Positions 1-64,000 of a stretch of 64,000 nucleotides of DNA are shown here, in pieces. How positions within the stretch are numbered: position 1 is the stretch's first letter; each line of letters starts with the position of its first letter. The stretch is from an uncultured Flavobacteriales bacterium (GTDB lineage Bacteria > Bacteroidota > Bacteroidia > Flavobacteriales_E > Vicingaceae), in contig CAJXMH010000009.1 of the NCBI GenBank assembly GCA_913056345.1, positions 1 through 64,000 of the forward strand, written 5' to 3'. Position numbers and translations under genes: made by a program. The notes under the pieces were generated by a model. It worked only from the letters and a program-made list of their open reading frames with translations. It made no database searches and was not told the origin of the DNA.

Positions 1-284
1 AAAACAAAAATGTAAAAGTCTTGAGGCCAAAATACCTGACCAAAAATGATAAACTTTCGTTCAAGGATGTTGATCATTAAAAGTGGTTGACCATCTATTC
101 TGATAAATGGGCCTGTGAAAAGCACGGCTAGTAAAAAAACACTAACCCAAGAACGAGCATTGTAGTATTTGCCTTTCGGCTTTTTAGGAAAAATCCAATT
201 TCTATCTCCGTCATCCTTTATGGTACCAATAGAGTCTCTAAAACTCTGGTCCATATACTCTTCTTTATTCTGGTCTTTTTGCAT
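1..284 (-). CDS. ccoG: CcoG/FixG-type cytochrome c oxidase accessory protein (N-terminal part)
   Basis: Only the first 94 codons are present; the gene runs off the left edge. After a hydrophilic start with an RNWIFPKKPKG stretch there is a membrane segment (SVFLLAVLFTGPFIRI) and then the FixG-type phrase DGQPLLMINILERKF, followed by FGQVFWPQDF. CcoG proteins are membrane iron-sulfur proteins that help supply copper to cbb3 oxidase. The gene follows ccoP by 23 bases on the same strand, which is its usual place in cco operons. The ATG at 284 is the first start after an in-frame stop. The ferredoxin cysteines would lie outside the window, so the family call rests on the N-terminus and context. 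Confidence 0.85.
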   Translation of the reverse strand, partial: MQKDQNKEEYMDQSFRDSIGTIKDDGDRNWIFPKKPKGKYYNARSWVSVFLLAVLFTGPFIRIDGQPLLMINILERKFIIFGQVFWPQDFYIFV

Positions 285-307
285 GCTTATAAGCCTACAT
301 TTTTATT

Positions 308-1459
308 TTAATCTACTTCAACCACAACCTGCATGGTATCATTTTCTTCTTTCACTAAGGAATCATTTTCTTCAGCAGGAATTTCTTCAACATAGATTTC
401 TCCTTGGGGATCCTTACCATTTGGCGGGTTAGTTCCTTTTAGGGTTTTGATGTAAGATGCAACTTGCTGCATCTGTTTTGGGCTGAATTGGCTCTGCCAT
501 GCAATCATCCCTTTTTCAGGAACACCGTACTTAATGGTTTTGAAGATCTTGTTGATACTTCCGCCATGAATCCAATAATCATCGGTTAAGTTAGGCCCTG
601 CACCACCTTCACCAAGTTGACCATGGCAGGTAGCACAATTTCCTTTGTAGATAGCCGCACCTTTTTCAATAGTAGGGGCATCAACCAAGTATACTACATT
701 TTCTTCTGTAATACTTTCAGTTGCATTGGCCATCATTACTGCTTTTTCTGCAACAGCAGCTTCCATTTCTGCCATGTATTCTTCGTGGCTTAATTTACCA
801 TCGCCCGTTACGTGAAACCTTACAATGTAAACTACTGCGAAAATGATGGTAGCGTAGAACATGTAGACCCACCATGGAGGTAAGTTATTGTCAAGCTCTT
901 TAATCCCATCATAGTTGTGGTCTAGCATCACAGATTCCTCTTCCTCAAGTGGAACATTATCGGTTAAGCTCAAGCTTTCGAAGATGTCAGCAGACTTGGT
1001 TTCTGCAACTTCTTCCACCGCTTCTTCTTCGACCTGTTGCAGGCTAATTAAGGTTTGTAAGGCTCTGAATAGTACAAAAATTACCACTGCAAGCACAATG
1101 ATCAGCGAGGATAAAATCCAAAAAAGGGTATTGTCTAGTATAAAAGGAGCACTTGCGGCAGTTTCATTTGCCGCATATGCCGACGAGCTTAATCCTAGCA
1201 AGGCTATTACTGCCGTAGCTTTTGCTTTACTTGGGTTGTTATTAATGCTTTCTTCTAATTTTCCGCTCTTGCTAATGCTCTTTATGGCATTTGATAAGGC
1301 TTGAATAATCATAAGTAAAAGCGCTACAAAACTCAGCATTAGCACAAGCAAGGTTAGGTCTGAAATGCCGCTTGCCTTTGCAATACTGTTGTTAGCCATG
1401 CTTGCTAATGGCGCAAGTAGGCCTAGCAATAAACTGAAGGTTAATTTTTTATTTTTCAT
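308..1459 (-). CDS. ccoP: cbb3-type cytochrome c oxidase subunit III (CcoP), single heme c
   Basis: Membrane-anchored cytochrome c subunit that passes electrons to the CcoNO core. The 383-residue product has a hydrophobic N-terminal region (about 33-53, a second weak stretch at 80-97, and 112-134), an acidic linker, the FixP N-terminal-type motif PPWWVYMFYATI (about 194-205), and one cytochrome c domain with CATCH at 275-279 and a probable axial Met at 318 (KGMIAW). Many proteobacterial CcoP proteins carry two c hemes; only one CxxCH is present here. The C-terminus is a long acidic tail. It lies 11 bases after ccoQ and upstream of ccoG in the cco operon. Confidence 0.93.
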   Translation of the reverse strand: MKNKKLTFSLLLGLLAPLASMANNSIAKASGISDLTLLVLMLSFVALLLMIIQALSNAIKSISKSGKLEESINNNPSKAKATAVIALLGLSSSAYAANETAASAPFILDNTLFWILSSLIIVLAVVIFVLFRALQTLISLQQVEEEAVEEVAETKSADIFESLSLTDNVPLEEEESVMLDHNYDGIKELDNNLPPWWVYMFYATIIFAVVYIVRFHVTGDGKLSHEEYMAEMEAAVAEKAVMMANATESITEENVVYLVDAPTIEKGAAIYKGNCATCHGQLGEGGAGPNLTDDYWIHGGSINKIFKTIKYGVPEKGMIAWQSQFSPKQMQQVASYIKTLKGTNPPNGKDPQGEIYVEEIPAEENDSLVKEENDTMQVVVEVD

Positions 1460-1470
1460 AGCAGTAGTTT

Positions 1471-1668
1471 CTATTGGTTAACAGGATTCTGATTGTCTTC
1501 CTCATCTTGGAACGGTAGGTTAGCTAAGGTTTTTACCTCAGCTTTTTTCATTCTGATTACCCAAGCGAATAATCCTATGAAGAAGATGAAAAAGATCAAG
1601 AAAGAGATCAAAGGAAAGATCTCGATCCCTCCAATGGTTGCCATATTGTGTTTGATGAATTTTAACAT
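1471..1668 (-). CDS. ccoQ: CcoQ-like small membrane subunit of cbb3 oxidase
   Basis: A 65-residue protein with one central membrane span (about 15-38, ISFLIFFIFFIGLFAWVI) followed by a charged tail. The size, topology and position between ccoNO and ccoP are those of CcoQ, a small subunit that stabilises the cbb3 complex. It starts 6 bases after the ccoNO stop, so it is almost certainly co-transcribed and perhaps translationally coupled. Sequence conservation in CcoQ is low, so the name rests mainly on position and topology. Confidence 0.8.
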   Translation of the reverse strand: MLKFIKHNMATIGGIEIFPLISFLIFFIFFIGLFAWVIRMKKAEVKTLANLPFQDEEDNQNPVNQ

Positions 1669-1674
1669 GTCTAT

Positions 1675-3825
1675 TTATTTTTCTGCGGTTTTGTTACCTT
1701 TTTCAATATCAACTCCTAGTCGCTGTAAATAAGCAATCAGGGCTACAATTTCACGATCAGGAGCTACTTCAAAGCCCTCTTCCTCAAGCGTACTTCTCAT
1801 ATCTTCCACTATTTCATTAGCTTGAACTTCAAGGTCTTGGTTTGCTCTTTCAGGATAGTCTTCTTCATAAGGGACACCTAAAGTGATCATAGCTCGAATC
1901 TTAGCGGCGGTAAGCGTAGTATCATAGCTTTTCTCTAGCAACCAAGGATACCTTGGCATAATAGAACCGGGTGACACACTGCGAGGATCATACATGTGTT
2001 TGAAGTGCCATGAATTTGGTTTTCTCAGCTTAGCTGTGCCTTCTCTTGCCAAATCTGGACCAGTTCTTTTAGAACCCCATAAGAATGGATGATCGTATAC
2101 GAACTCACCAGCTTTTGAGTATTCACCGTAGCGTTCCGTTTCAGATCTAAAAGGTCTTACCATTTGACTGTGACAGTTGTTACAACCTTCACTTATGTAG
2201 ATATCTCTACCAATTAACTCTAATGGGGTGTAGGGTTTTACGCTGGCAATAGTTGGAACATTCGACTTTACAAGGAAAGTTGGAACCATTTCAATCACTC
2301 CCCCAATCAAGATCACAACCAAAGAGCCAATTAATAATGGCGTTGGCTTTCTTTCGATCCAACGATGCCAATGTTCATCTTTATAACCTGCTGCAAGCTT
2401 TTTAAGTGGTGCTGCTTCTGCTTCTTCTTCGTCTTGGAACTCTCCAGATCTAGCAGTTTGAACTAAGTTTACAACCATAGCGATAACCCCAATGAAGTAG
2501 AATGTTCCTCCAATTGCTCTGTAAGCATACATGGGAATAATGTTGGTCACTGTTTCTAGGAAGTTAGGATACTTTAAAAATCCTTCGTTTGTAAAATCAT
2601 TCCACATTTGGCTTTGGGTAAAGCCTGCCCAGTAAAGTGGGATGGCATAGAAAAGAATACCAAGTGTCCCAATCCAGAAGTGAAAATTAGCGAGCTTTTC
2701 TGACCAAAGCTTTGTTCTGAAAAGCTTAGGAAATAGGAAGTAAAGCATACCAAAGGTTAAGAAACCATTCCAGCCTAAAGCTCCAACATGAACGTGTGCT
2801 ATGATCCAATCAGTAAAGTGAGCAATGGCATTCACATTTTTCAAGGAGAGCATTGGACCTTCAAAGGTTGACATACCATAAGCCGTGATGGCAACCACCA
2901 TGAACTTCAATACAGGATTGTCTCTTACTTTATCCCATGCACCTCTTAAAGTTAACAATCCGTTAATCATACCTCCCCAAGATGGAGCAATCAACATAAC
3001 AGAAAAGACTGTTCCTAATGATTGAGCCCAATCAGGCAATGCAGTGTAAAGCAAGTGGTGTGGACCTGCCCAAATGTAAAGGAAGATCAATGCCCAGAAA
3101 TGAATGATCGAAAGCCGGTAAGAGAATACAGGTCTATTTGCCGCCTTCGGTACAAAGTAGTACATCAAACCTAGGTAGGGAGTTGTAAGGAAAAAGGCTA
3201 CTGCATTGTGTCCGTACCACCATTGTACTAGCGCATCTTGCACACCTGCATACCAAGAATAACTTTTCATGAAAGTAACCGGAAGCTCAAAAGAATTTAC
3301 AATGTGAAGAACCGCTACAGTTACAAATGTTGCGATGTAGAACCAAATGGCTACGTACAAGTGTCTCTCTCTTCTTTTGATGATCGTGGCAAACATGTTC
3401 CAGCCAAAAACCACCCAAATAAGGGCAATGGCAATATCAATTGGCCACTCTAACTCAGCGTACTCTTTAGAGGTTGTGTAACCTAGTGGAAGTGTAATTA
3501 CAGCCGAAACAATAATTAGCTGCCAACCCCAAAAGTTGATTTTACTCAACAAGTCGCTATACATTCTTGCCTTGAGCAATCGTTGTAAGGAGTAATAAAC
3601 ACCCGCAAAGATGCCGTTTCCTACAAAAGCAAAAATCACCGCATTGGTGTGAAGGGGTCTTATCCTACCAAATGTGGTGTATTCTAAATTAAAGCTAAGG
3701 GCGGGAAAAATAAACTGAAAGGCCACTAACAGCCCAACTAGCATACCGATTACACCCCAAAAGATCGTCGCATAAGAAAATAGCTTAACGATCTTATTGT
3801 CATACTTGAACTTTTCTACTTGCAT
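1675..3825 (-). CDS. ccoNO: Fused cbb3 oxidase subunits I and II (CcoN-CcoO)
   Basis: Catalytic core of the high-affinity terminal oxidase. Residues 1 to about 460 are the polytopic CcoN heme-copper subunit, with histidine-rich helices such as WYGHNAVAFFLT, the AGPHHLLYTALPDW segment and IAHVHVGALGWNG. Residues from about 490 on are CcoO: a membrane anchor (TPLLIGSLVVILIGGVIEM) and a monoheme cytochrome c domain with CNNCH at 548-552 followed by SQMVRP. The two subunits are separate genes in Proteobacteria; the in-frame fusion is common in Bacteroidota. It is the second gene of the ccoS-NO-Q-P-G operon, 15 bases after ccoS. Confidence 0.96.
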   Translation of the reverse strand: MQVEKFKYDNKIVKLFSYATIFWGVIGMLVGLLVAFQFIFPALSFNLEYTTFGRIRPLHTNAVIFAFVGNGIFAGVYYSLQRLLKARMYSDLLSKINFWGWQLIIVSAVITLPLGYTTSKEYAELEWPIDIAIALIWVVFGWNMFATIIKRRERHLYVAIWFYIATFVTVAVLHIVNSFELPVTFMKSYSWYAGVQDALVQWWYGHNAVAFFLTTPYLGLMYYFVPKAANRPVFSYRLSIIHFWALIFLYIWAGPHHLLYTALPDWAQSLGTVFSVMLIAPSWGGMINGLLTLRGAWDKVRDNPVLKFMVVAITAYGMSTFEGPMLSLKNVNAIAHFTDWIIAHVHVGALGWNGFLTFGMLYFLFPKLFRTKLWSEKLANFHFWIGTLGILFYAIPLYWAGFTQSQMWNDFTNEGFLKYPNFLETVTNIIPMYAYRAIGGTFYFIGVIAMVVNLVQTARSGEFQDEEEAEAAPLKKLAAGYKDEHWHRWIERKPTPLLIGSLVVILIGGVIEMVPTFLVKSNVPTIASVKPYTPLELIGRDIYISEGCNNCHSQMVRPFRSETERYGEYSKAGEFVYDHPFLWGSKRTGPDLAREGTAKLRKPNSWHFKHMYDPRSVSPGSIMPRYPWLLEKSYDTTLTAAKIRAMITLGVPYEEDYPERANQDLEVQANEIVEDMRSTLEEEGFEVAPDREIVALIAYLQRLGVDIEKGNKTAEK

Positions 3826-3840
3826 GATCTAAATAGTTAA

Positions 3841-4014
3841 TTAATTGGATTTTTCTTTATTAGATGTTTGTTGCTTATTCTCATCGAATAAAATTCTCAC
3901 TGAAGGGGTATAGTCATCTTCGTATTGACCGCTTCTTACTGACCATAAGAACGCCACTAAGAAAGCCACTGCTACTGCAAGGCTTATCACTATAAGGAGA
4001 ATAAGAACACTCAT
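3841..4014 (-). CDS. ccoS: CcoS, cbb3 oxidase maturation protein
   Basis: A 57-residue protein read directly from the sequence. One N-terminal membrane helix (MSVLILLIVISLAVAVAFL) is followed by FLWSVRSGQYEDD, the conserved CcoS signature in which an aromatic/acidic cluster follows the helix. CcoS is needed for assembly of cofactor-loaded cbb3 oxidase. It is the first gene of the cco operon. The ATG at 4014 lies about 10 bases below the inferred FNR-dependent start site, so the leader would be very short. Confidence 0.9.
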   Translation of the reverse strand: MSVLILLIVISLAVAVAFLVAFLWSVRSGQYEDDYTPSVRILFDENKQQTSNKEKSN

Positions 4015-4028
4015 AAAATTATTTTCAA

Positions 4029-4071
4029 CAAAGGTGGGACGCCAAAACAGGCTAAAAAATGATAATTATCA
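4029..4071 (-). promoter_or_regulatory. FNR-type promoter of the ccoS-NO-Q-P-G operon
   Basis: A perfect palindrome TGATAATTATCA (4060-4071) matches the core of the FNR/CRP-type box TGAT-N4-ATCA. On the minus strand a -7-like ACCTTTG ends at 4029, 36.5 bases from the box centre. With transcription starting about 5 bases further on, the box centre falls near -41.5, the class II activator position. The site lies 46 bases upstream of ccoS. The FNR-like gene at 7173-7880 is the obvious candidate regulator; the binding is inferred. Confidence 0.75.
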
Positions 4072-4086
4072 GTTTCTTAAAAAAAC

Positions 4087-4629
4087 TTAATAATTTGAAC
4101 AATCTTCGGTTTTTGAATGCAAAGTTGGCCTCTCTTTTGATAGGGTAAAATCCTTTTGGTTAAGCACTTCCCATTCTGCAATAGCCTCAATATGAAGATG
4201 AAGGCTTATGCTTTTTTCGTTCAGTTTATTGGTGATCTGGTGAAAGCCCATATCATCATTCAAATAAGCTGATTCACCTTTTTTAAGCAAGATCGTGTCT
4301 TTAACTTCAATACTTTCAGCATCAAAATCTACCTCAAAGGTTTCGATAAGAATTTCGCCTTCTAAAACCTTAACCCAACTCTCCTGATTGCTGTAGCTAT
4401 GGATGGCTGAGTGCTGCTTTTCTTGCCAGCCCATTAAAAGTAATTCATAATCATCGCATGAGCTAAGGCAATTTCTGCTGTAGTGTTGATCATTCCATTT
4501 TATGAATTCTGTTAATTCAGAAATGGGAATATCTACAGCCTTAAACAATTCTATGTATCCTCCATAGCCTGGTCCAAGGTTCAAATTCTTTGTTAATTGC
4601 TCAATGCTTTCAATTTTTGCAAGTGGCAT
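4087..4629 (-). CDS. Cysteine dioxygenase-like cupin with a changed metal ligand
   Basis: A 180-residue cupin that resembles bacterial thiol/cysteine dioxygenases: YSRNC (50-54), GWQEKQHSAIH (67-77), WVKVLEGEI (85-93), GESAYLNDDMGFHQI (118-132) and SLHLH near the end. Cysteine dioxygenases oxidise cysteine to cysteine sulfinate with a three-histidine iron site. Here His77 and His130 are present, but the usual second histidine of the HxH pair appears as Tyr79 (IHSYS). The gene is single, between ccoI and ccoS, with its own FNR-type promoter. The altered ligand could mean a changed metal site, a changed substrate or loss of activity. The family is fairly sure; the activity is not. Confidence 0.68.
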   Translation of the reverse strand: MPLAKIESIEQLTKNLNLGPGYGGYIELFKAVDIPISELTEFIKWNDQHYSRNCLSSCDDYELLLMGWQEKQHSAIHSYSNQESWVKVLEGEILIETFEVDFDAESIEVKDTILLKKGESAYLNDDMGFHQITNKLNEKSISLHLHIEAIAEWEVLNQKDFTLSKERPTLHSKTEDCSNY

Positions 4630-4653
4630 TTTAATTCATTTAAAGTTCAAGAC

Positions 4654-4696
4654 CAAAGTTAGGGCAGTACGTTACCCTTTAAAATGATAATTATCA
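4654..4696 (-). promoter_or_regulatory. FNR-type promoter of the cysteine dioxygenase-like gene
   Basis: A second perfect TGATAATTATCA palindrome (4685-4696) overlaps the ccoI stop codon. On the minus strand a perfect TAACTTTG -7 element (4661 down to 4654) ends exactly 36.5 bases from the box centre, as in the cco operon promoter. The inferred start site is about 4649, giving a leader of about 20 bases. The identical core sequence and spacing make chance unlikely. Confidence 0.75.
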
Positions 4697-7108
4697 GCTT
4701 TGCAAAGCAAAATGAGTTTGCTTGCTGATCCAAACAGCCAGACTTACAAACGCGACTACCGTAATTGAGCTTATGGGCATAAGAATTGCCGCAAAAACAG
4801 GACTAAGTAAACCCTGTACCGCAAAGGCAAGACCTATTGCATTGTATAAAAAGGAAATGATGAAGCTTACGATTACGATCTTTTTACAATTTCTGCTAAA
4901 GCGGAGAATTGCATCGACTAGGTCAAACCGTTCAGCCGCCAAAATCACATCACAAGCGGGTGAGAAGGCATTAACATTTTCAGCAATTGAAACTCCTACA
5001 TCACTCTGTAGCAATGCTCCAGCATCATTCAACCCATCGCCTACCATCATGCAGTGTTGCTTTTTCTCTTGTAATTCCTTGATATAGTTTAGCTTATCTT
5101 CAGGGCTTTGTTCAAATAGTAAACTTGCTTGAGAAGGGAAGTATTGAAGTAACTTCTTTTCCTGACCGCTGTGATCTCCCGAGATCATAGAAAGCTTAAC
5201 CGATTTCTTAAGCTTATTGAGTAGTGTTTTTAAACCCTTTCGGTATTGGTTAGAGACACCAAAGTAGCCTTTTACATCCCCTGCTATTTCAATAAAAACA
5301 GTGCTTGAAAGTTGCTCAAGTTGAGCTTGGCCCAACCATGAGGCAGAACCTATTCGGATAGAGCCCAAACTGCTTTCTGCTGCAAGTCCTTTTCCAGCCA
5401 TTTCTTGAAAGTTTTTTACACCATTAACTTCAGCTGTTGGTAAATAATCGGAAATAATTCGGCTAAGTGGATGATTACTTTGGCTCAATATAGCTTGTAC
5501 AAGCCTTTCCTCAGCTTGGTTTAGTTTTTTCCCAACGTATGTCACCTTTCTGTTTTGACCATAAGTTAGTGTTCCGGTCTTATCAAAAATAACATGCTCA
5601 ACCTCTGCCAGCTGTTCCATTACAGTTGCTTCTCTTAAGTAACAACTTAAGCGGCCTAAATAGCGCATTGCATGACCAAAAGTAAAGGGTGCAGCAAGGG
5701 CTAAAGCACAAGGGCAAGCCACAATTAAAACAGCAGTAGCAACTTCAACGGCTGAGCTAATTCCAAACTGTAAATGATATAAAGCCGCCAGTAAGGCTAT
5801 TAGCAAAATAATAGGAGTAAACCATTGAGAGATTCGATCAGTAAGGCCTGAAAAACTCACTTGCGTTGTTTCACTTTCATCTCTTCGCGCATATTCGCTC
5901 CATAGTCTTGTCAGTTTACTCTGAGCTAAAGGTCTTATTACTTCTAGGGTAATGGCTTCTCCAATTTGTCTACCTCCGGCAAAAAGTTTACTACCGATCT
6001 CCCTTTCTATAGGCTCTGATTCTCCGGTAGCAAAACTGTTGTCAATATTGGCCTTCCCTTCAATAAGATAGCCATCCACAGGAATTAATTCACCGTTGCG
6101 TATTACTATTTTATCCCCTTTTTGAATGTCTTGCACGGGAATACTCTCTTCTTCTCCTTTTTGCAATCTGTTGATCGAAATAGGGAAGTAGGAACGGTAA
6201 TCGCGTTCAAATGAAAGTTGATGGTAAATTTTTTCTTGAAATATTCTGCCAATTAATAAGAAAAATAACAAACCGCAGAGGGAGTCAAAATAACCAGCCC
6301 CGGTTTGTGCTGCAACTTCGTAAAAGCTTCTCAAGTACAAAACGAGAACCCCAATAGCGATGGGTACGTCAATGTTCAGCCGCTTGTTTTTAAGGCTTGT
6401 CCAAGCAGATTTAAAATAGTCTTGACCACTGTAAAAGGCTACAGGGGTTGCTATTACAAGGTTTAGCCAGCTAAACCATTGGCTAAACTCTTTTAAGCTG
6501 CGTTCATCAAAACCAAAATACTCGGGCAGGCTGAGCAACATAATGTTACCAAAGGCAAAACCAGCTACACCAACCTGGTAAATCAGGCGTTTGCTGATGG
6601 GTTTTTTTCGTTCAGACTTGAGTTGATCTAGCGTAATACTAGGCTCATAACCCAGGCTTGCCAACAATTCAACCAATTGCCTTAATGAAAGCTGTTGATG
6701 CTCAAAGGTGAGGTAGATTTCCTTTTTTAAGAAGTTTACCCTACTGGTTTGAACTCCTTGATGCAGTTTATAGAGGTTTTCTAGCAACCAAAGGCATGAG
6801 CTACAGTGAATTTGGGGCAAGTAAAACTGGACTTTACTTATTTGTTCATCTTGATAGTCAAGCAGCTCATCTTGAATATTTTGGTGTTCCAAGTAGTCAA
6901 ACTTAGACTGACTTCTAGACTTTGGACTGATTCCTGGCTGTGCCTCAAGGTCGTAATAATTACAAAGGTCATTTTCTTGAAGAATCTCATAAACCGTCTT
7001 ACATCCTTGACAGCAGAAATGCTTGTCCTCCAATAAGATATCGTCGCTTAGGCAATCGTCTCCACAATGGTAGCAAGAAGTAGGGTTATTTGAATCTTTT
7101 AATGCCAT
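4694..7108 (-). CDS. ccoI: CcoI-type copper-transporting P1B ATPase
   Basis: Copper-exporting P-type ATPase that supplies copper for cbb3 oxidase. The product of 804 residues has an N-terminal cysteine-rich metal-binding domain (CYHCGDDC, then CCQGCKTVYE), a heavy-metal-associated domain with CSSC, a block of membrane helices, the CPC metal site at 465-467, the phosphorylation motif DKTGT at 509-513, and GDGLND near the C-terminus. A longer reading frame opens at 7246, but the extra 46 residues overlap the regulatory box and the divergent gene; the ATG at 7108 (MALKDSNN) gives the normal CcoI N-terminus. It is separated from the main cco operon by the cupin gene and has its own promoter. Confidence 0.92.
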   Translation of the reverse strand: MALKDSNNPTSCYHCGDDCLSDDILLEDKHFCCQGCKTVYEILQENDLCNYYDLEAQPGISPKSRSQSKFDYLEHQNIQDELLDYQDEQISKVQFYLPQIHCSSCLWLLENLYKLHQGVQTSRVNFLKKEIYLTFEHQQLSLRQLVELLASLGYEPSITLDQLKSERKKPISKRLIYQVGVAGFAFGNIMLLSLPEYFGFDERSLKEFSQWFSWLNLVIATPVAFYSGQDYFKSAWTSLKNKRLNIDVPIAIGVLVLYLRSFYEVAAQTGAGYFDSLCGLLFFLLIGRIFQEKIYHQLSFERDYRSYFPISINRLQKGEEESIPVQDIQKGDKIVIRNGELIPVDGYLIEGKANIDNSFATGESEPIEREIGSKLFAGGRQIGEAITLEVIRPLAQSKLTRLWSEYARRDESETTQVSFSGLTDRISQWFTPIILLIALLAALYHLQFGISSAVEVATAVLIVACPCALALAAPFTFGHAMRYLGRLSCYLREATVMEQLAEVEHVIFDKTGTLTYGQNRKVTYVGKKLNQAEERLVQAILSQSNHPLSRIISDYLPTAEVNGVKNFQEMAGKGLAAESSLGSIRIGSASWLGQAQLEQLSSTVFIEIAGDVKGYFGVSNQYRKGLKTLLNKLKKSVKLSMISGDHSGQEKKLLQYFPSQASLLFEQSPEDKLNYIKELQEKKQHCMMVGDGLNDAGALLQSDVGVSIAENVNAFSPACDVILAAERFDLVDAILRFSRNCKKIVIVSFIISFLYNAIGLAFAVQGLLSPVFAAILMPISSITVVAFVSLAVWISKQTHFALQS

Positions 7109-7120
7109 TAAAAAAGGGAA

Positions 7121-7163
7121 CAAAGATGCTTTTAAAATTATGCTTAAAGTATGATATTTGTCA
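7121..7163 (-). promoter_or_regulatory. FNR-type promoter of ccoI, overlapping the start of the FNR-like gene
   Basis: TGATATTTGTCA (7152-7163) differs at one position from the TGAT-N4-ATCA consensus. On the minus strand CATCTTTG ends at 7121, exactly 36.5 bases from the box centre, repeating the geometry of the two other promoters. The box also lies 10 bases before the ATG of the divergent regulator gene and contains a TTTG on the plus strand, so it could cover that gene's own -7 region. Activation of ccoI together with self-repression of the regulator is a plausible inference. Confidence 0.65.
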
Positions 7164-7172
7164 TAGATCCTA

Positions 7173-7880
7173 ATGAGCGAAAAAACGAATACTCCCAAAT
7201 GTGCCACTTGCGGCTCTCGCAACAAGTCGGTTTTTTGCAGCCTCAATACAGAACAGCTTACACAGATTGATACAGATAAAAGTTGCGAGTTTTATCAAAA
7301 AGGTGAGGTGATCTTCAAAGAAGGCGTGATGGCACGTGGTATATTCTGTGTCAATAACGGAAAAATCAAATTGAGTAGGATGGGGCAAAGTGGAAAAGAG
7401 CAAATTGTTCGTTTTGCCACCGGAGGCGACATTATTGGTTATAATTCTATGCTTAGTAAAAAACCACTGAGTGCTACAGCTACAGCTTTAGATAAATCTG
7501 CTGTCTGCTTTATTCCCGCCAAGAATTTTTTCCAAATGATTCGAGATGAACCTAATTTTAGCCTGAAAATTTTAGAGCTTACCGCTAAAAATTGGGAGAA
7601 TGCTTCACGTTTGATCACGGACATGGCGCAAAAAACCACCAAGCAACGCTTAGCTGAAATGCTTTTATGGTTAAAAGAGACTTTTGGCTTGGATGAAGAT
7701 AATTGCATTGATGTGCAGCTTAGCCGAGAAGAAATTGCGAACATGGTTGGAACAGCAACGGAAGCTGTAATTCGCCTTCTTGGAGATTTGAAAAAGCAAA
7801 AACTAATTGCTTTAGAAGGTAAAAAAATTAAACTGCTAGATATCCACGGTTTGGTAGTTTTAGCCGATTTAGTAGATTAG
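7173..7880 (+). CDS. FNR/CRP-family oxygen-responsive transcription regulator
   Basis: A 235-residue Crp/Fnr regulator. An N-terminal cysteine cluster (Cys10, Cys13, Cys22; further cysteines at 38, 59 and 110) precedes the cyclic-nucleotide-type beta-barrel (YQKGEVIFKEG, then FATGGDIIGYNSML), a dimer helix and a C-terminal HTH with LSREEIANMVGTATEAVIRLL, the FNR-type recognition helix. The cysteines suggest an oxygen-sensitive iron-sulfur cluster as in FNR, although spacing differs from the Escherichia coli protein. It is divergent from ccoI and shares the 7152-7163 box. It is the likely regulator of all three FNR-type promoters here. Whether it binds a cluster is inferred. Confidence 0.87.
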   Translation: MSEKTNTPKCATCGSRNKSVFCSLNTEQLTQIDTDKSCEFYQKGEVIFKEGVMARGIFCVNNGKIKLSRMGQSGKEQIVRFATGGDIIGYNSMLSKKPLSATATALDKSAVCFIPAKNFFQMIRDEPNFSLKILELTAKNWENASRLITDMAQKTTKQRLAEMLLWLKETFGLDEDNCIDVQLSREEIANMVGTATEAVIRLLGDLKKQKLIALEGKKIKLLDIHGLVVLADLVD

Positions 7881-7881
7881 T

Positions 7882-8547
7882 TTAAAGTACTAAGGCGAAA
7901 TAAGAAAAAAACAAGATTTGCGAAAGCAGGTAATTGAGTGAGAAGCTGTAATTGAGTCTCTTGTTGGTTGCTTGAATGATCAATTGCATTACAACTGCTA
8001 CTATTCCCCATGCTAGGTAATTATTCCAAGGGGCAGCTGAGCTAAACGTCCAAAAGTCAAACTTAGGCGCTACAACCTCCATTGGGAAATCGAATATAAC
8101 CAAGATTGAAGCTGCTAGCATAGCTTTCAGCAATGCATTCAGTTTGATTCTTTCTACCAAACTGTGTGCGGCCCAAGAAAGCATTAACCAATTAACGCCT
8201 ATCAGATAGGGTACTCCATCTAATTTAAAACCAAGGTTCTCTCCATAGGAATATTCACCAAACGGAAAGCCAGTATGAATGCCAATCCATTCAATTCCTA
8301 CACCAATTGAGAAAACTGCCACTGCGGCAAGCCATGTTTTCAGTGATTTAAATTGGGCCACCCAAAAGAATAAGGCAGTTTGAACCATCAAGTTAAGAGG
8401 CGTTTTAGGAACAAAAAACGATTCAAAACCAAAGCTTATTCCAATCATGGCCGAACCCATAAAGAGCCATATAATGAAGATGGCAATGCTTACCCTTTTC
8501 TCATAAGGGTTTTCAAGGGCATAAGTGATTTTTTTTGCTAGACTCAT
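7882..8547 (-). CDS. CruF-like carotenoid hydratase (membrane protein)
   Basis: A 221-residue polytopic protein with about seven hydrophobic segments and the family phrases IEWIGIHTGFPFGEYSYG, GVPYLIGVNWLML and DFPMEVVAPKFDFW. These belong to the carotenoid-biosynthesis family that includes CruF (1',2'-hydratase) and bisanhydrobacterioruberin hydratase. Its start overlaps the stop of the desaturase gene by 4 bases (ATGA), which implies translational coupling. Next to a CrtD-like desaturase it would produce a hydroxylated acyclic end group such as in flexixanthin, saproxanthin or myxol. The exact carotenoid cannot be told because the phytoene synthase and cyclase genes are not in view. Confidence 0.82.
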   Translation of the reverse strand: MSLAKKITYALENPYEKRVSIAIFIIWLFMGSAMIGISFGFESFFVPKTPLNLMVQTALFFWVAQFKSLKTWLAAVAVFSIGVGIEWIGIHTGFPFGEYSYGENLGFKLDGVPYLIGVNWLMLSWAAHSLVERIKLNALLKAMLAASILVIFDFPMEVVAPKFDFWTFSSAAPWNNYLAWGIVAVVMQLIIQATNKRLNYSFSLNYLLSQILFFSYFALVL

Positions 8548-10004
8548 GGGATTAAACTGCTTGCAATTTTAGCTGATTTTAGGCAAAGCGGAATTCCTCC
8601 TCCGGGGTGAACCGAGCCACCACAAAACCATAAATTTTCAAACTGCTGACTAAAATTAGCGTGTCTCAAAAATGCAGCATATTTGTTATTACTAGCAGTG
8701 CCGTATAGTGCTCCTAAGTGAGAAAAGGTCTTTTTTTCGATCAAAGTAGGGTCAAGGTGATCTTCAGTTTCAATCAAAGCTGTTAAGTCGATATTCAAAA
8801 TTCGATTCAGCTTTTTAATAATTACTTTTTTCGCTTGACTGACTCTTTCGCTCCAATCTTGGTCAGTAGTTGCGGGAACATTGATCATCACAAACCAATT
8901 TTCACCACCCTCTGGAGCGTCTTCCTTTCTTTCTTTAGAGGTGATGTTAATGTAAATCGTAGGGTCATCAGGCACCTTTTTTTGGTTGAAGATAGCTTCA
9001 AACTCCTTTTTGTAATCTTCAGAAAAGAAGATGTTATGAAGGTCTAATTCAGGGAACGTCTGCTTAATACCCCAGTAAAAAATGATGCCCGACGAGCTTC
9101 TTTCTTGTTTCAAGATTTTCTTTGGAGCTTTTGCCTTGGGTAGCAACTTTTTGTAGGCGTAAAAAACATCCATGTTGCACACAAAAACCGTAGCCTTGTA
9201 GACAACGCTTTTTGTTCTGATGCCTGATACTTTTTCATTCTCATGCAGAATTTCCTCCACCGCCTCATTGAACTTGAACTCTACCCCATGCCTTTTTGCC
9301 AGCTGGAATAAACTCTCGGCAATTGCTCTCATTCCTCCTTCAGGGAAATAAGTGCCTTGCTGCATTTCTAAGCTTGGGATCATGCTCATTATTCCCGGGG
9401 TTTCATAGGGAGAGGAACCATTGTAAGTGGCGTAGCGGTTGAAAAGCTGAATTAACTTTGGATTACTAAAATACTTTTCATTTACGCCATTGAGAGAGCT
9501 ATTTAAATCAAGCTTACCGACTTTGCTTATTGCCTTTAATGTATCAAGACTAAAGTAAGTAGAGGGTTTGTGTAGGCTTCTGTCTAGAAATAAGGGGGCT
9601 GTACTGTCGTATTTTAGTTTGCTGTTTTCAAGGTAGTTCTTGATGTTTTTTTCATCCTCTCCAAATGTTTGGGCCGCATCTTTAATAAAAGAATGAGGAT
9701 CCGCTTTCGCTTGAAAGCGGCATCCATCGGCCCAGAAGTAGTTGCAAATTGTCTTTTTAGAAAGGTAGTTGAACCTTTCTCTTGGCTCTTCACCCAATAA
9801 TCGAAAAAGTTCATCCACGAGCTGAGGCATGGTAAAAAGCGAGGGACCTGTGTCCCAGCGGTAACCTTGAGACTCTATCTCACCCATTTTCCCGCCTGCT
9901 TGTTCTGCCTGCTCAAATACGGTAACCTCGTACCCTTTTGCTTTGAGGCGAATGGAAGCTGCCAAGCCGGCAATACCTGCACCAATTACAATTGCTTGTT
10001 TCAC
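8544..10004 (-). CDS. CrtI/CrtD-type carotenoid desaturase
   Basis: A 486-residue FAD-dependent desaturase. The Rossmann motif GAGIAGLAASIRL is at residues 8-20, followed by the FAD-linked GGKMGEIESQGYRWDTGPSLF. Near the C-terminus LWFCGGSVHPGGGIPLCLKSAK is the conserved CrtI-family ending. The family includes phytoene desaturase (CrtI) and hydroxycarotenoid 3',4'-desaturase (CrtD). Adjacency to a CruF-like hydratase, and the absence of crtB beside it, favours CrtD, but sequence reading alone does not settle it. The start is GTG at 10004, one base overlapping the stop of the upstream small gene; it places the Rossmann fold right at the N-terminus as is usual. Confidence 0.85.
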   Translation of the reverse strand: MKQAIVIGAGIAGLAASIRLKAKGYEVTVFEQAEQAGGKMGEIESQGYRWDTGPSLFTMPQLVDELFRLLGEEPRERFNYLSKKTICNYFWADGCRFQAKADPHSFIKDAAQTFGEDEKNIKNYLENSKLKYDSTAPLFLDRSLHKPSTYFSLDTLKAISKVGKLDLNSSLNGVNEKYFSNPKLIQLFNRYATYNGSSPYETPGIMSMIPSLEMQQGTYFPEGGMRAIAESLFQLAKRHGVEFKFNEAVEEILHENEKVSGIRTKSVVYKATVFVCNMDVFYAYKKLLPKAKAPKKILKQERSSSGIIFYWGIKQTFPELDLHNIFFSEDYKKEFEAIFNQKKVPDDPTIYINITSKERKEDAPEGGENWFVMINVPATTDQDWSERVSQAKKVIIKKLNRILNIDLTALIETEDHLDPTLIEKKTFSHLGALYGTASNNKYAAFLRHANFSQQFENLWFCGGSVHPGGGIPLCLKSAKIASSLIP

Positions 10005-10174
10005 TATTTTTCTTCTAGCGCCTCAATTTTCTTCCAAAGCTCTTCTGCCTCAAGCTTTTTCAGATCACTTGCCTTACGATCAGTAGTTGAAAGTTTATGC
10101 GACTCTGAAATCAACTTATTGTATTGATCTTTTAGTTTTTCTTTTTCTGTCTTCTTTTTGAATAATCCGAACAT
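10004..10174 (-). CDS. Small Lacal_2735-like helical protein
   Basis: A 56-residue, highly charged protein (starts MFGLFKKKTEKEKLKDQY, ends WKKIEALEEK), predicted to be helical or coiled coil. It resembles a short family of unknown function that is widespread in Flavobacteriia. A longer frame reaches up to 10408 but would overlap the divergent TetR gene; the ATG at 10174 is preferred. The stop TAG overlaps the GTG of the desaturase gene, so the three leftward genes form one unit. No function can be assigned. Confidence 0.75.
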   Translation of the reverse strand: MFGLFKKKTEKEKLKDQYNKLISESHKLSTTDRKASDLKKLEAEELWKKIEALEEK

Positions 10175-10319
10175 AATTTTTCTTTTATGAACACCCGAAT
10201 TTGGCTTAAGTTTATAACTAAGGCCCTGTTGGAAGTGTAAAGCTATTCTTTTTGTGAATAAAAAATCACATCTTATAAAAGAATGAAAGTTCCAATTCCT
10301 TTTTTTTGAAATAAAAAAC

Positions 10320-10901
10320 ATGGCAAGAACGAAAAGTTTCAATCCTGAGAAAACGTTACAAAAGGCAGTAAACTTATTTTGGGAGCAAGGGTACCACGCA
10401 ACTTCCATGCAAAACTTGGTAGATGTTTTGGGTATAAACAGGGCAAGTATGTACGATACTTACGGAAGCAAAGAAACCTTATTTGCCAAAGCATTAGAAG
10501 CTTATCAGGAGGCAGAAAGCAAGCAAGTTTCAAGTATTTTGTATTACTACACCGACATTAGGCAAGGGCTTTATGTGATGTTTGAGTACTTTATTGATAC
10601 TGCTTTGAAGGAAGGAAAGTCAAACTCTTGCTTTCACGTTAATACTGCAGTTGAGCTAGCTAACGATTCTGAGGAGATCCGAAAAAGTTTAGCTGAAGCA
10701 CGTGAATTTCATTTAAAAATGTACCGCACTTATTTGAATTATGGCAGAGATAAAGGTCAGTTGGCGGCTCACAAAGATATTGAGGGAATAGCACAGGGTT
10801 TATATGCTTTTCAATGTGGTTTAATGGCATCCTCTAAATTAAATCCAAATAAAGATCAATTGTTACAATCAGTATCTGCTCTACTCAAAGTACTAGATTG
10901 A
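10320..10901 (+). CDS. TetR/AcrR-family transcription regulator
   Basis: A 193-residue repressor-type protein. The N-terminal HTH is clear: KAVNLFWEQGYHATSMQNLVDVLGINRASMYDTYGSKETLF (about 15-55, with the typical YxxxxSKExLF ending). The C-terminal helical domain (FHVNTAVELAND, RTYLNYGRDKGQL, QGLYAFQCGLMA) is of the type binding a small ligand. It is divergent from the carotenoid unit, with 145 bases between the starts, and convergent with an SDR gene 2 bases away. Whether it regulates either neighbour cannot be seen; no clear palindromic operator was recognised in the divergent gap. Confidence 0.88.
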   Translation: MARTKSFNPEKTLQKAVNLFWEQGYHATSMQNLVDVLGINRASMYDTYGSKETLFAKALEAYQEAESKQVSSILYYYTDIRQGLYVMFEYFIDTALKEGKSNSCFHVNTAVELANDSEEIRKSLAEAREFHLKMYRTYLNYGRDKGQLAAHKDIEGIAQGLYAFQCGLMASSKLNPNKDQLLQSVSALLKVLD

Positions 10902-10903
10902 GT

Positions 10904-11689
10904 TTATAAACAAGCTGTCCTTCCACCGTCAACTGGTACGTTTATTCCATTGATGTAAGCCGCGGCAGGAGAAGCTAGAAAAGCTGCGGCTGCTGCTACT
11001 TCTTCAGGCTGAGCCACTCTTTTCATAGGCACTTGTGCTTCCATTCCTTTTAAGGCTTCCTCTTCCGTTTTTCCGGTCTTTTTTGCTTTGTTAGCTACAA
11101 TTGAACTCAGCCTCTCCGTGGCAGTAGCACCAGGCAAAACATTGTTAACGGTAATGCCGTGCACGCCAAGTTCGTTTGCCATGGTTTTGGCCCAGTTGGC
11201 AACTGCTCCGCGAACTGTGTTAGAAACCCCTAAGCCATTTAGCGGTTGCTTTACAGAAGTGGAAATAATGTTGATGATACGTCCATAGCCACCATCGATC
11301 ATGCTTTGCTTAACCGCTTGCACCAAAGTGTGGTTACACAACAAATGCATAGAGAAAGCATCAACAAACTCCTGTCTTTTAGCCTCAGCAATAGGGCCGC
11401 CAGGAGGACCTCCTGTATTGTTGATCAAGATGTGAATAGGGTTACTTTTCACATAAGCTTGCACAACAGCTTCAACTTCTTCAACTTTAGAAAAATCAGC
11501 TACTAATGAAGCGTGAACCTGACCTTTGGAAGAGGGTAAAGCTGCTTTGGCTTGATTGAGTTTCTCCTCATTTCGCGCAATTAACACTATTGTGGCTCCC
11601 ATTTCGGCTAATTCGTGGGCAATGGCATTGCCAATTCCTGCGGTACTTCCGCAAACTAAGGCGGTTTTATTTGCTAAATCTAGGTTCAT
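10904..11689 (-). CDS. Atypical short-chain dehydrogenase (BKR-like SDR without the YxxxK motif)
   Basis: A 261-residue SDR protein. The nucleotide-binding glycine motif is GSTAGIG (14-20) and the NNTGGPPGG segment replaces the usual NNAG. The catalytic serine region is present (IISTSVK), but where YxxxK should be the sequence reads SNTVR, so both Tyr and Lys are changed. The C-terminus has the normal VNNVLPGATATERL and GINVPVDGG. It matches a known SDR subgroup described as beta-ketoacyl-ACP-reductase-like without the full catalytic tetrad. It is divergent from the 3-hydroxyanthranilate dioxygenase gene with 118 bases between starts, so a role near kynurenine metabolism is possible but unproven. 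Confidence 0.85.
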   Translation of the reverse strand: MNLDLANKTALVCGSTAGIGNAIAHELAEMGATIVLIARNEEKLNQAKAALPSSKGQVHASLVADFSKVEEVEAVVQAYVKSNPIHILINNTGGPPGGPIAEAKRQEFVDAFSMHLLCNHTLVQAVKQSMIDGGYGRIINIISTSVKQPLNGLGVSNTVRGAVANWAKTMANELGVHGITVNNVLPGATATERLSSIVANKAKKTGKTEEEALKGMEAQVPMKRVAQPEEVAAAAAFLASPAAAYINGINVPVDGGRTACL

Positions 11690-11807
11690 CGATTAATATA
11701 TTTGTTTCGAAATTAGTCAAAGGCAACTGATTCAAAAAGCGTAAAAAGGGATTTCTGCATCTCTGCAGATCTTCCTAACTTAGGACCTTATTCAAAAAAG
11801 AAATCTT

Positions 11808-12332
11808 ATGGCCATTCGCAGACCTTTCAATTTTCAAAAGTGGATCGATGAGCACCGTCACCTCTTAAAGCCTCCTGTTGGTAATAAACAGGTGTACGAA
11901 TCTGATGATTTTATTATCATGGTGGTTGGTGGCCCGAATGCTAGAAAGGATTATCACTACAATGAAGGGGAAGAGTTTTTCTATCAATTAGAGGGAGAAA
12001 TCACCGTTAAAATTCAAGAAGATGGCAAAGCGGTAGAAGTTCCCATAAAAGAAGGTGAAGTTTTTCTCTTACCTGCCAAAGTTCCACATTCTCCAATCCG
12101 TTCAGCCAATTCAGTTGGTTTGGTAATTGAGCTAAAGCGTAATCAAGGTGAAAAAGATGGCTTGCTGTGGTTCTGTGAAAACTGCAATAACAAGCTTTAC
12201 GAGCAATACTTTCCGCTCAATAGCATTGAAAAAGATTTTTTACCGGTGTTCAAGAAATTCTACAACTCCGAAGACCTAAGAACTTGTGACCAATGCGGAA
12301 CTGTTATGGACGCAGATGAAAGGTTTGTTTAG
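11808..12332 (+). CDS. nbaC: 3-hydroxyanthranilate 3,4-dioxygenase
   Basis: Cleaves 3-hydroxyanthranilate to 2-amino-3-carboxymuconate semialdehyde in the kynurenine route of tryptophan breakdown or NAD synthesis. The 174-residue cupin has the iron ligands His50, Glu56 and His94 in [17 protein letters not shown] and [11 protein letters not shown]. The C-terminal rubredoxin-like metal site is formed by CENC (123-126) and CDQC (160-163), as in bacterial enzymes of the family. The stop overlaps a possible GTG start of the following decarboxylase gene, so the two form an operon that channels an unstable intermediate. Confidence 0.94.
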
Positions 12333-13375
12333 TGGGTCTTGAAATGAGGATTAACGGACACGGACATATACTACCTGAACCTTCTCAGATCCCTCAATTC
12401 ATGAAAGACAAAAAGCTCTTTTGGATTGATGATGATAAAAAGTTCATGCGACAAGGTGATTGGTCTAGGCCAATTACTGACCCCAGTTTTTTTATGAAAG
12501 AAAAGCTGGAATGGATGGACCGTTTTAAGATCGACCATGCCGTAATGTTGTGTCTTTCGCAGCTTTATTGTAACGGATGGGATAAGCAAGATTGCGCAGA
12601 TGGGATCCACTTCCAAAATGATTATAACGCTTCGGTTCAAGCTGATCATCCTGATAAGTTTACCTGCGGCTTTGTAGTTCAGCCCCTATACATGGATCAG
12701 GCCTTGAAAGAGATTGAACGCTGCGTAAATGAGCTGAACTTAACCATGTTGTGTTTGCCAACTCATTTCCTTAACAAAGATGGGGATTGGCTCTCTGTAG
12801 CAGAGGCGGAAGTTGATCCCATTTATGAGCTTGCCGATCAATATAATTTGGCAGTACAAATTCACCCTTATGATGGGGAGAAAATGATCGCTCTGAGAAA
12901 TCAGTATTGGAGGTTTCATTTGGTTTGGATGATGGCTCAATGTGCAGACACCATTCATATTTTTACACTGCGCGACCTACCAAATAAATACCCAAATATT
13001 CGCACTAGCTTTGCCCATGGAGGTATGCTAGGTGTGGCCAACTATGGCAGAAGGATACAGGGGTTTGATGGTCGTCCTGATATATTTAAAGGTCTACAAG
13101 ATCCTCGTAAAACATTAGGCCACAAAAACCTATACTACGACACCTTAGTGCATGACTCATACACTTTAGAGTTGTTAAAAAAACGAGTTGGCGCAGGTCA
13201 GATCATCATGGGCTTAGACGATCCTTACCCATTGGGCGAGATGGAAGGAGTGGGAACTTCTTACCCCGGAAGAGTTGTAGACTTTGCAGTTGAAGACGGA
13301 ATTCTAACTGAGCAAGAAAAGAATGACATCTGGTGCAGAAATGTCTTGAACTGGCTAGGGAAAGAGCTTAAATAG
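12332..13375 (+). CDS. nbaD: 2-amino-3-carboxymuconate-6-semialdehyde decarboxylase (ACMSD)
   Basis: Amidohydrolase-fold decarboxylase that acts on the product of the preceding enzyme and diverts it from quinolinate. The HxH metal pair is at the N-terminus (INGHGHILPEP), with further probable ligands in VQIHPYDGE, SFAHGGMLG and GLDDPYPLGEMEGVG. The frame opens with GTG at 12332, overlapping the previous stop by one base; an ATG at 12344 (MRINGHGH) is an equally reasonable start. The tight coupling supports the pathway assignment. Downstream steps (semialdehyde dehydrogenase, deaminase) are not in this window. Confidence 0.93.
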   Translation: MGLEMRINGHGHILPEPSQIPQFMKDKKLFWIDDDKKFMRQGDWSRPITDPSFFMKEKLEWMDRFKIDHAVMLCLSQLYCNGWDKQDCADGIHFQNDYNASVQADHPDKFTCGFVVQPLYMDQALKEIERCVNELNLTMLCLPTHFLNKDGDWLSVAEAEVDPIYELADQYNLAVQIHPYDGEKMIALRNQYWRFHLVWMMAQCADTIHIFTLRDLPNKYPNIRTSFAHGGMLGVANYGRRIQGFDGRPDIFKGLQDPRKTLGHKNLYYDTLVHDSYTLELLKKRVGAGQIIMGLDDPYPLGEMEGVGTSYPGRVVDFAVEDGILTEQEKNDIWCRNVLNWLGKELK

Positions 13376-13398
13376 CCATTTTTCAATCACTTCTTACA

Positions 13399-14010
13399 CT
13401 AGAAGTTGAAACCAACATAAGCCTGGATAATTCCGTTTTTAATATCTGGCTCATCGATTTTTGTCGTTGTTGTAACATTACCTATGGTAGTAGTTTGCTC
13501 ATAATCCTCTCCTATAGAGTTAAGGCTAAACTGATAACGGGCGCCAAAGTGAATTCCCATTTCGAGGTGGTATTCTATACCTGCAGCAGCTCCTAATTCT
13601 AAGGTGCTGAATCGATCTGTAACATCAGTAGAGGTGCCTGCAGTTTCATTTTCTGCATTAATAAGCACTCCAAATTGAGGCCCTGCATGTATGTTGAAAC
13701 GATCAGAAAAGTAAATTTTAGCTAATATTGGTACATCAACGTAGGTAAGGTCAATATCACCTATGCTGGTTTCACTGCCTTTTAAAGAATACATCCCTTC
13801 TACTTGGAGAGCAAAAAAGTCGGTTACTCTAACTTGCACAAATGCTCCTGCATGGTATTTAAACTGTGCTTCCTCCCCACTGACATCACTCCCGCTTAGG
13901 TTGGCAAAGTTTAGCCCTCCTCTTAAACCTAGGGTAGTTTCTTGCGCCATACTTTCTTGGATAAATAACAAGGTGATGCTTGCAAATAAAAGGACTTTAA
14001 TTTTTCTCAT
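13399..14010 (-). CDS. PorT-like outer membrane beta-barrel protein
   Basis: A 203-residue exported protein. A signal peptide (MRKIKVLLFASITLLFIQESMAQ) is followed by alternating amphipathic strands such as LGLRGGLNFANLSG, FALQVEGMYSLKG, IHFGARYQFSLN and a terminal IIQAYVGFNF ending in phenylalanine, which fits an outer membrane barrel C-terminus. It belongs to the small opacity/PorT-type barrels common in Bacteroidota. It is convergent with the ACMSD gene and single. No specific function can be given. Confidence 0.85.
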   Translation of the reverse strand: MRKIKVLLFASITLLFIQESMAQETTLGLRGGLNFANLSGSDVSGEEAQFKYHAGAFVQVRVTDFFALQVEGMYSLKGSETSIGDIDLTYVDVPILAKIYFSDRFNIHAGPQFGVLINAENETAGTSTDVTDRFSTLELGAAAGIEYHLEMGIHFGARYQFSLNSIGEDYEQTTTIGNVTTTTKIDEPDIKNGIIQAYVGFNF

Positions 14011-14068
14011 AACGAATAATTTTGTGTGCCGAAGTTAAAAAAAAGGCCTTACATGGCTAGGAATTAGC

Positions 14069-15190
14069 TTAAATCATCAGCTTTCTGACCACTTCATCTG
14101 ATTGAAAAAGGGAGGAAGGGGTGAGTTTGAGGTACTCCGAATCTTTTACGAGCCATTCTTTATTCAGTTTTGCAAGCTGCCGATTAAAGTGTTGTACAAT
14201 GTTTTCAGAAAAGCGTTGATTGAGTTCCTTGATCGAAATACCCCATTTGGTTCTTAGTCGGGTAATTAAAAGTTCATGGTACTGATCTACTTCATTTAAA
14301 CTTTCAAGCTCGAAATATTTTTCTCTGGCTTTTAAGGCCTTTATATACTTCAAATTATTGGCAACATTCCATTGTCTGCTGCTACCATTAAAAGAATGAG
14401 CAGAGGGCCCTAGACCAAGATATTTCTTGCCAAACCAATAGGCTGAGTTGTGTTTTGAAATGGTTTTTGTTTTACCATAATTTGAGAGCTCATATTGCTC
14501 ATAATTATGTTCGGTAAGAGTTGAAAGCAGCAGCTCGTATTGCCGCCAATTTTTTTCTTCGTCAACCTTAGTCGTTTTTGAGGTTTTTACCAGGTGGTTT
14601 AAAGCTGTTTTTTCTTCAAGGGTAAGTGAATAGGCCGAGAAATGCGGGACCCGAAGCGCATACAGTTTTTCAAGGTTTTCCTGCCAAGCTTGGTCTGAGG
14701 TGGTTTGTGCACCAAAGATCAGGTCTATGGTCATGTTTTCAAAGCCGCAATCCTGTGCGAGGAGAATGCACTTTTCTGCTTGTTCAGCATTGTGTGCACG
14801 ATTAAAAAAGGACAAGTCTTTTTGATGAAAAGATTGCACCCCAATGCTGAGTCGATTCACTCCACCTTCTTTTAGGGCCCTTAGCTTGTCTTCATTTAGA
14901 TCTTCAGGGTTAGCCTCAAGGGTTACTTCTACCTCTTGGGCTATGTTAAAAAGTTGTTTGAGATCATGCAGTATTTTTTTAAGTTCTTCCGAACTAAGCA
15001 AAGATGGAGTTCCGCCGCCAAAATAAATGGTCTCCACAGGCTCGTCCTCAAGGTAAGCTTGCCTTTGTTTAGCCTCTTGGCAAATGGCGTCTACAATTTC
15101 GGCTTTGCGCTTTAAAGCGGTTGAAAAGTGAAAGTTGCAATAGCTACAGGCCTGTTTACAAAAAGGAATATGAATGTATATTCCGGCCAT
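14069..15190 (-). CDS. hemW: HemW, radical SAM heme chaperone
   Basis: A 373-residue radical SAM protein related to coproporphyrinogen dehydrogenase HemN. The cluster motif is CKQACSYC with the adjacent NFHFS at residues 11-23, followed by ETIYFGGGTPSLLSSEEL and the SIGVQSFHQKDLSFFNRAH segment. The C-terminus has the HemN-type tail domain. Proteins of this length with an HFS-type motif are usually HemW, which inserts heme into respiratory proteins, rather than the oxidase. The start overlaps the end of the upstream histidine kinase gene by 35 bases, so the two are likely co-transcribed. Confidence 0.9.
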   Translation of the reverse strand: MAGIYIHIPFCKQACSYCNFHFSTALKRKAEIVDAICQEAKQRQAYLEDEPVETIYFGGGTPSLLSSEELKKILHDLKQLFNIAQEVEVTLEANPEDLNEDKLRALKEGGVNRLSIGVQSFHQKDLSFFNRAHNAEQAEKCILLAQDCGFENMTIDLIFGAQTTSDQAWQENLEKLYALRVPHFSAYSLTLEEKTALNHLVKTSKTTKVDEEKNWRQYELLLSTLTEHNYEQYELSNYGKTKTISKHNSAYWFGKKYLGLGPSAHSFNGSSRQWNVANNLKYIKALKAREKYFELESLNEVDQYHELLITRLRTKWGISIKELNQRFSENIVQHFNRQLAKLNKEWLVKDSEYLKLTPSSLFQSDEVVRKLMI

Positions 15191-16703
15191 TCTGCGTTAC
15201 TTTATTTAAGACGATTCTAAAGGTGGTTCCTTGATCAACTTCTGACTGTTTGACAAAAACTTTACCCGAATGATAGTTTTCTATGATGCGCTTGGTAAGT
15301 GACAAGCCCAAGCCCCACCCACGAGGTTTGGTGGTAAAACCTGGCTGGAAAACTGTCTTTCTAGCGCTTTTTGGAATGCCCTTTCCATTATCAGTTATGT
15401 CAATGTATATGAATTGTGATTGGTCGGTTAAATGAATGTCTATTTTACCATCGCCACTTATTGCATCCACCGCATTTTTGATAATGTTTTCAAGCACCCA
15501 TTCAAGTAAAGGCCTATTCACGCTAGCAATTACCTGATCTCCGTTAGAGCTTGTGTGTGTAAAGGTTACTTTTTTAGAAAGTCTGCTTTTAAGGTAATTC
15601 AGGGTGTCTTTTACAATAAGGTTAACATCTTCTTGCTCTAAGTTGGGAGCAGAGCCAATTTTGGAAAAACGGTCAGTAACTGTTTCAAGTCGGCCTAAAT
15701 CCTTGCTGAGCTCTTCTAGCAATTTGGGGTCAACATCTTTGGTTTTTAAAACCTCAACCCATGCTAGTAAAGAAGAAAGCGGAGTGCCCAATTGATGGGC
15801 TGTTTCCTTAGCCATTCCCACCCAAACTTGGTTTTGCTCAGCGTTTCTGGCAGTGCTAAAAAGGTAATAGGCAATTAATAAGAATAAGCCAATAATCCCT
15901 AATTGTATAAATGGGAAAAGCTTTAAGGTGGTCAGCAATTGAGACTCAGCATAAAAAATATACCGTTTCTCATTGTCACCAATGCTTACTACTAGCGGAG
16001 CATTGTCCGACTTCATTTCTTTAATTAGCTCTTGCACGTATTTTGGATCTTGAACTTTAGAAGAATCAATGTTTCCAAAAGCTAATACTTTCTCTTGCTT
16101 TTCGTCGGTGTAAATTACTGGTGAAGAGGCTGCATTGGTTACAATTTCCCGGTTAAAAGCCTCTATTTCTTCGGCTAGAACGTCTCTCAATTCTGAGAAA
16201 ATGGTTGACTCATCGTAAAAAACAAAGTTTACTTGATCACCATAAAAATTGATGCGTACCGGCTTGTGCTTGGCTTTCATTTCATTTAGCCTCTTTCTAA
16301 CAAAAGCTGGGTCTTCCGATTTAGCTGAATCTAAATTACTAGACGAAATGATTTCCCCGGCTTGGTCGGTAAGCACCATGGGGATGGTACTGTTGTTAAA
16401 TAAAATCTTGGTGTAAATTTCCAACGCTTCATCTGGAGCATTTACCACCCCACGGTTGGCTTCTGCCCAAATCTCTGCTTTCTTTCGCTCCTCTTGCGAG
16501 ATCTTTTCGAAAAGTTCTTGTGTGTAGTTTACAAGCTCAGCCCTTCGTTGAATGGCTTCCGCCCATGAGCGAACTTTTTCTTTTTCTTGCTCAGCAATTT
16601 GACCAACTAAAATATTGGTGTACCATAAACTGATAAAGACAATTGATGCCGCTATTATGGCTAAGGCAAATTTCCAACGCTGCTTTTTTGAATAAATGTT
16701 CAA
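15156..16703 (-). CDS. Sensor histidine kinase with a tandemly duplicated sensor segment
   Basis: A 515-residue kinase with membrane helices at about 11-34 and 262-284. Between them lie two similar segments of about 67 residues (about 105-171 and 193-260), each with a TD start, an N-D-S-x-K-x-x-D-P-x-V central motif and an F-Y-x-E-S end. The cytoplasmic part has the H-box AKETAHQLGTPLSSLLAWVE (His303), an N-box ENIIKNAVDAI, and DNGKGIP and GWGLGLSLTKRI ATP-binding motifs. No response regulator lies next to it. It overlaps hemW by 35 bases and follows an AsmA-like gene by 62 bases. Confidence 0.88.
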   Translation of the reverse strand: MNIYSKKQRWKFALAIIAASIVFISLWYTNILVGQIAEQEKEKVRSWAEAIQRRAELVNYTQELFEKISQEERKKAEIWAEANRGVVNAPDEALEIYTKILFNNSTIPMVLTDQAGEIISSSNLDSAKSEDPAFVRKRLNEMKAKHKPVRINFYGDQVNFVFYDESTIFSELRDVLAEEIEAFNREIVTNAASSPVIYTDEKQEKVLAFGNIDSSKVQDPKYVQELIKEMKSDNAPLVVSIGDNEKRYIFYAESQLLTTLKLFPFIQLGIIGLFLLIAYYLFSTARNAEQNQVWVGMAKETAHQLGTPLSSLLAWVEVLKTKDVDPKLLEELSKDLGRLETVTDRFSKIGSAPNLEQEDVNLIVKDTLNYLKSRLSKKVTFTHTSSNGDQVIASVNRPLLEWVLENIIKNAVDAISGDGKIDIHLTDQSQFIYIDITDNGKGIPKSARKTVFQPGFTTKPRGWGLGLSLTKRIIENYHSGKVFVKQSEVDQGTTFRIVLNKVTQNGRNIHSYSFL

Positions 16704-16765
16704 AACTCCTATCTACTTCTTTAGCTATTAGACGGCTATTCGATTCTGTTGGTTGCTAAGTAAGC

Positions 16766-19423
16766 CTATTTCTCTTTAGGCTCAACGAACTCGTCTTCAT
16801 TAGGCTGTGCAATTTTATCAATAAATTTTCCAAATTTGCTTTTTTTCCGCCCTTTCTTTGGCTCTTCCTTACTGCTTTCAGTGGTTTTAGTGGTTTTATT
16901 TGTTGTTTTTGTGTTTTCAAGCTCCTCAATTTCAATTGAAAAGGGGCTACTTGAACTCTTTTGATTTGGCTCATAGGCAGGAAGACTGTCTTTTTTAAAG
17001 AAGCCAAACTCTTCTTTAAGAATGCTTTTAACGCTTTGTTTTTCTGCTTGCACTTTGTTTTTGATGTGACTTTTAAGCTGCTCCTTATCGTAGGAAAAGT
17101 CAGGTTCATCAACTGTACCAGCCATCCGCATGAATATCTTGGTGCGGCCCAAGCCATCATCTTCTATGTAGCCAAACTCATTGTTTTCGGGCTTTTTTAC
17201 TTTTTTGCCAAGCACTTCGTTTAGCAGTAGTTCAAAGCGATAATCTATTTTTTGGTCGAAATGGTGCTGCCCCTCAAGCTTTAAATTTAGTGCTGATGAA
17301 GCGATTTCGAATTTTGGGATAAAAATGGTTTCCCTTTGAATTGAGATCTGATTTTGTAGGTTTTTGAACTTGACGTGTTTCAGTTCCTCTAGCTCTATGT
17401 AGGTCGATAAGTTTTCTAAGGGCTTAAAGTCGATCAGCTCTCCTTTTTCTACTAAAATGTCCGCATCAACCTTCAAACTATTCAAGATCATTTCCCAATT
17501 GGAATTATAGGTGGCAGAATAGTTGAGGTCGGTGGAAATAGCGCCTGATAGGTTTTCGGCTTTTAGCGTTTCTTGTCCAAAGTTTTTAAACTGTTTGAAA
17601 AGGGAGTTCAAGTTAGCCTTCACAACTGTGGCTTGTGCGTAGGTTTTGTATCCACCGTCAGCTGCTTCACGAATAAATAGATCACCCGTGAAACTGCCGT
17701 CAAGGTAGCTAAAGGATGCTCCTCTTAAGTCAAACCTACCTGATTTGTAGGTTGCTATACCACTAAACTGGTCTATACTGTGTTGTTGGTAAATTAAGGT
17801 ATCTACCTGAGCATCTAAATACAGCCTTATTGAACTTCTGGGATTGCTGGGTTCAGTCTGCTTAGTTAGTTGAGGGATAAAATCTTCTACCTTAACTTTC
17901 TTGGCTTTAAGCTTTCCATCAACCAAAAGCGCTTGATTTTCTTCGGTTAAATAAGCAAAAAGGTTGTTCAAACTTAGTGCTAAATCAAGGGACTGGTCTC
18001 CAAAGTCGAAGGTTAAACGCTCAGTTGAAACACTGTTTTTATTCAAAATTAGCTCCCCTTCAAGTTGATCTATTGTATTTTTAAACTGGGACACTTTAAA
18101 GGCAACTTGAGTCAGTTTTGCTTGACCTTTAAGTACTGAGCGCTTCCAATCGTTTAATGTGAATTCCTGCATCTTGTTTAGCTTGGCTTTCCAAGAAAAA
18201 TTAGCGTCTACTTTTCCGTTGAGAAGTTTCAAGTCTTTTTCTTTAATGAAAGCCTGCAAATTGGGGAGACTTAGCAAAAGGTCCCCTTCGAATTCAATAG
18301 TAGGAGAAATGAAATTGCTCAAAGTCAACTTGCCACTTATTTGTCCTTCTTTGGTTTCTGTTCTAAGCTTAGTGAGTTCAAGCCTGCTGCTTGCCAGCTT
18401 ATTGGCAGCGCCATTATCAATTTTCCCTTCAACCGATGTATTCTTAAAAACGAACCCACTTGCTTTATGCTTGAAGGATGCTTGATTTACCACGAAACTA
18501 GCTTGATAAGAGGGTTGATCAATCGCAGAGACAGGTCCGTTGATGCTCCCGACTATACTTGCTACGCCGCTTGGGTCATATTCGGCTAATTGTTTTTGAA
18601 TGGATAGAGGAAGAAGTGCTATGGTGTTTTTTAGCTCTGATTTTGGACATTTAAGTGCTAGATCGAGGAATAGGTCATCTTGGTATGAAACATTACCATT
18701 GGCAAAGAAATCAATTCCATCAATGGCTAAACTAACTTCTTGAAATCCAATATTCTTCTTTTCTCCCTCTATCTTAGCTTCCCCTTTCACCCAAACTTGG
18801 CGTTGATCCAGAAAAACTACTTCGCCATTTCTAATGCTAGCTTTGGGTATTTTGGCATCTAAAGACAATTGGTAGTTGAGCGTTGAGAATTCACCTTTAA
18901 GTTTGGCATCCTTTATTGAAAACTTAAGTGCTAGGTCTTTCTGATAATCAAGGTAATTGAAGGTAGTATTGCTAAAAGTAACTGATTCGAGGTCAACCTC
19001 AAAGTCACTGCTGGCGCTGCTGTCCGATTCCCAAAAAAGATAGTTAGCATAACCACTTTGATCTACTTGAAGTTGGAAAAATGCATCTTTTATCTTTAAG
19101 CTGCTTAAGCGGTACTTTTTTTGGTAGAGATCAATCGCATTGAATTGAGCAGCAATTTGTTGAGCAGCAATAAGTGTATCGTTTTTTGCATTTACGGCCT
19201 TGATCAGTACGTCATGAAAATTCACAGAAACTCGTGGAAAGGTATTCCAGAAGCTCAGGTCAATTTGTTTGACCGCAATTTCAGTTTTAAGGTTTTGGTT
19301 GACTGACTGAATGACCATCTGCTTGATCTCCGCTTCATATTTCCATATAAAAAATGAAGCCCCTGATGCTAGCAGGATAAGCAGTAAAGAAACGATCAAT
19401 AAAACCTTTTTAAGCCATTTCAT
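16766..19423 (-). CDS. AsmA-like protein
   Basis: An 885-residue protein with an N-terminal membrane anchor (about 6-28) and a very long periplasmic region of repeated amphipathic beta-strands. This is typical of AsmA/TamB-type proteins, which in other bacteria affect lipid traffic and outer membrane assembly. Features include the N-terminal LKTEIAVKQIDLSFWNTFPRVSVNFHDVLI, and an AsmA-2-type C-terminal segment (ASSALNLKLEGQHHFDQKIDYRFELLLNE) rich in paired strands. The tail after about residue 800 is lysine- and threonine-rich and looks disordered. It sits between rluB and the histidine kinase, all leftward, and may share a transcript. Confidence 0.85.
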   Translation of the reverse strand: MKWLKKVLLIVSLLLILLASGASFFIWKYEAEIKQMVIQSVNQNLKTEIAVKQIDLSFWNTFPRVSVNFHDVLIKAVNAKNDTLIAAQQIAAQFNAIDLYQKKYRLSSLKIKDAFFQLQVDQSGYANYLFWESDSSASSDFEVDLESVTFSNTTFNYLDYQKDLALKFSIKDAKLKGEFSTLNYQLSLDAKIPKASIRNGEVVFLDQRQVWVKGEAKIEGEKKNIGFQEVSLAIDGIDFFANGNVSYQDDLFLDLALKCPKSELKNTIALLPLSIQKQLAEYDPSGVASIVGSINGPVSAIDQPSYQASFVVNQASFKHKASGFVFKNTSVEGKIDNGAANKLASSRLELTKLRTETKEGQISGKLTLSNFISPTIEFEGDLLLSLPNLQAFIKEKDLKLLNGKVDANFSWKAKLNKMQEFTLNDWKRSVLKGQAKLTQVAFKVSQFKNTIDQLEGELILNKNSVSTERLTFDFGDQSLDLALSLNNLFAYLTEENQALLVDGKLKAKKVKVEDFIPQLTKQTEPSNPRSSIRLYLDAQVDTLIYQQHSIDQFSGIATYKSGRFDLRGASFSYLDGSFTGDLFIREAADGGYKTYAQATVVKANLNSLFKQFKNFGQETLKAENLSGAISTDLNYSATYNSNWEMILNSLKVDADILVEKGELIDFKPLENLSTYIELEELKHVKFKNLQNQISIQRETIFIPKFEIASSALNLKLEGQHHFDQKIDYRFELLLNEVLGKKVKKPENNEFGYIEDDGLGRTKIFMRMAGTVDEPDFSYDKEQLKSHIKNKVQAEKQSVKSILKEEFGFFKKDSLPAYEPNQKSSSSPFSIEIEELENTKTTNKTTKTTESSKEEPKKGRKKSKFGKFIDKIAQPNEDEFVEPKEK

Positions 19424-19445
19424 CTTGGCAAACGTAAACTCAGCT

Positions 19446-20309
19446 TCAATGTTTTATTTGCAATCCGGCAAGTCTATGCAATAGGCCAACTTCTTTCTCA
19501 CTTAAATGCCTAAACCGACCTCTTGGTAAGTCTTTTTTAGAGAGTCCGGCAAATTGAATCCGATCAAGTCGGATAACCTTATAATCCATTGCCTCCATCA
19601 TTCTTCTAATTATGCGGTTTTTACCCGAGTGTAATTCTAGCACAATTTGACTTTTATCTTCACCGTTTCTGTGGTAATAGGCTTTATCTGCGTGGCTAGT
19701 GCCATCATCTAATTGTACCCCTTCAACTAATTGGATCAAGTCTTTTTTGCTGACTTTTTTATCTAAGCCAACTACGTAGATTTTTTTTACGTTCGAACTA
19801 GGGTGGGTTAGGCGCTGTGTCAACTCTCCATCATTCGAGAGCAGCAATAAACCAGAAGTGGCCCTGTCTAGTCTTCCAACCGGATAAATTCTTTCACTGC
19901 ATGCTTTCACTACAAGTTCCATCACTGTTCTTCTTTTCTGCGGATCATCAACTGTGGTGATGTAGTCTTTGGGTTTATTAAGCAGTACATACTGCTTTTT
20001 CTCACCGCTGATCTTTTCTCCACCATAATGCACTTCATCGCTTGGCTTGACTTTAGTTCCCAGTTCCGTTACAATTTCTCCATTGATGCTAACGGCACCT
20101 GAGGCAATTAATTTGTCTGCTTCTCTACGTGAAGCAATTCCGGCATGTGCGAGGTAACGGTTAAGTCTGATCAAGCCATCATCTGCATGAGTTTTAGCTT
20201 TCTTTGGTTTAAAGCTTTTTCTCTTAGGTTTGAAAAACTTCTTTTTTTCACTTCCTGATCCTTTTGAATCATCTGCTCTTTTTCTACCTCTGGGTTTATT
20301 TTCTGACAT
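19446..20309 (-). CDS. rluB: rRNA pseudouridine synthase (RsuA/RluB family)
   Basis: A 287-residue enzyme that makes pseudouridine in ribosomal RNA. A lysine-rich disordered head (1-44) precedes an S4 RNA-binding domain (LIRLNRYLAHAGIASRREADKLIASGAVSING). The catalytic domain follows: VLLNKPKDYITTVDD, the catalytic aspartate Asp148 in GRLDRATSGLLLLSNDG, and GKNRIIRRMMEAMDYKVIRLDR. The family is certain; assignment to RluB rather than RluE or RluF is based on overall arrangement. The basic N-terminal extension is common in Bacteroidota homologs. Confidence 0.92.
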   Translation of the reverse strand: MSENKPRGRKRADDSKGSGSEKKKFFKPKRKSFKPKKAKTHADDGLIRLNRYLAHAGIASRREADKLIASGAVSINGEIVTELGTKVKPSDEVHYGGEKISGEKKQYVLLNKPKDYITTVDDPQKRRTVMELVVKACSERIYPVGRLDRATSGLLLLSNDGELTQRLTHPSSNVKKIYVVGLDKKVSKKDLIQLVEGVQLDDGTSHADKAYYHRNGEDKSQIVLELHSGKNRIIRRMMEAMDYKVIRLDRIQFAGLSKKDLPRGRFRHLSEKEVGLLHRLAGLQIKH

Positions 20310-20440
20310 GCCAATTAATTTACGGCGAAGTTACGCATCCTGCAATAGGCACAAGAGCTTGAAGGCGAAAGAATTGTTAAGGGGTAAGAATAAAAAATGG
20401 GTAGCTTTAACAAGCTCGAAAAACTTTTTAAAAAATGGCT

Positions 20441-20465
20441 GTAACTTTTCCGAAAGTTGTACGTC
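20441..20465 (+). promoter_or_regulatory. ECF-sigma-type promoter before the sigma factor gene
   Basis: GTAAC (20441-20445) and CGTC (20462-20465) are separated by 16 bases, the pattern expected for extracytoplasmic-function sigma promoters. The same sequence, GCTGTAACTTTT-N2-GAAAGT with CGTCA at the same distance, recurs at 22031-22059. The site lies 25 bases upstream of the sigma gene ATG, implying that the sigma factor transcribes its own operon. Confidence 0.78.
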
Positions 20466-20490
20466 ACACCCAAAGAACGCTAACTAGAAC

Positions 20491-20976
20491 ATGACAGTAA
20501 AAGAGTATAATCAAGCGGTTGAGCTTTTCTCTGATAATGTTTTTCGCTTTGTGCTGAAAAACATACGTGATGAGGAAAAGGCGAAAGATATCGTGCAAGA
20601 CTCTTTTGAGAAAATGTGGGAGAAAAAAGACAAGGTAGAAGGGAGTAAAGTGAAGTCGTACCTTTTTACAACTGCCTACAGAACTATGATCGATAAGATC
20701 AGAAAGTACAAGAAGCAAGGAAATTGGGATGAGGTTAGCGAAAGTGATTATGCCCATTCTGCAGGCCATCATGACCTTTCTGAAGTATTGCAAGAAGCCT
20801 TAAGCAGACTTCCTGAGGTACAGCGTTCGGTGGTCTTGTTGAGAGATTATGAAGGTTACAACTACGATGAGATTAGCGAGATCACCAACTTGAGCCTTTC
20901 GCAGGTTAAGGTTTACATTTTCAGAGCTAGAAAAGCCTTGAAAGAATATTTAGTTAGCATAGAACACGTGATTTAA
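20491..20976 (+). CDS. RNA polymerase sigma-70 factor, ECF subfamily
   Basis: A 161-residue ECF sigma factor. Region 2 is FRFVLKNIRDEEKAKDIVQDSFEKMWEKKD with KSYLFTTAYRTMIDKIRK; region 4 is LSRLPEVQRSVVLLRDYEGYNYDEISEITNLSLSQVKVYIFRARKAL. These give recognition of the -10 and -35 elements respectively. Regions 1.1 and 3 are absent, as usual. The stop overlaps the start of the following probable anti-sigma gene by one base (TAATG). A promoter of the type it should recognise lies directly upstream, so autoregulation is likely. Confidence 0.94.
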   Translation: MTVKEYNQAVELFSDNVFRFVLKNIRDEEKAKDIVQDSFEKMWEKKDKVEGSKVKSYLFTTAYRTMIDKIRKYKKQGNWDEVSESDYAHSAGHHDLSEVLQEALSRLPEVQRSVVLLRDYEGYNYDEISEITNLSLSQVKVYIFRARKALKEYLVSIEHVI

Positions 20977-22022
20977 TGAGTAAAATCAACTTACATAACT
21001 ACGAAGCTTATTTTTTAGACAGGGCTGAAGGAAACCTGACTGCTGCTGAAGAATTGCAGTTAAAGGCTTTCTTAGAGGAGCATCCTGATTTAAAGGCTGA
21101 CTTAGAAGATTTTGAAAACATTCAATTGACTAAAGAAGAAGTTAGCATTCCTAAGTTATCATTGCTTAGAAATGAGGAAACTGGTCTATTGCAGAAAGAG
21201 CATCTTTTAATAGCTAGTGTAGAAGGAGCGTTAAATGCCAAAGAGCAGAAAGAGCTAAATACTCTAATGGAAGAAGATCCCAATTTGCTTGATGAATTAG
21301 CACTTTACGAAAAGACCAAACTCCCTCAGGAAAGGTTGCCATTTGCCGACAAGGACAGCCTAAAAAAGAAGCAAGGAAAGCTAATCTATTGGCAATTTTA
21401 TGCGGCTGCCGCCTCAGTGGCTGCAGCATTGCTTAGTATCGTCTTGCTTAACACTCCAAGTGCAGAGCCACTTTATGAAACAGCAAGTGTGCAAAAATTT
21501 GAGCAAGTAGCTCGTGATTCAGAATCAGCTAATTTCGGCTACATTATTCAAGCTGAAGCGCCCAAGAAAAAAAGTAGACCAACTCAAGCTGTTGAGAACA
21601 GCTTTGCAAAAGTTGAGTCTGCCACCAATCAAGCAAACAAAGCTGATCGTAATCAACCACCCTTAAAAAAGCTAGACAAGCAAGTTGAGTTTGCCGAATT
21701 AGAGCAAGTAGAAGTTGAACCCAAAGCGAAAGAAGCCAAACCTCTTGTGCTTCCTGAGCAGAGCGTCATTGCAGCTCTTCCTGATGACACCGAGGCACTG
21801 GAGTCTAGAAAGGGAAAGACTCAAAGTTTGAGCTTGAAAGAATTTGCCAAGGAGACTATACAAAATGAGCTACTCAAAAATAAAACTGTTACCCAACTGA
21901 TAGCGGAAGAGCTTGCAAGTGCGACCAATGAAAAAGTTGTTTTTGAACCTGCTTCAAAAGCAAATAAAAAAGGCCTGCAGTTCGCTATGAACCTAGGAAG
22001 TATAAGCATTAGTAAAAAATAA
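20976..22022 (+). CDS. Probable membrane anti-sigma factor with duplicated cytoplasmic motif
   Basis: A 348-residue single-span membrane protein encoded directly after the sigma factor. The cytoplasmic N-terminus has two related helical segments (about 8-51 and 74-116), each with a G-x-L-x-A-x-E pattern and an E-E-x-P-x-L turn. One membrane helix follows (about 138-158, YAAAASVAAALLSIVLL). The periplasmic part is low in complexity, rich in Lys, Glu and Gln, with a more ordered end. No zinc anti-sigma (HxxxCxxC) motif is present. Position and topology point to an anti-sigma factor; sequence alone does not prove it. Confidence 0.72.
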   Translation: MSKINLHNYEAYFLDRAEGNLTAAEELQLKAFLEEHPDLKADLEDFENIQLTKEEVSIPKLSLLRNEETGLLQKEHLLIASVEGALNAKEQKELNTLMEEDPNLLDELALYEKTKLPQERLPFADKDSLKKKQGKLIYWQFYAAAASVAAALLSIVLLNTPSAEPLYETASVQKFEQVARDSESANFGYIIQAEAPKKKSRPTQAVENSFAKVESATNQANKADRNQPPLKKLDKQVEFAELEQVEVEPKAKEAKPLVLPEQSVIAALPDDTEALESRKGKTQSLSLKEFAKETIQNELLKNKTVTQLIAEELASATNEKVVFEPASKANKKGLQFAMNLGSISISKK

Positions 22023-22033
22023 TTCACTCCGCT

Positions 22034-22058
22034 GTAACTTTTAAGAAAGTCGGCCGTC
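22034..22058 (+). promoter_or_regulatory. ECF-sigma-type promoter before the outer membrane barrel gene
   Basis: GTAAC (22034-22038) and CGTC (22055-22058) are spaced by 16 bases, as in the copy upstream of the sigma gene. The flanking GCTGTAACTTTT, GAAAGT and CGTCA tracts are shared as well. It lies 28 bases before the barrel gene, which therefore is probably a direct target of the sigma factor. Confidence 0.78.
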
Positions 22059-22086
22059 ATACTATCAGAAACCAATAGGAAAAAAA

Positions 22087-22929
22087 ATGAAAAAGTTAAT
22101 TGCCCTTAGTTTAAGTTTACTGCTTGCATTGCCAGCTTTGTTAGCACAAGAAGTAGTGGTAAAGTCAGATACAACAGAGTCAGATACTGTTAAGATCACC
22201 ACTAAAAAGAAAAGAATTTACATCATTAAACGAGAAGATGAAGAGGTAGATGTCGAAGAAGCAGACACGGTAGACTTTAGTTCTCTCAGTAACCAAAGAA
22301 AAGATCACTTTGAAGGATTTGACTTTGGCGTAAGTGGATTACTGAGTGAAAACATGAGCGTTGATCTTCCATCTGATGCCAATTTCATGGACTTGAATTA
22401 TGCCAAGTCGATCATGGTGGGCATTAATTTCATGGAGTTTTACATTCCGATAGCGAAAGAGAAATTTGGAATTACGACTGGAGCAGGTTTTGAGTTCTTC
22501 AATTACGACCTTTCAAGAAACGTAACGGTTTTTGCTGACGACGATACCACTTTTGGGGTGTTTAATTCAACTGATGTTAGAGACATTGAAAAGAATAAGT
22601 TTAGAGGGACTATGTTAAATGTCCCCTTAATGCTTGAAACCAATATTGGTAAAGATGCCGATCATTCTTTTCACCTACAGGCAGGGGTTATGGGAAGCAT
22701 GCGTGTTGGCTCAAAAACCAAGCAGATCTATGAGGAAAATGGAAAAGAAAGTAAGGTTAAAAATCGTACAGACTTTAACATGAACCCTTTTCGTTTCAAC
22801 GCTGTAGCGCGTATCGGCTATGGAAGTTTTACAGTATTTGCAACCTACAGTCTTACACCGCTTTTTGATACAGATGAAGGTCCTGAATTATACCCTTTCA
22901 CAATTGGGGTTTCTCTCGCTTCGTTTTAG
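22087..22929 (+). CDS. Outer membrane beta-barrel protein, probable ECF sigma target
   Basis: A 280-residue exported protein with a signal peptide (MKKLIALSLSLLLALPALLAQ). An unusual mature N-terminus rich in Asp, Glu, Thr and Lys (residues 22-65) precedes about eight or more amphipathic strands (GFDFGVSGLLS, FGITTGAGFEFFNYDL, FHLQAGVMGSMRVG, TVFATYSLTPLF) and a final GVSLASF ending in Phe. It belongs to the PorT-like barrel group in Bacteroidota. It follows the anti-sigma gene by 64 bases but has its own copy of the ECF promoter. A rho-independent terminator follows. The function is unknown. Confidence 0.85.
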   Translation: MKKLIALSLSLLLALPALLAQEVVVKSDTTESDTVKITTKKKRIYIIKREDEEVDVEEADTVDFSSLSNQRKDHFEGFDFGVSGLLSENMSVDLPSDANFMDLNYAKSIMVGINFMEFYIPIAKEKFGITTGAGFEFFNYDLSRNVTVFADDDTTFGVFNSTDVRDIEKNKFRGTMLNVPLMLETNIGKDADHSFHLQAGVMGSMRVGSKTKQIYEENGKESKVKNRTDFNMNPFRFNAVARIGYGSFTVFATYSLTPLFDTDEGPELYPFTIGVSLASF

Positions 22930-22960
22930 TTAATGGTTAAACTACTTTATTCAGGAAACT

Positions 22961-22993
22961 GTCCACCGCAATCAATGTGGTGGACTTTTTTTT
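22961..22993 (+). terminator. Rho-independent terminator after the outer membrane barrel gene
   Basis: A stem GTCCACC (22961-22967) pairs with GGTGGAC (22979-22985), with an 11-base loop, followed by eight T residues (22986-22993). It lies 32 bases after the stop at 22929 and separates the ECF unit from yebC. Confidence 0.85.
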
Positions 22994-23020
22994 GAGCATT
23001 ACTAAATGCTGTTGCTTTAT

Positions 23021-23028
23021 TACCTTTG
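23021..23028 (+). promoter_or_regulatory. Possible -7 element of the yebC promoter
   Basis: TACCTTTG fits the Bacteroidota -7 consensus TAnnTTTG and lies 19 bases before the yebC ATG, between the terminator and the gene. No good TTTG -33 partner is seen at the usual 19-base spacing, so this is a tentative site. Confidence 0.4.
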
Positions 23029-23046
23029 TTTGCTAAAGCATAAAAG

Positions 23047-23802
23047 ATGGCAGGACATAGTAAATGGGCAAACATTAAGCGCAGAAAAGGCGCTCAAGAT
23101 GCTAAGCGGGCAAAGATTTTTACCAGAATTTTAAAGGAGATCGCAATTGCAGTGAAAGAAGGTGGTGGCGGTGATCCGGATACCAATCCTCGTTTGCGCT
23201 TGGCGGTTGCCAATGCCAAAGGGGCCAATATGCCCAAAGACAACATTAACCGAGCCATTAAAAAAGCGTCCGATAAAGACAGTGAGAATTATGAGGAGGT
23301 GACTTATGAAGGCTATGGACCTGCAGGTATCGCACTTTTTGTTGAAGCTACTACGGATAACATTAATCGCACGGTATCTAATGTTAGGGCTATCTTCAAC
23401 AAATACGGGGGCAGTTTAGGTACAAACGGTTCCTTAGAGTTCATTTTTGATCGCAAAGGAGTGTTTTCGATTCCACTTAGTGCTTTGGAAGAAAGGGATA
23501 TGGACGAGCTTGAAATGGAATTGATTGATGGGGGAGCAGAGGACATGGAGAAAGATGAGGAGTTCGTGACCGTTTACACCTCTTTTGAGGACTTTGGCAA
23601 TATGCAGAAGAAATTAGAGGAATTATCCATTGAGCCGGAAAGTCAAGAATTGCAGCGAATTCCGAAAACCACCACAACTTTAGACCTTGAAGAAAGCAAG
23701 AAAGTGTTGAACATCATTGAAAAGTTTGAAGAAGACGATGATGTGAATGCGGTTTACCATAATATGGAAATGACAGAAGAGCTAGCTGCAGAAATGGAAT
23801 AA
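23047..23802 (+). CDS. yebC: YebC/PmpR-family protein
   Basis: A 251-residue member of the YebC family (TACO1-like), with the conserved N-terminus MAGHSKWANIKRRKGAQDAKRAKIF and the GYGPAGIALFVEATTDNINRTVSNVRAIF and NGSLEFIFDRKGVF segments. YebC proteins were described as DNA-binding regulators, and later work links some members to translation of difficult sequences. The length is usual. It opens a unit with the carboxylase beta gene, 30 bases downstream. Confidence 0.95.
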   Translation: MAGHSKWANIKRRKGAQDAKRAKIFTRILKEIAIAVKEGGGGDPDTNPRLRLAVANAKGANMPKDNINRAIKKASDKDSENYEEVTYEGYGPAGIALFVEATTDNINRTVSNVRAIFNKYGGSLGTNGSLEFIFDRKGVFSIPLSALEERDMDELEMELIDGGAEDMEKDEEFVTVYTSFEDFGNMQKKLEELSIEPESQELQRIPKTTTTLDLEESKKVLNIIEKFEEDDDVNAVYHNMEMTEELAAEME

Positions 23803-23832
23803 GATTTAAATTAAGAACGTAAAAACTACTTC

Positions 23833-25374
23833 ATGCAAGAGAAATTCAACGAACTAAATAAGAAGATTGAACAAGCCAAATTAGGCGGAGGTGAAAAGCG
23901 CATTGAAGCGCAACACGAGAAGAACAAACTGACCGCTAGAGAGCGGATTCACTTTTTAATGGACGAAGGTTCTTTTGAAGAAGTTGGCATGTTTGTAACC
24001 CACCGTAGCAACAATTTTGGCTTAGATAAAAATAAGCCTTTGGGAGATGGAGTAGTGACCGGTTACGGTACCGTAAATGGTCGTTTAACTTACGTTTTTG
24101 CGCAAGACTTTACTGTAATGGGTGGCTCCTTGGCCGAAGCTCATGCTGAGAAGATCGTGAAGATCATGGATATGGCCATGAAGAATGGGGCACCTTTAAT
24201 CGGCTTGAACGATTCAGGAGGAGCTCGCATTCAAGAAGGGGTAGTATCCTTAGGAGGGTATGCCGATATCTTTTACCGCAACACCCAAGCTAGCGGGGTT
24301 ATTCCGCAACTTTCAGCTATTATGGGACCTTGCGCAGGAGGAGCCGTTTACTCTCCAGCTTTGACCGATTTTATTATGATGGTTGAGAAAACTTCTTACA
24401 TGTTTGTTACCGGGCCTAATGTGGTAAAAACGGTAACCCATGAAGAAGTGACTTCGGAAGAGTTGGGTGGCGCCTCGGCTCATTCTACCAAGTCCGGGGT
24501 AACCCATTTTACCTATGCCAATGAAATTGAATGTATCAATGGGCTGAAAAAATTACTCTCTTACATTCCACAAAATTGCGAAGAGGATGCTCCGGCCTTG
24601 GATTATCAATCAGGTGACGAAAGCCGTGAAAAGCTGAATGCTATTATTCCGGACAATCCCAACCAACCTTACGACATTAGAGAAGTGATCGACGGTACGG
24701 TTGATGCTGATTCTTTCCATGAAGTCCACAAAGATTTTGCAGAAAACATTGTGGTGGGTTTTGCACGTTTGGCAGGACGGTCTATCGGTATTGTAGCGAA
24801 CCAACCAGCTTTCTTAGCCGGAGTGTTAGACATTAATAGTTCGGCAAAAGGAGCTCGTTTTGTTCGTTTTTGTGATGCCTTTAATATTCCGCTTCTAGTA
24901 TTCGAAGATGTGCCTGGTTTCTTACCTGGCACTGACCAAGAGTGGAATGCCATCATCACCAATGGAGCGAAATTGCTTTATGCCTTTAGCGAAGCTACCG
25001 TGCCAAGAGTAACCGTAATTACCAGAAAAGCCTATGGAGGAGCTTATGATGTGATGAACTCCAAACACATTGGCGCTGATATGAACTTTGCTTGGCCCAC
25101 AGCAGAAATTGCCGTAATGGGTGCAAAAGGTGCTGCAGAAATCATTTTCCGTAAAGAGATCAAGGAAGCGGATGACCCTGAAGCGAAGCTGAAGGAGAAA
25201 GAAGCCGAGTATGCTGAAATGTTTGCTAACCCCTACAATGCAGCAGCTAGAGGCTATGTAGATGAAGTAATTCGACCCGATCAAACGAGAGAAAAGCTGA
25301 TCAAGGCATTTAAAATGCTCGAGAATAAGGTGGATCAATTACCGAAGAAGAAACACGGGAATATTCCACTTTAA
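23833..25374 (+). CDS. Acyl-CoA carboxylase beta subunit (propionyl-CoA carboxylase type)
   Basis: A 513-residue biotin-dependent carboxyltransferase. Typical motifs are [58 protein letters not shown], and in the C-terminal half [12 protein letters not shown] and [19 protein letters not shown]. These are the two crotonase-type halves that bind acyl-CoA and carboxybiotin. The family includes propionyl-CoA, methylmalonyl-CoA and mixed acyl-CoA carboxylases; the substrate cannot be fixed from this alone. The biotin carboxylase/alpha subunit is not in the window. Confidence 0.92.
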
Positions 25375-25427
25375 TCTACGAACATTACCGTATGTAGAGT
25401 TGACAAAATTCTCAATACATTAGGCTC

Positions 25428-27383
25428 ATGAAAAAATTCATTTTTGTGAGCCTTTTTTTGGCTCAAACTTTCGTACACGCTCAAAACAAGCTCGATAGTC
25501 TTAAGCAGCTTCTAGCTGAAGATCGGCAAGACACTGCTCTTGTTAATTTGTATTTGAATATTGGTCAAGAGTACATTGACCAAAATGTAGATTCAACACA
25601 CTATTTTGCAACACTGGCTTTGCCGCTAGCAGAAGAGTTCAATTATGCTAAAGGTAAGTTGATGCTCAACAATCTTCTAGGCAATTGTGCTCAGCGGAAA
25701 GGTGACTTTACCAAAGCAATGGAGTTTTATGAGAGCGCAAAGTTAATTGCGGAGGAAACCAACGATCGAAAAGGCTTTGCCACCATTTACAATAACATTG
25801 GGATTATCCACACCCAAAAAGGGGATTATGAACTTGCTATTGAGGAATACCTCTTAGCACTTGATTATGAAAAGCAATTAGGAAATCAGCTAGGTATAGC
25901 TGAAGCCTACAACAACATTGGTGTGGTGCATTATTACATGGGTGACATGAAAAATACCCTTCAATATTTAAAAAAGTCGGCTGAGATTACGGCAGAAATA
26001 GGCGATGAGCAGGTCTTAAAAAAAGCGTACATGAATATTGGCGCTATTCATCAGTATAACAAAGAATACGAAGAAGCCGAAGAGTTTTACCAAAAAGGCT
26101 TAGAACTCTCAAAAAAGCTTAACGATCTAAGTGATATCACCATTGCTCATCACAATTTGGCGGGAGTTTATCAGGAGCAGGAAAAATATGAAGAAGCTGA
26201 AAAATACTACCAATTGGCTTTAGACTTTAATGAGAAGTTTGAAAACATAAGAGGCATGGCTTTGGAGTATTTGAATTTGGCTTCGCTTTACAAAGATCAA
26301 AAGCGCTATCAGCAAACCATTCAATTTTACAACAAAGCCATCGACCTTTCTAAAAAAGAAGGCTACCGTGAAATTTTGAGTGTTGCGCATTCAGGTTTGG
26401 CCAATACTTACCAAGAATTGAAGCAATTTGATAAGGCCTTTGATTACCTCTTAGTTCACTTAGCCTATAAAGACACCCTTTTAAATGAAGAAAACACCAA
26501 AAGCATAGCTGAAATGCGAACCAAATACGAAACTGCTGAAAAGGAGAAAGAATTAGCAGAAGAAAAGATAAAAAGTCAGCAGATTGAGCAACAAAAGGTG
26601 CAGGCAGAGCTAAAGGCGGCCAATCGAGCAAAATGGATCTTCATATTGCTTGGTTTGGTGATTGTGGGCAGCTTAACTTTTCTTTTGGTAGTGCAGCGTA
26701 ACAAGCGAAAAGCACAAGCTGAAAAAGACGCCGCTTTGATTAAGGAGCGAGATCGAGGAATGCAGGCGGTTTTCAACGCTCAAGAAAATGAACGCAAGCG
26801 AATATCAAAAGACTTGCATGACGGGGTAGGTCAACAATTGAGTGGTCTCAAAATGGCTTTTCAAAAATTAAGTAAGGAGCTTAAGGGTAGTAATCCTGAA
26901 AAGGAAACAGAGTTAGAGAAACTGACTACTATCTTACATGAGTCGGCAGATGAGGTGCGTTCTATCTCGCATCAAATGATGCCTAAATCTCTTACGGATC
27001 TTGGATTGATTTCTGCGCTTGAAGACATGTTGGATAAAAGTTTAGGTGCTGGAGACATGGATTATCAATTTGAGCACTTTGGGGTTGACGATCGCCTAGA
27101 TGAGCGAATTGAATTGAGCGTTTACCGCATTGCACAAGAATTGGTCAACAACATCATTAAGCATTCTGAAGCCAATAAGGTGGCGATTCAGTTATTTAAA
27201 AATAAAGGGAAACTCATTTTTATAGTTGAGGACAATGGTAAAGGAATGGCTGAAAATCAAACGTCAGAAGGTCATGGTTTGTTGAATATTAAGAGTCGCC
27301 TGAACCCTTTGAGTGGAGAAGTAAATTTTGAACCTAGTCCGCAAAGTGGAACCATTGCCACAATTAGAATTCCTTTGAGTTGA
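25428..27383 (+). CDS. TPR-containing sensor histidine kinase (HisKA_3/NarX type), first of a tandem pair
   Basis: A 651-residue exported/membrane kinase. A signal peptide (about 1-18) is followed by about seven tetratricopeptide repeats (about 35-360; for example YNNIGIIHTQKGDYELAIEEYLLALDY), a coiled coil, one membrane helix (403-422), then the kinase core: ISKDLHDGVGQQL with His464, a dimer helix, the NarX-like HQMMPKSLTDLGLI, the N-box ELVNNIIKHSEA and VEDNGKGMAE. The family signals to NarL/LuxR-type response regulators; one lies at 30623. A paralogous kinase follows with a 4-base overlap. Confidence 0.9.
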   Translation: MKKFIFVSLFLAQTFVHAQNKLDSLKQLLAEDRQDTALVNLYLNIGQEYIDQNVDSTHYFATLALPLAEEFNYAKGKLMLNNLLGNCAQRKGDFTKAMEFYESAKLIAEETNDRKGFATIYNNIGIIHTQKGDYELAIEEYLLALDYEKQLGNQLGIAEAYNNIGVVHYYMGDMKNTLQYLKKSAEITAEIGDEQVLKKAYMNIGAIHQYNKEYEEAEEFYQKGLELSKKLNDLSDITIAHHNLAGVYQEQEKYEEAEKYYQLALDFNEKFENIRGMALEYLNLASLYKDQKRYQQTIQFYNKAIDLSKKEGYREILSVAHSGLANTYQELKQFDKAFDYLLVHLAYKDTLLNEENTKSIAEMRTKYETAEKEKELAEEKIKSQQIEQQKVQAELKAANRAKWIFILLGLVIVGSLTFLLVVQRNKRKAQAEKDAALIKERDRGMQAVFNAQENERKRISKDLHDGVGQQLSGLKMAFQKLSKELKGSNPEKETELEKLTTILHESADEVRSISHQMMPKSLTDLGLISALEDMLDKSLGAGDMDYQFEHFGVDDRLDERIELSVYRIAQELVNNIIKHSEANKVAIQLFKNKGKLIFIVEDNGKGMAENQTSEGHGLLNIKSRLNPLSGEVNFEPSPQSGTIATIRIPLS

Positions 27384-29317
27384 TAAAAAAAGTACTTACC
27401 ATAACGTTTTTTCTTATTTGCCACTTCTGCTTTTCAGCGAATTTGGACAGTACGCTCAATAGTTTGCAAAACCTTGATGATAGTAGCCGCATTGATAGTC
27501 TCGTAAAAATTAGCAGAGCTTTTGTGATTAAAGGGGAAGGCGAAGAGGCTTTACCTTTTGCTCATTACGCCTTAAAATCAGCTAAGCAGAAAGCCTATAC
27601 CGATTTACTCCCCAAAGCACGCTTTTATTATGCTGCTGCTTTCTCGGAAGCTAATGTAAATGATAGTGCGCTCTATCATTATGAGAAAGCGCTAGCAGAA
27701 ATGAAAGGCAGCGCCCATGAAAATTGGGCCAAGCATGTTTTCATAAACATACCTTGGCTTTGCCAAAACATGGGAAACTATAAAAAAGCACTGGAATATC
27801 AGTTGAAAGCCTTGGAATGGGCCGAAAGACATCAAGACTCTATGATGATTGCAGAATACATGACTGAGATCGGTTATTCTCACGATCGGATGCGCGCTTT
27901 TGATGAAGCGATACGCTGGCATCGAAAGTCGGCAAACGTATACAAGGCAATGGGAAAGACAGATGGTTTTTACTATTATGTACTAAGCCGTATTGGAATG
28001 GCTTATGATGATCTAGCTCAATTTGATTCCGCATTTCACTACAACCTGAAAGCCTTGAATTATTTTGAGACCAATCACGACTCTTCTGAGGTTGCCGATA
28101 TCAGCTCAAACATTGGTAATTCATATTTGAAATTAAAGCAATGGAAGAAAGCGCTTGCATACACTTTAAAATCATATCGAATAAAAAAACACGCACACAG
28201 AGCCTCCTCAATTTCCATTACTGAAACGAACTTGGGTATCATTTATACAGGGCTAGAAAAGTATGATTCAGCTGCTTTTTACCTGCAAGCGGCAATCAGT
28301 AGCGCAAAAACCATTGATCATAAAAAAGCACTATCAGAAGCTTACGATGGGCTTTACAAAATGTATCAGCAACAAGAAAAATTCGATTCGGCCTTTTTCT
28401 ACTTTCAAAAAATGGATGAGTTAGAAGATAGCATCTATCAGTTAAAGCGAACGGAGCAAATGGCAGAAATGCAAACCCGTTTTGAAACAGAAAAGAAAGA
28501 ACAGCAAATTGCTTTGCAAGAAGTTGAGCTTGAGCAGAAAGAAAGCGCCCTTTTAGCCCGGCAACGATTAATTCTTTTGCTTGCCTTACTTTTAATTGTG
28601 CTCATCGCTTTTTCCTTTCTTTTTTATCAACGCTATAAGGGTAAGCAGCAAGCCAAACTTCAAAAGGCCATTATTCAAGAGCAGCAAAAAGGCTTGCATG
28701 CAGTGCTTCAAGCTCAGGAAGAGGAGCGGAAGCGAATCTCAAAAGACCTACACGATGGCGTTGGTCAGCAGTTGAGTGGGCTAAAAATGGCCTTTCAGAA
28801 AATGGCTAAGCACTTGAGTAAAAAAGTGCCGGAGCAGGAGACTGAGTTGGAACAACTTTCAAAAATATTAGAAGAATCGGCTGATGAAGTGCGGTCTATT
28901 TCGCACCAAATGATGCCTAAGGCGCTCACAGAACTTGGTTTAATAGAGGCTTTGGAAGACCTGTTTGCTAAAAGCTTTGGTGGTTTAGGGTTAAATTATG
29001 AATTCGAGCATTATGGAATTGAAGGTCGCCTAAGCGAACGTTTAGAACTCAGCTTATACCGTATTTGCCAAGAGTTGGTCAACAACATTATGAAGCATTC
29101 TAAAGCAAATCATGTTGCGATTCAGTTGTTTAAGAATAAGGGTAAGCTTATCCTTATTGTGGAAGATAATGGGGTAGGTTTAAAGAAAGAAGAACTAGGA
29201 GACGGTCATGGTTTGTTGAACATCAAGAGTCGCCTGAACCCTTTGAGTGGAGAAGTAAATTTTGAACCTAGTCCGCAAAGTGGTACTATAGCTACCGTTA
29301 GGATTCCTTTAGATTAG
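27380..29317 (+). CDS. TPR-containing sensor histidine kinase, second of a tandem pair
   Basis: A 645-residue paralog of the preceding kinase, with the same plan: signal peptide, TPR-like repeats, coiled coil, membrane helix (396-418), His458 in KDLHDGVGQQL, and the ATP-binding VEDNGVGLKK. The start is TTG at 27380, overlapping the previous stop in TTGA, since the next in-frame ATG would remove the signal peptide. Kinase cores are closely similar at protein level but carry many synonymous differences, except for a 59-base identical tract near the 3' end. The 3' end overlaps the convergent glycosyltransferase gene by 9 bases. Confidence 0.9.
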   Translation: MIKKVLTITFFLICHFCFSANLDSTLNSLQNLDDSSRIDSLVKISRAFVIKGEGEEALPFAHYALKSAKQKAYTDLLPKARFYYAAAFSEANVNDSALYHYEKALAEMKGSAHENWAKHVFINIPWLCQNMGNYKKALEYQLKALEWAERHQDSMMIAEYMTEIGYSHDRMRAFDEAIRWHRKSANVYKAMGKTDGFYYYVLSRIGMAYDDLAQFDSAFHYNLKALNYFETNHDSSEVADISSNIGNSYLKLKQWKKALAYTLKSYRIKKHAHRASSISITETNLGIIYTGLEKYDSAAFYLQAAISSAKTIDHKKALSEAYDGLYKMYQQQEKFDSAFFYFQKMDELEDSIYQLKRTEQMAEMQTRFETEKKEQQIALQEVELEQKESALLARQRLILLLALLLIVLIAFSFLFYQRYKGKQQAKLQKAIIQEQQKGLHAVLQAQEEERKRISKDLHDGVGQQLSGLKMAFQKMAKHLSKKVPEQETELEQLSKILEESADEVRSISHQMMPKALTELGLIEALEDLFAKSFGGLGLNYEFEHYGIEGRLSERLELSLYRICQELVNNIMKHSKANHVAIQLFKNKGKLILIVEDNGVGLKKEELGDGHGLLNIKSRLNPLSGEVNFEPSPQSGTIATVRIPLD

Positions 29318-30511
29318 TTTTTTAACGCTTTGATCCATGCGGTCAAATAAGGGCGCCCAGCGATACTGTTTGTCAGCTAGTATTCGGCTTTCCTTTTTGA
29401 TGGTATTCCAAAGGGTTTCATTTTGCAGTAGCTGAATGCATTTGCTTGCAAACTCTTCTGCTTGGTCAGCGATCATGATGTGCTTGCCGTCCTCAACTTT
29501 AAGTCCCTCAGCTCCTACGGATGTAGAAACGGTGGGCACTCCTCGATAAAGTCCTTCCAACACCTTAACTTTCATTCCACTGCCAAAGCGCAGGGGTGCC
29601 AAATACACACGGGTTTTTTTCAGGTAATCGTCTAAGTTTTTTACAAAGCCCGTAAAAATAACATGAGGGTCTTCTTGCACTACAGTCTTTATCCTCTGAT
29701 CTGGATCCTTGCCAAGAATGTAAAACTTCAGTTGAGGAAATTCTTTTTTTAGCAAGGGCCATACCTCTTTTAGGAACCAAATTAAGCCATCAATATTGGG
29801 CTCCCAGCTTAGGGTTCCCATAAAGCATAGTGCAAGTTCAGTATCAGAAAAATTTAGATCTTCTAGGTCAAGTAGTTGCTCATTGCCAAGATGATAAGTG
29901 GTTTCTACATTACCAAGCTTGAAACCATGCTTATGGTACAATTCCTGATCAGACTCTGTGGTAAAGATGAGGTCTGAGCGATCAAAAATGCTTTGCTCGT
30001 ATTTCGCAACCCGCTTGGCTTCCATTTTTAAGAGGAGTTTTTTTAAGGGGTTGTTCTCTAGCTCGGCCAGGCGCCTCCAAAGCATGAATTCCGCATTGTG
30101 GGTGTGCAAAATCACCTTACCTTTATAGTTATTGGGCACGTATTGAAACACCTCGTAGTGGTCTATAATGACCATGTCAGATTCGTGTATTCGATCTTGA
30201 ACTTTTTTATAGAATGCAGGGCTGTAGTTTCGGAATACGTTCAGACAGGGAAAACCTAAATAACTATTCAGCAAAGTTTTGGCAGATCGAGCAGTTTGGT
30301 GTTTTTCTGCTAAAAAATGGTGAAAAGAAATCTTTTCTTTCAATGCTTCTACATAATCAGCATCATCATCCTTAAGTAAGGTGGCTAGGCTAAGATCATA
30401 CCGCTGAGCAAGGTCTTTGATGTAATTCCATGATTTTACAGTACCTCCACTTTTAGGTGGATAAGGAAGCTGAGTGGTAATAAAAAGTAAGGATTTCTGA
30501 TTTGTGCCCAT
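29309..30511 (-). CDS. Glycosyltransferase, group 1 (GT4 type)
   Basis: A 400-residue enzyme with N-terminal SLLFITTQLPYPPKSGGTVKSWNYIKDLAQ and the C-terminal GT4 fold: FMGTLSWEPNIDGLIWFL, IFTGFVKNLDDYL, and VYLAPLRFGSGMKVKVLEGLYRGVPTVST, where the nucleotide-sugar-binding Glu appears. It resembles sugar transferases of the Stp1 group. A longer frame begins at 30562, but MGTNQKSLLFI at 30511 gives the usual N-terminus. It is single, inserted between the tandem kinases and the response regulator on the opposite strand. The acceptor is unknown. Confidence 0.85.
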   Translation of the reverse strand: MGTNQKSLLFITTQLPYPPKSGGTVKSWNYIKDLAQRYDLSLATLLKDDDADYVEALKEKISFHHFLAEKHQTARSAKTLLNSYLGFPCLNVFRNYSPAFYKKVQDRIHESDMVIIDHYEVFQYVPNNYKGKVILHTHNAEFMLWRRLAELENNPLKKLLLKMEAKRVAKYEQSIFDRSDLIFTTESDQELYHKHGFKLGNVETTYHLGNEQLLDLEDLNFSDTELALCFMGTLSWEPNIDGLIWFLKEVWPLLKKEFPQLKFYILGKDPDQRIKTVVQEDPHVIFTGFVKNLDDYLKKTRVYLAPLRFGSGMKVKVLEGLYRGVPTVSTSVGAEGLKVEDGKHIMIADQAEEFASKCIQLLQNETLWNTIKKESRILADKQYRWAPLFDRMDQSVKKLI

Positions 30512-30591
30512 AGCAAATTGAGGCAGCGAAGGTAACCAAATCTCACTTTTTATTAATTCCAATAAGTCGTGTGATAATCGGTCTAAATTTC

Positions 30592-30599
30592 TATATTTG
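30592..30599 (+). promoter_or_regulatory. -7 element of the response regulator promoter
   Basis: TATATTTG is a perfect match to the Bacteroidota -7 consensus TAnnTTTG and lies 23 bases before the GTG start at 30623, giving a leader of about 19 bases. The -33 region lacks a clear TTTG, which suggests a need for an activator. Confidence 0.5.
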
Positions 30600-30622
30600 A
30601 GAGACTAACCAATTAGATAAAA

Positions 30623-31279
30623 GTGCCTAGTAAAATTCTCGTAGTAGATGATCACCAGCTGGTTTTAGATGGATTAAGTTCTATCATCGGTGAATTGGAA
30701 GACTTTGAGATCTTGGCAAGCGCCCACAATGGGAAAGAAGCTCTTGATATTGCATCAAACCTAAATCCTGATATTATCCTGATGGATATTGACATGCCGA
30801 TCATGAATGGATTAGAGGCTATGCGTAGAATCAAAGAAGAAGATTCAAGTCAAAAAGTGATCATGTTAACCATGCACAATGAGGCTTCCTTGATCAAAAA
30901 AGTGATGGAAATTGGGGCTGATGGTTATGTTTTAAAGAATGCGGATCGCTCAGAGTTTTACAATGCACTTTGCGCCGTTGCTAAAGGTAAGAGTTACTTT
31001 AGTTCTGAGGTAACCCAAAGTTTATTAAACCCTGAACAGAAGAAATCGACTGCTTTTAATGTTTCTACAGATACAGTTCAATTAAGTAAACTAACCGAAC
31101 GTGAGGTAGACGTGCTAAAATTGATTGCCGAAGGGTTATCAAACAAAGAAATCGGAGAACAATTGTTTATCTCTCATCGCACGGTAGATACCCACCGCAC
31201 TAACCTAATGAAGAAGCTAGACACCCATAACATAGCGGGATTGATCAAGTTTGCAATTAAAAATGGCATGGTGAGCTAG
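30623..31279 (+). CDS. NarL/LuxR-family response regulator
   Basis: A 218-residue two-domain regulator. The receiver has the acidic pair Asp9/Asp10, the phosphoacceptor Asp55 (ILMDIDMP), Thr in MLTMH and Lys in VLKNADR. The C-terminal LuxR-type HTH is LTEREVDVLKLIAEGLSNKEIGEQLFISHRTVDTHRTNLMKKL. The start is GTG (encoding MPSKILVVDDHQ). It lies about 1.3 kb after the tandem HisKA_3 kinases, with one opposing gene between, and is the natural partner. A free-standing HTH with a very similar recognition helix follows at 31373. Confidence 0.93.
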   Translation: MPSKILVVDDHQLVLDGLSSIIGELEDFEILASAHNGKEALDIASNLNPDIILMDIDMPIMNGLEAMRRIKEEDSSQKVIMLTMHNEASLIKKVMEIGADGYVLKNADRSEFYNALCAVAKGKSYFSSEVTQSLLNPEQKKSTAFNVSTDTVQLSKLTEREVDVLKLIAEGLSNKEIGEQLFISHRTVDTHRTNLMKKLDTHNIAGLIKFAIKNGMVS

Positions 31280-31287
31280 ATCATAAT

Positions 31288-31330
31288 CTAGGGTATTTTA
31301 CGTATAGGATTACGTTTATCACACTATTTT
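31288..31330 (+). promoter_or_regulatory. First CTAGGGT/TTACGT element
   Basis: The region between the response regulator and the solo HTH gene has CTAGGGT (31288-31294), TTACGT (31310-31315) and ACACTATTTT (31321-31330). The same three blocks recur with almost the same spacing at 31595-31637, before the next gene. It probably holds a promoter and an activator-binding site of the HTH regulators; the role is inferred from repetition only. Confidence 0.5.
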
Positions 31331-31372
31331 AACTTTTTCTCAACACCCTTTATTTAGCTGAAAATTACAGCT

Positions 31373-31591
31373 ATGATTAGGAAGGATGAACTCACTATCC
31401 CTTTAACAAAAAGAGAAACCCAAATACTGAAGCTTATTGCAGAAGGGTATTCCAACACACAAATTGGAAAACTTTTAGAGATCAGTCACCGCACGGTAGA
31501 TACTCACCGCACCAATATTCGAAATAAACTAGGGGTAAGTGGACTTGCTGGAATGATCCGGTACGCCTTGCAAAATCAAATCATTAGTTAG
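31373..31591 (+). CDS. Free-standing LuxR-type HTH protein (no receiver domain)
   Basis: A 72-residue protein consisting of just a GerE/LuxR HTH: LTKRETQILKLIAEGYSNTQIGKLLEISHRTVDTHRTNIRNKLGV. The recognition segment SHRTVDTHRTN is identical to that of the response regulator encoded just upstream. There is no degenerate receiver domain in the 93 bases before it, so it was probably kept as a solo DNA-binding domain rather than being a fresh truncation. It could compete for or co-occupy the same sites. Matched CTAGGGT-containing elements flank the gene. Confidence 0.85.
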   Translation: MIRKDELTIPLTKRETQILKLIAEGYSNTQIGKLLEISHRTVDTHRTNIRNKLGVSGLAGMIRYALQNQIIS

Positions 31592-31594
31592 AAA

Positions 31595-31637
31595 CTAGGG
31601 TGTTTACCCTAGTCAATTTACGTAGAACACTCTATTT
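31595..31637 (+). promoter_or_regulatory. Second CTAGGGT/TTACGT element with perfect inverted repeat
   Basis: CTAGGGT (31595-31601), a 4-base spacer GTTT and ACCCTAG (31606-31612) form a perfect 7-base inverted repeat just after the stop of the solo HTH gene. TTACGT (31618-31623) and ACACTCTATTT (31627-31637) follow, as in the first element. It is short of a T run, so a binding site is more likely than a terminator. It precedes the exported beta-propeller gene by about 50 bases. Confidence 0.55.
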
Positions 31638-31684
31638 AAAATTGACATTCAGCCACTTAGCTTTGAACTCAAATAATTAACAAT

Positions 31685-32782
31685 ATGAAAAGTCTACTAC
31701 TATCAATAAGCTTAATCCTGACAACAGCTCTTTCAGCCCAAAACATCAATGAAAATTATGAAAAATGGACTGTTAAAGACGAAGTCATAAACATTACAGG
31801 AATAGATCTATCTCCTGACGGGAAAGAGGTAGCCTTAGTGGGAGGAAAAATGAATGCTATATATATTTATGATTATAACCAAAGAAAAATTCTTCGTGAA
31901 ATTCCGATAGCAAGAGATTACAGTGGCTATAACATTCAATACTCAGCAAAAGGGAATTACTTGACTCTACAAGAAAGAGTGGTGGAAACTTCTGCTAAAA
32001 AATCCCGAAAGGCTGATTTTGCTATCGTGGATTTAAATCAAGAAAAAGTTATTCATGAATTCAATAAAATAAGTGATGTAAAAATCACCCCGGATGAGAA
32101 GCAAGTTATTACGCTAGAAAATAAGAAGGTAACAATTAGAGACTTGAGTTCCGGAAATGTACTGACAGATTTTAAAGCTGAAGATGCTACAAATGCGCTA
32201 GCGGTTAGTCCCGACGGACAACAGTTGGCTATCGTAAAAAAGCCATCTAAAAAGGAAGTGGCTATGCTGGTGAGTAGGAAAATGAAGAAAAAAGCAATTA
32301 AGGAAGCTGCCAAAACCAAGTTCCTAATAGCCATTTACAACAAAGAAACACAAGAGCTAGAAAGCATTGTACCCGAGTTTTACGACAATATAAGCTTGCT
32401 CTTTTACATGCAAAACGGAGAAAAACTACTCAGTTTTAACCTAGCTCAGAACCCCTATGTAAATGTAGCCTTGCCAAAAGAGGATTACCGTCCAAGTAGA
32501 GAGGGTTATGTAGGCCGTTCAACTACCCAGCCTGATTTTAAATACAGTGAAGATGGGAAATACTTTGGCATTGCAACCATAGAGATGCACCCTACAGTTA
32601 ATATTTACAAAGTAGAGACTAACGCTATAGTTGATAGTTACAATACGAAAATGAGAATCTGGAAAAACGCTAAGAATAAGATTTATGCCGGCACCAATAC
32701 CAGTTTTGTTTTTCTACCGGATAACAATTACGTGCTAATAGCTTATGGAAACTCCCTAATCAAATGGCGCATCAATAAATAA
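31685..32782 (+). CDS. Exported WD40-like beta-propeller protein
   Basis: A 365-residue protein with a signal peptide (MKSLLLSISLILTTALSAQ) and propeller-like strand repeats: GIDLSPDGKEVALVGGKMNAIYIYDY, VKITPDEKQVITLENKKVTIRDL, LAVSPDGQQLAIV and FKYSEDGKYFGIA. Such proteins bind partners in the periplasm or on the surface; no enzyme motif is visible. It is the first of three closely spaced rightward genes for exported proteins and is preceded by the CTAGGGT inverted repeat, suggesting control by the neighbouring HTH regulators. Confidence 0.8.
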   Translation: MKSLLLSISLILTTALSAQNINENYEKWTVKDEVINITGIDLSPDGKEVALVGGKMNAIYIYDYNQRKILREIPIARDYSGYNIQYSAKGNYLTLQERVVETSAKKSRKADFAIVDLNQEKVIHEFNKISDVKITPDEKQVITLENKKVTIRDLSSGNVLTDFKAEDATNALAVSPDGQQLAIVKKPSKKEVAMLVSRKMKKKAIKEAAKTKFLIAIYNKETQELESIVPEFYDNISLLFYMQNGEKLLSFNLAQNPYVNVALPKEDYRPSREGYVGRSTTQPDFKYSEDGKYFGIATIEMHPTVNIYKVETNAIVDSYNTKMRIWKNAKNKIYAGTNTSFVFLPDNNYVLIAYGNSLIKWRINK

Positions 32783-32816
32783 TAACTAGACACTAATAGA
32801 ATTTAAAACAAGAAAA

Positions 32817-33185
32817 ATGAAAAACACCACAAGAAATATTCTGGCAATTTGCTTGCTGATCAGTTTACAATTTGCCTGCTCCAGTAAACCCTTTTACGAC
32901 ACCCAAGATAAGGTAGTTGAAGCGGCTTATAATTCCTTAAATCAAGAAATGGAATCAGGCAGCCTAAAAGAATGGGCAACAGCAAGAGGAATGAAGGGAA
33001 GCTATACTTTCAAGCTTACCATAGGCGGGAAAGGAGATGTAGTTACTGTAAGCACTCTAGAGCGAAGTGAAGATGCAGAAGTAATGCAGCAAAATGATCT
33101 GAAAAATTATGTAAAAACCATGAGGTTTCAGTTTAAAATGCCCAAAAGCAGAACCTATCAATTCCCTTATGAATTCAAATTTTAA
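32817..33185 (+). CDS. Small lipoprotein with TonB-C-like fold
   Basis: A 122-residue lipoprotein. The N-terminus ends in a lipobox-like sequence with FAC-SS around Cys21, after ILAICLLISLQ. The mature part contains GSYTFKLTIGGKGDVVTVSTLERS followed by a helix and YQFPYEFKF, which looks like the small alpha/beta domain of TonB C-termini and AgmX/PglI-type proteins. It lies 34 bases after the propeller gene and 32 bases before the next one. No function can be assigned. Confidence 0.7.
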   Translation: MKNTTRNILAICLLISLQFACSSKPFYDTQDKVVEAAYNSLNQEMESGSLKEWATARGMKGSYTFKLTIGGKGDVVTVSTLERSEDAEVMQQNDLKNYVKTMRFQFKMPKSRTYQFPYEFKF

Positions 33186-33217
33186 ATCAATTAATATCAA
33201 CCTAAACAGCAGAAATC

Positions 33218-34843
33218 ATGAAAAGTAATATTTTAACAGCCTTAAGCTTTGTCTTTATTTCCATGGGGGTATTTGCCCAGGAAGACATGAAAGTAGAATG
33301 GACAAAAAAGTACGATCATAAATCAGAAAGAGTAGGAACGGGTCTGGAAGGGCCTGACGAAGTAAGCTACATTGCTGATGACAAGTATATCACAGTTTTT
33401 AAAACCTCTGACGGCTCAGTTGTTTGGTCGGCAAAGTTTAAAGATATTTTACCGCGTTTGCGCAGGGCAGATGCCTTTGCTCCTTTTTGGGAGTCTAATG
33501 CTATTTTTGTTTTTGACTACAAAACCGGAAAAGACCAATTAGCAGTATTAGATCTAAATACTGGAGAGGTGTTGTGGGAAAGCACCATTTACCAAGGACT
33601 TTCAGCAGCTAACATTACTTACTTTCCTAGTAAAGATGGCTTCGTACTTTCTTTAGCAGGAAACTTAACCTTTGTAGACGCAAGAACTGGAGAAGAAAAG
33701 TGGGAAACAACTGCCTTTAAAGGAGCAATTGCAGACTCAGAAATAATTGATGGAGACGCTATTTTACTAAACGTGGCACCTCCGGGCCTTAGAGGGTTCT
33801 TTAAGGGCTTCAAAAACCAAATTGTAAGAATTGATCTTTCAAATGGTGACATTAAGTGGACTCAAAAATATTACGGAAAACCAGAAAGGAAACTTGTGAC
33901 CAAAGAGCAGATCTATGATATGTATGTGGAAGGAGACAAAGTTTTTCTCACAATGAACGGGCTTCAAGTGTTTGATGTAAATACCGGGTCCACCCTTTGG
34001 AGTGCTACTTTTGATCACAGTTTTTCTCAAGGGAAAAGAGGAAATCGATCTGCTATTTATGGTTCCATCGCAGATCCTTTAAGAGTTGGAAGAGATGTAT
34101 ACATTGTAGAACGGTCTAAAAAGAAAAAGTTTATCATTAAAAAGTACGATGTTAATACAGGAAAGACCTTATGGGTTTCCGAAGAGTTCAAAGCCGCAAA
34201 AGCAATCCCTAACATATTCGTAATCAAAGATAAGTTGATCGCTCAAGTTGGAGGAGTGGTTGAGGTTCAGTCCATTACGACCACTACATCAGGTGGAGTA
34301 ACCACCACCACCTATAGTGTAGGTTCAACGAATATAAAGCCTAACGGATTGATGGCTTTTAATACAAACACAGGTGCCGAAGAGTGGGAGTCGGAGAAAT
34401 TCAGAAAAGGAATAACTAACGCTTTTGCTGACGGAGAAAACCTAATTGTTTCCAGTGGGAAGTCGCTTTATTCGATTCGTTATTCTGACGGCAATGTAAA
34501 TTACGAAGAAGACGTAAAGAATGGAGGAGTAGGGAACGCAGTTGAGATCTTAAAATACGAAGATAAAATCGTAGTAGTGGGTGAAAAAGGAGTTTCAACC
34601 TTCTCCATATCAGAAGGTAAGCTGTTAAATGCGAATAAGTATAAAAGAGCAAAAGCAACAAAAGTAGTTGACAACATTTTATTAATGCGAACAAAGAAAA
34701 ATGATTTTGCCGCCTTTAATTTAGATGATTGCTCTTATGTGGAATACAATGCTAAAAAGGATTCCAAGCAAGAGTTGAGTGAAGATGGAAACTTTGTTTG
34801 GGCCTATGAAAAAAAGGAAGTAACCAAACTAAAGACGCGCTAG
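33218..34843 (+). CDS. Exported PQQ-like beta-propeller protein
   Basis: A 541-residue protein with signal peptide (MKSNILTALSFVFISMGVFAQ). It contains repeated PQQ-type blades in which a TGxxxW motif recurs: LNTGEVLWEST, ARTGEEKWETT, NTGSTLWSAT, NTGKTLWVSEE and NTGAEEWESEK. The propeller fold is clear, but residues of PQQ-dependent dehydrogenases are not evident, so a structural or binding role like BamB is more likely than catalysis. It is the last gene before a strong terminator. Confidence 0.85.
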   Translation: MKSNILTALSFVFISMGVFAQEDMKVEWTKKYDHKSERVGTGLEGPDEVSYIADDKYITVFKTSDGSVVWSAKFKDILPRLRRADAFAPFWESNAIFVFDYKTGKDQLAVLDLNTGEVLWESTIYQGLSAANITYFPSKDGFVLSLAGNLTFVDARTGEEKWETTAFKGAIADSEIIDGDAILLNVAPPGLRGFFKGFKNQIVRIDLSNGDIKWTQKYYGKPERKLVTKEQIYDMYVEGDKVFLTMNGLQVFDVNTGSTLWSATFDHSFSQGKRGNRSAIYGSIADPLRVGRDVYIVERSKKKKFIIKKYDVNTGKTLWVSEEFKAAKAIPNIFVIKDKLIAQVGGVVEVQSITTTTSGGVTTTTYSVGSTNIKPNGLMAFNTNTGAEEWESEKFRKGITNAFADGENLIVSSGKSLYSIRYSDGNVNYEEDVKNGGVGNAVEILKYEDKIVVVGEKGVSTFSISEGKLLNANKYKRAKATKVVDNILLMRTKKNDFAAFNLDDCSYVEYNAKKDSKQELSEDGNFVWAYEKKEVTKLKTR

Positions 34844-34863
34844 GTTGGTGCATTTTTGATTGT

Positions 34864-34904
34864 AAGGGGGGCTGGGGAAATTCTTTTCACAGCCCCCCTT
34901 TTTT
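34864..34904 (+). terminator. Rho-independent terminator after the exported-protein operon
   Basis: A long GC-rich stem pairs AAGGGGGGCTG (34864-34874) with CAGCCCCCCTT (34890-34900), followed by a T run to 34904. It ends transcription 20 bases after the stop at 34843 and separates the propeller genes from the OmpA gene. Confidence 0.9.
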
Positions 34905-34924
34905 ATAACTAAATCCTGCAAAAC

Positions 34925-36850
34925 ATGAAAACTATCTCTTTAATTATTTTGAGCTTTATCTCAACCACTATAATGGCTCAAAAACAAATGGCAAACTTCT
35001 ATTTTGAAAAAGGAAAAGAAGCCTATCAAAATAAGTTTTACGAAGATGCTGAAACTCAATTACAAAAAGCCCTAGAAAAGGACTCGGAACACGCTGATGC
35101 ATTGTGTTACTTAGGCTACACCTATTACGATACTAAAAAGTATGACAAAGTGGTTGAGGTTTATAACCGTCTTGAAAAGGCAGCCCCTGATTATTGGGAG
35201 TGGTACCTTTATTTAAAAGCATTTTCTAACGAACAACTGGGTAACTTTTCAGCTGCAGAAGAGGATTACGATAAGTTTTTAAAAAATTACAGTATGGCTG
35301 CAGATCGACATATTTTCCATCACAAGGGAGCAGTAAGAAAACATTATGTGGCGAAATCACCAGAGATCAGAAATTTGAAAGGGCAAATGCCCGAACCCCA
35401 AAACTTAGGCAAAGGGATTAACACCATTTCAGATGATATGATGCCCCAAATTGACCCAACAGGAAGCAGGTTGTACTTCAGTAGTTCTAGGAAAGGGGGA
35501 TTTGATAAAATTGATAAAGATGAGGAAAATGATTGGGGAGAAGATTTATACTTTATAGAGAAAGTAAACGGTAAGTGGGGGCAAGCCAACTTACTTCCGG
35601 AGCCAATTAATTCCTATAACAACGATGGAACTTCCACCTTTTCAGCTGATGGGCAGCAAATGATCTATGTAAAATGCAATGAAGAAGGAGGCGTTGGAAG
35701 TTGTGACCTTTACCATGCAGTTTTAGAAGGCACACAATGGGCGCAACCTACCAATATGGGAAATGTAGTCAATCATGAGGACTGGGATTCGCAACCTACC
35801 TTATCTTCAGATGGGAATAGCTTGTTTTTTGTTTCCGATCGATCTGGTTCATATGGGGGCAGTATGGACTTGTATGTAAGCCGAAAAAACAAGTTTGGAC
35901 AATGGGGTATTCCGGTAAATATGGGGCCTACCATTAACACTCCTTTCGGTGAAAAGAGTCCTTATTTAGCACCCGACGGTAAGACCCTATACTTTGCTTC
36001 GAACGGTCATCCCGGATACGGCGATTATGATCTTTTTGTTACCGTTTTTGAAAACGGGAAATGGTCGGAACCCAAGAACATGGGAGCACCTTTGAATTCA
36101 TCAGGAGAGGACACCTATTTTTCAATTTCAGCAAGTGGAGAAGGAGCTTATTTTGCTTCTGACCGTGGGGGTGAAGGTAAATTAGATTTATATTCCATTA
36201 CTATTCCCGAAGCACTTAGGCCTAAACCCTCAGTGGTAGTGAAAGGAGTGGTTACGGATGCAAAATCTGGTGAAAATATAGACTCTTGGGTTTTGGTAGA
36301 AGACATTAATTCAGGGGAACTAATTGCTACCGCTAAAAGTAATTCTGCCAGCGGTGAATATTTAGTGGTTTTACCCTCCGGCAGAAACTACAGCGTTTCT
36401 GCCAATAAAGAAGGTTTTTTCTTTTATTCCAATAAGTTCGAAGTCCCAACTTCTGCCAAATATCAAGAAATAAAAAAGGATATTGCTTTAAAGCCAATTG
36501 AAAAGGGAGCAAGAGTAGTGGTAAACAACATTTTCTTTGAAACCGGAGAAGCTACTTTAACTTTAGAAAGTTACATCGAGCTTGGGAAAGCAGCTGACCT
36601 GCTAAAAACCAATCCTAAAATGGTGGTTGAAATTGGAGGTCATACAGACAATGTAGGATCTGATGAAGCTAATATGAAGTTGTCACACGACCGAGCGAAA
36701 TCTGTGAGAGATTATTTGGTAAAAGCAGGTATTGCTTCTGAGCGATTGCAAGCAAAAGGGTATGGAGAAACCCAACCGGTAGCAAGCAATGAAACCGAAG
36801 AAGGTCGACAAGTTAATCGGAGAACTGAATTCGTGATTTTAGAGAATTGA
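34925..36850 (+). CDS. OmpA-family protein with TPR and PD40 propeller domains
   Basis: A 641-residue outer-membrane-associated protein. The order is signal peptide (about 1-18), TPR repeats (about 22-120), a PD40/WD40-like propeller (about 155-430; YFSSSRKGGFDKIDK, LFFVSDRSGSYGGSMDLYVS, LYFASNGHPGYGDYDLFV, AYFASDRGGEGKLDLY), a carboxypeptidase-regulatory-like domain (about 438-520) and an OmpA domain (IGGHTDNVGSDEANMKLSHDRAKSVRDYLVKAGI) that binds peptidoglycan. This domain set is common in Bacteroidota, including gliding/type IX-associated proteins such as PorE. The actual role here is unknown. Confidence 0.88.
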   Translation: MKTISLIILSFISTTIMAQKQMANFYFEKGKEAYQNKFYEDAETQLQKALEKDSEHADALCYLGYTYYDTKKYDKVVEVYNRLEKAAPDYWEWYLYLKAFSNEQLGNFSAAEEDYDKFLKNYSMAADRHIFHHKGAVRKHYVAKSPEIRNLKGQMPEPQNLGKGINTISDDMMPQIDPTGSRLYFSSSRKGGFDKIDKDEENDWGEDLYFIEKVNGKWGQANLLPEPINSYNNDGTSTFSADGQQMIYVKCNEEGGVGSCDLYHAVLEGTQWAQPTNMGNVVNHEDWDSQPTLSSDGNSLFFVSDRSGSYGGSMDLYVSRKNKFGQWGIPVNMGPTINTPFGEKSPYLAPDGKTLYFASNGHPGYGDYDLFVTVFENGKWSEPKNMGAPLNSSGEDTYFSISASGEGAYFASDRGGEGKLDLYSITIPEALRPKPSVVVKGVVTDAKSGENIDSWVLVEDINSGELIATAKSNSASGEYLVVLPSGRNYSVSANKEGFFFYSNKFEVPTSAKYQEIKKDIALKPIEKGARVVVNNIFFETGEATLTLESYIELGKAADLLKTNPKMVVEIGGHTDNVGSDEANMKLSHDRAKSVRDYLVKAGIASERLQAKGYGETQPVASNETEEGRQVNRRTEFVILEN

Positions 36851-36872
36851 TAAACTTATAGTTGATTTCGGC

Positions 36873-36970
36873 TCCCTGCCCGATCCTGCAGGCGGGCGCT
36901 CAATCAACCAAAACATAATTATGTTCGGATTATCTAACTTTTGTCAGTTCGACCGCCGATCGGGCAGGGA
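36873..36970. repeat. Intergenic inverted repeat with GC-rich arms
   Basis: TCCCTGCCCGATC (36873-36885) is the exact reverse complement of GATCGGGCAGGGA (36958-36970). The 72-base interior contains the perfect palindrome AACATAATTATGTT (36912-36925). The arms are far richer in GC than their surroundings and look like a mobile intergenic repeat. The element fills most of the gap between the OmpA and thioredoxin-like genes. No transposase is encoded. Confidence 0.7.
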
Positions 36971-37009
36971 ATCGAGAACTGATTTGCTTACTTTTAAAAA
37001 CAAAAAATC

Positions 37010-37633
37010 ATGAAGAAACTAAGCACACTTCTACTGTTGGCCACCATTGGCTTTTTTACCTACTCTTTTAAAGGAGGAGAAGAATACCAAACCATTGAAA
37101 TTGGAACTAAAGCTCCCATGCTTGATTATGAAATGCAGGGGACTGATGGAGAGCCGCACAGCTTAAAAAGTTTGGCCGAAAATAACGGAATCTTGGTTAT
37201 TTTTTCATGCAATACCTGCCCTTTTGTGATTAAATGGGAAGATCGTTATCCTGCTCTTGCCGAACTTACTGCAGAAAATGAAATTGGCTTTGTACTTGTC
37301 AACTCAAATGAAGCAAAACGAGACGGAGCAGACAGTATGGAGGAAATGCTTTCTCACGCTGAAGAGAAAGGCTATTCAAATGTGCCTTATGTAGTGGATG
37401 AGAATTCTAAGCTTGCCAATGCTTTTGGAGGAAAAACCACACCGCACGTATTTCTATTCAACGCTGAGATGGAGTTGGTGTATGAAGGCGCCATTGATGA
37501 TAATTTAGATGATGCCTCAGCGTTTGAAAAGCCCTATTTAAAGCATGCCATCGAAAACATGGTGATGGGTAAAGAAATAGAGCCGAAAAATACCAAAGCG
37601 ATAGGTTGTAGCATTAAGCGAGTTAAAGGCTAA
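37010..37633 (+). CDS. Thioredoxin-family protein (AhpC/TSA-redoxin-like), exported
   Basis: A 207-residue protein with an N-terminal signal segment (MKKLSTLLLLATIGFFTYSF) and a thioredoxin fold. The CNTCP active site follows NGILVIFSC, and later blocks are NSNEAKRDGADSMEEML, VPYVVDENSKLANAFGGKTTPHVFLFN with the cis-proline (TTP). It resembles redoxin-domain proteins found in many marine bacteria. It probably acts as a thiol oxidoreductase in the periplasm. It is convergent with the next gene, 13 bases away. Confidence 0.88.
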   Translation: MKKLSTLLLLATIGFFTYSFKGGEEYQTIEIGTKAPMLDYEMQGTDGEPHSLKSLAENNGILVIFSCNTCPFVIKWEDRYPALAELTAENEIGFVLVNSNEAKRDGADSMEEMLSHAEEKGYSNVPYVVDENSKLANAFGGKTTPHVFLFNAEMELVYEGAIDDNLDDASAFEKPYLKHAIENMVMGKEIEPKNTKAIGCSIKRVKG

Positions 37634-37645
37634 GGGTTTTGACTA

Positions 37646-39052
37646 TTAGTCTCTAGGTTTTTGGAAAATACCGTAGGGGCCAAAGCTTGTTACAAATAAA
37701 CTAGAATCTACTCCCCTTGGAGGGAACCAAGGGCTGCTGATCAATGTAGGGTAGGGAGAATTCATAAAACTATCAGGTTGCAGGTAAATGGATTTTACTC
37801 CACACAGCATGCTTAAAACCCTAGGTTTAAAAAATACGAGGGTGTCTTCTTCACTGTAGTTTTCCTTCACATAAGCGTAAAGGGCCTTGGCATCGGGTTG
37901 GTAAATTTGATTGGTTTCAAGAGCTAAGTTTTTTTGATTCTGCGCCTGAGTGTTGGTGAAAAAAGCCCAAAACAAATAGACCGTAAGTGGATAGGTCAGT
38001 AAATACCTCGGCCACTTCGGGACTCTTTCGATCGGCTTTAGCATAAAGAAGAGAATAAAGGGGAGGCAAATAAAAATAAAGCGCATACCCTGTTGGTAGG
38101 GCCAGAGCATTAGCACCAAAACTGAAAAGAAAAGAAAAGCGATCCAGTGACTGAGTTTTTTAGCTGTTTCAACAAGTCCTACTAAAAACAAAAGTAGTAG
38201 AAGATAAGGGAGGTAATCGCTTTTTGAAAGCCCACGAAAAAAAGCTTCGAGCAGTTCAGCATAATAGTTGAAGTTTTCAATAAAACTGTTCCATGAAATT
38301 TCCTTTACTAAATGCGTAAAGTGGTTCTTTGACCCAAAAGGGAAAAGCAGGAAAGAAAGCAAGAAAATCAGGAAGAAAGCAATATAGCTAAAGGAGTAGC
38401 TTTTCAAGAGTTTAATTGGTTTATAGAAGCTTAGCTGGTAAATAAGAAGCGCAGGCAAGAGCATGATTCCTAGTTCTCTGATCAAATAAGTAAAGAAGAT
38501 CAGGAAAGCTAGTAAGACTTGCTCAAGACGATTTGGGTCTTTTTTAAAGCAGCTTAGACTTAGCATCACAAAAAAGAAAAAAGGGAAGTCTGACAATAAA
38601 TGGTCACCATGAAAAAGAAAGAATTCGCTAAAGCATAAAAAACTGATGAGTAAGAGTGGAGGAAAAGGGCTTTTAAAGTGGGGTTTAATCAGTCGATACA
38701 AAAGGATAAGGCCTAAATAAAAGAAAAGACTTGTGTAGATTTTTAACCAATAAAAATTAAGTCCAATGAGGGCAATTACGGGGCTAAGCAGCAGAGGATA
38801 GCCCATTGCGTAGAGGTAAGGGCCAATTAAACGATCTGATTTTTCTACTGTGAATTGATTGTTTTTGAACAGATCAGTTAGCTCACCTTGGTTAAGGGCT
38901 TGAGCTTGGTTTAGGTATAGAGCAAAGTCACCACCCCAATCATGAGCGGTAGTCATGTGCTGTTCCATTTGGTAAAAGGAACCTAATAGAAGAAAGAATA
39001 GAATTAAATAGCCCCAGAAGTCTTTGTTTTTAAGGTCGAAACTACCATTCAT
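37646..39052 (-). CDS. Polytopic membrane protein, GT39-like (ArnT/PMT fold)
   Basis: A 468-residue integral membrane protein with about ten to eleven hydrophobic segments. The first loop contains HDWGGDFALYLNQAQALNQGE, where the acidic residues match the catalytic loop of lipid-linked sugar transferases of the GT-C class. The C-terminal part is a soluble domain (YVKENYSEEDTLVFFKPRVLSMLCG). It likely moves a sugar from a polyprenyl-phosphate donor to a periplasmic acceptor, but neither is known. It is followed by the phosphatase and antiporter genes upstream on the same strand. Confidence 0.72.
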   Translation of the reverse strand: MNGSFDLKNKDFWGYLILFFLLLGSFYQMEQHMTTAHDWGGDFALYLNQAQALNQGELTDLFKNNQFTVEKSDRLIGPYLYAMGYPLLLSPVIALIGLNFYWLKIYTSLFFYLGLILLYRLIKPHFKSPFPPLLLISFLCFSEFFLFHGDHLLSDFPFFFFVMLSLSCFKKDPNRLEQVLLAFLIFFTYLIRELGIMLLPALLIYQLSFYKPIKLLKSYSFSYIAFFLIFLLSFLLFPFGSKNHFTHLVKEISWNSFIENFNYYAELLEAFFRGLSKSDYLPYLLLLLFLVGLVETAKKLSHWIAFLFFSVLVLMLWPYQQGMRFIFICLPFILFFMLKPIERVPKWPRYLLTYPLTVYLFWAFFTNTQAQNQKNLALETNQIYQPDAKALYAYVKENYSEEDTLVFFKPRVLSMLCGVKSIYLQPDSFMNSPYPTLISSPWFPPRGVDSSLFVTSFGPYGIFQKPRD

Positions 39053-39071
39053 AGGTCAGGCTTTGGTGAAA

Positions 39072-40367
39072 TTACTGCCGGTCAATCGTTCTTTCCCACT
39101 CCAGCTCTCCTTTTGCGTTGAAGGTTTTAATGGTAAGTTTTCTTTCTTTAAAGCTGCCGCTGAATTCGAGAATGCCAAAATTTTGAGTAGCTAGATGGCT
39201 GCCTTCAACCCTTAAGCTGTTTCCTTCATCAATAGAGTTATAAGCTTTAGAACTGAGCGGGGAACAGGTATAGTCATAGATAAGGTTGCCGTTAGAAAGT
39301 TCCATTTTCGTCAACTCTGTCTTATGTCTGTCGCCACTTAGGAAGATCACATTTTTTAGTTCTTCTTTTTCAATCAGGTCGAGGAGCTTTTTTCTTTCTT
39401 CTGCATAAGTAGCATGGTTCTCATAAAGTGCTACATCACTCAAAACTTGGCCCCCAATAGCGACCATTTTAAAAGTTGCTTTACTGTTCACCAATGCGTC
39501 AATTAGCCATTCAATCTGTTCTTCTCCTAAGATTTCTCTTTTTCCTGTTTTTCGATCATTTGGGCTGCGGTAATACCGATTGTCTAACAAGAAAAAATCA
39601 ACGTCATTATAGCTGAATTGCGACGTGATCCCTGGCTTTCCGTTTATGCCGTATTCATAATTGCCCCAGAAGTTTTGAAAAGCTTTAAGGGTCATTTCCT
39701 TGCCTACAAAGCTGCGGTCTGCATCATTGGGTCCAAAGTCATGATCGTCCCAAATGGCGTAATGGTGCATACTTTTCCATAGCTCTTGAATTTCAGGCAT
39801 ACTTTTAAAATGCGTGTAGCGATGTTCTATTCCACTTTTACTGCTCCAATCAGGATCACGTAGGTAAATGTTGTCACCCAACCAGAGCATCATTTCGGGT
39901 CTTTTTTCTACAATTTCTTTGAAAATTTCATTGCCTTTTCCGTAAGGTATTCCCGGTCGATCATATTTGGGCTCATTGGTGTAGGCACAACTACCAGTTG
40001 CCATACTCCATTTAGGGGGCTCTTCTCGGTGTTGCCAAAGTTTTTGAGTGGTAAAACTTCCTGCAGAAGCAGCTTGGTTGTCAACGTAGATCTGATACCG
40101 ATAAGTAGTGCCGGGCTCTAGGTCTTTTGCAATTAGCTTAGCTATTTTAGCTTCACTAGCCTTGGTTTGAAAAAGTACTTGTTGCTTTTGCAACTCTTGG
40201 TCTTCTGGATAAAATTCCATGCTTACCATTTTTGGCTCCTCAGTTTGAACCCAAACCATTACTTCTTTCATGGTATTGTAGCCCAACATGGGGCCTGACT
40301 TTATTTGGGCTTGAGTGACAGTAAACCCAACAAAAAGGGAAAAACAAAGGGAGAGCTTTTTAAGCAT
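39072..40367 (-). CDS. PhoD-type alkaline phosphatase
   Basis: A 431-residue exported metallophosphatase with a signal peptide (MLKKLSLCFSLFVGFTVTQAQ). A fibronectin-like N-terminal domain (MVWVQTEEPKMVSMEFYPE, YRYQIYVDNQ) precedes the catalytic region with LWLGDNIYLRDPDW, HHYAIWDDHDFGPNDAD, LLDNRYYR and LSGDRHKTELTKM, which hold the conserved metal-binding Asp, Asn and His. The family hydrolyses phosphodiesters or monoesters. It is 19 bases from the membrane-protein gene on the same strand. Confidence 0.9.
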   Translation of the reverse strand: MLKKLSLCFSLFVGFTVTQAQIKSGPMLGYNTMKEVMVWVQTEEPKMVSMEFYPEDQELQKQQVLFQTKASEAKIAKLIAKDLEPGTTYRYQIYVDNQAASAGSFTTQKLWQHREEPPKWSMATGSCAYTNEPKYDRPGIPYGKGNEIFKEIVEKRPEMMLWLGDNIYLRDPDWSSKSGIEHRYTHFKSMPEIQELWKSMHHYAIWDDHDFGPNDADRSFVGKEMTLKAFQNFWGNYEYGINGKPGITSQFSYNDVDFFLLDNRYYRSPNDRKTGKREILGEEQIEWLIDALVNSKATFKMVAIGGQVLSDVALYENHATYAEERKKLLDLIEKEELKNVIFLSGDRHKTELTKMELSNGNLIYDYTCSPLSSKAYNSIDEGNSLRVEGSHLATQNFGILEFSGSFKERKLTIKTFNAKGELEWERTIDRQ

Positions 40368-40383
40368 CTTTTTTATTTTAAAA

Positions 40384-41706
40384 TTAAGTCGATTGATCTT
40401 CTTGCCCCTTTACTTCGCCGGGTTTTGGCAAAGGGTGTTCTTCTGCTTTAATGGGGGCACCTTCTACAGGTAATTCGTCTTCATCGCTGTAAATGAATGA
40501 CATATCTTCGATGGGAATTACTTTTTTACCACTTGCTACTAGTGCACCGGCCATAATGATACAAGAAACTATAATGGCGTAAAGTAGAATTCCTGAGTCA
40601 AAATTATCATTGGTGTATTCGTCGGGTATCGCAAAGAAAAGTAAGATGGTGATCAATCCACGAGGGGCCAAAAATACCTGCGGGAAAATGTCTTTTTGCA
40701 CAAAAATTTTAACCAGAATAAAACGAATAATGTAGAGTGTGATCAAGATACAAAGGCTAATCAGGCCAACTTTTAAATCGGCTAAACTGCTTAGTGTAAT
40801 GGTTATACCAAACAGTACAAAAAAGAACGTACGCACCACAAAGGCAGATTCTATGGTAACTAGATGAAAGTCTTTAAGTACATCTTTTACGCTGTTGGGA
40901 TCTATCCAACGTTTTAGAAAACCCCTGAAAAAGAGTTTGTGGTTGTTAAGCACCAACCCAAAGATTAGAATGATTAGGAGCGACGAAAGGTGGAACAACT
41001 TACCTACTGAATAGAGGATTAAAAGCACTGCAATCAGCATGAAAAGCTTAACCTGTGAATTCATCTTTTGAAAGACTAAAACCAAGCCATAACTGATGGC
41101 AGCAGAAAGTAGAATGGTAATTCCAATGTTGCTGATTACATCAAATGCTACTACTTTGGCGCTGCTTTCGCCTGCGTTTCCAATTAAAAAGTAGAAGAAC
41201 ATGATACCTAAAATGTCTGAAAAGGTACCATCATAAACCATGAACTCTTTTTTCTCTTCAGATAGTCCTCCAACTGATGGAATAATGATAGCTGAACTCA
41301 TGATTGAAAGGGGCACAGCATAAACCAATGAGGTAAAAAAGTCGGGAATGATAAACCAATTGATCAGGTAAGCGCAGCAAATAGCTGAAATAACCAAGGA
41401 AAGCAAAGCCACACTGAAAGATTTCCAAATAATAGGCCACTTATCTTTGGTTAAGTGCAAGTCTAGAGCGGCTTCCAAAACGATCATGATCAAACCAACT
41501 ATACCGAGTAGCTCTAGAACATTAAAGAGCAATTCATTGACTGAAATGCCTATAAAAAGTAAACCTTGCTTGATTAAAATACCCAAAACGATCAGCATTA
41601 AAACTGATGGGATATTTGTTTTTTGGGAAATAATATTAAAGAAGTAAGACACGATAATAATCACACTTATGGCGATTATAGCGGTATAAGGATTTATTAC
41701 TTCCAT
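40384..41706 (-). CDS. Cation/proton antiporter (Na+/H+ exchanger family)
   Basis: A 440-residue membrane protein with about eleven to twelve hydrophobic segments of the Na_H_Exchanger fold. Helices include SVLMLIVLGILIKQG, VGLIMIVLEAALDLHLTKDKW, PLSIMSSAIIIPSVGGLS and FLAPRGLITILLFFAIPDEY, the last similar to the conserved APRGLxT motif of CPA-type antiporters. The C-terminus is a short acidic and proline-rich tail with no TrkA-N domain. It overlaps the upstream hypothetical gene by 10 bases. Confidence 0.88.
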   Translation of the reverse strand: MEVINPYTAIIAISVIIIVSYFFNIISQKTNIPSVLMLIVLGILIKQGLLFIGISVNELLFNVLELLGIVGLIMIVLEAALDLHLTKDKWPIIWKSFSVALLSLVISAICCAYLINWFIIPDFFTSLVYAVPLSIMSSAIIIPSVGGLSEEKKEFMVYDGTFSDILGIMFFYFLIGNAGESSAKVVAFDVISNIGITILLSAAISYGLVLVFQKMNSQVKLFMLIAVLLILYSVGKLFHLSSLLIILIFGLVLNNHKLFFRGFLKRWIDPNSVKDVLKDFHLVTIESAFVVRTFFFVLFGITITLSSLADLKVGLISLCILITLYIIRFILVKIFVQKDIFPQVFLAPRGLITILLFFAIPDEYTNDNFDSGILLYAIIVSCIIMAGALVASGKKVIPIEDMSFIYSDEDELPVEGAPIKAEEHPLPKPGEVKGQEDQST

Positions 41707-42542
41707 TTTTTCAACTTTAAAATACCTTTACTTTCTTCCTTCTCTTCTGGTGGAAAGAGGTCGGCATAAATTTGTTGTGCTAAGATGGGGAAATATTTTC
41801 GACAAATCACATCGATGTCATTTTCAGTTGCCGGGAAGCTAGTCATGGAGATACCCGTTGATAAAATGCGACCATCTTTGTGGTAAAGGGTATAATGTAA
41901 CTTGATCAAGCGATCGTAGTTCATTTGCTGCATGCTAACACCATCGCGGTAATCATTGCTCACATCTAATTCGTTCACAAACAAGAAGAACTTGTTATTA
42001 AACTTAGTGTGCATGCTATCTAGCATTTTCTGGTCTTTTACTACCGCTTTCATATAACGCCTGCGGTCATCACGCTTACTGATGACTTGTCCATTGCGAA
42101 TTTGTCCTCTTTGGTAGCTTTTTTCCTCTTTTTTGACCTTTTCTTTTAAGCTCTGTAGCTTGGTTTTCTCTTCGGTTTCTGAAACCAGTTCATACTCTAA
42201 CTTCAATCTACTGTAGATGTAATTGAGCTCTTCTTCAGCTTCTTTCTCTTCCATTTGGTCAAAAGAACTGACCCTGCAATTCTCTTCAAAGGTGTAGCGT
42301 AAACTCTGGTCGATAGCTGCGCTGAAACGACCAATGATTTGATCAGTTGTCATTTGATTGGCCCGAGCAATTACAGGATTTACGTCAGATAAGTACATTC
42401 CTTTTTCAAAAGGCACAATTAATACCGACTGATTGCCAAGATTAATGGGCGCGTCGCTGAACCTTAAGGTAGAGTGCTGAGCCCATATAGAAGCACTGCT
42501 GAGCAGAATAAGGCTTGTAAGGAGGAGTAAATGTTTTTTCAT
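41697..42542 (-). CDS. Exported protein of unknown function with coiled coil
   Basis: A 281-residue protein with signal peptide (MKKHLLLLTSLILLSSASIWAQ). The mature part has a central charged helical stretch (about 95-150, rich in Glu and Lys) and flanking mixed segments such as LGNQSVLIVPFEKGMYLSDV and YTLYHKDGRILSTGISMTSFPA. No known catalytic motif is seen. It overlaps the antiporter gene by 10 bases and lies 83 bases downstream of rseP. It may act with the antiporter or in the envelope, which is only a positional guess. Confidence 0.7.
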   Translation of the reverse strand: MKKHLLLLTSLILLSSASIWAQHSTLRFSDAPINLGNQSVLIVPFEKGMYLSDVNPVIARANQMTTDQIIGRFSAAIDQSLRYTFEENCRVSSFDQMEEKEAEEELNYIYSRLKLEYELVSETEEKTKLQSLKEKVKKEEKSYQRGQIRNGQVISKRDDRRRYMKAVVKDQKMLDSMHTKFNNKFFLFVNELDVSNDYRDGVSMQQMNYDRLIKLHYTLYHKDGRILSTGISMTSFPATENDIDVICRKYFPILAQQIYADLFPPEEKEESKGILKLKKWK

Positions 42543-42625
42543 GCTTTTGGTTATTCAAAAATAAAGCCAAAGCAAGTTGTTACTGATGCACTCAGTTTAA
42601 ATTTGGCACAAGCTACTGTTAACAA

Positions 42626-43945
42626 TTACTGAAACAGCTTCAAAATATCATTGCCGTTAGCAAGCAACATTAAGCTTAGTAGAATTACAATACCTGCTAC
42701 TTGAGCATATTCCATCACCTTATCATGAGGTTTTCTGCCGGTGATGATTTCATAGATCAAAAACATCACATGTCCGCCATCTAAGGCAGGAATGGGTAGA
42801 ATATTCATGATGGCTAGAATAATAGACAAGAATGCGGTGAAGTTCCAAAAGCGTTCCCAATTCCACTGGGGTGAGAAAGCTTTACCAATGGTTATAAAGC
42901 CACCAAGTGACTTGTAGGCTTCAGTTTCAGGTTTAAAGATCAATTTGATCTGTTTGATGTAATTCTCAAAAGAGTCGTAGGCTTTATTGATTCCAGCAGG
43001 GATGGATTCCAACAGGCCGTATTGCTGGGTTGCCAACTCAATTTGTTGGTCGGGTGGAGTAATAGCAAAACCCAAGGTGCCTTGCTCACTTACAGAGGCT
43101 TGTAGTTGAACTTCGCTACCGTTCCTCTCAACCGTAACCAAAACCTCTTCCCCTTTATGTCTCTTTAAGTATTTGACTACATCTTGAAAAAAGGGAGTCT
43201 CTGTTTGGTCTATGCGAACAAGTACATCATTTTCTTGCAAGCCTGCGGTTTCCGCTGCTGAACCGCTCATTACCTGCTCAACTTGAGGTAAGTAAGCAGG
43301 CTCCATAAAGGATTGCTGCTTTTTGATCATAGCTGCAACAGTTCCTATGGGAATGTTAATGTTTTTTCGCGCACCATCTCTTTCAACAGCGATGGTTTTG
43401 GCGTCCTCAAGCAAGATCTTAAGTGGAATGTCGCTGAACTTTTCAACTTTCTCTCCATCAACATCTAGAATCTTATCCCCATTTCTGAGTCCCATCTGAA
43501 TAGCAGTTGAATCTGCATAAATTCCGTAGGTTAGATTTTCGGTTGGAATGTACTGTGTACCCCAAACAAAAAGTACCATGGCGTAGATTGCCATGCCTAA
43601 GATTACATTGACTGTAACCCCACCAATCATAATGATTAACCTTTGCCAAGCCGGCTTAGACCGAAATTCCCAAGGCTTTGGTGGCTCTTTCATTTGCTCC
43701 TTATCCATAGATTCGTCGATCATGCCGGCAATTTTTACGTAGCCACCAAGTGGCAACCAACCTACACCGTATTCCGTTTCACCTTTTTTTGTTTTAAATA
43801 AAGAGAACCAAGGGTCAAAGAAGAGGTAAAATTTCTCCACTTTGGTTTTAAAGAGTTTGGCAGGAATAAAGTGTCCTAATTCATGCAGAACCACTAAAAT
43901 GGATAAACTAAGGATTAATTGACTGGCTTGTATAAGTATTTCCAT
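42626..43945 (-). CDS. rseP: RseP-type site-2 zinc metalloprotease
   Basis: A 439-residue intramembrane protease that cleaves anti-sigma factors and other membrane substrates. The zinc site is HELGH (21-25) in the first helix. Two PDZ-like domains follow (YGIYADSTAIQMGLRNGDKILDVDGE; PQVEQVMSGSAAETAGLQENDVLVRID) and the last helices carry NILPIPALDGGHVMF, the LDG motif. A longer frame starts at 44026, but MEILIQASQ at 43945 gives the standard N-terminus. It follows dxr by 73 bases on the same strand, a common arrangement. It may act on the anti-sigma factor at 20976. Confidence 0.93.
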   Translation of the reverse strand: MEILIQASQLILSLSILVVLHELGHFIPAKLFKTKVEKFYLFFDPWFSLFKTKKGETEYGVGWLPLGGYVKIAGMIDESMDKEQMKEPPKPWEFRSKPAWQRLIIMIGGVTVNVILGMAIYAMVLFVWGTQYIPTENLTYGIYADSTAIQMGLRNGDKILDVDGEKVEKFSDIPLKILLEDAKTIAVERDGARKNINIPIGTVAAMIKKQQSFMEPAYLPQVEQVMSGSAAETAGLQENDVLVRIDQTETPFFQDVVKYLKRHKGEEVLVTVERNGSEVQLQASVSEQGTLGFAITPPDQQIELATQQYGLLESIPAGINKAYDSFENYIKQIKLIFKPETEAYKSLGGFITIGKAFSPQWNWERFWNFTAFLSIILAIMNILPIPALDGGHVMFLIYEIITGRKPHDKVMEYAQVAGIVILLSLMLLANGNDILKLFQ

Positions 43946-44018
43946 TTCAAAAAATTGTGCGGCAAAAGTAAGGATTAAAGCATGATGTAAAGGGCAAACG
44001 AATAAGCCCTGTAAAGGT

Positions 44019-45194
44019 TTAAGCATTCTTAAGAACCAGCTCCTCTGCCATTGCTCTGGCTTCGGAGTCGCATGCTATGTAATCGTTGAGCTTAGGCTCC
44101 TTTACAAAGGTGCAGTGCTCCATCACTTCTTGGTTGATCTCACCAATTTTTAAAAAGCCAATTTTACTTTTTCTAAAAGCAAGATTCGTGATCTCATTCG
44201 CCGCATTTAAGGCACATGCGGCGGTTCCTCCTAGCTCTAAGGCTCGGTATGAAAGAGCGAGATTTAGGAAAGTATCTTCATCTGCTTTTTCAAAGCTTAG
44301 TTGTGGATAGTCAAGAAAATTAAATCGAGGAAAACTATTGGCTAATCTGTTGGGATAGGCCATGGCATATTGAATGGGTAATTTCATATCAGGCAAACCC
44401 ATCTGCGCTTTCATGCTACCATCTTCAAACTGCACTACAGAGTGGATAATAGATTGAGGGTGCACGATCACATCAATTTGTTCATTCTTGAGGTCGAAAA
44501 GCCATTTGGCTTCAATTACTTCAAGGCCTTTATTCATCAAGCTTGCAGAGTCTATAGTGATCTTAGCTCCCATCTCCCAATTGGGGTGTTTTAGCGCCTG
44601 CTGAACTGTGACTTTTTCCAATTCTGACTTTTTCATTCCTCTAAAAGGACCTCCTGAGGCAGTTAGGTAGATCTTTTCAATGGGGTTGTGAAACTCGCCC
44701 ACCATGCATTGAAAAAGAGCGGAGTGTTCAGAATCTACCGGCAGTAGAGGGACATTATTTTCATTAGCTAGCTTGCTAACTAGCTCTCCCGCAACCACCA
44801 ATGTTTCTTTGTTGGCAAGTGCTATGGGCTTCTTCGCTTTAATGGCTGCTAATGTAGGCTTAAGACCAGCATACCCAACTAATGCAGTAAGCACAAGGTC
44901 TACCTCATCCATTTCAACTACTTGACAAAGCGATTCATCACCAGCATAAGTTTTAATATCGTGCTTCCAAAGCGCATCGTTTACCTTTTCATACTGTGTT
45001 TCATCTACGATTACCACTGTATTGGGCTTAAAATCAATTGCTTGTTTGATCAATAAATCAGCGTTTGAATGGGCTGTCAGCACAGCAACTTCAAATTTTT
45101 CAGGATGTTCATGAACTACTTCAAGTGCTTGACAACCAATAGATCCGGTTGATCCAAGAATTGCAATCTTCTTTTTTTTTACTGAGTTATTCAT
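44019..45194 (-). CDS. dxr: 1-deoxy-D-xylulose-5-phosphate reductoisomerase
   Basis: A 391-residue enzyme of the MEP isoprenoid pathway, converting DXP to MEP with NADPH. The nucleotide-binding motif is AILGSTGSIGCQALEVV near the N-terminus. Metal and substrate-binding regions are LLPVDSEHSALFQCM, ASGGPFRG, HPNWEMGAKITIDSASLMNKGLEVIEAKWLF and HPQSIIHSVVQFEDGS. The length is usual. Isoprenoids made by this path also feed the carotenoid genes at 8-10 kb and undecaprenyl phosphate for the glycan cluster. Confidence 0.97.
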   Translation of the reverse strand: MNNSVKKKKIAILGSTGSIGCQALEVVHEHPEKFEVAVLTAHSNADLLIKQAIDFKPNTVVIVDETQYEKVNDALWKHDIKTYAGDESLCQVVEMDEVDLVLTALVGYAGLKPTLAAIKAKKPIALANKETLVVAGELVSKLANENNVPLLPVDSEHSALFQCMVGEFHNPIEKIYLTASGGPFRGMKKSELEKVTVQQALKHPNWEMGAKITIDSASLMNKGLEVIEAKWLFDLKNEQIDVIVHPQSIIHSVVQFEDGSMKAQMGLPDMKLPIQYAMAYPNRLANSFPRFNFLDYPQLSFEKADEDTFLNLALSYRALELGGTAACALNAANEITNLAFRKSKIGFLKIGEINQEVMEHCTFVKEPKLNDYIACDSEARAMAEELVLKNA

Positions 45195-45290
45195 AAAATT
45201 CTAAACCTTTTTTCTAGATAGTTCGTAAATTCAATGCCCTGTTTGCGGTAAAGCTAATTTATTAAAACAGGATAAATAACATTATCTACC

Positions 45291-45458
45291 ATGAGTAAGC
45301 AAAATTCTTTAAGAAGAACTTTGATATCGTGCTTAATCGTAATTTTTCTTTCCGCTTTGAGCTGGAGTATTCAGAATTACATGGAAGAGCACAATGACCC
45401 TTCTGAACCTTTTGAGGCAAGTATTAATTTATATGAGGCTGAGCACTCAATGCATTAG
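45291..45458 (+). CDS. Small single-span membrane protein
   Basis: A 55-residue frame read directly: start ATG at 45291, stop TAG at 45456-45458. An N-terminal basic stretch (MSKQNSLRRT) is followed by one membrane span (about 11-26, LISCLIVIFLSALSWS) and a short acidic end (YMEEHNDPSEPFEASINLYEAEHSMH). It fills the gap between the divergent dxr and the convergent vWA gene, with stop codons adjacent. No family was recognised. Coding character is plausible, but at this length a chance frame cannot be excluded. Confidence 0.5.
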   Translation: MSKQNSLRRTLISCLIVIFLSALSWSIQNYMEEHNDPSEPFEASINLYEAEHSMH

Positions 45459-46715
45459 TTAGCGCAAAGCACTTTTCTTTACTTCCTCTAGTACTTTTTT
45501 AGTGTCACCTTTATTTTTACAACGAATTAGTTGACCACTTCCGAGTTCAGCGATCTCTTTCAGTGATTTTTTAGTCCACTTTTCATTTTTGATTCCTAGA
45601 ACCCAGGTATGAAGGCCGTTAGCTGCATTTTTTTCTATTTTTCGCCTAAGGCTTTTGTTGCGTTTTCCTATATCAAAGGCACCATCAGTAGCTAAAATAA
45701 TTAGGTTGTTCCCTTTTTCAATAAATTGTTTGTTACCCGTTTGTAAGGCAAGTTTTAGTCCTTTTACTGCCTGCGTACTTCCCTCGGCTTCAATGCTTTC
45801 AATTTGCGATTGGATCAAGGCTTTCTCTATGCCTGAACTTGGAGGTAAAAGGAGACGAGCATTCCCTGCATAGGTTACAATACTTAAATAGTCTTCTGCT
45901 CTCAGTGGTCCTAATAATTCGATCATGGTCTCTTGTAGCAGTTCCATTTTATCGCCTTCTCGCATAGAAGTAGAGGCATCGATCAAAAACACGATATTAT
46001 TGGGTTTGTATTCCGACCCTAAAAGGCTTTCATCTACAGTTTTCTTGATGGGCTCTTCCACCTCTTTTTGGACTGCTGTTTCAGTTTGAGCAGTGGTATC
46101 ATTATTGCCAAAAAGTTTTTCTAGCAATGAGGGTTGTTTTCTTCTCTCCTCTGGGCTTAGACGGGTTTTTTCTTTTTCAACCTCAGGAGGTTTTTCATTT
46201 TGGGTTTCAGTTAGTGCCAGGTCTTCTTCCTCAGGAGACTGCTCTGTCACGTTAAAGTTTACTTGTTGATATTCTCCTGCTTCTTCTTTTTCATAAACGC
46301 CTGTTTTAGGATTTAGAGTAAAAGTTCCCCCTCCACCAAAACTTGGGCAGGCTTGACGGTCGTTTTGTGGCACTTTAATTACTCTAGTATTTAACTGTAA
46401 TTCAATTGGGTCCTCATATTTACTTAGGTAGATCTTTACTGTTTCAGTTAACTTTCCCTTTTTCTTTGGATTGAGTTTTATTCGAATAGGAACGCTTCTT
46501 CTTGGTGGAATTTGCTTGGAAAAAATGCGCGAGCTAACGTTAGCTGCGCTTTCAACTCTCAAAATGGATAGTGTTTCTTCACTTGGGTTTTGAAGTTGGA
46601 TGTCAACCACATCTTCTTTGGCGTTTCGGATGGGCTTTAATTCGAAGGTTTTTTGTTGTGCAAAAGTTGGGAGTAGGTAGCCAATAAAAAAGAAAAGCGT
46701 TATGCAATGTTTCAT
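45459..46715 (-). CDS. Exported von Willebrand factor A-domain protein
   Basis: A 418-residue protein with signal peptide (MKHCITLFFFIGYLLPTFAQ). Residues about 20-115 form an immunoglobulin-like domain of the DUF1573/ASPM type (LQNPSEETLSILRVESAAN, PPRRSVPIRIKLNPKKKGKLTETVKIYL). A Gln- and Glu-rich linker with TQNEKPPEVEKEKTRLSPEERRKQ follows. The vWA domain starts at about 240 with NIVFLIDASTSMREGDKM (the MIDAS DxSxS motif), a later Thr in AEGSTQAVKGL and ATDGAFD. It probably binds protein ligands outside the inner membrane. Confidence 0.87.
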   Translation of the reverse strand: MKHCITLFFFIGYLLPTFAQQKTFELKPIRNAKEDVVDIQLQNPSEETLSILRVESAANVSSRIFSKQIPPRRSVPIRIKLNPKKKGKLTETVKIYLSKYEDPIELQLNTRVIKVPQNDRQACPSFGGGGTFTLNPKTGVYEKEEAGEYQQVNFNVTEQSPEEEDLALTETQNEKPPEVEKEKTRLSPEERRKQPSLLEKLFGNNDTTAQTETAVQKEVEEPIKKTVDESLLGSEYKPNNIVFLIDASTSMREGDKMELLQETMIELLGPLRAEDYLSIVTYAGNARLLLPPSSGIEKALIQSQIESIEAEGSTQAVKGLKLALQTGNKQFIEKGNNLIILATDGAFDIGKRNKSLRRKIEKNAANGLHTWVLGIKNEKWTKKSLKEIAELGSGQLIRCKNKGDTKKVLEEVKKSALR

Positions 46716-46886
46716 CTGTTTATCAATTCGATCTATGTAAAGGAAGGCAAATAGAATACCAAAGTCATTAAACTACTTGCTTTACTGCTTCATTTTTACA
46801 CAATTGGCTCTAAGGGCAAATATGCTGTTATTTGCTAATGTAGTTTCAAAACATCTACGAGCTTTGACTTGCATAGGTTTGATCCC

Positions 46887-47567
46887 TTACTTTTTAGCAA
46901 CCCCATAAACAATGTAGCAGCTTTTTTTTGGGAGTAATTTCTCAATGACATGATCAAGATAGCCCAAGAACTGTCGTTGTTTTTCTGATCTACCAAAGGT
47001 GCCTAAAAACCCTGCGGTCCCATAACTTAAATCAGAAAAATCAGAAAAAAGAGCGTTTACTTCATTAAGCCTTAAGTAGTTCCAAGCAGCACCCCATTTC
47101 ACAAACTTTTTTCTGAAGAAAATATGTAAAGGCGAGGCTTCCAAGTTTTCAGCAAATAATAATTGTCCTCCCGGTTTCAGTGCTTTATAGATTTGATCTA
47201 TGACTTCTTTCTTTTTTTCATCCTGTCCATCTCTACTTATTCCGCCTAGGATTGACTTGAAAACGATGATATCAAATTCATTTTCAAAGGGAATCTTAAG
47301 GGCATCTATCGCCTGATATTCTATTTTACTCTGTAATTCAGGAAACTTATCATGCAACTTGCTAGCGGTTTTATGAGGATTTTCTAGATCAGAGCAGATT
47401 ACCGAATGATCTAGGCTTGCCAACCACAAAGAAAGTCCACCTTCATTCCCCCCTAATTCTAAACACTTAAGGCCCGCTTTATCAGAGGGTACATTTTTTT
47501 TCCAAAAATTGAGTGCTTTTGACCAGTTTACCGTATCCCATGCAAGAATGTCACTGTTTTTCATCAT
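46887..47567 (-). CDS. Class I SAM-dependent methyltransferase
   Basis: A 226-residue methyltransferase with motif I LKCLELGGNEGGLSLWLAS, an acidic end of strand two (VICSDLE), and motif IV (FDIIVFKSILGG) followed by ALKPGGQLLFAENLEA. The AdoMet fold is clear; the substrate is unknown. It is divergent from the flippase gene at the edge of the glycan cluster, so it may methylate a sugar or lipid, which is only inferred. Confidence 0.85.
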   Translation of the reverse strand: MMKNSDILAWDTVNWSKALNFWKKNVPSDKAGLKCLELGGNEGGLSLWLASLDHSVICSDLENPHKTASKLHDKFPELQSKIEYQAIDALKIPFENEFDIIVFKSILGGISRDGQDEKKKEVIDQIYKALKPGGQLLFAENLEASPLHIFFRKKFVKWGAAWNYLRLNEVNALFSDFSDLSYGTAGFLGTFGRSEKQRQFLGYLDHVIEKLLPKKSCYIVYGVAKK

Positions 47568-47696
47568 TACTACATTATTTCCAACTAGTCTTTGAGATAG
47601 TAAATGTGCGTAGAATTAATATTTTTAACAAAACATCTTTAAATAGTTCATGGCACAAGCACCTTTCCGTCTTAAAATAAGTTCATTTTTGTACAC

Positions 47697-48968
47697 GTGA
47701 GCAATCGGTTTAAATTAAAATCTGAATTTCTTAAGAATTCATTCACCTTGATTATAGGTACAGGATTATCCCAAACCATACCTGTTTTGCTTCAGTTCCC
47801 TTTGAGAAGAATGTTTTCTCCCTCAGAATTTGGTGTGTATGCTATCTATTCGAGTATTGTTTCAGTCTTAGCTATTCTAGCCAATTTCAGATACGCTAAT
47901 ACGGTTTTAATTCCCAAAAAGGAAGAAGACGGGGCTAACCTCATGTTCGGCTCACTGCTTATTTCCTTTATTTTCTCCCTACTTGTGCTCTTGGTATTTA
48001 CATTCTTTGGGACAAGTATTATTGATTACTTCAATTTCCCCGAAGAATTGGAGAAATGGGGTTTCTTGATTCCCTTAAGTGTATTTCTTGTTTCATCCCA
48101 CCTAACTTTTGGGTTTTGGTTGAGTAGAAAGAAAGAGTTTAAAAAATTAGCGATAAATAAAGTTTCAAGAAGAACTGCAGAGGGCTTGTTTCAAATCACT
48201 TTGGGAAGTAAAGCTGTCAAAGGAGGTTTGATTATTGGAACCATCATAGGTGATATTATCAATTTTCTCACCTATGTTTTCCAAATTAGGAAGTCAGTTA
48301 TTCCCTTGCTAAGCAAGATAAGTTTTGCCAATATAAAAATTCAGATAGTCCGTTATGTAAAATTTCCTAAATACAGCTTGCTGCCCAGCTTTCTAGATAA
48401 TTTTAGTTTGATGTTGCCTGTTTTTATAATCACCGATTTTTATTCAGAAAGTATTACCGGCCAGTATGACCTTACTGCTAAGATCTTATCTGTGCCTTTA
48501 GCGCTTATATCAATTGCCTTATCTCAGGTATTAGTTCAAAAGATCGTTGAACAAAGAAATAACTCAAAACCAATAGCGAGTATTTTAAAACCTGTTTTTC
48601 TAACGCTTTTGAGTTTGTCGGCCCTCGGGGTTTTTGTGGTTCACTTTTTCGGAGAAAGTATCTTCGTGTTTGCCTTTGGAGAGCAATGGAAATTGGCAGG
48701 TGAGCTTTCGACTTACCTCATTTTTATTTATGGAATAAGGTTTATTGTTTCGCCTATGACATCTGTTTTCATTGCCTTAGAAGAGATAAAAATCAGCAGT
48801 ATTTGGCAAGTTTGTTATTTTGGTGCAATTTTATCTCTTTACTTACTTAAAGGCTGCGACCTGATCACATTTATATCTTACTTCATTTTGATTGATGTTA
48901 TTGCTTACAGCGTTTATGGTATTTTGATAATTATGATTTCAAAAAAGCATGATGGCTCACTCTCTTAA
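47697..48968 (+). CDS. Polysaccharide flippase (Wzx-like, MATE/MOP superfamily)
   Basis: A 423-residue integral membrane protein with about twelve hydrophobic segments. The N-terminus LKNSFTLIIGTGLSQTIPVLLQFPLRRMFSPSEFGVYAIYSS is typical of oligosaccharide flippases, followed by LIPKKEEDGANLMFGSLL. It would flip undecaprenyl-linked repeat units across the inner membrane. The start is GTG at 47697. It opens the rightward glycan arm and overlaps the next gene by 20 bases. Confidence 0.88.
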   Translation: MSNRFKLKSEFLKNSFTLIIGTGLSQTIPVLLQFPLRRMFSPSEFGVYAIYSSIVSVLAILANFRYANTVLIPKKEEDGANLMFGSLLISFIFSLLVLLVFTFFGTSIIDYFNFPEELEKWGFLIPLSVFLVSSHLTFGFWLSRKKEFKKLAINKVSRRTAEGLFQITLGSKAVKGGLIIGTIIGDIINFLTYVFQIRKSVIPLLSKISFANIKIQIVRYVKFPKYSLLPSFLDNFSLMLPVFIITDFYSESITGQYDLTAKILSVPLALISIALSQVLVQKIVEQRNNSKPIASILKPVFLTLLSLSALGVFVVHFFGESIFVFAFGEQWKLAGELSTYLIFIYGIRFIVSPMTSVFIALEEIKISSIWQVCYFGAILSLYLLKGCDLITFISYFILIDVIAYSVYGILIIMISKKHDGSLS

Positions 48969-50148
48969 AGAAAACCCTTTTCTTCTCAGACACTCTGCTA
49001 TTAGCCTTTATATTTTGATCTTGTTTTGGCTAGCGTTTGGGGTCTACCAAGAGAGCGGTATGGAATACGTGGATATAATAGTATATCATGGGCTTTCTAT
49101 CACAGTCTTTTATGCAGCTTTATTCTTCCTCTCTGATAAACTCGACTTTTCAATTCATAGTAAAACAATAAGTCCTGCGATAAGCGATAAATACAAGTAC
49201 AAGGCAGTTAAAGTCTTGAGTTTGGTTTGTTTTACATTTATCGGGTTCCATTTTGTGAAATTAGGCTTTGTGCCCGCCATAAAGGCGATAGGGAATGATA
49301 GTATGCTCGAGATAGCGAATATTCGCAGGGACATCACTGCCGAATCCCCTCTATTGATCAATTATATTTCAAGCATTATTCTTAAAGGAATACTGCCTTT
49401 TATCCTGTTGTATTTTGCCGTAAAGAATAATAAACTGTTCTTCAGTATCACACTCTTGATAGGAAGCTTCTATTGTTTTGGCTTGATGCAGAAAAGCTTC
49501 ATAATCATATTAGTAATTCCAAGTTTAATCTATGTTTCGGTGAAAAAAAAGTGGCTCTACGTGTTCACGAATGTTTTGGTAATCGTGAGCGTAGTTATAT
49601 CCTTGGGTTTGATCGCCAACCAGGGTGATTCTCCAGAATTGAAAAGCAAAAAGCCTGATGGTGAAGAAAAGGTTGGGGTGTTAGATTTAGTGGGAGGAAT
49701 TAAAGACAGGGTTCTATATGTACCGGGAAAAGTCGTAGCCAATTGGTTTCAACTCATTCCAGATGAGAAGCCTTTTTTACATGGTGATGGATATAATTTT
49801 TTGGCTAAACTAAGGGGTCGAGAATACACCGATTACTCAGTTGAACTTTATCCAATTATGTATCCAGAATATGCAGAAGTAGGCTATAAGGGAACTGTAA
49901 ATACGGCAACATTCGTTTACGATTATGCTAACTTTGGACTGAAAGGAATTATGATAGGAGGAGTCTTTCTGTCTCTTTTCATGGTTGTTCTTGAAAACCT
50001 TTTTGTACATGATCAGTTGCTAAAATTTAGCTTGAATCTTTTCCCAATGGTCTTGTTATCCTCCACCGCTTTATCAACACTGCTGTTTTCAGGAGGCTGG
50101 TTTTTTCTAATAACATTATATATCCTATTTTTAAAAAAAGACTATTAA
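48949..50148 (+). CDS. O-antigen polymerase-like membrane protein (Wzy-like)
   Basis: A 399-residue polytopic protein with about ten hydrophobic segments and a large periplasmic loop (about 230-315) containing GDGYNFLAKLRGREYTDYSVELYPIMYPEYAEVGY. Position after the flippase, and the topology of a large periplasmic loop between helices, point to a repeat-unit polymerase. Wzy proteins are too variable to name from sequence alone. Its start overlaps the flippase end; an adjacent second ATG at 48952 is an alternative. Confidence 0.65.
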   Translation: MMAHSLKENPFLLRHSAISLYILILFWLAFGVYQESGMEYVDIIVYHGLSITVFYAALFFLSDKLDFSIHSKTISPAISDKYKYKAVKVLSLVCFTFIGFHFVKLGFVPAIKAIGNDSMLEIANIRRDITAESPLLINYISSIILKGILPFILLYFAVKNNKLFFSITLLIGSFYCFGLMQKSFIIILVIPSLIYVSVKKKWLYVFTNVLVIVSVVISLGLIANQGDSPELKSKKPDGEEKVGVLDLVGGIKDRVLYVPGKVVANWFQLIPDEKPFLHGDGYNFLAKLRGREYTDYSVELYPIMYPEYAEVGYKGTVNTATFVYDYANFGLKGIMIGGVFLSLFMVVLENLFVHDQLLKFSLNLFPMVLLSSTALSTLLFSGGWFFLITLYILFLKKDY

Positions 50149-50155
50149 AAACTGA

Positions 50156-51973
50156 ATGTGCGGAATAACTGGAGTAATTGAGAAGTTAGGTCAGAAGGTT
50201 GACAGGCAAAAGGTAAAGGAGGTTAATAGATCAATTAGCCATAGAGGGCCTGATAGCGAAGGTTATTTTTGGGGCAATAACTTTTCATTTGGCCATAGAA
50301 GACTTTCTATTATTGGTTTAGGAGAAGAGGGGCACCAACCGATGCACGATGAAGCTTCTTCAGAAAATGTACTAATATTCAATGGAGAAATATACAACTA
50401 CATAGAGCTTAAAAAAGAGCTCATTCAGAGCGGATTCTCTTTTCAAACCTCCACCGACACAGAGATTATTTTAAAGGCTTATGCCCATTGGGGGTCCAGT
50501 TGTGTCAATCACTTTAATGGCATGTGGGCTTTTGCCTTATGGGACAAGAAGAAGAACATCATTTTTTGCAGTAGAGATAGATTTGGGATCAAACCGTTTT
50601 ATTACAGAAATGCTAAAGAAAACTTTGTCTTTGGATCTGAGATAAAGCAAATCTTACCCTACCTAGAGGATGTTGTGGCCAATAAAAAGGTCTTAATCGA
50701 TTACCTTGTAGCTGGGCTTGAAGAGCACACAGACGGTACTTTTTTTAGTGAAATAAATAAGTTAGCTGGAGGGCATAATCTGATCTACGACCTAAATACG
50801 CATCAATTCAAGATTGAAAAGTATTATTCCATTCGGTTTAAAAACCTTCAAGATAGAGATGAAGAAAGTTCAATTAAACTATATAAGGAGCAATTAAATA
50901 AAGCAGTTAAGTTGCGACTAAGATCCGATGTGAAGGTTGGTAGCTGCTTAAGCGGAGGTTTAGATAGTTCATCAATCACTGCCATTGCCTCAAGCTTATA
51001 TCAGTCTGAAACGGATAAGTTCAATGCCATTCATGCAATTTCTAGAGATAAAAATACGGATGAAAGCAGCTTTGCAGAAAGTGTAGCAAAGCATTGTCAA
51101 GTTAAGTTGAATAAGATCGAGCCCAGCATAAACGACTTTAAACAGAACTTAGACGAAGTAATCTACACACAAGAAGAGCCGTTTGGAAGCCCGTCTATTT
51201 TCATGCAATATTTTGTAATGAAAAAAGCCAAAGAAATAGACTGTAAAGTACTTTTAGATGGGCAAGGAGGAGATGAAACCTTATTGGGTTATGAAAGCTA
51301 TTATCCTGCTTATTTAAAAAGTTTGGCCCTTAAGGAAAAAATTAAAGAGTTTTTTAACTCAAGTAAGAACTCTAAACTAAGCTTATTAGAACTGTTAAAA
51401 TACTACCTCTATTTTACCAACTATAAGCTAAGGCTTCGAAGGATTAAAAAGAAAAATAATTTCTTTAAAAAGGAGGTGCTTCAAAAATATGAGAGTACGG
51501 TCATTGAGGAGCAGAGTATCAACTATGCTAACATAGAGGATCTTCAAGTTCAAGAAATTGTAAAAACTCAATTGCCCCATTTACTCAAATACGAGGATAA
51601 GAACTCAATGAAAAATTCAATTGAGACTAGGCTACCTTTTATTGACTTTGAGACTTTAGAATGTGCCTTATCTTTGAACAATCGTTTTAAAATAAACCAG
51701 GGGTGGACTAAGTATTTATTGAGAAAAGCCGTTGAGCGATTATTGCCAAAATCTGTAGTATGGCGGAAGAACAAATTAGGATTTAATGCTCCTGAAGAAA
51801 GCTGGCTTGGTGAAATTCAAAGTGAGATGGAGGAGTCCATTAAAGCTTCTAAAATTCTTAAAGAGTTGATTGATCTAAATAAATTAAACTTCACAAAGTT
51901 GGACAAGAGAGCAAAGTGGAGATTATATAACGTATCGAAATGGGAGTCCTTGTATAATGTCAGCATCAAATAA
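50156..51973 (+). CDS. asnB: Asparagine synthase-like amidotransferase (AsnB family)
   Basis: A 605-residue glutamine-dependent amidotransferase. The N-terminal class II glutaminase begins MCGITGVIEK with Cys2 as the nucleophile, then RGPDSEG and FNGEIYNYIELKKEL. The synthetase domain has the PP-loop SGGLDSSS and DGQGGDETLLGYE. In glycan clusters such enzymes often amidate a uronic acid or other carboxyl group rather than making asparagine. It lies 7 bases after the polymerase-like gene and overlaps the next glycosyltransferase by 17 bases, which supports a glycan role here. Confidence 0.88.
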   Translation: MCGITGVIEKLGQKVDRQKVKEVNRSISHRGPDSEGYFWGNNFSFGHRRLSIIGLGEEGHQPMHDEASSENVLIFNGEIYNYIELKKELIQSGFSFQTSTDTEIILKAYAHWGSSCVNHFNGMWAFALWDKKKNIIFCSRDRFGIKPFYYRNAKENFVFGSEIKQILPYLEDVVANKKVLIDYLVAGLEEHTDGTFFSEINKLAGGHNLIYDLNTHQFKIEKYYSIRFKNLQDRDEESSIKLYKEQLNKAVKLRLRSDVKVGSCLSGGLDSSSITAIASSLYQSETDKFNAIHAISRDKNTDESSFAESVAKHCQVKLNKIEPSINDFKQNLDEVIYTQEEPFGSPSIFMQYFVMKKAKEIDCKVLLDGQGGDETLLGYESYYPAYLKSLALKEKIKEFFNSSKNSKLSLLELLKYYLYFTNYKLRLRRIKKKNNFFKKEVLQKYESTVIEEQSINYANIEDLQVQEIVKTQLPHLLKYEDKNSMKNSIETRLPFIDFETLECALSLNNRFKINQGWTKYLLRKAVERLLPKSVVWRKNKLGFNAPEESWLGEIQSEMEESIKASKILKELIDLNKLNFTKLDKRAKWRLYNVSKWESLYNVSIK

Positions 51974-53072
51974 AGTTTGTCACCTTACCTCTGTTCATAG
52001 AGATGGGGATGTCAGGATCTTTCATAAAGAATGTACAAGTTTAGCCGAAGCTGGGTTTGAAGTTTATTTGATAGTTCCAAACACATCAAGTAGAATGGAG
52101 AAGGGTGTGAACATCGTTTCATTTGAGTCTAAGCCTAAGTCACGCTTAAGTAGAATGCATCACACCGTAAATAGGGTGCTTAATGAAGCCTTAAAGGTAG
52201 ATGCAGAAATTTACCACATTCATGATCCGGAACTGCTTAGAATAGTGGGCCCTTTAAAACGAAAAGGGAAAAAAGTCATTTATGATGCACATGAAGACTT
52301 GCCCCGTCAAATTCTTGCCAAACATTGGATTCCTTTGCCTCTTAGAAAGGTAATTGCAAATTTATCTGAAAATGTAGAGAACAGATGGGCCTCTAAATGC
52401 GATGCAATAGTAACCGCAACCCCTTTTATAGAAGAAAGGTTTAAGCAAGTAAATTCAACTACAGTTGCGGTAAACAACTTTCCAATTTTAAAAGAACTTA
52501 GTTTAGATACAAAAAGAGATGCAAGCAGCGTAGGAACAGTTTGTTATGTTGGTGGAATTACACAAACGCGCGGCATTATTGAGCTTTTGGAAAGTTTAAA
52601 GTACACTAAGGCCAGGCTCCTATTGGCGGGCGAATTTCTGGAAGAGAATCTTAAAGAAACTGCAATACAAATAGAGGGTTGGCAGAAAACCGAAGAATTG
52701 GGTTTTTTGGATAGGGAAGGAGTAAAAGGAGTATATCAAAGATCACAAATTGGCATAGTTACGCTTCACCCCATTTCAAACTACCTTGATTCACTTCCCG
52801 TAAAAATGTTTGAGTACATGCTTGCAGGACTGCCCGTAATAGCCTCTAACTTTAAATTGTGGAAATCAATAATCGAGGAGCATGAATGTGGTATTTGTGT
52901 TGACCCATTAAACCCAAGAGCAATAGGTGAAGCGATAGACTATTTGATCGATCATCCTGAACTTGCCACTAAAATGGGTGAAAACGGTAAAGCCTTGGCC
53001 TTAGAGAAATACAATTGGGGCTTCGAAGAACAAAAGTTACTGAGCATATATGAACAACTTCGAAAAAAATAA
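51957..53072 (+). CDS. Glycosyltransferase, GT4 type
   Basis: A 371-residue enzyme. The N-terminal half has KVCHLTSVHRDGDVRIFHKECTSLAEAGFEVYLIVP and YHIHDPELLRIV, IYDAHEDLPRQILAKHWIP. The C-terminal half has VGGITQTRGIIELLE and the donor-binding segment PVKMFEYMLAGLPVIASNF with the conserved Glu. This is the common GT4 pattern with an undefined sugar. It overlaps asnB by 17 bases and is 8 bases before the next glycosyltransferase. Confidence 0.88.
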   Translation: MSASNKVCHLTSVHRDGDVRIFHKECTSLAEAGFEVYLIVPNTSSRMEKGVNIVSFESKPKSRLSRMHHTVNRVLNEALKVDAEIYHIHDPELLRIVGPLKRKGKKVIYDAHEDLPRQILAKHWIPLPLRKVIANLSENVENRWASKCDAIVTATPFIEERFKQVNSTTVAVNNFPILKELSLDTKRDASSVGTVCYVGGITQTRGIIELLESLKYTKARLLLAGEFLEENLKETAIQIEGWQKTEELGFLDREGVKGVYQRSQIGIVTLHPISNYLDSLPVKMFEYMLAGLPVIASNFKLWKSIIEEHECGICVDPLNPRAIGEAIDYLIDHPELATKMGENGKALALEKYNWGFEEQKLLSIYEQLRKK

Positions 53073-53080
53073 CTAGAAAA

Positions 53081-54307
53081 TTGAAACTACTCATACATAC
53101 TCAATATTTTCCCCCAGAAGTAGGTGCTCCGCAAAATCGGCTTTTTGAACTAGCCTTAAGGCTGAAAAAGTTAGGAGTTGAGGTGACGGTATTAACCGCT
53201 ATGCCGAATTATCCCGCTATGGAAATTCATCCTGAGTATAAAGGTAAAAAGTACGTGTTTGAGGAGATAGAAGGTTTAAAGGTTCACCGATCGTCGATTT
53301 ATGTTACCACTTCAAAGTCATTAGTGAAACGGTTATTGAATTATTTCTCTTTTGTTTGGACAAGTTATTGGGTTGGACGTTCCAAGCTTGAAAGAGAATA
53401 TGACTTTTTGCTTTGTGAGTCCCCTCCGCTATTTCTCGGCATATCAGCCTTTTTGCTTTCAAAAGCTAAAAAAGCCAAATTTATTTTTAACGTTTCTGAC
53501 CTATGGCCTGAAAGTGCAGAGAAGTTGGGTTTGGTGACGAATAAGTTTTTTCTCAGAATGGCTCAATACCTAGAGGAGTTTTTATATAAGAAAGCTCAGC
53601 TTATAAGCGGACAAACCCAAGGCATAGTAAAGAATATCAAGCAGCGCTTCCCTGAAAAAGACCTTTATTGGTTACCCAATGGAGTAGACCTTTCTTACTA
53701 CGATCCGGATAAAGTGACTTCTAAGTGGAGGGAGGAAAATGGATTTAATCAATCAGATAAACTGTTTTTATATGCAGGAATAATTGGTCATGCGCAAGGG
53801 TTAGAAGTTATTTTGAAGGCGGCTAAAACCTTAAGCAGTCGAAGCGAGTGTAAATTTATTTTGTTGGGCAGTGGTCCTTGTAAAAAGGAGCTTCAAGAAT
53901 TAAAAAGCAAGTGGCAATTGGACAACGTAATTTTCAAAGATGTAGTTAGTAAAAAAGAGATGCCATTTATTGTTAAGGCAGCTGATGTAGCGCTGATACC
54001 ACTCAGAAAACTCGATCTATTTAAAGGAGCTATCCCCTCAAAGGTATTTGAAAACTTAGCTATGAGAACACCAATAGTTTTGGGTGTGGAAGGAGAGGCT
54101 AAAGACTTGTTTATAAAGGAAGGGAACGCAGGGGTTTTTTATGAGCCTGAGAACGCAACAGAAATGGCGGAAGCTATCGAAAAACTGCTGAATACGGATG
54201 GCTTGATCGAAGAGCTAGGAGAAAATGGGAGAAGATACGTGCACGACAACTTTAATCGTGATGCCTTGACAATGGCATTTTATCAAAAGCTGAAATCAAT
54301 AGCATGA
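53081..54307 (+). CDS. Glycosyltransferase, GT4 (WbuB-like)
   Basis: A 408-residue enzyme starting MKLLIHTQYFPPEVGAPQNRLFELALRLKKLGVEVTVLTAMPNYP, characteristic of WbuB-like GT4 proteins. Later segments are FNVSDLWPESAEKLGL, LPNGVDLSYYDPDK, YAGIIGHAQGLEVILKAAK and IPSKVFENLAMRTPIVLGVEGEAKDL. The start is TTG at 53081; the next in-frame Met would lose the fold's first strand. WbuB-like enzymes often use N-acetylfucosamine-type sugars, in line with the adjacent WecB, but the sugar is unproven. Confidence 0.88.
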   Translation: MKLLIHTQYFPPEVGAPQNRLFELALRLKKLGVEVTVLTAMPNYPAMEIHPEYKGKKYVFEEIEGLKVHRSSIYVTTSKSLVKRLLNYFSFVWTSYWVGRSKLEREYDFLLCESPPLFLGISAFLLSKAKKAKFIFNVSDLWPESAEKLGLVTNKFFLRMAQYLEEFLYKKAQLISGQTQGIVKNIKQRFPEKDLYWLPNGVDLSYYDPDKVTSKWREENGFNQSDKLFLYAGIIGHAQGLEVILKAAKTLSSRSECKFILLGSGPCKKELQELKSKWQLDNVIFKDVVSKKEMPFIVKAADVALIPLRKLDLFKGAIPSKVFENLAMRTPIVLGVEGEAKDLFIKEGNAGVFYEPENATEMAEAIEKLLNTDGLIEELGENGRRYVHDNFNRDALTMAFYQKLKSIA

Positions 54308-55359
54308 AAGTAATAACAATAGTAGGAGCAAGGCCACAGTTCATAAAAGCAGCAGTGGTCAGTCGAGCGTTAAAAGAAAGGGGTATAGAAGAGATTATCA
54401 TCCATACAGGGCAGCATTTTGATGCAAATATGTCAGAGGTCTTTTTTAAAGAGATGCAAATCCCTAAACCAACATACAATCTGGATATTCATGGTTTAAA
54501 CCATGGTGCTATGACAGGTAAGATGTTGGAAAAGATAGAGGAGTATCTACAAAAGGAGAGACCTGATGTAGTTTTGGTTTATGGTGATACCAATAGCACA
54601 CTAGCCGGCGCTTTGGCAGCGCAAAAAATCCATATTCCGGTTGCTCATGTAGAGGCTGGCTTGAGAAGTTTTAATATGCAAATGCCCGAAGAGGTTAACC
54701 GGATTTTAACTGACCGAATATCTTCCGTTTTATATGCGCCAACTATTCAAGCAAGAGAAAACCTTTTAAAGGAAGGCTACCAGAGTTTTAATATTGAAAT
54801 TGAAGTGGTTGGAGATGTTATGCTTGATGCAGCTTTATTTTATGCAAAGCAAGTGAAGAAAGAAAATAAGCAAGAAGCGTTTTTTCTTTGCACTTTGCAC
54901 CGTGCTGAAAATACAGACAATTTAGAGCGATTAAGCTCATTGGTCGAGGGCTTGAATGAAATTCACAAAAAAATAAAGGTGATCCTTCCTCTTCATCCAA
55001 GAACTGCTCATGTGATCAAAAAGCATGATCTAGCCCTAGATGTTGAAACGATAGAGCCTCAAAGCTATTTTGGAATGATTGGTCTCCTTCAGTCTTGTAA
55101 AGCTGTGATTACAGATAGTGGAGGACTTCAAAAAGAGGCTTTTTTCTTTAAAAAACCTTGCATCACTATGAGAGACCAAACAGAGTGGGTTGAACTTGTA
55201 GAAAACGGCTATAATACCCTTGTTGGAGCTGATAAGAATGAGTTAGTAAAAGCGGCTATCAATAAACCTTTTGATCAACTCAATTTTACTGACCAGCTTT
55301 ATGGAAATGGTGATGCAGGAATTAAAATTGTTGATTCACTGATTCGAAAATTCTCTTGA
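54304..55359 (+). CDS. wecB: UDP-N-acetylglucosamine 2-epimerase, non-hydrolysing (WecB)
   Basis: A 351-residue enzyme interconverting UDP-GlcNAc and UDP-ManNAc. Motifs: VGARPQFIKAAVVSRAL, IIHTGQHFDANMSEVFF, GDTNSTLAGALAAQKI, AHVEAGLRSFNMQMPEEVNRILTDRIS, TLHRAENTD, LHPRT and ITDSGGLQKEAFFFKKPCITMRDQTEW. Length and motifs are those of the WecB/MnaA family. It overlaps the preceding gene by 4 bases (ATGA). It provides a ManNAc-type or, by related activity, FucNAc-type sugar for the glycan. Confidence 0.94.
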   Translation: MKVITIVGARPQFIKAAVVSRALKERGIEEIIIHTGQHFDANMSEVFFKEMQIPKPTYNLDIHGLNHGAMTGKMLEKIEEYLQKERPDVVLVYGDTNSTLAGALAAQKIHIPVAHVEAGLRSFNMQMPEEVNRILTDRISSVLYAPTIQARENLLKEGYQSFNIEIEVVGDVMLDAALFYAKQVKKENKQEAFFLCTLHRAENTDNLERLSSLVEGLNEIHKKIKVILPLHPRTAHVIKKHDLALDVETIEPQSYFGMIGLLQSCKAVITDSGGLQKEAFFFKKPCITMRDQTEWVELVENGYNTLVGADKNELVKAAINKPFDQLNFTDQLYGNGDAGIKIVDSLIRKFS

Positions 55360-55370
55360 TTAAAGATTAA

Positions 55371-56588
55371 ATGATTGAGAAATTAAAAAAGAACCATTTT
55401 TTCTACGCTGCTGCTTTTTTGCTCGCTGTTATGCCTGTAGACTTTTTAGTGGCACCGGCAATTGTGGTTCTAGTGATTTCTTGGAGCTTTCATAGCTCAA
55501 TTCAGCAAAAAACCAATCACTTTAGGCAAAATCCGCTAAAAGTATTGCTACTCTCATTGCCATTTCTGGTCTACTTAGCCGGTATGCTGAACTCAGAAAA
55601 TCAATCCTTTGGATGGATGGATATTGAAATTAAATTTTCCATGGTTCTCTTTCCACTCATTCTCGGCACTGCTAGAGCATTCACTGTGCAAGAAAAAAGA
55701 CAGTTATTGCGCTACTTTATTTATTCCATGACAATTTGTGGTTTGATAAGCGCTGCGTATGGCTTTAACAAATACGGATCTATACCTACATACACTCGGT
55801 TTAACCTTCTTTTACATCCAGGATATATGGCGATGTATGCAAACTTTGCTTTGATAGCCATATTGAACCAATTTAACCAAACAAAAGGCCTTCATAAGAC
55901 ATTCCTGACGATCGCTTTTGTCCTTTTAAGTGCAACGGTCTGCCTAACGCTAAGTAAGCTTGGGTTAATTTTTTGGGGTATCCTTATTTTGTTTGTCGTG
56001 ATCTACAATGTCTTTATTGTAAAAAGCAAGTTCTTGGTCATGGTCGCTATAGCGATATTAGCAACTTTAATGATCTTTTCTGCCTACAAGTTTCTTCCAC
56101 AACTTAGCCAGCGTTTTTATTGGGCTAACCAAGCACTTGAAGGTGAAAACAAGGTTGATATCTCGACCACAGAAAGCACACAAGTTCGAATACTAATATG
56201 GGGAGAAAGCTGGGATTTGCTCAAAGAAAACCTATGGTTTGGTACTGGGACCGGTGACATTAAGGATGAGCTACTTCTTAAATATGAGAAAGCCGGCATG
56301 ACAGGAGCTTTAGAAAAAAGACTAAATGTTCACAATCAATTCTTACAAGTTCTCACTGCCTTGGGCCTAATTGGCTTTTCTTTCTTCATGATCGGCTTCT
56401 TGTACCCCCTTTTTCTCGCCTTGCGATCCAAGCAGTATCTTTATTTGTTCTTTATGATTTTGATCGCGACCAACTTTTTCGTTGAGTCTATGCTTGAAAA
56501 ACAAGATGGAGTCGTTTTTTATGCTTTTTTGAATAGTTTTCTATTTTTTAGCAGTAAATCAGGAAAAGAAAACAGACTTAACTCATAA
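55371..56588 (+). CDS. O-antigen ligase-family membrane protein
   Basis: A 405-residue protein with about eleven hydrophobic segments. A periplasmic loop precedes the motif NVHNQFLQVLTALGLIG, the Wzy_C/WaaL-type signature histidine region shared by O-antigen ligases and some polymerases. It could join the finished glycan to its acceptor. It is the last gene of the rightward glycan arm and its end overlaps the convergent sugar transferase by 11 bases. Confidence 0.82.
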   Translation: MIEKLKKNHFFYAAAFLLAVMPVDFLVAPAIVVLVISWSFHSSIQQKTNHFRQNPLKVLLLSLPFLVYLAGMLNSENQSFGWMDIEIKFSMVLFPLILGTARAFTVQEKRQLLRYFIYSMTICGLISAAYGFNKYGSIPTYTRFNLLLHPGYMAMYANFALIAILNQFNQTKGLHKTFLTIAFVLLSATVCLTLSKLGLIFWGILILFVVIYNVFIVKSKFLVMVAIAILATLMIFSAYKFLPQLSQRFYWANQALEGENKVDISTTESTQVRILIWGESWDLLKENLWFGTGTGDIKDELLLKYEKAGMTGALEKRLNVHNQFLQVLTALGLIGFSFFMIGFLYPLFLALRSKQYLYLFFMILIATNFFVESMLEKQDGVVFYAFLNSFLFFSSKSGKENRLNS

Positions 56589-57168
56589 TCTTTGAGATGG
56601 TTTTGAATATGATTCTAAGATCATAAGCTAGGCTCTGTTTCTCAATATACTCAAGATTTAATTCGAGTTTCGCCGGCATTATTTCTTCTATGTAAGTTTT
56701 TTCAGGATTTTTAGCTTTTCCTAAAAGTTCGTTTTCATTCAGGTAGTTAAGAGAGGCAAGGTCGGTTAAGCCAGGTTTAACCTGAAGAACTTGCTGTTGT
56801 TTTTTGGTGTATAGATCCACGTATTTTTTTACTTCAGGCCGAGGGCCAACCACGCTCATATCATTGAGCATGATGTTGATTAATTGAGGGAGTTCATCTA
56901 ATTTGTATTTTCTCAAGTAGTAGCCAACACGAGTAACCCTAGGGTCTCTCCCGCCAACGGTAATTAGTCCTAATTGGTCAGCATTTACGCTCATCGTTCT
57001 AAACTTCCACAACAAGAAAGGCTTTCCATTTTTACCTATTCTTTCTTGTTTATAGAACACCCCACCTTTTGAGTCGGCGATGATCAATAAAGCGATTAGC
57101 AGTGTAATGGGAAGTAGTAAAAGGAAAACAGTAAGAGAAGAAAGCAGATCAAAAATCCTCTTTAACAT
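56578..57168 (-). CDS. Initiating sugar-phosphate transferase (PglC/WcaJ family)
   Basis: A 196-residue bacterial sugar transferase of the short, PglC-like type. One N-terminal reentrant or membrane helix (MLKRIFDLLSSLTVFLLLLPITLLIALLI) is followed by YKQERIGKNGKPFLLWKFRTM and KYKLDELPQLINIMLNDMSVVGPRPEV, the catalytic DE pair and the conserved VGPRP. It places the first sugar-phosphate on undecaprenyl phosphate. A longer frame starts at 57210, but the ATG at 57168 overlaps the aminotransferase stop (TAATG) and gives the family N-terminus. Confidence 0.92.
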   Translation of the reverse strand: MLKRIFDLLSSLTVFLLLLPITLLIALLIIADSKGGVFYKQERIGKNGKPFLLWKFRTMSVNADQLGLITVGGRDPRVTRVGYYLRKYKLDELPQLINIMLNDMSVVGPRPEVKKYVDLYTKKQQQVLQVKPGLTDLASLNYLNENELLGKAKNPEKTYIEEIMPAKLELNLEYIEKQSLAYDLRIIFKTISKIMS

Positions 57169-58379
57169 TATTCGATGATCTTTTTCACTGCATTTTTCAC
57201 TGCCATGCAAACCGTTTCAACCTGATCGTCTGTTAAGTCATAATAAACAGGTAAGGTGATTTCTCTGCTATAATTATTAAAAGCTACCGGATAGTTCTCC
57301 ATTTTGTAGCCCATATTTTTATATTGCGTAAGCAGTGGAAGTGGACGGTAATGAACATTAACTGAAACTTCTTGATCGAAGATTTCTTGTATAATTTGGT
57401 CTCTTTGGGCTTCTGTTATGCCTTTTATTCTAAGTAAATAAAGGTGATAAGAGCTTTCTCTATCTTCTTTTTTGTAAGTGGGTAATTGAGCCCAAGCTTC
57501 ATTTTCAAAAGCTTTTGTGTATTGATCAAAAATCTCTTTTCTTCTAGGTATGGTTTCGCTATCGTAGCGCTTTAGCTCAACTAATCCTAAAGAAGCTAAA
57601 ATGTCTGTCATGTTTCCCTTATAACCGGCCTCAACTACATCGTATTTCCAAGCCCCTTTGCCTGTTTTGGCTAAGGCGTCCTTGCTTTGACCGTGCAAAG
57701 ACTTTATGTTGAGCGACTGATAAATTGAATCATGTTCAAAAGGCTCGGGAAAGTTCATAGCAATTGCTCCACCTTCACCTGTGGTTAAGTTTTTCACAGC
57801 ATGAAAAGAAAAAACGCTAACATCTGCCTGAGTCCCACTTTTAAGACCATTGTAAAGCGCCCCGAGACTGTGAGCAGCATCTGTCATTAACAAAGGGCGT
57901 CCAAGTTTTGTCTGGTTTTCGCCCTCAGGCTTGAATAAATCCTTTACTTCTTTGCTTTTTATAAACTTCTTGATAGCGTCGTAGTCACATGGATAACCTC
58001 CAATGTCAACGGGAATAATGGCCTTGGTTCTGGAATTGACTTTTTTCTTTACTTCTTCTAGGTTTATGCTGAAATCATCTAAGCAGTCGACCATTACAGG
58101 CTTAGCTCCGCAGTGTACCACCACATTTGCTGTTGAACAATATGTGTATGCAGGCAAGATTACCTCATCTCCTTCTTTTACATCAAACCAACGAAGGATC
58201 ATTTCCATACCGAAAGTAGCAGAGTTAACACATAGCGTTTTGGGCACAGCGCAATAGGCTGACAGGTCTTTCTCAAGCTGTTTCGTTTTCGGTCCTGTGG
58301 TAATCCATCCTGACTTTAGAGTGTCAACTACCTCGTCAATAATTTCCTGATAGATTTTGGGTGGGGAAAATGGAATCAT
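57168..58379 (-). CDS. DegT/DnrJ/EryC1 family sugar aminotransferase (PglE-like)
   Basis: A 403-residue PLP-dependent aminotransferase. Motifs: IPFSPPKIYQEIIDEVVDTLKSGWITTGP, a DAAHSLGA active-site Asp region, and the PLP lysine in SFHAVKNLTTGEGG. The C-terminal half contains RREITLPVYYDLTDDQ. It follows the dehydratase gene by 53 bases and its stop overlaps the transferase start. With a 4,6-dehydratase upstream it would make a 4-amino-4,6-dideoxy sugar such as UDP-2-acetamido-4-amino-2,4,6-trideoxyglucose. No acetyltransferase is next to it. Confidence 0.92.
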   Translation of the reverse strand: MIPFSPPKIYQEIIDEVVDTLKSGWITTGPKTKQLEKDLSAYCAVPKTLCVNSATFGMEMILRWFDVKEGDEVILPAYTYCSTANVVVHCGAKPVMVDCLDDFSINLEEVKKKVNSRTKAIIPVDIGGYPCDYDAIKKFIKSKEVKDLFKPEGENQTKLGRPLLMTDAAHSLGALYNGLKSGTQADVSVFSFHAVKNLTTGEGGAIAMNFPEPFEHDSIYQSLNIKSLHGQSKDALAKTGKGAWKYDVVEAGYKGNMTDILASLGLVELKRYDSETIPRRKEIFDQYTKAFENEAWAQLPTYKKEDRESSYHLYLLRIKGITEAQRDQIIQEIFDQEVSVNVHYRPLPLLTQYKNMGYKMENYPVAFNNYSREITLPVYYDLTDDQVETVCMAVKNAVKKIIE

Positions 58380-58432
58380 AATAAATTTTTCAGCAGCGGA
58401 ATTATCACATTAAATTGGTTCAAAAACCACCA

Positions 58433-60322
58433 TTAAACCGTGGTTTTTTCTTTATCAAGCTTTTGGTAAACTGAGTTGTTGCTTATGTATTCAGGCACAA
58501 GCTCTTTTAATACTTTTACTAGTTCTATTTCATCTTTTTGGTTTATTCCTTCCTCAAGTAATTTAACTTTTTCCTCGACTTCTTCTAGGCCGTACTTCGC
58601 AACCTTAGCAATCATAATCTGAGGGTGGTGAGTGGGTAGCGTATTCTCTTCATCATTCAAGAGTTCTTCATAGAGCTTTTCACCCGGTCTTAAACCTGTA
58701 AATACAATCTGAATGTCTTTTCCTTCCTCTAAGCCTGAGAGTTTGATCATTTGCCTAGCCAAGTCCGTTATTTTGACCGACTCGCCCATATCAAAAATAT
58801 AAATATCACCTCCTTTACCGGATGATCCAGCTTCTAGCACCAATTGACAAGCCTCAGGAATGGTCATAAAATAGCGTGTAATTTCTGGATGTGTAACTGT
58901 TAATGGTCCTCCTTGTTCGATTTGCTTTTTGAACAGAGGAATAACCGAACCATTAGATCCCAGCACATTACCAAATCTGGTAGTTATAAAATTGGTTTTA
59001 GAACTTTTATTTAAAGCTTGAGTATAAATTTCAGCTACCCTTTTGCTGGCTCCCATAACATTGGTAGGGTTTACTGCTTTATCGGTAGAAACCATTACAA
59101 AGGTTTCTACTTTAAAATCATGCGAAAGATTGGCGATCAATCTTGTTCCTAAAATATTGGTATAAATTGCTTCAGTTGGGTTATTTTCCATTAAAGGAAC
59201 ATGCTTGTAGGCAGCAGCATGGTATACTATTTCAGGTTTTTCTTTTTCAAAAAGGGCATGCATTCTATGTTTGTTGCAGATATCTCCAATAACTATTTCG
59301 ATACATTCAGCCTGCTTATTGGCTGAAAGTTCCATTTCCAATTCATATAAGTCAGACTCTGCCTGATCTACTAACAACAAACGGCGTGGCTTATAATTAA
59401 TCGCTTGTCGCACAATCTCGCTTCCTATAGAGCCTGCCGCCCCTGTTATGAGTACTACTTTGTCCTTTATTTGATTTTTTATGGTTTCTTCAGAAAGCAA
59501 AATGGGGTCTCTCCCCAAAAGGTCACCAATTTTTACCTGCCTGATTTGCTTTACGCTCAATTCTCCATTGATCCATTTATTAGCAGGAGGAACATTTAAG
59601 GTTTGTACCCTATGGTTTAGGCAGCTGGTGATAATTTGGTTTAATCTAGTTTTACTCAAGTTGGCTGTAGAGATGATCAAATGGCTAGCTTTCTTTTCGC
59701 TTAGTACCTCATCAAGTAATTTACCGTTATATATGGGCTTGTTCTCAAGTTTTCTCTTGCTTTTGGCTTTGTCGTCATCAACGAAACCAATTACATTGTA
59801 ATTGCTTTTTGGATCCCTATCAATCGTTCTTTTCGCTATAACTCCTGCTTCACCTGCCCCAAAAATCAAAACAGGAGTTTTCTCAGTGTTTGGGTTACTA
59901 AAGTTATCATACATCAGTTTAAAAAATGCCCGAGCTGTAATCATTAAGAAAGAGGACAAAAGGAATTCGAGTATAACAATTGAGAATGGAATAATAAACA
60001 CCTTGCTGATACCATAAGACACTCCATTAGACATGGCGATAATAAGACTGCCTGCAAAGCAAACAATCAAAACCTTCCTGGCATCGTCAGTATTAGTGTA
60101 ACGTATGTAGCTGGCATATTGCTTACCAAGAAAAAAGCTCAACGCTCTAATGCCTAAGATAGTGGCAACCGCATATTTAATAAAAGGCAGTTCAGTGCTA
60201 GGAATGCTAAAGTTGAATCGAAGCATGTAGGCCATGAAAATTGCTGTGCCAACAATTGCTATGTCAATTAAGAAAATTGCCCAGCGCGGAGTATTTGACT
60301 TAAAAATCAAATTCTTGACCAT
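58433..60322 (-). CDS. UDP-GlcNAc 4,6-dehydratase, membrane-bound (CapD/PglF/WbpM family)
   Basis: A 629-residue protein with four N-terminal membrane helices (about 13-125), a CoA-binding-like Rossmann domain (IFGAGEAGVIAKRTIDRD) and the catalytic SDR domain: ITGAAGSIGSEIVRQAINY, then VSTDKAVNPTNVMGASKRVAE in which Met replaces the usual Tyr in YxxxK, as is normal for this family. It makes the 4-keto-6-deoxy intermediate for the following aminotransferase. It is the first gene of the leftward arm. Confidence 0.94.
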   Translation of the reverse strand: MVKNLIFKSNTPRWAIFLIDIAIVGTAIFMAYMLRFNFSIPSTELPFIKYAVATILGIRALSFFLGKQYASYIRYTNTDDARKVLIVCFAGSLIIAMSNGVSYGISKVFIIPFSIVILEFLLSSFLMITARAFFKLMYDNFSNPNTEKTPVLIFGAGEAGVIAKRTIDRDPKSNYNVIGFVDDDKAKSKRKLENKPIYNGKLLDEVLSEKKASHLIISTANLSKTRLNQIITSCLNHRVQTLNVPPANKWINGELSVKQIRQVKIGDLLGRDPILLSEETIKNQIKDKVVLITGAAGSIGSEIVRQAINYKPRRLLLVDQAESDLYELEMELSANKQAECIEIVIGDICNKHRMHALFEKEKPEIVYHAAAYKHVPLMENNPTEAIYTNILGTRLIANLSHDFKVETFVMVSTDKAVNPTNVMGASKRVAEIYTQALNKSSKTNFITTRFGNVLGSNGSVIPLFKKQIEQGGPLTVTHPEITRYFMTIPEACQLVLEAGSSGKGGDIYIFDMGESVKITDLARQMIKLSGLEEGKDIQIVFTGLRPGEKLYEELLNDEENTLPTHHPQIMIAKVAKYGLEEVEEKVKLLEEGINQKDEIELVKVLKELVPEYISNNSVYQKLDKEKTTV

Positions 60323-60534
60323 CTTGTAAAATTAAATATTATTTATCTCAGGCTTAGGATTGCTTTAACATAGGCTTTTTCTAGGACTTGTTTATTCTCC
60401 TCAGTTTCTAGCTGCTTCTACGTGTAGAAAGAATCAGTTTTTACTCTCTTACGATACGTTAAAAGTAAGCCAGTAACATTTGGTTTTGATTGGAAAAAAT
60501 CAAGGACTTTTAGTTGAAATTACTTTTGTCAATT

Positions 60535-62022
60535 TTAATTTTTACTGAGCTGAGCAGCTATCTTTCTATCATTCGCCAATCGGGGCAATTTATTTTGTCC
60601 GCCTAACTTTCCTTGGCTTTTCATGTAAAGTTGAAAACTTCCTTTAGGTAAGCGTTTGATTTTAAGTGGCTGTAGTACCTTACCATTGATAAGGTCTTTA
60701 TAATATGGGTTTTGCTTCTGCATTTCTTGGTCAAGCGCCTTCGCAAAATGGCCTAGATCTTCAATCTCATCCATTTCAATAAACCATTCATGGTAGGGTA
60801 GGCCTTCCTTAGGTTCCACTTCAGGAGCGAGGTGAAATTCATAAACAGAGACTTTGCTTTGTTCAGAGGCGTTTTTTATAGCTCGCTCAACTTCTTCAGC
60901 AATTACGTGCTCACCAAAAGCAGAGGTGTAATGCTTAATTCTTCCGCTTACCACTATGCGATATGGCTGTAAAGAAGTGAAACGCACAAGGTCTCCAATA
61001 CTGTATGCCCAAAGTCCCGCATTGGTGCTGAGCACAATTGCATAATTCTTGTCTAATTCTACTTCAGATAGCTTTAGGCGGCTTGGATTTTCATCGTGCA
61101 CTTCATCGGCAGGGATGAATTCGTAAAACATCCCCGAATTCAATAAAAGCAGCATCCCGTCGGCGCTTTGGCTATCTTGGTACGCTATAAAACCTTCAGA
61201 AGCAGGATATAACTCAATAGCATCAACTTTTTTACCAATTAACTTTTCCATAACTCCTCGGTAGGGAGCATAATTCACCCCTCCGTAGATAAAAAGCGAA
61301 AAGTTTGGGAAAATGTCTGCAACGGTACCTTTTCCGCTCTCCTCTATCAGTTTTTCAAAATACATCTGCACCCATGGAGGGATTCCACTGATCAGCCGCA
61401 TATCCTCTTTTACTGTCTCTTTGCAAATGGCTGTTACTTTTTCTTCCCAGTCTTCAATGCAATTGGTTGAAAATGATGGCATGCGATTTTTTTGCAAATA
61501 TCCCGGCACATGGTGAGCTACTATTCCTGATAATCTTCCTGTGGGAATGGCACCTGAATGATCAAGCTCGGGGCTTCCTTGCAGAAAGATCATTTTACCA
61601 TCTACAAACTTCGCCTTGCCAGTTTCTGCAATGTAGTGCAGAATTGCATTTCTGGCCGCATTGATGTGATGGGGAATAGACTCTTTAGTAAGGGGAATGT
61701 ATTTTGCTCCTGAGGTAGTACCTGAGGTTTTGCTGAGGTAAATTGGCTTACCCGGCCATAAAACTGAACTCTCTCCTTTAACTATGCGGTCAAAGTAGGG
61801 TTTCAGCTTTTCGTAATCCCTAAATGGCACCTGCTTTTTATAGTCTTCATAGCTTTTTATTTCATGGAAATTGTGGTCTTTGCCAAAGGCGGTTCCTCTT
61901 CCTTGACTCACTAGCTCCTTAAACACCTTTTCTTGGGTTTCATGAGGGCTATTGGCCCACTTTTGTGTTTGCCTTTTTACCCAAAAAGCTACTAGCTTAC
62001 TTAAGCGCGACTTTAAGCTCAT
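60535..62022 (-). CDS. Bacterial GH3-family adenylating enzyme
   Basis: A 495-residue homolog of plant GH3 acyl-acid amido synthetases, an ANL-type adenylating fold. Motifs: YLSKTSGTTSGAKYIPLTKES (ATP-binding loop), IELYPASEGFIAYQD and YSIGDLVRFTS, with a C-terminal domain (GRIKHYTSAFGEHVIAEEVERAI). The plant enzymes join amino acids to jasmonate or auxin, while the bacterial role is mostly undefined. It starts right at the stop of the M23 gene, so translation may be coupled. Neighbours suggest an envelope or gliding link, which is a positional inference. Confidence 0.9.
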   Translation of the reverse strand: MSLKSRLSKLVAFWVKRQTQKWANSPHETQEKVFKELVSQGRGTAFGKDHNFHEIKSYEDYKKQVPFRDYEKLKPYFDRIVKGESSVLWPGKPIYLSKTSGTTSGAKYIPLTKESIPHHINAARNAILHYIAETGKAKFVDGKMIFLQGSPELDHSGAIPTGRLSGIVAHHVPGYLQKNRMPSFSTNCIEDWEEKVTAICKETVKEDMRLISGIPPWVQMYFEKLIEESGKGTVADIFPNFSLFIYGGVNYAPYRGVMEKLIGKKVDAIELYPASEGFIAYQDSQSADGMLLLLNSGMFYEFIPADEVHDENPSRLKLSEVELDKNYAIVLSTNAGLWAYSIGDLVRFTSLQPYRIVVSGRIKHYTSAFGEHVIAEEVERAIKNASEQSKVSVYEFHLAPEVEPKEGLPYHEWFIEMDEIEDLGHFAKALDQEMQKQNPYYKDLINGKVLQPLKIKRLPKGSFQLYMKSQGKLGGQNKLPRLANDRKIAAQLSKN

Positions 62023-62898
62023 CTAATTGAAATTGATAAATTTCATTGGATCAACTGGGGAGCCATTTTTCCATAGTTCAAAGTGAAGATGTGGACCGGA
62101 GCTTAACTCACCCGTATTGCCAATAATGGCGATGGGGTCTCCTGCTTTCACTTGGTCACCTGTTTTCTTCAATAAAACAGAATTATGCTTGTATACAGAA
62201 ATTAGGTCGTTTTGGTGTTGCAATTGAATTACGTAGCCTGTTTCAACCGTCCAATCGGCAAAAATAACCGTACCTTCTAAAGTTGCGTTGATTGCTTCAT
62301 TCTTTGGAGCAACTATGTCAATCCCAAAGTGCTCTTCGCTTGGGCTAAATAGACTGGTAACGCTTCCTTTTAATGGTGCAAAAAAATACATCTTAGCTGC
62401 AGTATTTTCACTACTACTGCTATTGTTTTTCAAGGAATATGAATCTTCTCGTTCTACATAATCTCTAAGAATAGAGTCTTCTTTTGATTTCACAGCAGGG
62501 TTTGCCGCTTCTTTTGGTTTTACGCTGCTCTCGTTGGTGTCAGCTTTCATTACTTGTGGGTCTTCTCCTTTAAGTATAGCAGAAATATTGCTCAAATAGA
62601 TTTCATTTTGAGCTAACTCATGCTCCAAAGAGTCGCTTTTAAGCACCATTTTAGTAAGGTCTTCGCGCAGGCTAACATCTGTGTAGCCGGGAATGTATTC
62701 TCTTAAAGGAGTAAAAACAATGATGACTACAACCGTGCCCATAAGTACAACTGACAGGCTAAGGATTAAGGTAAAAATGTTGAGAGGAGACAATCGATAA
62801 GAAAAGCGTTCTTCAAAAGTTGCATCGTTCAAAATCACCAAACGATATTTGTTTTTGAGCTTCTTAAATAATTTTTTCTTTTTTTCTTCTTTCGACAT
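62023..62898 (-). CDS. M23-family peptidase, membrane anchored
   Basis: A 291-residue protein with a cytoplasmic N-terminus, one membrane span (about 39-62, LSLSVVLMGTVVVIIVF), a coiled-coil-like region (about 80-125) and a LytM/M23 domain. The motifs are HFGIDIVAP (HxxxD) and GPHLHFELWKNGSPVDPM (HxH), which supply the zinc ligands. It should cut or bind peptidoglycan crosslinks in the periplasm. It is co-transcribed with the GH3 gene and divergent from the porW/sprE-like gene. Confidence 0.92.
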   Translation of the reverse strand: MSKEEKKKKLFKKLKNKYRLVILNDATFEERFSYRLSPLNIFTLILSLSVVLMGTVVVIIVFTPLREYIPGYTDVSLREDLTKMVLKSDSLEHELAQNEIYLSNISAILKGEDPQVMKADTNESSVKPKEAANPAVKSKEDSILRDYVEREDSYSLKNNSSSSENTAAKMYFFAPLKGSVTSLFSPSEEHFGIDIVAPKNEAINATLEGTVIFADWTVETGYVIQLQHQNDLISVYKHNSVLLKKTGDQVKAGDPIAIIGNTGELSSGPHLHFELWKNGSPVDPMKFINFN

Positions 62899-62968
62899 AA
62901 TAAGGTAGCACGAAATTAAAGCACACGCAGCTAATGTATGATAAGCTTAACAATCTTTACAGATTAAC

Positions 62969-62992
62969 TAACTTTGAAAAAGCAAAGTTTAG
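62969..62992. promoter_or_regulatory. Possible back-to-back -7 elements between M23 and porW/sprE genes
   Basis: AACTTTG (62970-62976) and CAAAGTT (62983-62989) form a perfect inverted repeat. Read on the plus strand it contains TAACTTTG (62969-62976), and on the minus strand TAAACTTTG. Both look like TAnnTTTG -7 elements facing the two divergent genes. -33 partners are weak, so the call is tentative. Confidence 0.35.
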
Positions 62993-63041
62993 CATAATAA
63001 ATTGATACAAATAGCTTTATTACATTCCTACTAGGTACAAT

Positions 63042-64000
63042 TTGAAGAATCTATTTTCCCTTTATGCCCTTCTGATCTTGCTAATTGTTTCTTGCTCGAG
63101 AGAAAAAGATACCATGGTTTCCCGTGCCTATCACAATACAACAGCACGCTACAATGGGTATTTCAATGCCAGAGAGATCATGCGTGAGCAGGAAGCTCGA
63201 TTGGAAGAGCAGCAAGTTGATGACTACTCACAGTTGTTGCCAATCTTTATTGTTCCCAACGAAAAGAAAGCACAAAGCATGTTTCCCGACATGGATCTTG
63301 TGATAGAGAAGTGTTCAGAGGTAATTGATCGCCATAGCATGTATATTAAGCGAGAGGAACATGTAAAATGGATTGACGATAGCTATATTTTAATTGGGAA
63401 AGCAAGATTTTACAAACAAGAGTATGGTTTAGCGGAAGAAACCTTTTTATACGTTTACCAAGCCTTTAAAAGAGATGAAAGGCGCTATTCCGGCTTAAAT
63501 TGGCTTATTAGAACCTACATAGAAACAGAAGAATGGGATAAAGCCGAGGAGTTTATCGATCTAGCTGAGGATGAAAGAAGAAAATATCCTGACGACTTAC
63601 TTGGGATGTATCATGCCGCAGTGGCCGACTTTTGGATCAGGAGGGACCAAGACTTCCCAAAGGCCATTCAAAACTTGCAGGAAGCCATTAAGTACGAAGA
63701 AGACAAAGACCAAAAAAGGCGCTTAACCTTTGTTTTAGCGCAGATTTATCAAGAGCAAAGAGACTATGCAGCAGCTACCCGACTTTATACTCAAGTATTG
63801 AAACTAAATCCATCTTATGTGATGCGATTTAATGCTAGAATCAACCGCGCAATAGCTTATGACGTTTCAACTTCAGGTAGTGACGATATAAAAAAAGAGT
63901 TGCGTAAGATGCTGAAAGATGCAAAAAATGAAGAGTTCAGAGATCAAATCTATTATGCTTTAGCAGAAATAGCCTTAAAAGAGGATGATGAACCCCAAGC
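63042..64000 (+). CDS. PorW/SprE-like lipoprotein of type IX secretion/gliding (N-terminal part)
   Basis: The first 319 codons of a TPR lipoprotein; the gene runs off the right edge. The start is TTG at 63042, encoding LYALLILLIVSCS, a lipoprotein signal with lipobox ending at Cys18. The next part, CSREKDTMVSRAYHNTTARYNGYFNA, matches the start of SprE/PorW proteins, followed by MDLVIEKCSEVIDRHSMYIKREEHVKWIDDSYILIGKARFYKQEY and a TPR solenoid. These proteins are needed for type IX protein secretion and gliding. It is divergent from the M23-GH3 unit. Confidence 0.85.
   Translation, partial: MKNLFSLYALLILLIVSCSREKDTMVSRAYHNTTARYNGYFNAREIMREQEARLEEQQVDDYSQLLPIFIVPNEKKAQSMFPDMDLVIEKCSEVIDRHSMYIKREEHVKWIDDSYILIGKARFYKQEYGLAEETFLYVYQAFKRDERRYSGLNWLIRTYIETEEWDKAEEFIDLAEDERRKYPDDLLGMYHAAVADFWIRRDQDFPKAIQNLQEAIKYEEDKDQKRRLTFVLAQIYQEQRDYAAATRLYTQVLKLNPSYVMRFNARINRAIAYDVSTSGSDDIKKELRKMLKDAKNEEFRDQIYYALAEIALKEDDEPQ

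Follow-up and report, generated by a model that had tools for sequence, protein, structure and literature searches.

Regulators and promoters of low-oxygen genes

ANR, FnrL and FixK of Proteobacteria are FNR-family regulators which control the cco operon and ccoI at low oxygen. The locus described here is like these systems in the proposed control of cco and ccoI. It differs in phylum and in promoter core, and its regulator scores well below the cut-offs of those families (FnrL 78 bits, FixK 73 bits).

The class II promoters of E. coli FNR (narG, dmsA and nirB type) share several features with this locus: a CRP-fold regulator, four cysteines, a TGAT-N4-ATCA core and a site centre at -41.5 (predicted here). 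Of 23 E. coli promoters that FNR activates and whose starts are known, 19 carry the site centred at -41.5 +/-4 (PMC3688515). However, the promoter core here is of the Bacteroidota -7 type and not TATAAT. The half-site also differs from that of E. coli FNR, being (A/C)TGAY without the outer T, as do the recognition helix (E-A-V-I-R) and the cysteine spacing (C-X2-C-X8-C).

The sigma-A promoters of Flavobacterium psychrophilum (SM1-3, TAnnTTTG; PMC9723704) share with this locus the type and position of the -7 element and the short leaders. In contrast to these promoters, a box occupies the -33 position here, and the -7 elements of ccoS and ccoI do not begin with T. Mapped start sites in F. psychrophilum place TAnnTTTG at -12 to -5; the median 5' UTR is 24 nt, and the cbb3 oxidase is induced by low oxygen (PMC9723704). 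Neither FNR nor CRP appears in the main text of that paper (PMC9723704), and no description of a Bacteroidota FNR regulon was found in a collection of open-access papers, outside which many subscription papers lie. Oxygen-responsive gene control in Bacteroidota is little described.

Genes of the cbb3 oxidase locus

The window (the whole 64 kb stretch of DNA that was analysed, from a Flavobacteriales bacterium) carries the following genes at the locus:

308..1459, minus strand: ccoP, cbb3 oxidase subunit III (profile matches)
1471..1668, minus strand: ccoQ-like small subunit (Pfam FixQ 24 bits, under the cut-off of 29)
1675..3825, minus strand: ccoNO fusion, cbb3 oxidase subunits I/II (NCBIfam NF011053, 1299.7 bits)
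3841..4014, minus strand: ccoS, which opens the operon and encodes the cbb3 maturation protein FixS (translation; Pfam PF03597, 75.7 bits)
4087..4629, minus strand: cysteine-dioxygenase-type cupin (Pfam CDO_I, 46.4 bits; PDB cysteine dioxygenase, E 2e-14)
4694..7108, minus strand: ccoI, copper-translocating P-type ATPase for cbb3 assembly (profile matches; synteny)
7173..7880, plus strand: FNR-type regulator (fnr), 235 aa, divergent from ccoI

Profile matches bear out the gene identities given in the preliminary description of this DNA, namely a cbb3 operon with ccoS first, a cysteine-dioxygenase-type cupin, ccoI and an FNR-type regulator. Just past fnr, the minus strand of 7882-10004 holds a gene resembling CruF-type carotenoid hydratases and another for a phytoene-desaturase-type FAD oxidoreductase.

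The cupin gene travels with the cco cluster. In the cupin and its orthologues in L082, L083, L084, L086 and L089, the first and third metal-ligand histidines are kept (6/6). The second is replaced by Tyr or Phe (IH[ST][YF]) in all six sequences, and the position of the active-site Tyr157 is His or Asn (LHL[HN]), also in all six. Judged by these residues, the cupin may be catalytically altered.

Boxes at a fixed distance from the -7 element

Three FNR-type boxes are found upstream of the cco operon, the cupin gene and ccoI. The boxes and the associated promoter elements are:

4060..4071, minus strand: FNR-type box TGATAATTATCA of the ccoS-ccoNO-ccoQ-ccoP operon; exact match; centre 4065.5, predicted at -41.5
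4029..4036, minus strand: -7 element CACCTTTG of the cco operon; predicted start site 4024
4685..4696, minus strand: FNR-type box TGATAATTATCA of the cupin gene; exact match
4654..4661, minus strand: -7 element TAACTTTG of the cupin gene; predicted start site 4649
7152..7163, minus strand: FNR-type box TGACAAATATCA of ccoI; exact match; its end is 9 nt before the start codon of the divergent fnr
7121..7128, minus strand: -7 element CATCTTTG of ccoI; predicted start site 7116
7153..7160, plus strand: possible -7 element GATATTTG of fnr, predicted from sequence, inside the ccoI box

Read on the forward strand, the ccoI box is TGATATTTGTCA. The cupin box begins with the stop codon of ccoI (TGA, 4694-4696).

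On the minus strand, TTTG ends at 4029, 4654 and 7121, and the distance to the box centre is 36.5 bases in each case. The preliminary description had reported three palindromes with a TTTG at one distance, and all of its positions are exact. When the 64 kb window is searched for TGAYNNNNRTCA-N27-TTTG with up to one mismatch allowed, only these three matches appear, all with zero mismatches. The count of the palindrome TGATNNNNATCA by itself is unremarkable (three found in the window, 1.5 expected); the unusual feature is the common spacing. With a TTTG frequency of 0.0089 per position in these loci, three TTTG at one pre-set gap have p ~7e-7; when the common gap may take any value from 20 to 35, p rises to 1e-5.

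The boxes contain the inner TGAY-N4-RTCA but do not match the canonical FNR site TTGATNNNNATCAA. The half-site is (A/C)TGAY; the outer base is mostly A or C upstream and T downstream, and the boxes lack the outer TT/AA seen in E. coli FNR sites. This refines the earlier reading of FNR-like promoters, as the box departs from the canonical one in its outer bases.

Promoter elements, start sites and leaders

The preliminary description needs correction in one respect: the pattern TAnnTTTG is complete only in the cupin promoter (TAACTTTG); the elements of ccoS (CACCTTTG) and ccoI (CATCTTTG) are not full matches. The departure lies in the first base and is conserved. It is C in 7/7 exact-gap ccoS promoters and never T among 11 ccoI promoters (window included); it is T in 5/5 cupin promoters. 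Conserved loss of the first T should reduce the basal activity of the ccoS and ccoI promoters, which would be expected to be silent in the absence of their activator. A T at the first base would turn the ccoS element into TACCTTTG, and basal activity would go up.

The box centres are placed at a predicted -41.5 because TAnnTTTG occupies -12 to -5 in F. psychrophilum (PMC9723704), and start sites at 4024, 4649 and 7116 are predicted by the same analogy. The activator site and the final G of the -7 element are 36.5 bases apart, which would put the site near -41.5 from the predicted start, as in class II promoters. Predicted leaders are 10 nt for ccoS, 20 nt for the cupin gene and 8 nt for ccoI, in line with the very short leaders (about 8-20 bases) first suggested; they are short yet not exceptional against the F. 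psychrophilum median.

The regulator protein

The product of fnr has a CRP fold, with a cNMP-binding-like domain (Pfam PF00027, 75.3 bits) and a Crp helix-turn-helix (PF13545, 63.3 bits). Its best NCBIfam match is Fnr, at 102.1 bits against a cut-off of 228; it is called FNR-type instead of Fnr because this cut-off is not reached. It has four putative cluster cysteines, three near the N-terminus (Cys 10, 13 and 22) and Cys 112 at the Cys122 equivalent. Cys 112 aligns with the cysteine of MVCEIP in the solved FNR, which is the fourth cluster cysteine. All four are invariant in 20/20 orthologues, as is Cys 59. Unlike that of E. coli FNR, the N-terminal cysteine spacing is C-X2-C-X8-C. The recognition helix is E-A-V-I-R or E-S-V-I-R in nearly all orthologues, while the E. 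coli type is E-T-I-S-R; this may explain the missing outer TT/AA of the boxes. DNA binding and oxygen sensing by the regulator are predictions.

A search of the genome recovered no more than three CRP-family proteins, of which the regulator at 7173-7880 alone closely matches an FNR query. In most of the fetched loci of the regulator and its relatives it lies beside ccoI, often with the cco operon next.

Conservation of the spacing

Conservation was followed in nine genomes, these being the window genome and its eight nearest relatives. TTTG lies exactly 27 bases on from 21/23 boxes before ccoI, the cupin gene and the cco operon; the genomes are related, and the counts are not independent. There are 72 boxes in all fetched loci, of which 22 have TTTG at gap 27 and no more than five at any other gap. 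Two more distant relatives (L092 and L095) have a ccoI box with one imperfect half-site at gap 27, and a cco operon box at gap 28. Scanning a collection for named relatives gave a single close match, Flavobacteriales bacterium UBA5081. In the relative L089, the box at 4922-4933 is followed on either strand by TTTG at gap 27, and may serve a divergent pair of class II promoters.

The genome-wide tests are pattern searches in which a gap of 23 to TAnnTTTG is the same spacing as a gap of 27 to TTTG. In the window genome, TGAYNNNNRTCA followed by TAnnTTTG at 8-38 bases occurs at ten sites, with three at gap 23 (the top value) and one at gap 24. The eight relatives with the regulator have 27 of 112 sites at gap 23, 11 at gap 24 and at most eight at any other gap. 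Pooling the regulator-carrying genomes gives 30/122 at gap 23 against one at gap 22. Lack of enrichment of this spacing elsewhere had been named in advance as the outcome that would count against the proposal; the search instead finds a peak at gap 23 in the window genome and its relatives. A scan of the window genome with two mismatches (81 sites, against 32 in the reversed control) was too noisy to use.

The peak extends across the class. A search of 149 Bacteroidia genomes gave 434 sites at gaps 22-24, whereas gaps 29-31 gave 46 and the reversed pattern 15, so that the spacing (+/-1) is enriched about nine-fold. In eleven genomes of the family that lack a close orthologue of this FNR, 13, 16 and 11 of 116 sites lie at gaps 22, 23 and 24. 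Genomes of this kind are not a clean negative control, as the peak persists, and for the same reason the geometry by itself does not identify the regulator. It is probably general to CRP/FNR activators in Bacteroidia. The largest number of sites at gaps 22-24 in any genome is 30, in G108 (Bacteroidia, genus g36). Several of these are near-identical, of the form TGATTAATATCATAGTTT...AAATAGTTTTG; an enlarged CRP/FNR regulon could account for the excess, as could a family of repeats.

Members of the regulon

Elsewhere in the window genome, sites of this kind stand before genes for an acetyl-CoA hydrolase/CoA-transferase and a CBS-domain protein, and trhO has one at gap 24. Four other sites were discounted, L006-L008 because they lie within coding sequence and L005 because it touches the end of another CRP-type gene. 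The view of one local regulon, put forward at the outset, is thus right about the shared architecture and too narrow in extent. The downstream functions recur in several genera. Acetyl-CoA hydrolase is downstream in L004, L137 and L143, and trhO at gap 24 in L081, L147 and L149. In relatives, the downstream gene can also be one for a cytochrome c lipoprotein (L131, L134, L139, L141, L144) or for UspA (L135, L142).

TrhO is the oxygen-dependent tRNA uridine-34 hydroxylase. The trhO site (G000:C9:103506-103549, equal to L081 3007-3050) has its box at a gap of 24 with the centre at -42.5, and the box is conserved in G004, G006, G007, G014 and G018; the identity of the downstream gene as trhO rests on G000, G004 and G014. 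Some genomes have a second TTTG ten bases upstream of that of the trhO -7 element.

Overlap of the ccoI box with fnr

Among the near relatives, as in the window, the end of the ccoI box is 4-19 nt short of the fnr start codon, and, except in L086, the candidate fnr -7 element GATATTTG is within the box. Several more distant relatives have a TGAATTTTATCA-like box directly 5' of a TATTTTTG. Binding at the ccoI box or at the TGAATTTTATCA-like box should impede transcription of fnr. Autoregulation is suggested, since the ccoI box covers the start region of fnr.

Interpretation and alternatives

We read the three boxes as parts of activator-dependent class II promoters of the adjacent oxygen-responsive FNR-type regulator, with a probability of about 0.85. 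Two results strengthen the class II geometry proposed in the preliminary description: relatives keep the exact gap, and the spacing shows a peak genome-wide. At low oxygen, the regulator would carry an iron-sulphur cluster on Cys 10, 13, 22 and 112 and would dimerise. The dimer would bind (A/C)TGAY-N4-RTCA(T), and at -41.5 it would contact RNA polymerase on a promoter with a Bacteroidota -7 element and no evident -33 element. The cbb3 oxidase operon, the copper loader ccoI and the cupin gene would be switched on. More distant targets would be the acetyl-CoA hydrolase/CoA-transferase, the CBS-domain protein and probably trhO. With the ccoI box over the start region of the divergent gene, fnr probably restricts its own expression.

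At the level of sequence, the boxes, their spacing and conservation, the membership of the regulon and the cysteines are evident. We infer that the FNR-type protein is the activator because of the sharp gap of 23, the synteny and the nature of the target genes. It is unlikely, but should be considered, that the boxes and their class II geometry are real and serve another CRP/FNR-family protein, or that several such proteins share the sites. The genome has two further CRP-family proteins, gaps 22-24 are enriched in genomes without a close FNR orthologue, and the class-wide peak spans many genomes. However, the regulator is divergent from ccoI with a shared box in all near relatives, and the targets are low-oxygen genes. 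The gap is also sharp at 23 where the regulator is present (30/122 against one at gap 22) but spread over 22-24 where it is not.

The boxes might instead be repressor sites, at which a protein blocks the genes in air and is released at low oxygen. The overlap with the start region of fnr is a typical repressor position. Yet a repressor has no need of an exact gap; the fixed -41.5 spacing and the degenerate -7 elements mark activation, and FNR proteins bind DNA without oxygen (PMC4505428), which makes repression highly improbable. Coincidence, with AT-rich palindromes lying at an equal distance from a common TTTG, would accord with the unremarkable number of TGATNNNNATCA in the window, but has a negligible chance of being correct. 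It is refuted by conservation, the exact gap being kept in 3/3 boxes here and in 21/23 across the window genome and its relatives, with peaks both genome- and class-wide.

Significance

We regard the class II regulon of FNR type, with its non-canonical core promoter, as real and conserved; its principle is known, and its setting and details are new. A broader proposal, to which we give roughly even odds, is that CRP/FNR activators across Bacteroidia share a TGAY-N4-RTCA-like site at -41.5 (+/-1) on the unusual -33/-7 sigma-A promoter, the class II geometry having outlived the change of core. Under this proposal, cbb3 promoters with a conserved crippled -7 element would be strictly activator-dependent, and one box would both activate ccoI and limit fnr. 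Because the distance from site to promoter is fixed, sequence can be used to predict CRP/FNR regulons throughout a large phylum. The fixed distance also indicates that the geometry of activator and polymerase known from E. coli apparently survived the change of core promoter.
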